Assembly: GCA_026393455.1 (NCBI GenBank)
Contig: JAPLAE010000103.1
Coordinates: 1 to 32,091, forward strand
DNA: 32,091 nucleotides
Reading direction: 5' to 3'
From: Actinomycetota bacterium
Lineage (GTDB): Bacteria; Actinomycetota; Acidimicrobiia; Acidimicrobiales; Acidimicrobilacustridaceae
In this document: piece by piece, positions 1 through 32,091 of the stretch
Layout: each line of letters starts with the position of its first letter
Numbering within the stretch: the stretch's first letter is position 1
The notes under the pieces: generated by a model
Databases searched by the model: none
What the model saw: only the letters and a program-made list of their open reading frames with translations
What the model was told of the DNA's origin: nothing
Position numbers and translations under genes: made by a program

Positions 1-609
1 ATCGTGACTGACCCAGACCACACCAATTCCTTCCTGTGCCAATTCACGCGCCAGATCTTCGATGCCGATGCGATTTTCGGGATCGAGCGACGATGTCGGT
101 TCATCCATCAAGATCACTTCTGGCTCGGTGAGCAGCGTTCTTGCGATGCACATGCGCTGAGCCTCGCCACCGGAGAGATCGTCGGCGACTCGATCCAGCA
201 TCAATGAGTCGAGCCCCACCCGGCGAAGCACGGCGAGCAACGCCGCGTCGGAGGCTGAGGGATCGGCTACTGCGAGGTTGGAACGCACAGAACCCGGGAA
301 TGGAATTGGTCGCTGGAAGATCATCCCCACACGTCTTCTGACCTGTTGTGGGTCAAGTGCGGTCAGATCGGTCCCCTTGAACCGAACCACGCCCTCTGAG
401 GGAACCTCGAGGCGGTTTCCCAGTCTCAACAGGGTGGACTTTCCCGCTCCAGATGGGCCAGCCAGCACGGTGACCGCCCCGCGACCTACGTGGAGGTCCA
501 CCCGGTGGAGAAGTTCAGTCCCGCCGGGAGCCGAGAACGAGACCGCGTCGAACTGAAGCAGAACCCCCTCGTCACCCCTCTTCGCACCAGCACCCATAAT
601 CGCCAGCAT
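1..609 (-). CDS. ABC transporter ATP-binding protein, FetA/PstB-like (3' end cut by window)
   Basis: This is the nucleotide-binding subunit of an ABC transporter, energising an unseen membrane partner. I see 203 codons, ending at the window edge on the Asp after the H-loop His (SHD). Visible motifs are Walker A GPSGAGKST (about residues 51-59), a Q-loop in the context IFQRPIPFPG, the signature LSGGEAQR (about 145-152) and Walker B VILMDEP. The Q-loop and the ending VVWVSHD resemble both phosphate PstB and the small FetA (YbbL) family; the substrate cannot be decided without the permease, which should lie to the left of the window. I chose the ATG at 609 over an in-frame ATG at 597 because an AGGGAGG-like ribosome site lies about 12 bases upstream of 609. 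It is divergent from the mutase gene with only 34 bases between the starts. Confidence 0.85.
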   Translation of the reverse strand, partial: MLAIMGAGAKRGDEGVLLQFDAVSFSAPGGTELLHRVDLHVGRGAVTVLAGPSGAGKSTLLRLGNRLEVPSEGVVRFKGTDLTALDPQQVRRRVGMIFQRPIPFPGSVRSNLAVADPSASDAALLAVLRRVGLDSLMLDRVADDLSGGEAQRMCIARTLLTEPEVILMDEPTSSLDPENRIGIEDLARELAQEGIGVVWVSHD

Positions 610-637
610 GACACCCGCGCGCCCTCCCTCTTAGTCT
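608..637 (+). promoter_or_regulatory. Probable promoter of the mutase operon (leaderless)
   Basis: An ATGACA box at 608-613 (five of six matches to TTGACA), an 18-base spacer and a TAGTCT box at 632-637 lie just before the GTG start at 644. With six bases between the -10 box and the GTG, transcription would start at or next to the start codon, giving a leaderless mRNA. That fits the absence of a Shine-Dalgarno sequence there. The -35 box overlaps the start codon of the divergent ABC gene. Confidence 0.5.
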
Positions 638-643
638 TATGAA

Positions 644-2784
<2,141 letters not shown>

Positions 2785-2788
<4 letters not shown>

Positions 2789-3783
2789 CCGAAGCCGCCG
2801 AGGATGCCGTCTCCCTCATTGAGGGGATTCGCTCCGGCGATCGGCGCTCTTTGGCCCGCGCTATCACGTTCGCCGAGTCCACTCGGTCTGAACACCGAGT
2901 CATTGCCGATGCGGTGCTCGAAGCTGTTCTGCCTTCCACGGGCAACGCTGTTCGCGTCGGAATTTCCGGTCCACCAGGAGTCGGCAAATCGACGTTCATT
3001 GAAGCGATCGGAAATCACATCATCAGTCAAGGGCTGCGTCTTGCCGTTCTTGCCATCGACCCTTCCAGCCGCTTGACCGGCGGATCAATCCTCGGTGATA
3101 AGACACGAATGGGCGAACTCGCCAACCAGCCGAACGCATTCATTCGCCCCTCCCCCGGAGGCACGCAGCTTGGTGGCGTAGCGCGCCGCACACGCGAGGC
3201 CATGCTGTTGTGCGAAGCAGCAGGTTTTGATGTCGTCATTGTTGAAACAATCGGTGTCGGTCAATCAGAAGTTGCGGTATCAGACATGGTTGACCTGTTC
3301 GCTCTCCTCGTTTCGCCTGGCGGCGGCGATGAACTACAGGGAATCAAGCGCGGCATTATGGAATTGGCCGACCTCGTCATCGTCAATAAGGCCGATGGCG
3401 ACCTTGCCGCGGCCGCGGCGCGGACCCGCGGCGATTACGCAAGCGCGGTTCACTTGCTGCGGCCGAAATGGAACGCATGGACGACTGAGGTACTCGCATG
3501 TTCTGCCCTCAATGGCATTGGCGTCTCCGAAGTTTGGGATGCAGTGACGTTGTTCCGTTCGACCGTCACCGCCAATGGCGAACTGCTCGAAGCTCGCTCG
3601 GCACAGGCCACAGCGTGGCTCTGGAGCGAAATCGGCGACACGCTGCTCGAGCGCTTCCGCGCTGATCGTCACGTTGCCGGCTTGCTACCCGAAATCGAGT
3701 CAGCAGTTTCCGACGGACGAGTCACTCCAGCGAAAGCTGCTCTCGAACTTCTTCAAGCATTTAGTGCCTCCAAACCCGATTGA
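2785..3783 (+). CDS. meaB: MeaB/ArgK-type G-protein chaperone of methylmalonyl-CoA mutase
   Basis: MeaB proteins are P-loop GTPases that gate adenosylcobalamin loading into methylmalonyl-CoA mutase and protect or rescue it from inactivation. The 332-residue protein shows Walker [10 protein letters not shown] (residues 62-70), the IDPSS magnesium loop (91-95), the FIRPSP segment, [10 protein letters not shown] around Glu154 and the guanine-specificity motif NKAD (201-204). The reading frame is open further upstream, but I take the GTG at 2785 because its GTGA overlap with the mutase stop is typical of translational coupling and the resulting length is normal for the family. Being directly downstream of mutB fixes its role as the mutase chaperone rather than an arginine-transport kinase, the old annotation of ArgK. 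Confidence 0.95.
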
Positions 3784-3821
3784 AGGTACGAGTAACTGCG
3801 ATTCTCCGAATAGAGGGCGAC

Positions 3822-3827
3822 TATGAT
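3822..3827 (+). promoter_or_regulatory. -10 box TATGAT before the coiled-coil/GT2 pair
   Basis: TATGAT matches the -10 consensus in five of six positions and ends ten bases before the ATG at 3838, so the transcript would have a leader of only about 3-5 bases. No Shine-Dalgarno sequence is present and I see no convincing -35 box at 16-18 bases. Confidence 0.45.
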
Positions 3828-3837
3828 CTAGCCCCAA

Positions 3838-4152
3838 ATGGATGTTTCCGAAGATCTGCCCGCTGCGATTCCCCCCACCGATGAAATCGCTGAACTTCGC
3901 GTTGAAGTCCTGCGACTTCGCGCACTCGTCGGACCTTCGGAGAAGTCCTACGAGGATCTGACGCGCGACGCACTCACCGCTCGAGACGCAGCTCGTAAGG
4001 CGGAATTCGAAACTGGGCTCCTTCGGGCGCAAGTTGTCGAACTCGAGAATGAGGTTCGGCGCTGGCAACGCGATTTCGTCTGGTTCCGTGATCGTGTCGT
4101 AAGAAAAGTCCCGGCCCTCGGACGAGTCTTTGCCCGGGTCCGTAGACAATGA
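3838..4152 (+). CDS. Small coiled-coil protein of unknown function, coupled to a glycosyltransferase
   Basis: This 104-residue protein belongs to no family I recognise. It is acidic at the N-terminus, then has two charged helical segments with leucine/valine heptad spacing (about residues 15-31 and 36-80) that look like coiled coil. It ends in a strongly basic tail (about 84-104, rich in Arg and Lys) that could contact the membrane or nucleic acid. There is no signal peptide or membrane span. Its stop overlaps the start of the next glycosyltransferase by four bases (ATGA), so the two are probably co-translated. I infer an accessory or scaffold role for that enzyme. The frame is supported by the coupling and by the TATGAT box upstream. 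Confidence 0.7.
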   Translation: MDVSEDLPAAIPPTDEIAELRVEVLRLRALVGPSEKSYEDLTRDALTARDAARKAEFETGLLRAQVVELENEVRRWQRDFVWFRDRVVRKVPALGRVFARVRRQ

Positions 4153-5609
4153 AGACAAAAAAGGAGAAGAAGGCAACAGTCGACATCGTCATTCTCGATA
4201 GTCACGCTGATCGCTCTGCTCTTAATGCTGCGCTGAATTCCTCACTTGCCGATGTCGTCGCAATCTCCGGACCCGAGGGAGACATCAACCACCGAGCTCT
4301 TTCGATGCTGGGTAGCGCATTTAGCGATCCCGAGGTCACAGTTGCCTACTCAGATGAATCGGTATCCGACAAGCGCGGGCGCCACCTTCGATCGGTCTAC
4401 AAGCCAGATTGGTCACCGGAGCGGTTCCGGTCTCAGTTCTACGTCGGCAACCTCCTCGCGGTCCGTCGCACAAAGGCTCTCGCCGCCGTCCTCGACTCCG
4501 CACTCGACGACTCCCTGCCTTCTCTACACGGGACCGCCTTGCGTTGGGATCTGATCTTCAGACTCACCGAGAACGGCGGCAAGGTCGTACACATACCTGA
4601 GCTGTTGTTTGGATCCGCCGACCTGTCTTCTGTGCTCGGCGCTGAACCGTCAAGCCAGTTTGAGAGCGTGATGCTTGAGGCCACTGCGGTCGTTCAGGCA
4701 CACTGCAACCGGATGAGCATCGATGCAGAAGTAGAGATTTCTGAACCGGGCAACACGTTGCACCTTCGTCGTCATGCAGACTCAGATACAAAGGTCAGTC
4801 TGATCATCCCAACCTGCGGATCCACTGGCACGGTTTGGGGCCAGGAACGTGTCTTCATCATCGAACTCGTGCAGTCGATCATTGCCAAGTCCACTTGGCG
4901 AAATTTGGAATTCGTCATTGTTGCCGACACCACAACTCCGGTGCTTGTTCGTCGTGCGCTCACCAAACTCTGCGGCGATCGTTTGGTGTGGGTCGACTAC
5001 GACCTTCCCTTCAACTTCTCCGACAAAATTGCCAGGGGCCACTCGGCCGCAACGGGTCGAGTTTTGTTGCTTCTCAACGACGACATGGAAGTCGTGTCTG
5101 AAGATTTCATTGAAGAACTTGTTGGACTAGCGCTCGATCCGGGCGTTGGCGCTGTCGGAGCCCGGCTACTTTTCGCAGATGGCCGCCTCCAACACATCGG
5201 TCATCGCTACGCCAACGGAACATTTCACCTCTTCGCTGGTTACGACGGCGACTACGCCGGACCCGAGAACATGTGTCGGGTCACGCGGGAATGTATCGGC
5301 GTAACCGCTGCATGTCTGGCCATTCGCTCTGAAGTTTTCAACCAAGTCGGCGGCATGGCAGTCGACTTTCCTAACAATTTCAACGACGTCGACTTTTCGC
5401 TTCGTCTCCATGAACGCGGCTTGCGTAACATCATCACGCCTCATGCCGTGCTCTTTCACTTCGAAAGTGTCACTCGCGACGGAACGGTCACCTCCCAAGA
5501 AAGAGACCTTCTTTTTTCGCGATGGGGCGCTCAGCTCAACTCGGATCCGTATTCGAATCCAAATCTCGAATCCGGTCGAATCGAATGGATGGAAAAAGGC
5601 GCCCACTAA
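4149..5609 (+). CDS. GT2-family glycosyltransferase with degenerate N-terminal half
   Basis: A 486-residue glycosyltransferase of the kind found in O-antigen and rhamnan clusters. The N-terminal part (about 10-200) carries the YSDE...YKPDWSPERF...YVGN pattern typical of the first module of two-module GT2 proteins. The second module (about 215-470) is a GT-A fold starting SLIIPTCG, with the metal/nucleotide-sugar motif N310-D-D-M313 and a later DVDFSLRLHERG block. It acts in the cytoplasm on a nucleotide sugar, possibly dTDP-rhamnose given the rfb genes nearby; donor and acceptor are not determined. The ATG at 4149 overlaps the stop of the coiled-coil gene. Its stop overlaps that of the convergent GT4 gene by four bases, leaving no room for a terminator between them. 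Confidence 0.88.
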   Translation: MKTKKEKKATVDIVILDSHADRSALNAALNSSLADVVAISGPEGDINHRALSMLGSAFSDPEVTVAYSDESVSDKRGRHLRSVYKPDWSPERFRSQFYVGNLLAVRRTKALAAVLDSALDDSLPSLHGTALRWDLIFRLTENGGKVVHIPELLFGSADLSSVLGAEPSSQFESVMLEATAVVQAHCNRMSIDAEVEISEPGNTLHLRRHADSDTKVSLIIPTCGSTGTVWGQERVFIIELVQSIIAKSTWRNLEFVIVADTTTPVLVRRALTKLCGDRLVWVDYDLPFNFSDKIARGHSAATGRVLLLLNDDMEVVSEDFIEELVGLALDPGVGAVGARLLFADGRLQHIGHRYANGTFHLFAGYDGDYAGPENMCRVTRECIGVTAACLAIRSEVFNQVGGMAVDFPNNFNDVDFSLRLHERGLRNIITPHAVLFHFESVTRDGTVTSQERDLLFSRWGAQLNSDPYSNPNLESGRIEWMEKGAH

Positions 5610-6796
5610 CTGCGGGCGAGTTTCGCAAAAAGTCGCCCTGCAATCTTTCGCAATCTCGCAACGATGGCCTTTGAGATTCCAGTGAGTCCATCGATTCGGT
5701 AGCGCCCGACCACCATGCGCCAGATCTTCATGATGCGACTTCGCCGCCACGGCCCCCAATTGGCTGATGCGACCACACCGTCGAGGTGAGCCCCAAGTTC
5801 AAGAGCCGTCGATTCCCAAGGGAACTTCTTGCGCGAGTAGATATAGCAACGTTCTGCTGCCAGTTGCAGAAGCGCGGGATCTCGCTGCCACTCTTCTAGA
5901 AGAAAGGTCGCGTCAGCAATGTTCGGAAGTACGTATGGGGTTGTCTCGGGATGTGCCCCCACGTCGAAAGCAAGGCCCACAGTGCCCGAAGCATGGGCCT
6001 CGACAAGTGGAAGATTGAACCCCTCCCACTTGCTCGGCGAAATGAAGACGTCAAGCTCAGAAAGAAACGTCGAACGCTCATCATCGGTGGCATTCAGGTG
6101 ACAATGAACGCCGCGCTCTTCCCACCACAAGCGATCAGATTCCACTCCGCGACCCATAATCGAGAAATCGAAACCTGGACGGCCGGCGAAGTCAGAAACG
6201 ATGGCCAGATATTCTTCGAGTCCCTTATAAAGAGCTTCGCCGGGGCCCAAGCGCATCAAGGTGCCCACACGCAGAGGAGCTTCGTCCGAAAAAGACCGTT
6301 GCGTCGTAGGATTTCCATGATCGGTGACGTGGTCGCAACCGAGAGCAATGACTTTTGCATCGGGCCACGAGAGTTCGTCACGGAGAAAATACGAACTGGT
6401 GAGGACTTCATCGACTTTGGGGTACACCCGCTTCAGCTTGTGGACCTTCAGTTGCTCACGCTCGGCTACATCGTGGTCGAACAGTGTCGGTGTGGGATCG
6501 CCATGTTCGAACACGACAGTGGGTATCCACATCTCCAATGCAGGCAGGACCTCGAAATACGGACTGGTCTGAGCGACCACTATCTCAATCGAATTTTCCT
6601 GGCAGTACTCAAAAATCGTCTGTGGCGAGGGTCGCAACTCAACAACATCACTATCGCCATAGAACTCGTCGTATTCAAGACAGCCAATCGACATGTTCCA
6701 ACCAGCAGCGCCTATGCGATCGGCGACTTCACGGGCAACTACCGATACGCCGAAACCGCGTTTCATAACTGACGTGAGCAATAGGACGTTTCTCAT
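5606..6796 (-). CDS. GT4-family (group 1) glycosyltransferase
   Basis: A retaining GT-B glycosyltransferase of 396 residues, cytoplasmic or membrane-associated. The N-terminal domain opens with VLLLTSVMKRGFGVSVV, the glycine-rich acceptor-side loop. The C-terminal domain has the YKG segment near residue 190 and the donor-binding EX7E motif, Glu258 and Glu266 in KWEGFNLPLVEAHASG. A basic C-terminal tail could bind membrane. I chose the ATG at 6796 over the GTG at 6808 because the GGAG ribosome site is about 11 bases from the ATG but would touch the GTG. It begins two bases after the stop of the upstream GT2 and is the last gene of the Wzm/Wzt operon, so it should help build the exported polysaccharide. 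Linkage and sugar are unknown. Confidence 0.9.
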   Translation of the reverse strand: MRNVLLLTSVMKRGFGVSVVAREVADRIGAAGWNMSIGCLEYDEFYGDSDVVELRPSPQTIFEYCQENSIEIVVAQTSPYFEVLPALEMWIPTVVFEHGDPTPTLFDHDVAEREQLKVHKLKRVYPKVDEVLTSSYFLRDELSWPDAKVIALGCDHVTDHGNPTTQRSFSDEAPLRVGTLMRLGPGEALYKGLEEYLAIVSDFAGRPGFDFSIMGRGVESDRLWWEERGVHCHLNATDDERSTFLSELDVFISPSKWEGFNLPLVEAHASGTVGLAFDVGAHPETTPYVLPNIADATFLLEEWQRDPALLQLAAERCYIYSRKKFPWESTALELGAHLDGVVASANWGPWRRSRIMKIWRMVVGRYRIDGLTGISKAIVARLRKIAGRLFAKLARS

Positions 6797-6798
6797 CG

Positions 6799-7674
6799 TT
6801 AAAGACACTCCGCGAATGAGCTCCAGCGGCGAATGAACAATGCTCTATCGATCCAGTCCTCTTCACCTGGTTCACGGGTGCCGTTCTCGACATGGAAGAT
6901 CGGACCTACGGACAACGTTCGGATCTCAAATCCCACTCGACGAAGCCGCAAGCAGTAATCAATGTCTTGGCACTCGGCCTCGTACCGTTCGTCAAACCCG
7001 CCGGATCGGGCGTAGAGGTCGCTCGAGGTCATGAGAAATGCTCCCGTTACCGCCGTAGACGTGAACGAGTCCCCAAGAGCATGCGCCGGAGTCTGCTTCG
7101 CCCCTGGGTGGTACGGAACCGCAAACAACTCGGGCGATCGAAGCAACTCGACCCCAGCATGTTGCACAGTTCCATCTTCGAAAAGGAGAACAATGCCTAC
7201 AGCCCCGACATTCGTATCATTCGAGAACTGTTGAAAGGCCTCGATAACGCCCTCAGGACATTCATCGATAAAGACATCGTTATTCATGAACAGCACAGTT
7301 GAATAGCGCGCATGTTCGAAGAGGTCATTATTGCAACGCGAGAATTGGTACCGCATCCCGCGCGTTATCTCGACGCCCTTGGGTGGTGTGTCGAGAAGCG
7401 CAAGCGTTTCAGAGTTTGACGAACCCGTGTCACCAAGAAGCAGTTCGATCTCGATGCCAGAACGCTCACAAAGTTCTCGAAGTTTGTCGAAACCTGCCCA
7501 GAGCCGCTTCAGGAGATCCGGCCGATCTTTATGAAGCACGAGAACCGAAAGTCCTGTCGTTCGACCGTCCGCCGGCAACGTTCGCCGCGGCATCGACACG
7601 CGCACGACCCGTTCCGCATTAAACGATCGCGCATAAGGATCCAGTTTTGGGAGTAAGCCAGCAAACTGCGCCAT
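6799..7674 (-). CDS. GT2-family glycosyltransferase
   Basis: A 291-residue inverting glycosyltransferase with one GT-A domain. Visible are the opening strand LSVLVLHKDRPD, the DXD-like motif N131-N-D-V134, the GAVGIVLLFEDGTVQHAG block common to O-antigen GT2 enzymes, and CQDIDYCLRLR (235-245) with the likely catalytic acidic residue. The frame is open back to 7758, overlapping the ATPase gene. The ATG at 7674 is preferred: it follows that gene's stop by seven bases and has GAAGG five to nine bases upstream. It sits between wzt-like and GT4 genes and probably adds a sugar to the exported glycan. Confidence 0.88.
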   Translation of the reverse strand: MAQFAGLLPKLDPYARSFNAERVVRVSMPRRTLPADGRTTGLSVLVLHKDRPDLLKRLWAGFDKLRELCERSGIEIELLLGDTGSSNSETLALLDTPPKGVEITRGMRYQFSRCNNDLFEHARYSTVLFMNNDVFIDECPEGVIEAFQQFSNDTNVGAVGIVLLFEDGTVQHAGVELLRSPELFAVPYHPGAKQTPAHALGDSFTSTAVTGAFLMTSSDLYARSGGFDERYEAECQDIDYCLRLRRVGFEIRTLSVGPIFHVENGTREPGEEDWIDRALFIRRWSSFAECL

Positions 7675-7681
7675 TAGGCCT

Positions 7682-8881
7682 TCACTGACCGTTGTCTTCG
7701 AGCCATGTGGCAGGAAGTCGCAACATCCCTCCAGGAACGGAGCTCTCAGCGCGAACACGAAACGGGAACGAGAGGTCTCTCATGGCTTCACCTCGATGAG
7801 TTTCCCCCCCAAGAACGCGCACTCGCCCCTCATAGACCCCTGGGCCCAGTAGCAACGGATCAAACCGACATCGAATTGTGTACCCGTTCGGAAATGGGCC
7901 AGAACGAGCAAGAGGCATGCTCAATTCTGTTTCGCCAACAACAACCCCAGACTCTGTTTGGATCAGGAGCGAATAGGTGTGTTCCTCAGAGGCAAGATGA
8001 TCCGGTAGCGCAATACGAAGATTGACGGGTTGTCCGGTAATACCGAATTCAATTGCGGTACCCGAGTCATCCACCATTTCGGATTCCGTTGGTTTCGCTG
8101 GGGCCGGAACAAAGCCCGCTGCCTCTGCTTCAAGACGGAGTCGTTCCGACTCGGCGGCGTTGACTTCTTGCAGATACTGAGAGATGACCCATGTCGGCTC
8201 GCCGATTTCACGCACGACTCCATGGTCCATCCATGTCACTTGATCGCAAAGATCACCGATAACTCCCAAATTGTGAGAAACCAGGACAATCGTTACGCCC
8301 GAAGCCTTCAAACCAGCAAGATGATCAAGGCATCTCCGCTGAAAGTCTTCGTCGCCCACTGCAATCACTTCGTCAACTAGAAGAATCTGCGGATCGACAT
8401 GAACAGCAACCGAGAATCCAAGCCGAACGTACATGCCGCTCGAATAATGCTTGACCGGGCTATCGATAAATGCAGAGAGGCCGGAAAAATCGACGATCCG
8501 ATCAAAAATTAGATCTGTCTGTTTGCGACTGAGCCCCAAAATCGATGCATTGAGATAGACGTTCTCTCTGCCAGTCAGCTCAGGGTGGAACCCCGCTCCC
8601 AATTCGAGGAGTGCAGAAATACGCCCTTTGGTGGCCACTGTGCCGCTGGTGGGAAAGTGAATACCAGCCATCATTCGGAGAAGTGTGGACTTCCCGCAAC
8701 CGTTGTGCCCAATGAGTCCGGAAACACTCGCATTCTCAACATCGAGAGTCACGTTGCGAACCGCCCAGAAGTCGTCGTACTTCGGTAGCCCAAATTTTGT
8801 AAAGAGCTGCTTGAGACTTCCGGGGCGATCTGTATAGAGACGGAATCGTTTCGAGACATCCTGGACTTCGATGGCGTTCAT
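7682..8881 (-). CDS. wzt: Polysaccharide ABC exporter ATPase with C-terminal cargo-binding domain (Wzt/TagH-like)
   Basis: The ATPase of an ABC-2 exporter that moves a lipid-linked polysaccharide across the membrane. The 399-residue protein has Walker A GHNGCGKST (58-66), the signature variant YSSGM (146-150) characteristic of polysaccharide exporters, Walker B ILLVDEV (166-172) followed by AVGDEDFQ, and the H-loop SHN near 203. After residue about 240 comes a linker, then a beta-rich region of about 120 residues (275-380) in the position of the Wzt C-terminal carbohydrate-binding jelly roll; that assignment is by position and style. The start is the ATG at 8881, with AGGAG ten bases upstream and four bases after the permease stop. 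The upstream extension to 8971 lies inside the permease gene and is rejected. Confidence 0.93.
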   Translation of the reverse strand: MNAIEVQDVSKRFRLYTDRPGSLKQLFTKFGLPKYDDFWAVRNVTLDVENASVSGLIGHNGCGKSTLLRMMAGIHFPTSGTVATKGRISALLELGAGFHPELTGRENVYLNASILGLSRKQTDLIFDRIVDFSGLSAFIDSPVKHYSSGMYVRLGFSVAVHVDPQILLVDEVIAVGDEDFQRRCLDHLAGLKASGVTIVLVSHNLGVIGDLCDQVTWMDHGVVREIGEPTWVISQYLQEVNAAESERLRLEAEAAGFVPAPAKPTESEMVDDSGTAIEFGITGQPVNLRIALPDHLASEEHTYSLLIQTESGVVVGETELSMPLARSGPFPNGYTIRCRFDPLLLGPGVYEGRVRVLGGETHRGEAMRDLSFPFRVRAESSVPGGMLRLPATWLEDNGQ

Positions 8882-8885
8882 CGGC

Positions 8886-9725
8886 TCACAGCTCCTGCGC
8901 GATATCTCGTGACTTACGATTAAAGATAAAGAGTCCAAGTACAAAAATCGCAAACGATGCAAGCGGCACAACGATCAGTGAAGCGGTGCTCGGCATAGTG
9001 AGCCCATAAAAAATGTCACGAGACCACTGCACGTACTGAGCGATGGGATTCAATTGCAAGATGCGTGCCAGCGTCATGTTCTTTGATTGAACAAGGGTGA
9101 TCGGGTAAATAATTGGCGTGGCGTAGAACAGAACGTTCATACCAATTGTTACGAGATAATTCACATCTCGGTAGAAGACGTTGTAGACGCTGAGAGCGAG
9201 TCCAATACCCACTGAGAAAAGCGTGATGCACAAGATAAGCAGTGGAAAGAGCAAGAGCATCCAGCCCACGTTTCCAAGCAAAATCATGATGAAGAGAAGA
9301 ATGCCCGCTTCAATCATCGCCTGAAGTAACACCGTGATGGTGTTAGCCAGAGCCGGACACGCTGGCGGGAAGTAGACCTTATTAAGCAAGGGTCCTGCGG
9401 ACTGCAAAGCGGCAATCGCACCCAGGACGGTGCCATTGAAGAGGTTCCACACCCACAAGCCGGCGAAGAGGTACAGGGCAAAGACTGCTGTGCGCCCATT
9501 TCCTGCGATCGGGGCTTGAGCATTGAAAAAATATCCGAAGACCAGCGTGTACACCGCCAGTACCGCCGCTGGATTGAGAAGTGACCACAGCCATCCAAGC
9601 AAACTCTTCTTGTACCGCGACCGCAGCTCGCGCTGGGCAAGGTTGTAGATCAGGTTGCGATAAGCCCACAGTTGGGTGACAGCAGCCAATTGACGAGATC
9701 TCCAGATACTCGAACCGCCAATCAT
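8886..9725 (-). CDS. wzm: Polysaccharide ABC exporter permease (Wzm/TagG-like)
   Basis: An ABC-2 type integral membrane permease, 279 residues, forming the channel with the ATPase encoded four bases downstream. The family's N-terminal amphipathic segment LIYNLAQRELRSRYKKSLLGWLWSLLNP precedes about six hydrophobic spans (roughly 47-70, 85-110, 130-160, 165-190, 200-225 and 245-270) and ends in a short basic tail. A GTG at 9815 would give 309 residues but overlap the upstream gene by 50 bases without a ribosome site. The ATG at 9725 has GAAGG upstream and gives normal family length. The complex probably exports the glycan made by the neighbouring transferases. Confidence 0.9.
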   Translation of the reverse strand: MIGGSSIWRSRQLAAVTQLWAYRNLIYNLAQRELRSRYKKSLLGWLWSLLNPAAVLAVYTLVFGYFFNAQAPIAGNGRTAVFALYLFAGLWVWNLFNGTVLGAIAALQSAGPLLNKVYFPPACPALANTITVLLQAMIEAGILLFIMILLGNVGWMLLLFPLLILCITLFSVGIGLALSVYNVFYRDVNYLVTIGMNVLFYATPIIYPITLVQSKNMTLARILQLNPIAQYVQWSRDIFYGLTMPSTASLIVVPLASFAIFVLGLFIFNRKSRDIAQEL

Positions 9726-9765
9726 TCGATCAGCGCCTTCAAAATCTAGCAGGGGCCTCCAGAGG

Positions 9766-11310
9766 TCATCGGGAACTCGGAGAAGGTTCTTCTGCCTCGT
9801 ATCCCCCGGATGCACTGTCGCGATAATCAGAAATGCTGTCGGAAGCAGGCCGACTCATCAGAACCCAGCCTGCGGCGGCCAGACCGAACACGACCAAGAG
9901 CAGAACAGCCGAGACAGGTGGCGACCAGTCTTCAGATTTCCAAAAAAGAATGGAACCTGTCGCCCCTACCGAGTACCGACGCACCGACTGTGCAAAGGCG
10001 AGAAAGAGTGCGCTCCAAAGGACACCACCAATAAAACTTTTACCAAGAACAGAAACGGACGGGAGTCGACGACCGGCAGCAAGACCTACGCCAGCAATCA
10101 ACGGGACACCAACCAACATCGGGAGTGAATAGCGTCCCTGCCAGACGAACCCGATGGATTCGACAGAACGGAATTCACCCGCCGTTTGAATCAAGACCGT
10201 GCCGAACAGAAGTCCAATTGCTCCAATTGCATAGCGACGAGCGCCGAACATCAAGCACAGTGCCAACAGACCAACGACTGCAGACATCCAGACCGCATAG
10301 GTGAACACCGGCACTCGAACTTCAAGCCAACCAAAAACGCCAATCGATTCCTCGGCCACCTGAGTAAGTCGGCCAAGCTGAGTGGTCAAAATATTCGTCG
10401 CACTCATTTGGCTCCCTGATGCATTCGATTCAGTCGCCAACGGATGCGCAAGGAGCATCCAGCCAGCCCAGATCAGTCCAACAGATGCAGCTGCCACGGC
10501 ACACAATTGCATCGAACGCGATTTCGCCAACGCCCGAACCCGATCTCGTCCGGCGAGCAAACCCAGAGTGGCCAGCGCTACTGCGACCCACAAAGGACCG
10601 AGTTGACGTGCCACGAGAACCGTACAAACAGCAACTCCAAATCGAAGCACTAACCGTTTAGAAATCGTTTTCTCACTGGCCAATACCAAGCCGGAGATCC
10701 ACATCCCCACCGAAGCTGCTATCTCGAGCCCACTTGGGTTAGTAACGCTCGCTATATAAATAAACATTGGCGGGCAGGCCAGGAATAACGCCGGAGGGAG
10801 CCAACGTCGCGAATTCGACGAGCGAGCCGTAACCATTGCCGAAGCAACGAAAGCTGCCGCGATAGCCCCCGAAACCCATCGAGCGAGTATCAGGCCCAGT
10901 CCACCGTCTGCAACCAAGAAAGGGAGTCCAACAGGCAGATAGAAGAAGGGGAATTGCGCGCCGGCGCTCGTAGGCGTTTCTACTTGACTGTCGGACGCGA
11001 AAAGCGAGAAACACCCTGCAGGCGCATTGGGATCGATGCGATAGCAATCAGTACTCACATGCTCAGCACTGAGAAACGAAGGAACCTTGACGATTCGAAC
11101 GCCCCCAAAATTCGGATCCTTTCCGAGTGGTTCACCATGAGCGACTGACCAGGCTCGAGCTACATGAGACGGTTCATCAGGCCCTGAGAAATAGGGAACC
11201 GCAGCGGCCCACACGAAAGTCATCAATCCAAAGAACACGAATGTCGAGACCCAGACTCGACGTTCCGTTGACGACAACAACTGGAGTAGATGTTTGGTAC
11301 GGGATCTCAC
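9766..11310 (-). CDS. Polytopic membrane protein, DUF2142-like
   Basis: A 514-residue protein with about ten to twelve hydrophobic spans. After the first span it carries GPDEPSH (residues 43-49) facing outward, resembling the PDEPxH motif of the DUF2142 family of predicted membrane proteins found in cell-wall polysaccharide loci. The long outer loop after this motif and many hydrophobic helices recall GT-C type transferases that use polyprenyl-phosphate sugars; this functional link is inference. The GTG at 11310 overlaps the stop of the DUF2304 gene by four bases, and together with the preceding DPM-like GT2 it suggests a lipid-linked sugar made by the GT2 could be used here on the outer face. 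It is followed by the exporter permease after 40 bases. Confidence 0.75.
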   Translation of the reverse strand: MRSRTKHLLQLLSSTERRVWVSTFVFFGLMTFVWAAAVPYFSGPDEPSHVARAWSVAHGEPLGKDPNFGGVRIVKVPSFLSAEHVSTDCYRIDPNAPAGCFSLFASDSQVETPTSAGAQFPFFYLPVGLPFLVADGGLGLILARWVSGAIAAAFVASAMVTARSSNSRRWLPPALFLACPPMFIYIASVTNPSGLEIAASVGMWISGLVLASEKTISKRLVLRFGVAVCTVLVARQLGPLWVAVALATLGLLAGRDRVRALAKSRSMQLCAVAAASVGLIWAGWMLLAHPLATESNASGSQMSATNILTTQLGRLTQVAEESIGVFGWLEVRVPVFTYAVWMSAVVGLLALCLMFGARRYAIGAIGLLFGTVLIQTAGEFRSVESIGFVWQGRYSLPMLVGVPLIAGVGLAAGRRLPSVSVLGKSFIGGVLWSALFLAFAQSVRRYSVGATGSILFWKSEDWSPPVSAVLLLVVFGLAAAGWVLMSRPASDSISDYRDSASGGYEAEEPSPSSR

Positions 11311-11687
11311 AATGGCTCTTCTAAGTCGTGAGACGGAGATTCATTTTCGCCTTCCGAGAGCGGTGGAAATACCTCGCGAAGCGCCAGTTGCTGTGCCAGC
11401 GTCTCGACTTGGCTCTCAATACGACTGATATGCATGCTCAACGACAAACAGACGATGACTAAGAACACTGCGAATGCAGCAAAGACAAGCGTCGGTCCGT
11501 AAGACACCCCAATCGCATCAGAAACCGAGTCGATAAGCGGTCGGGCAAACGCGAGTGCAACAGCAGCGATGCCAACGCCCATCCAGAAAAGGGCGAAGTT
11601 CTCCGACAGTCGTCGCCGACGAAGCGCCTCAAAAATAACGACAAATAAAAGCAATGCCGTTACTGCAAGAACAATTTCGAGAGTCAT
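11307..11687 (-). CDS. DUF2304 small membrane protein
   Basis: A 126-residue protein with three hydrophobic spans (about 3-20, 32-52 and 66-86) separated by the basic loop EALRRRRLSENFALFW, then a cytoplasmic helical tail. This is the layout of DUF2304 proteins, usually encoded beside a dolichol-phosphate-mannose-synthase-like GT2. Here it overlaps that GT2 by four bases on one side and the DUF2142-like gene by four on the other. A plausible role is membrane anchoring or handling of the polyprenyl-phosphate sugar. A paralogue with the same partner and overlap is at 27673-28074. Confidence 0.82.
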   Translation of the reverse strand: MTLEIVLAVTALLLFVVIFEALRRRRLSENFALFWMGVGIAAVALAFARPLIDSVSDAIGVSYGPTLVFAAFAVFLVIVCLSLSMHISRIESQVETLAQQLALREVFPPLSEGENESPSHDLEEPL

Positions 11688-12409
11688 TTGCGGGATCCTT
11701 GAACTTCAGAGCGTCGCAGCGGGTGGAAGGCGATTACTAGGAATAACCGAACCATCAGATAGCTGCTCCGAGACCACCCCGCAGAAGCCTGGCCACCCAG
11801 GCGTGGATGCATCGTGACTGACCGCTCCTCGATCCTGAAACCCAAGTCATTCGCGATGAGTAACGCTTCGACGGTATCGGAGAGATATTCAGTCGGATAT
11901 GCCCGAGCGAACGGCCCAACAGCGTTCGGTCCAAACGCTCGGAATCCGCTTGTCGTATCTGTGATGGTGACCCCAATCCGACGACTCACAATTCTCGACA
12001 AAAGTCTCATCCCAAGTGCCCGAAGACCTGAGACTTGGTAACCACTCGCAAACCTTGAGCCCAGAACCAAATCAGCGTTACCGCTTAGTGCGGGTTCGAT
12101 GAGATCAATGGCCGAGTTCACGTCGTGTTGGCCATCGGCATCGATCTGAACAACAACTGAGTAGTCAAGACGGTCTGCGTAGAGCAACCCCGTGCGGATC
12201 GCTGCGCCCACGCCAAGGTTGAACGGATGGGACACCACCGTTGCGCCAACGTTACGGGCGATCGCAACCGTTGCGTCGGTGGAACCATCGTCAATTACCA
12301 GAACGTCGCAGTTCACCACCGAGTGAATTTCAGCGATGACAGCAGCAACGGTCTCCGCTTCGTTGAGCGCGGGGATAATCGCCAACACCTTCTTGGAACC
12401 AGTTTCCAC
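11684..12409 (-). CDS. GT2 glycosyltransferase, polyprenyl-phosphate sugar synthase (DPM1/GtrB-like)
   Basis: A 241-residue GT2 that probably transfers a sugar from a nucleotide donor to polyprenyl phosphate at the inner membrane face. Motifs are VLAIIPALNE at the N-terminus, VIDDGSTD (38-45), the catalytic metal motif D90-A-D followed by GQHD, and TDTTSGFRAF in the second half, all typical of DPM1-like enzymes. No C-terminal transmembrane pair is present; the DUF2304 protein encoded next door may supply that. The GTG at 12409 lacks a Shine-Dalgarno sequence but has TAGAGT seven bases upstream, fitting a leaderless start. It appears to be the first gene of a seven-gene operon running to 5606. 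Confidence 0.88.
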   Translation of the reverse strand: METGSKKVLAIIPALNEAETVAAVIAEIHSVVNCDVLVIDDGSTDATVAIARNVGATVVSHPFNLGVGAAIRTGLLYADRLDYSVVVQIDADGQHDVNSAIDLIEPALSGNADLVLGSRFASGYQVSGLRALGMRLLSRIVSRRIGVTITDTTSGFRAFGPNAVGPFARAYPTEYLSDTVEALLIANDLGFRIEERSVTMHPRLGGQASAGWSRSSYLMVRLFLVIAFHPLRRSEVQGSRK

Positions 12410-12416
12410 ACCGCAA

Positions 12417-12422
12417 ACTCTA
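12417..12422 (-). promoter_or_regulatory. -10 box TAGAGT of the exporter operon (leaderless)
   Basis: TAGAGT ends seven bases before the GTG at 12409, in the 49-base gap after the upstream GT2 stop. The spacing places the transcript start at about the start codon. Upstream TTGG-containing sequence could be a weak -35 box, but I do not rely on it. Confidence 0.45.
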
Positions 12423-12458
12423 GTCAGTAAACCACTAGGCCAAAGAGGTTCCCAACCA

Positions 12459-13832
12459 TCACGACAGATGACGAAGATTCATCATTTTCGCTTGCAACTC
12501 GGGATCTTGGACAAGTCGCTGGCTTCGAATGGCTCGACGCTTTCCCACCATTTTGGGAGTCAGAGCGCCGAGGGCAAAGAGCGACGCCAGACGGCCACAA
12601 ACCGTAGTGAAATTCGGCTTACGACCGTGAAGAACCGCAAGCAGCACATCGCGTCGCACATAGGACCCGGTTATCAATACAAACCGAATGATCTGTCGAA
12701 AGACTAGAGGCGCTGGGGCATTTTTGAAAAGCATCAGAAGACGGTTTCGTTCTGTGTACCTCGCAAAAACTGCTGATGCCTCAATAGAACTCGCAGCATG
12801 AAGGTGTCTCACCCGACTCTGTGGAACTGTCCTGTAGCGCCAACCGCGAAGTGCGCCGCGCCACGAAAGATCCGTGTCTTCATAATAAAGAAAAAACAAC
12901 TCATCGAAGAGCCCAACATCACGAAGGTATGCAGTTCGCAAGAGGACAGCGCCTCCGCACCAAGCGAACACGTCACATGGTTCATCGAACTGACCGTTAT
13001 CGCGTTCGAGGTACCCATTATCGACGCCGTAACCATCGCCAAGCACCGACGATCCGACATTGTTTAAGACATCAAACGATTCACCGCGAACATCAATCTC
13101 GAACCACTCCGCGATTTTGCCGACCGGCCGTTCGATAGCGCCACAACCGCCGTCGATCGAGACTGTCCGAATCTCTGGCGCCTCCAGTAGTAGCGAGACC
13201 TTCACCACGTCTGCAGTGGTTGAAGCCACCGGAATACGAATCTTCGAAACCCGATGAGACCATTCGAAGACACCATTTTTATCTGCCTCACGACCCCAGC
13301 CTGTTGCTCCGAGATTCGACTCAACAAAGACGTCCTGTTCTTCGCTTCGAACTCCCCGAACAATGACACCCTGTCCGCGTACTTCACTCGTACCGAACAA
13401 ATCCGAACCCATACGAATCGACACTTCAAGGAATTGGGGGGCAAGAAGAATCTTGGGGCACACTGCTCCGAGTCCAAGTTCGCCTTCAGCCGCTTCCACC
13501 AACGGGCGGAGCCAATCTCGCTCGACAAACGCATCGCTATTAATGAGGGCAACGTAGTCGAATGTGTCTAGATCGGTGAGGGCAGTGTTGTTACCCGGAA
13601 ATCCAAGGTTGGACTCGTTGGAGCGAACCTCGACCTGTGGGAGCCGTTGTTCGATCAATGCCACACTGCCATCGGTCGAGCAGTTATCCACGCAGATAAC
13701 CTGAATTCGGTCTCTCGGATAGTCAGTTGCGACAAGGTGCTCGAGAGCTTTGACGACCATCTCGCCGCCATTGAAGTTCAGAACAACTACTCGGATTCTC
13801 GGTTCGTCCATCCTCACACCAACTTCGGCCAC
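12459..13832 (-). CDS. GT2 glycosyltransferase with an inserted beta-rich domain
   Basis: A 457-residue GT2 of rhamnosyltransferase type. The GT-A core starts RVVVLNFNGG, continues VDNCSTDGS (48-56) and the DXD-like N98-S-D-A101, and resumes with WCGGAVLLRT (291-300) and YYEDTDLSWR (316-325), the usual acidic catalytic motif. Between residues about 135 and 285 lies a region roughly 100 residues longer than in the GT2 at 22326-23381. It is rich in alternating hydrophobic residues, Gly and Asp, and looks like a beta-sandwich insertion. The start is the GTG at 13832: there is no good ribosome site, but TAGCGT ends six bases before it. An ATG at 13811 is the alternative. It lies downstream of rfbD and probably uses dTDP-rhamnose; that is inferred from context. 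Confidence 0.87.
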   Translation of the reverse strand: MAEVGVRMDEPRIRVVVLNFNGGEMVVKALEHLVATDYPRDRIQVICVDNCSTDGSVALIEQRLPQVEVRSNESNLGFPGNNTALTDLDTFDYVALINSDAFVERDWLRPLVEAAEGELGLGAVCPKILLAPQFLEVSIRMGSDLFGTSEVRGQGVIVRGVRSEEQDVFVESNLGATGWGREADKNGVFEWSHRVSKIRIPVASTTADVVKVSLLLEAPEIRTVSIDGGCGAIERPVGKIAEWFEIDVRGESFDVLNNVGSSVLGDGYGVDNGYLERDNGQFDEPCDVFAWCGGAVLLRTAYLRDVGLFDELFFLYYEDTDLSWRGALRGWRYRTVPQSRVRHLHAASSIEASAVFARYTERNRLLMLFKNAPAPLVFRQIIRFVLITGSYVRRDVLLAVLHGRKPNFTTVCGRLASLFALGALTPKMVGKRRAIRSQRLVQDPELQAKMMNLRHLS

Positions 13833-13838
13833 GGCGAC

Positions 13839-13844
13839 ACGCTA
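13839..13844 (-). promoter_or_regulatory. -10 box TAGCGT (leaderless) of the insert-containing GT2
   Basis: TAGCGT ends exactly six bases before the GTG at 13832, inside the 51-base gap between this gene and rfbD. It supports the longer GTG start and suggests the GT2 is transcribed at least partly independently of the rfb genes. Confidence 0.42.
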
Positions 13845-13883
13845 GATGCCAGCCAAAACTCCTCGAATGACAGCACTGGAAAC

Positions 13884-14729
13884 CTAAGAGTTCACTTGAG
13901 CGACGAGACGAAGCAGTGGTACCCGAAAGTCCTTCATATCTTCGACACCCGACAGTCGAAGTGCTGCGTTGTCTAGAACCGAATTTGCTGGTCGTGGCGC
14001 CGGTCTGGCGGGCTGCAAGTCCGCCGTAGCAATTGGGTGAACACGCGTCGGATCTTGTCCTGCAGCGAGAAGAACTTCTCGCGCGAACTCGAACCAGCTC
14101 ACTGCTCCCTGGTTCGTGACATGAAACGTGCCACTTCGTCGTTCCGTCACGAGTTTCGCAATCATCGCGGCCAGATCATCAGCAAAGCTCGGATGCCCGA
14201 ATTGATCGTTGACGAACGACAACGTTTCGTGCTCGCCCGCCAACCGCAGGATCGTTTTCACCATGTTTGATCCGTGAAAACCACAGACCCATGACGTGCG
14301 GATAACGGTGGAACCGGTATCGAGTTCGAGCTCCCCTGCCAGTTTCGACAGGCCATAGACAGACTGAGGATTTGGTGCGTCCCATTCGACATACGGCGAA
14401 TCCTTTGAACCGTCGAAAACGTAGTCAGTCGAGATGTAGTGCACAGGCGCATCAACCAACCGTGCAGCTTCAACAACAAAGCGAGTTCCCATCGCGTTTA
14501 CGGCAAAGGCCCGATCGGGATCGCCTTCGCACGCGTCGACTGCAGTCCACGCCGCTGAATGCACTATCGCATCTGGGTGAAACTCCATGACCACAGCCCG
14601 AACCGCATCGCGACGGGTTACGTCAAGGGTTGCGTGCGTGAAACCTTGAACCTCGTGCCCACCCGCCGCGAAGACGTCAACGAGTTCTGTGCCGACCTGT
14701 CCCCCAGCTCCGGTGATCAGAACGCGCAC
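13884..14729 (-). CDS. rfbD: dTDP-4-dehydrorhamnose reductase
   Basis: The last enzyme of dTDP-L-rhamnose synthesis, reducing dTDP-4-dehydro-L-rhamnose with NAD(P)H in the cytoplasm. This 281-residue short-chain dehydrogenase has the nucleotide motif GAGGQVG (7-13), the active-site stretch ST101DYVFDG, and the catalytic pair Tyr125 and Lys129 in YGLSKLAGE. Length and motif order match RfbD/RmlD. The GTG at 14729 follows the rfbB stop by three bases, so it is co-translated with rfbB in the order rfbC-rfbB-rfbD. Confidence 0.96.
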   Translation of the reverse strand: MRVLITGAGGQVGTELVDVFAAGGHEVQGFTHATLDVTRRDAVRAVVMEFHPDAIVHSAAWTAVDACEGDPDRAFAVNAMGTRFVVEAARLVDAPVHYISTDYVFDGSKDSPYVEWDAPNPQSVYGLSKLAGELELDTGSTVIRTSWVCGFHGSNMVKTILRLAGEHETLSFVNDQFGHPSFADDLAAMIAKLVTERRSGTFHVTNQGAVSWFEFAREVLLAAGQDPTRVHPIATADLQPARPAPRPANSVLDNAALRLSGVEDMKDFRVPLLRLVAQVNS

Positions 14730-14732
14730 GAA

Positions 14733-15686
14733 TCAGCCCTTCAGTGGTTCCCACCAGGCGCGATTGGCCCGGTACCACTCAACCGTCTCTGCAACAGCGC
14801 TATCGAGGTCACGGGTAGGCGACCAACCAAGCGCTTTGGCCTTCGAACAGTCGATCGAATAACGACGATCGTGCCCAAGCCTGTCTTCGACGAACTCAAT
14901 CATTTCTTCACCAACTCCACAGTTGGCGAGCACCATCGACGTGAGATCGCGGTTCGTGGTCTCGTTCCCACCACCGATGTTGTAGACCTCGCCGACCTTG
15001 CCATTACGTAACACCGTGTCGACGCCAGCACAGTTGTCCTGAACATGAATCCAATCTCGGATGTTCAATCCATCGCCATAAAGAGGAACCTTTTTGCCAT
15101 CAAGCAAGTTGGTGACAAACAACGGAATAACTTTCTCTGGGAATTGGTAGGGCCCAAAGTTGTTCGATGATCGGGTAACGATCACCGGCAATCCATAGGT
15201 TTCTTCGTACGAAAGCGCAATGAGGTCAGATCCGGCCTTCGATGATGAATAAGGAGATCGGGGTTCAAGTCGGTCAGTCTCGACAAATGAGCCTTTCTCG
15301 ATCGATCCATAAACTTCGTCGGTCGAGATATGAAGGAATCGGTCGACGCCGATGACGCGAGCAACATCACACATGACGTTTGTGCCCAGACAATTCGTTC
15401 GCACAAAGGTGTCGGGATCAACGATTGAGCGATCGACATGACTTTCGGCTGCGAAGTGCACAACGGCATCGTGCCCCGCCATTGCGGCTGTCACTGCAGT
15501 TCGATCGCAGATGTCGCCCTGCACGAATGAATAGTGCTTGTTGTCAGCAACGTCAGCCAAGCTCGAAAGGTTGCCCGCATAGGTCAGCGCGTCAAAGACT
15601 GTTACTTCGTCGTCCGTTGTTTCCAATACGTGACGCACGTAATTTGAGCCGATAAATCCGGCCCCGCCGGTCACAAACAATTTCAT
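14733..15686 (-). CDS. rfbB: dTDP-glucose 4,6-dehydratase
   Basis: It converts dTDP-D-glucose to dTDP-4-dehydro-6-deoxy-D-glucose, the second step of the rhamnose pathway, with tightly bound NAD+. The 317-residue protein has TGGAGFIG (6-13), the dehydratase triad segment S121-T-D-E-V-Y-G with Asp123 and Glu124, and Tyr146/Lys150 in YSSSKAGSD. The Asp-Glu pair after the Thr separates it from plain epimerases of the family. The frame is open to 15731, but the ATG at 15686 begins exactly at the family N-terminus and has an AAGGA ribosome site about ten bases upstream; the extension would overlap rfbC. It lies between rfbC and rfbD in one operon. Confidence 0.96.
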   Translation of the reverse strand: MKLFVTGGAGFIGSNYVRHVLETTDDEVTVFDALTYAGNLSSLADVADNKHYSFVQGDICDRTAVTAAMAGHDAVVHFAAESHVDRSIVDPDTFVRTNCLGTNVMCDVARVIGVDRFLHISTDEVYGSIEKGSFVETDRLEPRSPYSSSKAGSDLIALSYEETYGLPVIVTRSSNNFGPYQFPEKVIPLFVTNLLDGKKVPLYGDGLNIRDWIHVQDNCAGVDTVLRNGKVGEVYNIGGGNETTNRDLTSMVLANCGVGEEMIEFVEDRLGHDRRYSIDCSKAKALGWSPTRDLDSAVAETVEWYRANRAWWEPLKG

Positions 15687-15700
15687 GATGGAGTTCCTTC

Positions 15701-16267
15701 TCAGGGGCGCAGGAGCCAGTGCGGCTGCCACTGCGGTTCAATATCAACCCGACGCGGATTGGCTTGGTCTCGTCCGGAAAGGATCGGTTCGGTTACTCCC
15801 CAATCGGCGCCAATTGCAGGATCGTCCCAGGCCACACCAAGTTCATCAGCTGGGTTGTAGTAATTGTCGACCAAATAGGTAATGGTCATATCGGTGAGAG
15901 CGGCGAAGCCATGAGCCACGCCCGGCGGAATGAAGATACCGCGGTGACTATGGGTGCCATCGGCCTGACGGCCAAGGTCGATCCATTGTGTTGCCCCATC
16001 GGTGGGAGAACCTGTGCGCAGATCATGCAATACAACCCGTGCAGTGCCATAGGGGACGTACCAGTAATCGGCCTGATGCAGGTGATAATGCAAGCCCACA
16101 ACCGCACCCGCTTGGCGGTCTCCGCGGTTGCCCTGCACCATTTCACGACCCTGGGGGAACCATTCTCGTCGGTAGGTCTCGACGAAGAAACCGCGCTCGT
16201 CGCCGTGGATCGAAGGGTCTACGAGGTAAACCCCAGCGATCTGTTGTGATTCGGTGATTTCAGCCAT
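15701..16267 (-). CDS. rfbC: dTDP-4-dehydrorhamnose 3,5-epimerase family protein
   Basis: A cupin-fold epimerase of 188 residues, acting between RfbB and RfbD. The N-terminus has DERGFFVETYR (23-33), the catalytic His60 lies in GLHYH, and IPPGVAHGFAAL (113-124) supplies the second conserved His119, followed by a Tyr-rich strand. Two positions differ from textbook RmlC: the residue before GLH is Val instead of Arg, and the usual Lys in the QxK motif appears as Asp68 in HQADYW. This may mark a subfamily, and its activity is less certain than its neighbours'. The ATG at 16267 has AGGA eight bases upstream and is preferred over the TTG just before it. Operon position supports the rhamnose role. 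Confidence 0.88.
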   Translation of the reverse strand: MAEITESQQIAGVYLVDPSIHGDERGFFVETYRREWFPQGREMVQGNRGDRQAGAVVGLHYHLHQADYWYVPYGTARVVLHDLRTGSPTDGATQWIDLGRQADGTHSHRGIFIPPGVAHGFAALTDMTITYLVDNYYNPADELGVAWDDPAIGADWGVTEPILSGRDQANPRRVDIEPQWQPHWLLRP

Positions 16268-16302
16268 CAATGCGTTCCTGAAGTCTCGATGAACAAGAGG
16301 TC

Positions 16303-16308
16303 AGGCTA
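16303..16308 (-). promoter_or_regulatory. Candidate -10 box TAGCCT of the rfbCBD operon
   Basis: TAGCCT lies in the 58-base gap between the GH25 gene and rfbC. A start about seven bases downstream would give a leader of about 30 bases containing the AGGA ribosome site. No clear -35 box is seen. Confidence 0.35.
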
Positions 16309-16325
16309 GCCGAGACCGCCCCGAA

Positions 16326-18383
16326 CTACGGAAGTGTCTTGCACCCCAGAAGTTGATGATTTCCCGGTCCCACATTGATCCCATAGACACACACCGTCTG
16401 GGATCCAGATCCTGTTCGACCCACGGTGGTGCTGTACCCATGATTCGCACCGTTGCCGAACACTGCGCCGACATCGGGACGAGATCCATTCGCCAACACA
16501 CCGACAGACGCACCATTCACATACACATGCACGAAAATCGGATCGTTTGTGTTTGGATCAAACGCCCAACCCGTCACGGCTATCGAATTTCCAACTGCCG
16601 TCACACTGTCGATCATGCCAACAGGGTTTGCCGACGGCACCACAAAGTTTCTGCAAGCGAGAATCGTTCCGTTCTGTCCTCCAGAAACATCCAGTGCCGC
16701 GATACACATCGCGTGATTACCCGGGGACAGCCAGATCGGAATTGAGTAGCCATGGTTTATTCCGGAACGTGGAAATGGAGCGGCAAGATCTGCTCGGGGA
16801 TTCTCGGCCGTCGCAGTGGACCATTGCCCATCGACAAGTACGAGCATCGTCACTGGCGCTGAGGTATCGGGATCAATTGCCCAGCCATTGAAGGTTGCGG
16901 AACCGGGTTGAACCACGATGTTGTCCAACACTCCGAATGGCGACCCGCCCGGTGCACCCGCCACCGTGACGCTTTGACAACGGAGAGTCGTATGGGATCC
17001 AGGTCCGACGTTGATGGCGTAGACACAAACGTTGTGCGCACCAGCGGAAGCGGGAGCGGTGAGATCAAATCCGTGGTTGGCGCCGTATCTCGAGAAAGCT
17101 GCGGCGACATCGTTACGAGTGTTCGCAGCAAAAGTTGGCGTACCCACAGAATCGACGTAGACGTGGACACCAATGGCGGCCCTCGTATCGGGATCGAGCC
17201 CCCAACCCGACACTCGAATCGTTCCGTCGCCAGCGACTACAGAGTCCACAAAACCGATGGGAGGACCAGGCGGTAGCCCGATGGTCTTACATCCCAATAA
17301 TTTGTTGCCACCAGCGCCACTGTTGATTGCATAGACACAAATACTCCGAGAGTCCGGCCCTAGAGGAACCGCGTAGGAGAACCCGTGGTTCGGTCCAAAT
17401 CCTGGGAACACCGCACCAACGTCACTGCGGGGCAGGCCAGCAACAGCCCAGTTGTTCGCCGAGTCAACATAGGTATGAATAGGGATCGATTCACGAGTAT
17501 CGGGGTCAATCGCCCAGCCTGAGACCGTCGCCGAAGATTCCGAAGTAATCGAAATTGCATCGAGGGAGCCGAAGGGAGTGCCGGCTCCGGCACCTGATCC
17601 TGTGAGGGCTCCCAGCGCACCAAGATCGCAGCAGAAACGGTTCATGTCGACGTTGCCGATAATCCCTGGCACCGCACCGACGCTGTAGTTCTGCCAGAAC
17701 GTCCACGAAGACCAGCCGCCGTAGACCGGTGGAACGTAGGTGTCTACATTCGGATCGCAGAACAAGGACCCGTCCTGCCGTTGGCAGTGGTAGTCCGCTG
17801 TCCAGAGGATGTAGTCACGACCGATATCGGCTCCGTAGTTGCCGATGTTTCCGCTCCAAAACCAACGACCGGTATAGACAAGCGGACGTTTCCCAGTGAG
17901 CAACGTCACCTCGGAAAGAAATGTTCTTGTCCATTGCGCTAAATCTGATTGGGAGAGCCCGCCGGTCTCTTCCAAATCAAGCTCACCAGGAAGATCAGCA
18001 CCACCGGTCATTGATCCTGTGCGTGAAACAAAATACCGGGCTTGATCAACAGCGGTACTCATCGGCAGCGCTGGCCGAGCGTAGTGATAGGCGCCGCGGA
18101 ACATACCGGCATTCGCTATCCCCGACCAATCACCTGCGAAATAGGGATTCGTATATGACGTACCTTCGGTGGCCTTCACGTACGCGAACGAATGACCAGC
18201 ACTCCGCACTGCGCCCCAATTGATGCCCGCTCCCCCTGGATGCTGATAGCTCGCCACATCAACACCAGTAATCACAGCGCCAGCCGCAGACGCTATAGCG
18301 ATTGACGCAGCGAACGCGATGAAGAAACCGATAACGACTCTCAGAGTAACGCGAGGGTTTAGGGGGGAAGGAGTGTCAGTCAT
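16326..18383 (-). CDS. Secreted GH25 muramidase (lysozyme) with four C-terminal repeat modules
   Basis: A 685-residue exported protein predicted to cleave the N-acetylmuramyl linkage of peptidoglycan. Residues about 14-36 form a hydrophobic signal peptide ending near Ala-Gly-Ala. Residues 38-255 are a GH25 domain: GVD42VASYQ, GINWGAVRSAGHSFAYVKATEG-like order, the catalytic LD136LE138E motif, FWQNYS near 230 and VDMNRF (245-250). Residues about 269-684 are four copies of a roughly 100-residue repeat with the signature GWAxDPDT and NHGF, and two conserved cysteines each (349/365, 453/469, 560/577, 665/681), suggesting one disulphide per module. Such tails in lysins usually bind the wall; here that is inference. 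The ATG at 18383 has no good ribosome site but no alternative start exists before the signal peptide. Confidence 0.9.
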   Translation of the reverse strand: MTDTPSPLNPRVTLRVVIGFFIAFAASIAIASAAGAVITGVDVASYQHPGGAGINWGAVRSAGHSFAYVKATEGTSYTNPYFAGDWSGIANAGMFRGAYHYARPALPMSTAVDQARYFVSRTGSMTGGADLPGELDLEETGGLSQSDLAQWTRTFLSEVTLLTGKRPLVYTGRWFWSGNIGNYGADIGRDYILWTADYHCQRQDGSLFCDPNVDTYVPPVYGGWSSWTFWQNYSVGAVPGIIGNVDMNRFCCDLGALGALTGSGAGAGTPFGSLDAISITSESSATVSGWAIDPDTRESIPIHTYVDSANNWAVAGLPRSDVGAVFPGFGPNHGFSYAVPLGPDSRSICVYAINSGAGGNKLLGCKTIGLPPGPPIGFVDSVVAGDGTIRVSGWGLDPDTRAAIGVHVYVDSVGTPTFAANTRNDVAAAFSRYGANHGFDLTAPASAGAHNVCVYAINVGPGSHTTLRCQSVTVAGAPGGSPFGVLDNIVVQPGSATFNGWAIDPDTSAPVTMLVLVDGQWSTATAENPRADLAAPFPRSGINHGYSIPIWLSPGNHAMCIAALDVSGGQNGTILACRNFVVPSANPVGMIDSVTAVGNSIAVTGWAFDPNTNDPIFVHVYVNGASVGVLANGSRPDVGAVFGNGANHGYSTTVGRTGSGSQTVCVYGINVGPGNHQLLGCKTLP
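16332..17579 (-). repeat. Four tandem about 100-residue GWAxDPDT protein repeats
   Basis: The modules span residues about 269-368, 375-473, 480-580 and 586-684 of the GH25 protein. Each begins near (P/V)xGxxDx(V/I), has GWA(I/F)DP(D/N)T about 20 residues later, a (V/I)HVYVD-like strand, an R-x-D-(V/L) turn, NHG(F/Y), and ends VCVYAIN...L(L)GC. They have diverged at sequence level, so this is old duplication. Confidence 0.85.
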
Positions 18384-18397
18384 GATGGGAAGCGATC

Positions 18398-18416
18398 AAC
18401 GGCGCCTGAAGCCGTT
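18398..18416 (-). promoter_or_regulatory. Hairpin in the leader of the GH25 gene
   Basis: AACGGC (18398-18403) and GCCGTT (18411-18416) are perfect inverted repeats with a seven-base loop, ending 14 bases before the ATG at 18383. There is no T-run, so it is not a terminator of the usual type. A possible -10 box TACGCT lies at 18442-18447 on the same strand, giving a leader of about 50 bases. Confidence 0.35.
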
Positions 18417-18491
18417 CCGAGCAGGCGGTTACCACCCACTAAGCGTAGAGGGAGAGAACCAGCAAACTCCATCAGGCCGAGATCCCGGCAT

Positions 18492-19586
18492 TTAAGCCAG
18501 TTCTACGACTGAATGATCACCGATCATCAGTCGATTGGCATGCGGCTCGCTTTGCGATTTACGCACTTCAACCTGCTTACCGACTAACGAATCAGCAATC
18601 GTATGGATCCCGGTGATTCGCGACTCTTCAAGAATCACCGAATTCTCAATCGTGCTGTCGGAAATTTCGCAATCGAAATAGATCGATGCGTAGGGACCAA
18701 CGGTGCTGTCGATGATTCGAGATCCTTCACCAATAATCACGGGACCACGCAATGTGGAATTAACCACGTCAGCGCCCGCTTCGATGACGACAATCCCCTC
18801 TAATACCGATACAGCGTCGACGGTTCCTGCATTCGATGCTTCAAGCATGTCGAGCACAAGGCGATTTCCCTCGAGAAGTGGTTCGAGTTTGCCGGTGTCT
18901 TTCCACCAACCTTCGAGCACCTCATGCCGAACACGATGACCGTTATCGATGAGCCACTGAATTGCGTCAGTGATTTCGAGTTCTCCGCGCAGTGAAGGAT
19001 CGATTGCAGCAACAGCTTCATGGATATGGCGATCAAAGAGGTACACGCCAACAAGCGCGAGATCCGACTTTGGTTCGACCGGCTTCTCCACTAATTGTGT
19101 CACTTCGCCATCGGCGCCGATTTCAGCAACACCAAATCGTTGGGGATCGGGAACGCGCGCAAGCAAGATCTGTGCGGACGGAACTTGCACATCGCCAGCG
19201 CGAGATCCGGCATGATCGGTTTCAAAGCTCTCAACGAATTCGGCGATGCCCTGGCGGAGCAAGTTGTCGCCGAGATACATCACAAAGTCATCGTCACCAA
19301 GAAAATCCTGAGCGATCAAGACACAGTGCGCCAGGCCCAGCGGAGCCTCTTGAGGTATGTAGGTGACCTTGGCCCCCCAACGCGAGCCATCTCCAACTGC
19401 AGCTTGAATCTCGGGGCCAGTGTCTCCAGTGACGATGCCGATTTCGGAAATACCGGCCTCGACCATGTCCTCGATCCCATAGAAGAGAATCGGTTTATTG
19501 GCCACCGGAACCAACTGCTTGGCACTGGTGTGGGTGATTGGTCGAAGTCGCGTGCCGGCGCCGCCGGAAAGAATGAGTCCTTTCAC
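18492..19586 (-). CDS. rfbA: Glucose-1-phosphate thymidylyltransferase, long form
   Basis: The first step of dTDP-rhamnose synthesis, joining dTTP and glucose-1-phosphate. The 364-residue protein has the pyrophosphorylase motif LSGGAGTRLRP (6-16) with Lys23 downstream, the YLGDN metal motif, VEKP in the middle and the WWKDTGK motif. After residue about 245 follow hexapeptide-like strands rich in Ile/Val and Gly (left-handed beta-helix), as in the roughly 355-residue StrD-like form common in actinobacteria and archaea rather than the 290-residue RmlA. The GTG at 19586 gives the family N-terminus; a TTG at 19613 would add nine residues without a ribosome site. It is separated from rfbCBD by the GH25 gene. 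Confidence 0.94.
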   Translation of the reverse strand: MKGLILSGGAGTRLRPITHTSAKQLVPVANKPILFYGIEDMVEAGISEIGIVTGDTGPEIQAAVGDGSRWGAKVTYIPQEAPLGLAHCVLIAQDFLGDDDFVMYLGDNLLRQGIAEFVESFETDHAGSRAGDVQVPSAQILLARVPDPQRFGVAEIGADGEVTQLVEKPVEPKSDLALVGVYLFDRHIHEAVAAIDPSLRGELEITDAIQWLIDNGHRVRHEVLEGWWKDTGKLEPLLEGNRLVLDMLEASNAGTVDAVSVLEGIVVIEAGADVVNSTLRGPVIIGEGSRIIDSTVGPYASIYFDCEISDSTIENSVILEESRITGIHTIADSLVGKQVEVRKSQSEPHANRLMIGDHSVVELA

Positions 19587-19655
19587 AGGCAATGGTCTAT
19601 CAGCCCAACCCAAATATTTCGAAGGGGCGACAACCCGACGCCGTAGCGAGGGTGA

Positions 19656-21599
19656 TCAAACTTTGCGGCAGCCCAGAAGGACATGTACCCCTACACCAAC
19701 GTTGATGCCATAGACACAAACGTCTGACGAGTTTCCACGGGCCGGCACCGTCACGGCGAAACCGTGATTATTGCCGTAGCCCGGCATCGCTGCCCCGACA
19801 TCGGGTCGCGATCCCGAGGCTGAAGCGAGAGTGTTGACACCATTTACATAGACATGAATATCTACCGATGCAGCAGTGTCCGGGTCAATCGCCCACCCGT
19901 TCACAGCGATTCCACCGGAGGTGCGGGTCACAGAGTCAAGGAATCCCGTTGGTGAGCCTCCAGACAAAGTGACTTGCCGACACCCAACAGTCATCGCCGG
20001 AAGTGCATTGAGTCCAACACAAACTGTGTGTGAACCACCATAAGAAGTTGCGGTTCCAGAGAAACCCGTGACGAGTTCTGCGCCTGAAAAAACAGCGAGA
20101 ACATCGGGCCGAGCAACTGTTCGACTCACGCGACCAGCGACCTGACCATCGACATAGAGAGCTATTGACGCAGACGCGTCGCCCGGAAGGAATCCCCATC
20201 CCCAGACATCGATCGCTCCAGGTCGAATTTGCGTTCCATCAATAAATGCAAGCGGTACTCCAGAAACTAAAACGGAGCGGCATCCAAGGTTGGTGTTCAC
20301 ACCAGGCCCACCGACATCGAGAGCAGTCACGCAGATGTTCTGTGTCCCTGGAGTTGCATTAATTGTTACGTCGAACCCGCTGTTGCCGGGCGCACCGGGA
20401 ATAACCGCAGCGACATCTGCTCGGGAAATCTGCGTCGTTATGTTCTGGGCGGCGGAACCGACGCTCACACTCAGCGCTAGTGGAGTCTGCGTATCGCGAT
20501 CAAAGGCCCACCCCCTCACGCGGACTCGATTTGAACCTGATTCTTCAACCGAGTCCAGGAATCCGACAGGACTCGTGGCTCCGCAGACACCTCTCATCGT
20601 CGTGAGATCACAAAGTGCCGCGCTGCGCTCCCAAACCAGTGATGTGCGGGCGTTCGTGGTGACAGGCTTCGACGCCGTGATTCCAATGTCATAACCCGTG
20701 TCGGCAGCCAACCAGATGCGGTATTCCCGTCCATTAGCGCGAAGCACATAGAACGGTTTAGGCAGCGGTGTCACGTAGTTCGGACGAGTCGGATCGTAGG
20801 TTCCACTGGTCCAGCCGCGAGAACCTTGCGCATTGGCCGGGTTGACATACCAACAGGGCAGGTTCGTTCCTAAACCAGCAACCGTGCAGGTTCGCGATGA
20901 CATTCCGCCAGAACGATCGACTGTTGCGTCTTGACCCGAATTGATTTTTCCCTCGGTAACAAGCTGCTGATAGCGAGATTCACAGACACTAGAAGCGCCA
21001 GCGCTGCATCCGAACCACGGACCCCACGCATAGGACCTGCGGAGTTCTGGCGTTCCCCTACGGCTGTCAGGAGCGTTGCAAAAGCGGTAAGCGATTGTTG
21101 ATGCGGCCGCATTCGAAGAAGTCACTGCATCAATCGCGTCAGCAGCGGTTAGATCCCATCCACCTGCTGAATCGAATTGCCAAAGCCCAATCCCTGGACT
21201 GAAGAATGCGTTGACATACGGGCCCGTTGTCTGCCCAAATGCGAAAAGAGTTGCATTGCTCGCCGAAACCGACATGTTGTCCCAACGCGAGAGGGCCATC
21301 GGCGAAGGCACGGGACCTCCCGCTTCGAAATAGGTCGGCACCATCATCATCACGGCGAGTTCTACTGAGGTGAGACCGCACTGTGAATAGGGGCCGGTGC
21401 TCGTCGTCCGATCTGCAGCGTCACGAATCGCGTCGAGCGGACCCTTTCCATAGCTTTGTCCCGAGGTCGGAACGTCGACGACACCGGGCAAACATGCAGT
21501 GGCCCCGACAGCAAGAACGAGGAGAACTCCAAAGATGGCGCTTCGACGTCGACCGATTCGACGGAACGGAGATTTGGACCTCAACGCAAAGACGGACAT
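19656..21599 (-). CDS. Putative lipoprotein with novel N-terminal domain and three GWAxDPDT repeats
   Basis: A 647-residue exported protein. A basic N-terminus and a hydrophobic stretch (about 20-35) end in GATAC, a lipobox-like site at Cys36, although Thr/Ala at -2/-1 make it imperfect. Residues about 50-340 match no family I can name. They contain many cysteines (74, 174, 198, 206, 238, 249, 330 and 339) and a segment SVE80LAVMMMVPTYFE92AGG followed by GIGLWQFDSAGG (136-147), which recalls the Glu...G-x-x-Q arrangement of lysozyme-like transglycosylases. Residues 342-647 are three repeats shared with the GH25 protein, with cysteine pairs 423/440, 527/540 and 628/644. I chose the ATG at 21599, which has GAGG five bases upstream, over the GTG at 21605. 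Function unknown; peptidoglycan cleavage or wall binding is inferred. Confidence 0.85.
   Translation of the reverse strand: MSVFALRSKSPFRRIGRRRSAIFGVLLVLAVGATACLPGVVDVPTSGQSYGKGPLDAIRDAADRTTSTGPYSQCGLTSVELAVMMMVPTYFEAGGPVPSPMALSRWDNMSVSASNATLFAFGQTTGPYVNAFFSPGIGLWQFDSAGGWDLTAADAIDAVTSSNAAASTIAYRFCNAPDSRRGTPELRRSYAWGPWFGCSAGASSVCESRYQQLVTEGKINSGQDATVDRSGGMSSRTCTVAGLGTNLPCWYVNPANAQGSRGWTSGTYDPTRPNYVTPLPKPFYVLRANGREYRIWLAADTGYDIGITASKPVTTNARTSLVWERSAALCDLTTMRGVCGATSPVGFLDSVEESGSNRVRVRGWAFDRDTQTPLALSVSVGSAAQNITTQISRADVAAVIPGAPGNSGFDVTINATPGTQNICVTALDVGGPGVNTNLGCRSVLVSGVPLAFIDGTQIRPGAIDVWGWGFLPGDASASIALYVDGQVAGRVSRTVARPDVLAVFSGAELVTGFSGTATSYGGSHTVCVGLNALPAMTVGCRQVTLSGGSPTGFLDSVTRTSGGIAVNGWAIDPDTAASVDIHVYVNGVNTLASASGSRPDVGAAMPGYGNNHGFAVTVPARGNSSDVCVYGINVGVGVHVLLGCRKV
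19659..20576 (-). repeat. Three about 100-residue GWAxDPDT repeats of the lipoprotein
   Basis: Modules lie at residues about 342-443, 447-542 and 548-647. The third (GWAIDPDT, NNHGF, VCVYGIN, LLGC) is closest to the GH25 copies. The middle one is the most diverged, with GWGFLPGD in place of the signature and no NHG motif. Confidence 0.82.
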
Positions 21600-21614
21600 G
21601 CACACCTCAAAACA

Positions 21615-21635
21615 GGACGCACGAAAACGTGCTCC
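21615..21635 (-). promoter_or_regulatory. Hairpin in the leader of the lipoprotein gene
   Basis: GCACG (21619-21623) and CGTGC (21628-21632) pair around a four-base loop and the stem can continue through a one-base bulge with GGA/TCC. The hairpin ends about 15 bases before the ATG, just 5' of the ribosome site. The same distance is seen for the hairpin of the GH25 gene. Confidence 0.4.
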
Positions 21636-21648
21636 TCCGCCTTTTGTA

Positions 21649-21654
21649 AGTGTA
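21649..21654 (-). promoter_or_regulatory. Candidate -10 box TACACT of the lipoprotein gene
   Basis: TACACT lies in the 63-base gap after the methyltransferase stop. It would start a leader of about 43 bases that includes the hairpin and the GAGG ribosome site. No convincing -35 element is seen. Confidence 0.33.
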
Positions 21655-21662
21655 GCCCCGCC

Positions 21663-22259
21663 TCAGCGAGGACCGACACCACCCGAAAAGACTGCAATTG
21701 CCTGGGATTCATTGTGTCGAAAGGCGCGACCGACTACTTCTGGGAACGGGAATGAACGAGTTTTGACGTTTTTTGCTCCCATTTCCATGAGTTCGTCGGC
21801 CAATGCCTGTCGATCGAGAAAGCGCACATGAGTCGGATCGGACTTCTGCCCGGCGAGCTGAGGCGTGATCAGCATCACCATTCCCCCGGGCTTCAGATAG
21901 GGAAGGTATGAGTTCAGCAACTCGCGGCCCTCGACAGGCGAGGTGTGTTCCAAAACATGTGACAGCAGAACCGAATCGAAGAGGCCAAGATCCAGCGAAC
22001 TGAACTCTTCCGGTGTGTACGCCTCGAGTCCGCGGGATCGACATTTGGACACCGACGTTGGATTGTGATCGACGCCGACGCCATTGCCGCCGTTGAACAT
22101 CAGACACCGACCGATGCCGCAGCCAACGTCCAGCATTCTGCCCATGTTCGAACGACGGATATTCCACCGATAGGGGTCGGGAATAAAGCGTTTCCAACTC
22201 TTCCCCGACAAGCGTTCAAGCCGGGCGGCGTAGCACTCCCCAGAGGTATCTGATTCCAT
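21663..22259 (-). CDS. Class I SAM-dependent methyltransferase
   Basis: A 198-residue cytoplasmic methyltransferase. It has the SAM-binding motif LDVGCGIG (43-50), an acidic residue at the end of the second strand (VGVDHNP), and the LLSHVLEH segment followed by YLKPGGMVMLITP, as in the Methyltransf_11/23-type enzymes often found in surface-polysaccharide clusters. It may methylate a glycan or its lipid carrier; the substrate is not visible. The frame is open to 22370, but the extension would run into the divergent GT2 gene. The ATG at 22259 has GGAG five bases upstream. It is separated from the divergent GT2 start by 66 bases. Confidence 0.87.
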   Translation of the reverse strand: MESDTSGECYAARLERLSGKSWKRFIPDPYRWNIRRSNMGRMLDVGCGIGRCLMFNGGNGVGVDHNPTSVSKCRSRGLEAYTPEEFSSLDLGLFDSVLLSHVLEHTSPVEGRELLNSYLPYLKPGGMVMLITPQLAGQKSDPTHVRFLDRQALADELMEMGAKNVKTRSFPFPEVVGRAFRHNESQAIAVFSGGVGPR

Positions 22260-22313
22260 CATTTCTCCAAGTGAGGCCGGCGATGCGAAGGCGAAGCCCA
22301 ACGACGTCAATGA

Positions 22314-22319
22314 TAGTTT
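22314..22319 (+). promoter_or_regulatory. -10 box TAGTTT (leaderless) of the GT2 gene
   Basis: TAGTTT ends exactly six bases before the ATG at 22326 and no Shine-Dalgarno sequence is present. It sits in the divergent gap between the methyltransferase and this GT2. Confidence 0.42.
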
Positions 22320-22325
22320 GCCGCG

Positions 22326-23381
22326 ATGGAAGACCTGCGCCCCGACAAACCTTCGGGCGCGAACACTCATGTCTCAGTCGTTGTAGTGGTCTACGGCGAG
22401 GAACCATGGCTTGAACGATGCGTGGCCTCACTGCTGGCCTCAGAAGGCATTATTGCCAATGTTGTCCTCGTAGAAAACGGTGGATCAGAAGTAGTCATCG
22501 CCGAACTTGAACGCCGGGACCGGGTTCAAGTGGTTCGGCCAGGGCGTAATACGGGATTTGCCGAAGGATGCAACATAGGCGTTGCGCACAGTGAAGGGGA
22601 CCTGATTGCGCTGATCAATCCCGACGCTGTTGTCGAAGTAGACACACTTCGATTGCTGTGCGCCGTAACGCAAGACCCACTCGTCGGCATCGCTACAGGA
22701 TCGATTCGTTTGGCCGATCAACCAGACAATCTCAATTCGGCTGGAACTGTCATCACCGTTACCGGACTGAGTTGGTCAAGTCGTTTTGGTGAACCCGCTG
22801 ACGTCATCAATACACAGATCGAGGTTGCCGGAGCCAGCGGGGCCGGACTGGTACTGCGTCGTTCGTTATGGGACGAATTTGGCGGGTTTAACGAAAGTTT
22901 TTTCGCCTATTACGAAGATGCCGAATTGAGTATTCGAACGCACCGCAAAGGACTCAAAGTCCTCTACGTTCCCGAAGCTGTCGTGATCCATCGCTACGAG
23001 TTTTCCCGGAACTCGGCAAAGTTTTTCTTGCTCGAACGAAACCGCGCCGTAACCACACTCACGTGCTTCTCCGCCCGCCATCTGATTGCCATCGCTCCCC
23101 TGCTACTTGCAATGGAACTTGGTCTTGTTGCACTCTCACTCCGCCACGGATGGTTCTCAGAAAAGATGCGCTCGTATTGGTGGATCCTTCGAAATATGCG
23201 GGCTATCCGAGACCGACGAGAACTCGTACAAGGACTCGTGACTGCTCCCGAATCTGACTTTCTCGATCTGCTTTCAACGAGCCTTTCGCCTGGCAATCTG
23301 ACCGAGGTTCACCCACCAAAGATTGTTGAGAAACTTCTGGCTGCCTACTGGATGCTTGCGCGTCGCTTCATTGAACGCTGA
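22326..23381 (+). CDS. GT2 glycosyltransferase, rhamnosyltransferase-like
   Basis: A 351-residue GT2 enzyme. The GT-A domain (about 15-260) shows VSVVVVVYGEEPWLERCVASL, the NTGFAEGCNIGV block, the DXD-like N98-P-D-A101 and YYEDAELSIR near 197, an order typical of WbbL-type rhamnosyltransferases. A hydrophobic stretch near 245-270 and a following basic segment suggest membrane association. With a complete dTDP-rhamnose pathway in the window a rhamnosyl donor is reasonable but not shown. Its stop is immediately followed by the stop of the convergent flippase gene with no base between them. Confidence 0.9.
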   Translation: MEDLRPDKPSGANTHVSVVVVVYGEEPWLERCVASLLASEGIIANVVLVENGGSEVVIAELERRDRVQVVRPGRNTGFAEGCNIGVAHSEGDLIALINPDAVVEVDTLRLLCAVTQDPLVGIATGSIRLADQPDNLNSAGTVITVTGLSWSSRFGEPADVINTQIEVAGASGAGLVLRRSLWDEFGGFNESFFAYYEDAELSIRTHRKGLKVLYVPEAVVIHRYEFSRNSAKFFLLERNRAVTTLTCFSARHLIAIAPLLLAMELGLVALSLRHGWFSEKMRSYWWILRNMRAIRDRRELVQGLVTAPESDFLDLLSTSLSPGNLTEVHPPKIVEKLLAAYWMLARRFIER

Positions 23382-24719
23382 TTAGATTTCGATTGGTTCG
23401 TGTTCAATCGCGTCGACAAGCAAGCCAACTCCAACGTTCGCCATCTGGGACCGGCGTCGGATGACTGAGATGAACATCACGAACGTTGCGATTACAGACC
23501 CAACAAGGAAGCCAACATCGACGCGCAATTGAAGGTCAACGAGTACTGCCATACAAACGATTGCCGCAGCTACACCTGACCCCCACGCAAGCACCGTCAT
23601 GCGGTGACCACCGAGAGCCATAAGCGCTTGAGCCAAAGTCAGCGCGATGATGAAAACGCCACTACCGGCGGCAAGCAACCCAAGCCCACCAGCACTCATC
23701 GTGAAGTCCTTGAAAAGAATCTTGCCGATGGTTGGTCCCACAAGAAATGAACCAACAGTTCCGACGATCGCAACCGCCACCACAAGAACCAGCAGTTTTT
23801 CCAAACCACTTTTGAATTCATCGTGGCGCCCACTACCTGCAAGTCCCGCCAGTTTCGGCAGAAGGACCCCCTGGATCGCGCCGAAGGCCAAGATCGGGAT
23901 TCGTGCGATAAAGAATGCCGACGCAAAACCAGCGACAACCAATTCATCTGCCGTTCCGCCGAGAAGATTCACCCCCAAGAGCGGTGAATAGGCCAGAACC
24001 TGCATAAGGACTGAGGCAGCCAAGAGCCAACCAATATTCGTCGAAAGTTCCTTCAATGGAGCGTCCGGCCCCGGCTGAAGAATCTCGCGCTCCTTACGCA
24101 AAGCGAACGGAAGTGCCACCAACGGCGAGAGTCCGATGCACAACGCGTAGGTACCCGCAGAAGTCACCCCCGCTGCCGCTAGACCAATTGCCATTGACAG
24201 TCGAATAACCCCATCGATAGCGATCATCTCCGCATAAGGACGAAAGCGCCCTTCGCCGGCGAGAACGCCTCGCGTGAGATGAAGGAGGAAAAACGAAATC
24301 AAACTTAAGACGAGTGCAACAGTGAAGAACTGGTCTCCGTCGTAGATCTCCTTCGAGAGGATCGGCGACAGAGCGACTACGACCACAATCAGAAATGCGG
24401 TCAGTGCCGCGCCCAGCTTGAAAGCCTTAGCAACAAGTGGACGACTTCCGTTGCCTTGAGCACGGCGATACGCGACTGCGCGCCCCACTTCTTGTTCCAT
24501 GGGGAGGAAGAAACCCGGTCCAACCACAAAGATGACGGCCCAAAAAGCGGAAAACGCTGCCTTTGCTCCTGTATCCAGCGAATTCAACGTAACGATTACG
24601 AAGACATACGACGCGATCGACGCGATCGCTATTCCTATACCCACCGATGCGGCGCCACCGGGAACGGCTTCTTTGACTTTCGCCGCTCCGGCAGTGATCT
24701 TGGCTTTCATGGTGTCCAT
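23382..24719 (-). CDS. MOP-superfamily polysaccharide flippase (Wzx/MurJ-like)
   Basis: A 445-residue integral membrane protein with about 12 to 14 hydrophobic spans spread over the whole length, typical of lipid-linked oligosaccharide flippases. The GPGFFLPMEQEVGRAVAYRRA segment in the second/third helix region and the long Ala/Gly/Val-rich helices are in keeping with actinobacterial polysaccharide-biosynthesis MOP proteins. It would flip an undecaprenyl-linked glycan outward and therefore stands beside an ABC exporter in the same locus. A short amphipathic N-terminus (1-22) precedes the first helix. I used the ATG at 24719; a second in-frame ATG lies at 24710 and neither has a strong ribosome site. 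Confidence 0.82.
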   Translation of the reverse strand: MDTMKAKITAGAAKVKEAVPGGAASVGIGIAIASIASYVFVIVTLNSLDTGAKAAFSAFWAVIFVVGPGFFLPMEQEVGRAVAYRRAQGNGSRPLVAKAFKLGAALTAFLIVVVVALSPILSKEIYDGDQFFTVALVLSLISFFLLHLTRGVLAGEGRFRPYAEMIAIDGVIRLSMAIGLAAAGVTSAGTYALCIGLSPLVALPFALRKEREILQPGPDAPLKELSTNIGWLLAASVLMQVLAYSPLLGVNLLGGTADELVVAGFASAFFIARIPILAFGAIQGVLLPKLAGLAGSGRHDEFKSGLEKLLVLVVAVAIVGTVGSFLVGPTIGKILFKDFTMSAGGLGLLAAGSGVFIIALTLAQALMALGGHRMTVLAWGSGVAAAIVCMAVLVDLQLRVDVGFLVGSVIATFVMFISVIRRRSQMANVGVGLLVDAIEHEPIEI

Positions 24720-24815
24720 ATTCGCATGGCACCAACCTCAAAGACGCGATCCGTCCACGCCGAACCGTTCTGAAGTTCCACCAGTTACATTTCGACGCAC
24801 TGAACGCGACTAGAT

Positions 24816-25991
24816 CTAGTGGGCGAAATGCGGGGCATGAGGCGTGCAGTACTGGTCGTACTCCGCGATCACGATTTCTTCTGGCTCGATTGAGCACGCC
24901 GGGCACTTCGGATCGCGACGGATCTTGTAGGTCATGAACGACTGCTCGAGGCTGTCATAGGCCATGAGTCGACCCGACAAGGAATCGCCAAGGCCAAGAA
25001 GCAACTTGATCGCTTCGATGGCCTGAATTGAGCCAACAATTCCCGGAAGCACGCCAAGAACGCCAGCCTCGGCGCACGACGGCGCAAGTTCTGGTGGCGG
25101 AGGCTCGGGCAAGAAGCACCGGTAGCAGGGGCCATCGTGCGGAAGAAACACTGTCATCTGACCTTCGAAGCGGAAGATCGACCCGTGCACAACTGGCGTA
25201 CCTGTCTTAAGTGACGCGTCATTAAGCAGATAACGACTCGGGAAATTGTCCGCACCGTCGACGACGAGGTCGTACTGCGACAAAAGTTCAACGACATTCG
25301 ACGCGTCGAGGCGCATGTCATGAGTAATGACATTGACTTCAGGATTCAGCAGTTTCAAGGTCTTCGCTGCCGAATCGACTTTTCGCATTCCAACGCGCTC
25401 GATGTTGTGAATGATCTGGCGTTGAAGATTGGATTCATCAACCACATCCATGTCGATAATGCCAATTGTGCCGACGCCAGCAGCAGCGAGATACAGCGCT
25501 GACGGCGAACCAAGACCGCCCGCTCCAAGTAAGAGCACCTTCGAATCGAGAAGCTTCAACTGACCTTCTTCGCCGACCTCAGGAAGCAGAAGATGACGCT
25601 GGTAACGATTGCGTTGTTCGGCAGTGAGCGTGCGAGGAGCTGACCACTTGCGCCCTTGGTCTTTCCACGCATTGAATCCGCCATTCATTGACAGAACATC
25701 GGTGTAGCCAAGTTCGCCAAGCGTCTTTGCCGCGAATGCTGAGCGCACGCCTCCGGCACAGAAGACGACGATCTTCGAATCTCGATCAGGGATACGACTT
25801 TCCACCTGAGCTTCAAGATGCCCACGCGGAATGAAAATGGCGTCGGGAATCGCTCCCTGTTCGAACTCATCGGGCTCGCGTACATCAAGAAACACCGTGG
25901 TGGGCGAGGCGCGAAGCACTTCGGCTTCGCTGGGTTCGATCTCGGTGATCTGGCTTTTGGTCTGCGACAGAAGGTCTCTGAAGGTCGCCAT
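24816..25991 (-). CDS. Rhodanese-MoeB/ThiF fusion, sulfur-carrier adenylyltransferase
   Basis: A 391-residue cytoplasmic enzyme that should adenylate the C-terminal glycine of a small sulfur-carrier protein (MoaD, ThiS or CysO type) and help load sulfur. Residues about 12-118 are a rhodanese domain with the persulfide Cys78 in CAGGVRS. Residues about 121-391 are a MoeB/ThiF domain with GAGGLGS (156-162), DMDVVDESNLQRQ (180-192), DGADNFPSRYLLND, and the zinc cysteine pairs C289-YR-C292 and C363-PA-C366. In the well-known MoeZ/MOCS3 order the rhodanese follows the MoeB domain; here it comes first. No carrier protein gene is in the window, so molybdopterin, thiamine or cysteine synthesis cannot be told apart. 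The ATG at 25991 has GAGG six bases upstream. Confidence 0.9.
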   Translation of the reverse strand: MATFRDLLSQTKSQITEIEPSEAEVLRASPTTVFLDVREPDEFEQGAIPDAIFIPRGHLEAQVESRIPDRDSKIVVFCAGGVRSAFAAKTLGELGYTDVLSMNGGFNAWKDQGRKWSAPRTLTAEQRNRYQRHLLLPEVGEEGQLKLLDSKVLLLGAGGLGSPSALYLAAAGVGTIGIIDMDVVDESNLQRQIIHNIERVGMRKVDSAAKTLKLLNPEVNVITHDMRLDASNVVELLSQYDLVVDGADNFPSRYLLNDASLKTGTPVVHGSIFRFEGQMTVFLPHDGPCYRCFLPEPPPPELAPSCAEAGVLGVLPGIVGSIQAIEAIKLLLGLGDSLSGRLMAYDSLEQSFMTYKIRRDPKCPACSIEPEEIVIAEYDQYCTPHAPHFAH

Positions 25992-26016
25992 GATGTGCCT
26001 CAAGTGCTCGGGGGAT

Positions 26017-26035
26017 CGAGCGATTCACTCGCTCG
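26017..26035 (-). promoter_or_regulatory. Hairpin in the leader of the rhodanese-MoeB gene
   Basis: CGAGCGA (26017-26023) and TCGCTCG (26029-26035) form a perfect seven-base stem with a five-base loop, 25 bases before the ATG at 25991. A candidate -10 box TAGGGT at 26044-26049 on the same strand would place the hairpin at the very 5' end of the transcript. Confidence 0.4.
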
Positions 26036-26082
26036 GGATGAAAACCCTACCGATTAGGTCGGCTTTCTGCCACCTTCGGGGC

Positions 26083-26862
26083 TCATAGGGCAAGAAGAGC
26101 AGGCAGTACAACCGACGCCGACCCGTGAATGACTGATGTGGCCTGCTCATCGAATGGGGTCGGCTCGGCATTCACGATGATGACGGCCCGCCCTGCCTCG
26201 AGGGCCAGCGGCACCATGGCAGCAACCGGATACACGCTCAAACTGGTGCCAATCGCTAACAGGACATCGGCTTCCGTTGCCGCCACTTCCGCCCGCATCA
26301 GATCAGCAGCGACCAGCGATTGCCCGAACATGATCGTCGCCGATTTCACGATTCCGCCGCATTGCAGACAATGAGGGTCTTCCTCCCCCGCTCGGACTCG
26401 GTCGAGTGCCTCGTCCATCGGGCCACGAGCGCCACAGCTCACGCACTCCCAGCGATGCACGGTTCCATGAATTTCCACAATCTTGTCTGGAGAATTTCCG
26501 GCGATCACATGGAGTCCATCGATGTTTTGTGTGACCAACGTATGCAGCCGACCTGATCGCTCGAGTGCGACGAGTGCCCTGTGCCCATCGTTCGGCGTTG
26601 CAGTGAACATGTCGGAATGAAGTCGAATCTGCCATGCGTCGCGTCGAACCTGTGGGTCCTCGACATAGTGCTGGATCGTCGACCGCTTCTCTGCTCCTGG
26701 ATTGCGAGTCCACACCCCGTTAGGGCCTCGAAAATCTGGAATACCTGAATCGGTGCTGATGCCTGCGCCGGAGAGCACCGCTACCGAAGCCGCCGACCCA
26801 AGCACTCCCAGTGCGAACCCAATTGCCGCTTCGTCAATCACCTCATCACCCGGAACCGCCAT
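26083..26862 (-). CDS. cobB: Sir2-family NAD-dependent protein deacylase
   Basis: A 259-residue sirtuin that removes acyl groups from lysines using NAD+. It has GAGIS (32-36), PDFRG (42-46), TQNIDGLH (111-118), the catalytic His132 in EIHG, and the zinc pairs C140-VS-C143 and C165-LQ-C168, then GTSLSVYPVA and NAEPTP in the NAD pocket. In the position of the Tyr-x-x-Arg that marks desuccinylases I read Trp77-x-x-Arg80, so the acyl preference is uncertain. In many bacteria the partner target is acetyl-CoA synthetase, which is not in this window. The ATG at 26862 faces a divergent GT2 start across 76 bases; its ribosome site is weak. Confidence 0.94.
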   Translation of the reverse strand: MAVPGDEVIDEAAIGFALGVLGSAASVAVLSGAGISTDSGIPDFRGPNGVWTRNPGAEKRSTIQHYVEDPQVRRDAWQIRLHSDMFTATPNDGHRALVALERSGRLHTLVTQNIDGLHVIAGNSPDKIVEIHGTVHRWECVSCGARGPMDEALDRVRAGEEDPHCLQCGGIVKSATIMFGQSLVAADLMRAEVAATEADVLLAIGTSLSVYPVAAMVPLALEAGRAVIIVNAEPTPFDEQATSVIHGSASVVLPALLAL

Positions 26863-26924
26863 AGGTTCATTCTGGCCGCAAACAATCGTTTATGAGAGAG
26901 CCAAGGCCAGAAAACCGTGTGGAG

Positions 26925-26930
26925 TAACCT
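26925..26930 (+). promoter_or_regulatory. -10 box TAACCT before the second GT2-DUF2304 pair
   Basis: TAACCT ends eight bases before the ATG at 26939, so the mRNA would start within a base or two of the codon. A GGAG at 26921-26924 is too far upstream to act as a normal ribosome site. Confidence 0.35.
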
Positions 26931-26938
26931 GCGGAACA

Positions 26939-27676
26939 ATGATTGAGAGCGCGTCCAATAGCAGCAGAGTGCTCGTTATCATTCCCGCCTTCAACGAACA
27001 CGAAACTCTCCCGTCGACCCTCGCAGAGTTGAAGCGCACCGTCCCAGACTTCGATGTCGTCGTAGTTGATGACGGATCAAAAGACGACACCGCCGACCTC
27101 GCCGAAGCCAACGGAGCTATCTGCCTTCGACTTCCATTCAACCTCGGCATTGGCGGCGCACTCCGCACCGGCTTCCGATTCGCCGTTGAGCGTGGTTATG
27201 GCCGTGCCATTCAGTTCGATGCCGATGGACAACATGACGCATCGCAGATTGCAGCCATCTTGGCCCCCCTCAACGAAGGCGCCGACCTTGTCATTGGGTC
27301 ACGTTTTGCTGGAGTGGGCGACTACCACGTTGGTCGCAGCCGTGGCGTCGCCATGGGCATTCTTCGTTGGTCGATTCAGCGCCTCGCCGGGCAAAAGTTT
27401 TCTGACACGTCTTCCGGCTTTCGCGCGTTCAACTCGGACATGCTCGCAATGTTCGCCACTGATTATCCGATCGAATATATGGACTCGGCGGAAGCACTTG
27501 TCCTTGCGTGCCGCGCCGATTTCGATGTTCGTGAAGTTCCCGTCACGATGCGTGAACGCTCTGGCGGTCAAGCATCGAACCGCAGTTTCCGACTCGTGTA
27601 CCACTACTTACGAGTCTTGGTCTCTCTTGCGAACACACCACGGCGCAGTCGCACACCGAAAGCGGTCGCGTCATGA
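26939..27676 (+). CDS. GT2 glycosyltransferase, polyprenyl-phosphate sugar synthase (DPM1/GtrB-like), second copy
   Basis: A 245-residue DPM1-like GT2 with VLVIIPAFNE (11-20), VVDDGSKDD (42-50), the DXD motif D94-A-D96 followed by GQHD, SDTSSGFRAF, and ERSGGQAS near the end. It is clearly paralogous to the protein at 11684-12409, with the same motif order and length and no membrane helices of its own. The open frame extends to 26702, but that part lies across the sirtuin gene, so I take the ATG at 26939. It overlaps the following DUF2304 gene by four bases (ATGA). It should charge polyprenyl phosphate with a sugar; which sugar, and whether it differs from the first copy's, is unknown. Confidence 0.88.
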   Translation: MIESASNSSRVLVIIPAFNEHETLPSTLAELKRTVPDFDVVVVDDGSKDDTADLAEANGAICLRLPFNLGIGGALRTGFRFAVERGYGRAIQFDADGQHDASQIAAILAPLNEGADLVIGSRFAGVGDYHVGRSRGVAMGILRWSIQRLAGQKFSDTSSGFRAFNSDMLAMFATDYPIEYMDSAEALVLACRADFDVREVPVTMRERSGGQASNRSFRLVYHYLRVLVSLANTPRRSRTPKAVAS

Positions 27677-28074
27677 GTCTTCGTGCACACGTCGCACTCG
27701 CCCTTCTCGTCGCACTCGCAATTGTCGGCATTGTGATCTTGGTTCGTCGTCGATACCTCAAGGCGAAGTACTCACTTCTGTGGCTGAGCCTCGGTGCAGT
27801 CATGGTCATCATCGCTGCCGTCCCAGGCCTTCTCGACTGGACGGCGGAACGGCTCGGTATTTGGTATCAGCCGACACTTCTCATTCTTCTTGGGCTCGCT
27901 TTGCTCCTTTTGATCGTCGTGCACTTTTCTTACGAACTCACCCGTTCAGAAAACCGCACACGTGAACTCGCCGAACAACTCGCGCTACTTCGACTGCGAG
28001 TCACCGAACTGCAGCATTCGATAGATGATGCCGCAGCCCAAACCGGAACCGACGAGACCAACTCTCCTTCCTGA
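27673..28074 (+). CDS. DUF2304 small membrane protein, second copy
   Basis: A 133-residue protein with three hydrophobic spans (about 7-23, 32-50 and 68-88), the basic loop RRRYLKAKYSLLWL between the first two, and a charged helical tail containing RELAEQLALLRLRV. The first copy has a comparable tail (QVETLAQQLALRE), so the shared tail is probably functional, perhaps as a coiled coil contacting the GT2. It begins within the GT2 stop (ATGA). No downstream gene with DUF2142 follows here, unlike the first copy. Confidence 0.82.
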   Translation: MSLRAHVALALLVALAIVGIVILVRRRYLKAKYSLLWLSLGAVMVIIAAVPGLLDWTAERLGIWYQPTLLILLGLALLLLIVVHFSYELTRSENRTRELAEQLALLRLRVTELQHSIDDAAAQTGTDETNSPS

Positions 28075-28139
28075 TACCTCCGGAAACGGTCCTTCTGGCC
28101 CGTTGACCGTGGACCTTCGCAGGACGAAAGTCACCGAAA

Positions 28140-28159
28140 CATCACGAAAGGTCGTGATG
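28140..28159. promoter_or_regulatory. Perfect 8-base inverted repeat upstream of the 217-residue hypothetical
   Basis: CATCACGA (28140-28147) and TCGTGATG (28152-28159) flank the four bases AAGG, ending 25 bases before the GTG at 28185. It could be an operator or an RNA hairpin near the 5' end of the message. A second inverted repeat, ACGGTC/GACCGT, lies about 35-55 bases further upstream, next to a TTGACC hexamer that could be a -35 box. No T-run follows, so a terminator for the DUF2304 gene is unlikely. Confidence 0.4.
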
Positions 28160-28184
28160 GACGCTGACGTCTTCAGGAGGACGA

Positions 28185-28838
28185 GTGACCCTCATTGCCG
28201 ATCCCGTTGAGCCAACCACCACCTATGCCGTTGAGTCCTGGTGCGACCCGGTCATCGACCAGCTTGGCCACGACCCGCGCTCTGCTTATGTTGAAACGTT
28301 CTGGTTGCCGATTCTTGGTCCATCTTCAGTCTGGCTTCTGCGGCGTCTGGCTGACGGGCTCGACCGAAACCCCGAGGGCTTCGAACTCGATCTCATCGAC
28401 ACCGCCCAATCATTGGGCGTCGGAATGCGCGGTGGTCGTAATGCTCCACTCTTGCGCACCTTTGAACGGTGCTGTCGCTTTGGCGCTGCTCGCATGCATG
28501 GGCCGACCTCACTCATGGTCCGTCGTCGCCTTGCCCCGCTCACTCGCGCACAAACCGAACGACTTCCCCAGTCGCTTCAGGCTCGCCACGACGCATGGCT
28601 ACGTCAGTCCCGCACATCGCCATCGTTCGAACAGATGCAGACACGTGCTCGTTCTCTTGCGCTGTCAATGATCCAACTCGGCGAAGAAAACATCACCATC
28701 GAGCGTCAGCTGCATCGTTGGCGCTTCCATCCAGCTGTCGCTCACGATGCAGTTCGATGGGCACTTGCTCGAGCTCCGCAGGCCGAAGCGCCCACCACCA
28801 CGCTAAAACGGCAGGGAATCAGCGACGACGTGGCGTGA
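28185..28838 (+). CDS. Conserved hypothetical protein, possible winged-helix DNA-binding
   Basis: A 217-residue protein I cannot assign to a named family. It has no signal peptide or membrane span and is rich in Arg and Leu. Residues about 35-60 contain a hydrophobic helix with LGPSSVWLLRRLADGL. Residues 66-118 read as helix, the turn SLGVGMRGGRNAP, a basic helix LLRTFERCCRFGAARM, then a strand LMVRRRLAPLT, which resembles a winged-helix arrangement; this is inference from pattern only. The GTG at 28185 has an excellent AGGAGG four bases upstream, the strongest ribosome site in the window. It starts after a gap holding inverted repeats, and its 3' end overlaps the convergent aminopeptidase gene by 20 bases. 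Confidence 0.75.
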   Translation: MTLIADPVEPTTTYAVESWCDPVIDQLGHDPRSAYVETFWLPILGPSSVWLLRRLADGLDRNPEGFELDLIDTAQSLGVGMRGGRNAPLLRTFERCCRFGAARMHGPTSLMVRRRLAPLTRAQTERLPQSLQARHDAWLRQSRTSPSFEQMQTRARSLALSMIQLGEENITIERQLHRWRFHPAVAHDAVRWALARAPQAEAPTTTLKRQGISDDVA

Positions 28839-30291
28839 AGGTGCGAGCAAGTTCGAGGAGCGTGCGCACGCCATAACCGGTTCCGCCCTTTGTGGTTTCG
28901 GCGTCATCAGCTTCAGACCATGCCGTTCCGGCAATATCGATATGCGCCCAGGGAATGTCGTCTCCAACAAATTCCTGAAGGAAGAGGCCCGCGGTAATTG
29001 TGCCGCCGCCACGCGACCGAGAGATGTTGCGCAAATCAGCGACATCGGAATCGAGAAAGGCCCGATAGTCGGTCGGCAACGGAAGCGGCCACATACGTTC
29101 TCCTGCGGACTCCGCAGCGGCCTCGACATCGTCAAGCCATGCGTCGCTATTTGACATCACCGCTGCGATTCGACCGCCAAGCGCAATTTCAACTGCGCCA
29201 GTCAACGTCGCCAGATCGACAATTGCATCGGGCGCGTCTTCGGTCGCCAACGAAAGAGCGTCGGCAAGAACGAGGCGACCTTCAGCATCGGTGTTGAGGA
29301 CTTCTACGGTCGTACCATTGCGGATGGTGAGCACATCGCCGGGACGGGTTGCGTCACCATCACTCATGTTGTCGGTCATGGGCAGATAACCGACAACCTT
29401 GCACTTTGGAGCGACTGCCCTGAGAGCAGCGAAGCAACCCAGCACCGCTGCAGCGCCACCCATGTCCATTTTCATGGTCATCATGCCTTCGCCACTTTTG
29501 ATGGACAGACCGCCGGAGTCGAAAGTAATTCCTTTTCCGACCAACGCGAGCGTGCCCTTTGGCGAACGAGGCGTATAGGTGATCTTCACAAATCGCGGTT
29601 CAAGCGTGGAACCACGATTTACTCCCAGAAGTCCACCGAGTTTCTGCCGACGGATTTGCGCGAGGTTGAGCACTTCGATGGTGAACCGCTCGCGACGAGC
29701 GAGTTTGACGGCTTCTTGTGCGAGCGCGTCGGGCGTGAGATCGCCACCTGGTCGGTTGACGAGATCTCGAGCAAAGTTCTGGGCTTCACCAATCTTCAGA
29801 CCTTCAGCAAATGCATCAGTTGAAGCTTTGCCACTGATCCCCGCGACCGTGACCGTTGTTAAAGCGACAGGCTTGGGATCAGATCGGTATTCGGTAAAGC
29901 GATACGCGCCGAGCACGAGGCCTTCCGCCAATGCCCGCAACGCCGTCGTGCGATCAGTTGCTGCGCGCTGATCGATCAGATCACTGACATCGACGGCGAT
30001 GCGCTTGGAACGCGACCCAGCGCGCACGCCTTGTGCACCGAAACGCCGCAGCCGATTGTCATCAACAGACTTCGAAGCGCCAACACCAATAACGATGAGT
30101 GAACGACCTCTGGCATCGACGACGAATGCCGTCTGATCGGCTGCGCCGGTAAAGCCTTGCGTGTGTAACGCCGCAATCGGCAGTCCACGTGCCTTCAATG
30201 CCCGATCGGAACACTTGTCAGAGGCAACGGCGACGACGACGGCATCGACAGTCGCAGGGACGGAACGGGCAGGCGAAATCTTCAGAGCCAC
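28819..30291 (-). CDS. pepA: Leucyl aminopeptidase (M17 family)
   Basis: A cytoplasmic two-metal aminopeptidase of 490 residues that removes N-terminal residues from peptides. The C-terminal catalytic domain has VGKGITFDSGG and the family signature N333-TDAEGRL. All ligands map onto E. coli PepA with a constant offset of 17: Lys253, Asp258, Asp276, Asp335 and Glu337 for the metals, and Lys265 and Arg339 for catalysis. The N-terminal part (about 1-150) is the variable Peptidase_M17_N-type domain. The GTG at 30291 has AGAGG five bases upstream. It follows the adenosyltransferase gene by 39 bases on the same strand and may share its transcript. Confidence 0.96.
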   Translation of the reverse strand: MALKISPARSVPATVDAVVVAVASDKCSDRALKARGLPIAALHTQGFTGAADQTAFVVDARGRSLIVIGVGASKSVDDNRLRRFGAQGVRAGSRSKRIAVDVSDLIDQRAATDRTTALRALAEGLVLGAYRFTEYRSDPKPVALTTVTVAGISGKASTDAFAEGLKIGEAQNFARDLVNRPGGDLTPDALAQEAVKLARRERFTIEVLNLAQIRRQKLGGLLGVNRGSTLEPRFVKITYTPRSPKGTLALVGKGITFDSGGLSIKSGEGMMTMKMDMGGAAAVLGCFAALRAVAPKCKVVGYLPMTDNMSDGDATRPGDVLTIRNGTTVEVLNTDAEGRLVLADALSLATEDAPDAIVDLATLTGAVEIALGGRIAAVMSNSDAWLDDVEAAAESAGERMWPLPLPTDYRAFLDSDVADLRNISRSRGGGTITAGLFLQEFVGDDIPWAHIDIAGTAWSEADDAETTKGGTGYGVRTLLELARTFTPRRR

Positions 30292-30330
30292 GAGGACCTC
30301 TTTATTGGGTTCAGGAGAACGAATCGATGA

Positions 30331-30867
30331 TTAGGGCTTCACGGACCGCGTTGGCAACGATGTGCCTTCTTGCCAGCGAGCAAGAGTCCAGAGCAGATCC
30401 GATAAGCGGTTGAGATAGGGAACGACTGCGCTTCCGGGACCAGCAGCAGCGAGACTGTCGCGCTCGGCGCGACGAGCAACTGTTCGTGCGACGTCGAGCA
30501 GTGCGCCGATTCGATTCTGACCCGGCACGACGAACTCGGTCGGCTGTTCGAACTTCGCGCTTGTGCTGTCGATCAACTCTTCGAGATGGGAGACCATGTC
30601 GTCGGTCACGAGTGTTGCCCCTGCCTTCAACTTGTCGCGACTACCGGGATCGGCGGCGAGTTCGCCCATCAGAACCCAGAGGTCACGTTCAAGATGCACC
30701 AACAGGTCGCCCAGTTCGGCATCGGCTTCCGCTCGAGCCAGCCCGAGAAACGATTGCAACTCGTCGACGGTCCCGTAGGCAGTCGGTGCCGCTGAATTTT
30801 TTGCGACACGACCGCCATAGAGCAGCCCAGTTGTGCCGTCATCACCTTTACGCGTATAGATCTTCAC
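30331..30867 (-). CDS. Cob(I)alamin adenosyltransferase, PduO type
   Basis: It transfers the adenosyl group of ATP to cob(I)alamin, making adenosylcobalamin, the cofactor of the mutase at 644. The 178-residue all-helical protein has the ATP motif YTRKGDDGTTGL (4-15) and the C-terminal block DVARTVARRAER (125-136) followed by YLNRLSDLL. Where most family members have PGG...LHVART it has PGQNRIGALLDVART, with Asp125 in the place of the common His. The GTG at 30867 has no ribosome site but has TAGGCT seven bases upstream, fitting a leaderless start. Confidence 0.93.
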   Translation of the reverse strand: MKIYTRKGDDGTTGLLYGGRVAKNSAAPTAYGTVDELQSFLGLARAEADAELGDLLVHLERDLWVLMGELAADPGSRDKLKAGATLVTDDMVSHLEELIDSTSAKFEQPTEFVVPGQNRIGALLDVARTVARRAERDSLAAAGPGSAVVPYLNRLSDLLWTLARWQEGTSLPTRSVKP

Positions 30868-30874
30868 GACCGCG

Positions 30875-30880
30875 AGCCTA
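30875..30880 (-). promoter_or_regulatory. -10 box TAGGCT (leaderless) of the adenosyltransferase gene
   Basis: TAGGCT ends seven bases before the GTG at 30867, in the divergent gap to metH. Spacing and sequence match the other TAnnnT boxes in the window. Confidence 0.4.
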
Positions 30881-30934
30881 GAGGCAGCGAGGCAGCGAAC
30901 CCGCCTCCAGCGTCTGATCGCGACCGCGCTCTGC

Positions 30935-31040
30935 TACCGTGTGAGAGTCGAAGCTGACCTGATGGGTAGGGCGTGATGCCCCGGCTTGCGGCGAGATCAC
31001 ATCCGATGCTCGTTCCGCGCCAAACCATCTTCAGGAGATC
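30935..31040 (+). promoter_or_regulatory. metH leader with hairpin and possible extended -10
   Basis: TACCGT at 30935-30940 preceded by TGC resembles an extended -10 box and would give a leader of about 100 bases. Within it GTGAT (30973-30977) pairs with ATCAC (30996-31000), enclosing a CCG/CGG stem around GCTTG. An AAGC at 30950-30953 could pair with the loop. The leader is long for this window and metH genes are often riboswitch-controlled, but I see neither a cobalamin box nor the full SAM-IV core, so no class is assigned. The ribosome site AGGAG is at 31033-31037. Confidence 0.3.
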
Positions 31041-31044
31041 CACG

Positions 31045-32091
31045 ATGAGCACATTCCTTGAGGCAATCCATGACCGGGTCGTCATCTTCGACGGCGGCAT
31101 GGGCACCTGCATTCAGACCAGTGGTGTCACGGCTGACGATTTTGGTGGACCGGACCTCGAGGGCTGCAACGAACTCCTCGTCGTCACCCGACCTGACGTC
31201 ATTGCCGATGTTCACGCCCGTTACCTCGAGGTCGGCTGCGATGTCATCGAGACCGATACGTTCGGCGCGTTCGCTATCCCGCTGGGCGAATACGACCTCG
31301 CCGATCGTGTTCACGAATTGAACGTTGTGGCTGCCCGCCTTGCCCGAGGCGTCGCGAATGACTTTTCGACCCCCGACCAGCCTCGTTGGGTCGCCGGCTC
31401 AATCGGGCCCGGCACTCGCTTCCCTTCACTCGGTCAGATTCGCTATGCCGAACTTCGAGACCACTACGAAGCGCAGGCGCGAGCGCTCATCGAAGGTGGT
31501 GTCGACCTTCTGATTATCGAGACCATGTTCGATCTCCTCACTGTAAAAGCCGCCATGAACGGCTCTCGCCGAGCGATGCGAGCAGAGGGTCGTGAAGTAC
31601 CACTTCAGGTGCAGGTCACGATGGAACTCACCGGTCGCATGCTGCCAGGGACCGAAATTGCAGCGGCTCTTGCCGCAATCGACCCGCTCCATCCCGATGT
31701 CATTGGCATTAACTGCGCAACTGGTCCGGTCGAAATGGGCGAACACCTTCGTCATCTCGCCGCCCACGCCCGCATGCCTATCTCATGTATTCCAAATGCC
31801 GGCCTGCCGAGTGTTGTCGACGGACATATGCACTACGACCTCTCGCCAGAAGGTCTGGCCGACCACCATGAACGATTCATCACCGAACTTGGCGTGAACA
31901 TCGTCGGTGGCTGCTGCGGAACAACACCCGAGCACCTCGCCGCTGTCGTCGAACGCTGCCGCGATCTCACTCCTGCCCCACGTAAGCCGATGCACGAGGC
32001 CGGAGCAACATCGATCTATTCGCTCGTACCGTTTGAACAAGACACCTCGTTCATGATCATTGGCGAACGCACAAACGCCAACGGTTCGAAG
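31045..32091 (+). CDS. metH: Cobalamin-dependent methionine synthase (3' end beyond window)
   Basis: It methylates homocysteine to methionine using methylcobalamin and methyltetrahydrofolate. The first 349 codons are present and remain open at the window edge. Residues about 1-305 are the homocysteine-binding barrel: FDGGMGTCIQ near the N-terminus, the zinc ligands Cys224 in GINCATGP and Cys290-Cys291 in GGCCGTTPEH. From about 330 the folate domain begins with FMIIGERTNANGSK. The pterin, B12 and reactivation domains should follow to the right. The ATG at 31045 has AGGAG about seven bases upstream. It is divergent from the cobalamin adenosyltransferase gene with a 177-base gap. Confidence 0.95.
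   Translation, partial: MSTFLEAIHDRVVIFDGGMGTCIQTSGVTADDFGGPDLEGCNELLVVTRPDVIADVHARYLEVGCDVIETDTFGAFAIPLGEYDLADRVHELNVVAARLARGVANDFSTPDQPRWVAGSIGPGTRFPSLGQIRYAELRDHYEAQARALIEGGVDLLIIETMFDLLTVKAAMNGSRRAMRAEGREVPLQVQVTMELTGRMLPGTEIAAALAAIDPLHPDVIGINCATGPVEMGEHLRHLAAHARMPISCIPNAGLPSVVDGHMHYDLSPEGLADHHERFITELGVNIVGGCCGTTPEHLAAVVERCRDLTPAPRKPMHEAGATSIYSLVPFEQDTSFMIIGERTNANGSK

Follow-up and report, generated by a model that had tools for sequence, protein, structure and literature searches.

The lipoprotein encoded on the minus strand at positions 19656 to 21599 of the window, by which we mean the whole stretch of 32,091 nucleotides that was analyzed, is best explained as a membrane-anchored glycosidase of the lysozyme superfamily. 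In the reading that we favor, with some reserve, it belongs to a family outside Pfam and NCBIfam and probably cuts peptidoglycan together with its GH25 neighbor. We regard it as probably a wall-cutting enzyme because its N-terminal domain has a probable, model-based lysozyme fold and carries a glutamate that is conserved in every relative examined. The initial annotation had taken the protein for another wall hydrolase, too diverged to be recognized easily, and this proposal is probably sound, judging from the predicted structure.

The gene, read from an ATG start, encodes 647 amino acids. An upstream GTG (21603-21605) extends the open reading frame to 19656-21605 of the minus strand and 649 amino acids; the in-frame ATG at 21597-21599 has a ribosome-binding-like GAGG just 5' of it at normal spacing, as read from the sequence, and counting from this ATG gives the residue numbers of the initial annotation. 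The first 36 codons (21492-21599) specify a signal peptide and a lipobox, A-T-A-C, at residues 33 to 36, its Cys being Cys36; the lipoprotein would be anchored at the outer face of the membrane. A lipobox-like motif is present in all 18 of the nearest rows of the alignment (the window and L002-L018; 14 by regular expression, L015-L018 by eye) and was not called in any of the other 12 rows, among which L022 is truncated. The features listed by the initial annotation are all there in the translation under ATG numbering: SVE80LAVMM, FE92AGG, G136-I-G-L-W-Q141, and eight cysteines, at residues 74, 174, 198, 206, 238, 249, 330, and 339, all of them after the lipobox and before the first of the C-terminal repeats.

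The absence of a recognizable family, also claimed initially, was borne out by the searches. The whole protein had no match at E<=1 in either Pfam or NCBIfam, and nothing useful emerged from PHROGs (no match better than E 0.31) or from the sequences of the PDB, where the best match (E 0.37) was the unrelated DnaD. A PDB profile search with 30 rows returned only an unrelated photosystem peptide (E 0.4), and a Pfam scan of all 30 members of our first alignment, A1, gave stray matches only, the best at 0.099. The SLT profile (PF01464) matched none of these 30 members, and neither the GH19 (PF00182) nor the Rpf (PF06737) profile matched the whole protein or the 30 members. Profile-profile comparison by hhalign indicated no sequence homology to a set of 12 SLT sequences (probability 0.2) or to Rpf (probability 1.9, P 0.025); at a lower mact setting the Glu falls on the Rpf Glu, yet the alignment is not significant. 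The protein is not described in the literature that we searched on Microthrixaceae peptidoglycan, new lysozyme-like families, Microthrix glycosidases and rhamnose, and Acidimicrobiia lytic transglycosylases. A phage origin was considered and set aside: no relative was found in viral contigs (19 pattern matches, none confirmed), phages, or plasmids.

Structure prediction was more informative. An AlphaFold2 model of the N-terminal region, built from 18 sequences (pLDDT 81.2, pTM 0.84), consists of helices up to about residue 176 and beta strands thereafter, and it splits in two: a lysozyme-like domain (model residues 1-182; positions 20943 to 21488, minus strand) and a beta domain (model residues 185-304). 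The region of about 290 residues that the initial annotation treated as one domain thus comprises two. Foldseek gave no match to the model at E<=0.001, the best lysozyme-type row being MltF at E 0.82, and a viral structure library likewise gave none at E<=0.001. VIA-align was run on the top 1,000 Foldseek chains, of which 995 were aligned. Among the best 50 of these 995, ranks 1 to 33 all belong to the lysozyme superfamily, and the first other fold follows at Z 3.4. The best match is MltF (Z 7.3, rmsd 4.0, 128 residues aligned), followed by a Ralstonia GH23 chitinase (Z 6.8, rmsd 3.2, 120 aligned), MltC (Z 6.7, rmsd 3.1, 123 aligned), MltE (Z 6.1, rmsd 3.5, 126 aligned), a goose-type lysozyme (Z 5.8, rmsd 3.5, 128 aligned), and a GH19 chitinase (Z 4.4, rmsd 6.1, 143 aligned). 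Slt70, SltB1, Slt35, phage lysins, EtgA, and a GH124 cellulase also fall within these 33 ranks. A Z of 7.3 lies in the range that models without a true match often reach and would not convince by itself; we accept the lysozyme fold because of the uniformity of the top 33 rows. The N-terminal domain therefore probably has a lysozyme fold, as far as the model goes, although its GxGxWQxD stretch is modeled as coil (block pLDDT 62 to 81) and does not show the beta-hairpin typical of the superfamily, and model residues 61 to 110 are among the weakest parts. Where the initial annotation had suggested a new peptidoglycan-cleaving fold, we have dropped that idea in favor of a known fold, probably that of lysozyme, in a family that the libraries searched do not contain, since lysozyme-superfamily entries top the structural list. 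The condition named at that stage as refuting a wall hydrolase, a predicted fold unrelated to lysozymes, was examined in part, on the model, and did not refute it.

Conservation was assessed in two alignments. A1 has 30 rows, 29 of them lettered at Glu80 and Glu92; A3, also of 30 rows, combines 22 of the A1 rows with eight distant homologues and spans 26 to 94% identity. A3 omits L059, which is without the Glu half, and L064, a 44-position match with no Glu in the match, and two further matches with interrupted frames (L184 and L185; E 0.002-0.003) were ignored. Glu92 (codon 21324-21326) ends a helix encoded at 21324-21368 (model residues 41-55 by DSSP) and is Glu in all 29 lettered rows of A1 and in 30/30 rows of A3. 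Downstream lies the family signature PSPMALSRWD (21279-21308), in which Pro100, Met101, Arg105, and Asp107 (codon 21279-21281, a candidate general base) are present in every row of A3, and then GIGLWQFD (21171-21194), a combined GxGxxQ and GxxQxD motif that contains Gln141 and Asp143. In this last motif the second Gly and the Asp are conserved in 30/30 rows of A3, the Trp in 29, and the Gln in 28, with Ala replacing Gln141 in L023 and L062. The complete set of invariant positions in A3 is Leu81, Glu92, Pro100, Met101, Arg105, Asp107, Gly138, and Asp143. A Glu ahead of a G-x-x-Q motif, as first noted, is borne out by these counts. Glu80, the other catalyst put forward at that stage, was rejected: it is Glu in just 10 of the 29 lettered rows of A1 and in 9/30 rows of A3, where E, Q, D, R, A, T, G, M, or K occurs, and it is therefore not catalytic.

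The spacing of 49 between Glu92 and Gln141 can be set against published signatures, as given in PMC2976769. There, the Glu-to-Gln spacing is 51 in GH19, 49 in lambda lysozyme, and 22 in GH23, so that the lipoprotein resembles the first two in this respect and not the third; the GH19 signature is Glu67 with Gly113-Gly115-Gln118, and that of GH23 is Glu73 with Gly92-Gln95-Asp97. GxGxWQxD fits both the GH19 and the GH23/goose-lysozyme signatures. The same source has Asp97 of goose lysozyme positioning the catalytic water, a residue only partly conserved in GH23, and its Table 2 puts the two catalytic residues of GH19 and GH23 about 8-9 A apart. From conservation and these signatures we infer the catalytic residues: Glu92, at the C-terminal tip of the central helix, would be the general acid, Gln141 would line the active site, and the attacking water would be placed by Asp143 (compare goose lysozyme Asp97) or Asp107 (compare GH19 Glu89).

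Several known families come closest. GH23 (goose-type lysozyme, SLT, MltF, and MltC; PF01464) has the same predicted core fold (Z 5.8-7.3), a Glu at a helix end, and a GxxQ motif, extended to GxxQxD in goose lysozyme. The lipoprotein domain differs from GH23 in having no profile match (hhalign probability 0.2), a Glu-to-Gln stretch longer by about 27 residues, an extra PM.L.R.D signature, and a fused beta domain. GH19 chitinases and endolysins (PF00182) are alike in GxGxxQ and nearly so in spacing (49 here versus 51 in PMC2976769), and a GH19 entry is in the VIA-align list at Z 4.4, but again there is no profile match. Between Glu92 and the motif, where GH19 has its second catalytic Glu, the lipoprotein has the invariant Asp107, 15 residues past Glu92, as a candidate for that role. 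Rpf transglycosylases (PF06737) are lysozyme-type, actinobacterial, and similar in motif order, and hhalign aligned the WGPWFGC end of the lipoprotein domain to their WGAWPGC, at a probability of 1.9 and P 0.025 only. A precedent for a family proposed from sequence is PECACE (PMC550655), reportedly a lysozyme-like, peptidoglycan-cleaving family of Gram-positive bacteria; the lipoprotein domain matches no Pfam model.

The second, conserved beta domain (20577-20936, minus strand; model residues 185-304) was also predicted alone (pLDDT 83.5, pTM 0.74). Foldseek with this domain alone gave no match at E<=0.001, and in VIA-align avidins came out best (Z 4.5), with PliC lysozyme-inhibitor rows at Z 3.3 to 3.6 among ties; the resemblance to avidins and PliC inhibitors is too weak over this whole range (Z 3.3-4.5) for us to assign a fold. 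Its own strongly conserved positions are E255-Y-R-x-W, D263, and N279-A-R in domain numbering.

Three C-terminal repeats of the GWA-DPDT type, the first of about 100 amino acids, follow at 20277-20582 (E 1.7e-25), 19977-20270 (E 9.2e-35), and 19665-19970 (E 9.3e-47), all on the minus strand. Across 19665-20582 and 16338-17591, repeats of about 100 amino acids share two conserved Cys and a core of the form GWA-DPDT, and there was no confident Pfam match over them in either of the window proteins that bear them. The window's own genome (82.9% complete) has seven matches, confined to the lipoprotein and the GH25 protein, which agrees with the original remark that the C-terminal modules are shared with a muramidase (GH25 domain, E 7.5e-40). 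Two richer relatives have 29 and 31 copies, borne by GH25 proteins (Pfam-confirmed) and also by other exported proteins that by eye are protease-, SGNH-, and GH43-like. Because the repeats are thus not confined to wall hydrolases, sharing them says "exported" rather than "muramidase." Other homologues have SLH domains (3 of 8 scanned), FG-GAP-like repeats, or fibronectin type III domains in place of the repeats; all three are common on exported surface proteins.

The domain was detected in 32 of 61 relative genomes, and all tallies of distribution count the window's own genome in. Within the family 29 of 37 genomes have it, always as a single match, and these cover 12/12 genera; of the better genomes, 19 of 22 have it; in the class it is present in 13/296 genomes, and in the phylum in 7/396, one of these being a 44-position match. 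On these counts (29/37, 13/296, and 7/396), the lipoprotein gene is single-copy and nearly core in one family and sporadic elsewhere. Named records bearing the domain include Candidatus Microthrix and Microthrixaceae MAGs. L057, L058, L060, and L061, together with L059, are distant homologues; four of the group come from two genomes belonging to the same order, with two matches in each, two are fused to fibronectin type III domains, and the homologues other than L059, which is without the Glu half, keep the Glu and a [GA]xGxWQxD motif. Separately, the gene occurs at 42 to 77% identity in MAG records titled Bifidobacterium breve (L033, L034, L038, and L046) that coincide with genomes from the genus or the family of the window; these organism labels look wrong, as does that of L042, titled Acidobacteria.

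On the minus strand the gene order is methyltransferase, lipoprotein gene, RmlA, GH25, RmlC, RmlB, and RmlD. The RmlA-like nucleotidyltransferase (18492-19613; PF00483, E 7.3e-53) begins 42 bases downstream of the lipoprotein gene; the GH25 muramidase (16326-18383; PF01183, E 7.5e-40, residues 41-241) carries four repeats like those of the lipoprotein, and RmlC, RmlB, and RmlD (13884-16270; PF00908, PF16363/PF01370, and PF04321) account for dTDP-rhamnose synthesis. The polysaccharide cluster is flanked, at 644-3783 and 30331-32091, by genes that look like those of methylmalonyl-CoA mutase, its MeaB chaperone, MetH, and a cobalamin adenosyltransferase. We compared 28 neighborhoods of relatives (23 from the family and five from outside; the window excluded), which cover up to 20 kb and in several cases end at contig ends. 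RmlA is present in 21/28 (20/23 of the family), the GH25 catalytic domain in 16/28 (16/23 of the family), and a ThiF-rhodanese gene in 25/28; none of the five neighborhoods from outside the family has GH25.

This setting bears on the foremost alternative, in which a lysozyme-fold glycosidase acts on another surface polysaccharide, for example the rhamnose-containing polymer produced by the adjacent genes or a chitin-like glycan from the environment. A cluster for dTDP-rhamnose, glycosyltransferases, and ABC export surrounds the gene, and superfamily members with other substrates (the GH23 and GH19 chitinases and the GH124 cellulase) are among the structural matches. We nevertheless think it unlikely: the conserved neighbor belongs to a muramidase family and bears the same repeats, a lipid anchor would hold the enzyme at the membrane, and the neighborhoods of two homologues from outside the family (L175 and L176) contain neither Rml genes nor GH25. 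From the gene context we infer that peptidoglycan is the probable substrate.

A lytic transglycosylase of the SLT/MltF kind, yielding a 1,6-anhydroMurNAc product instead of hydrolyzing, is doubtful too, despite MltF, MltC, and MltE being the best structural matches. SLT-family genes were found in 0/13 genomes of the genus and 7/21 overall; to the extent that genomes of limited completeness can tell, the organism is without SLT-type enzymes, so the protein could fill the role. However, Rpf-type transglycosylase genes are already in 13/13 genus genomes (20/21 overall), so the organism has lysozyme-type enzymes, and the invariant Asp (30/30) at Gln+2 stands in place of the Asp97 of goose lysozyme, which positions water (PMC2976769). 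A search for GH19 genes gave no match in the 21 genomes and none in 14 controls either, so that nothing follows from it.

The nonsignificant Foldseek result and the failed profile-profile tests would be expected if the fold match were spurious and the domain something else, such as a cysteine-stabilized binding domain. We find this improbable, given that the top 33 of 33 structural rows come from one superfamily and that the published residue pattern of the superfamily coincides with the invariant columns. Least credible is a catalytically dead lysozyme fold serving as a glycan-binding or scaffold domain, to which the lack of any known activity and the loss of Gln141 in 2/30 rows might point, since three acidic residues invariant in 30/30 rows are hard to explain without catalysis.

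Under the preferred reading, the protein would consist of an N-terminal glycosidase domain, a beta domain peculiar to the family, and three surface repeats. It would most likely hydrolyze beta-1,4 bonds in glycan strands of the peptidoglycan of its own cell, and not act as a lytic transglycosylase. Its partner would be the GH25 muramidase encoded in the cluster, and the two would open or trim the wall during synthesis and attachment of a rhamnose-containing wall polymer. A more speculative version, which we consider unlikely in its full detail, is a new GH family of the lysozyme superfamily in which an obligatory and equally conserved beta domain clamps or gates the site and which has a single task in Microthrixaceae-type bacteria: with the co-encoded GH25 as a partner, it would cut peptidoglycan or the polymer itself where the rhamnose polysaccharide is attached.

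The domain described here marks a single-copy, nearly family-wide surface protein that is missing from the curated family libraries that we searched. Should it prove active, the lysozyme superfamily would gain a family with a mixed GH19/goose-lysozyme motif. The Microthrixaceae include the sludge-bulking Microthrix, and an active enzyme would give access to the cell wall of this family, which has been little studied.
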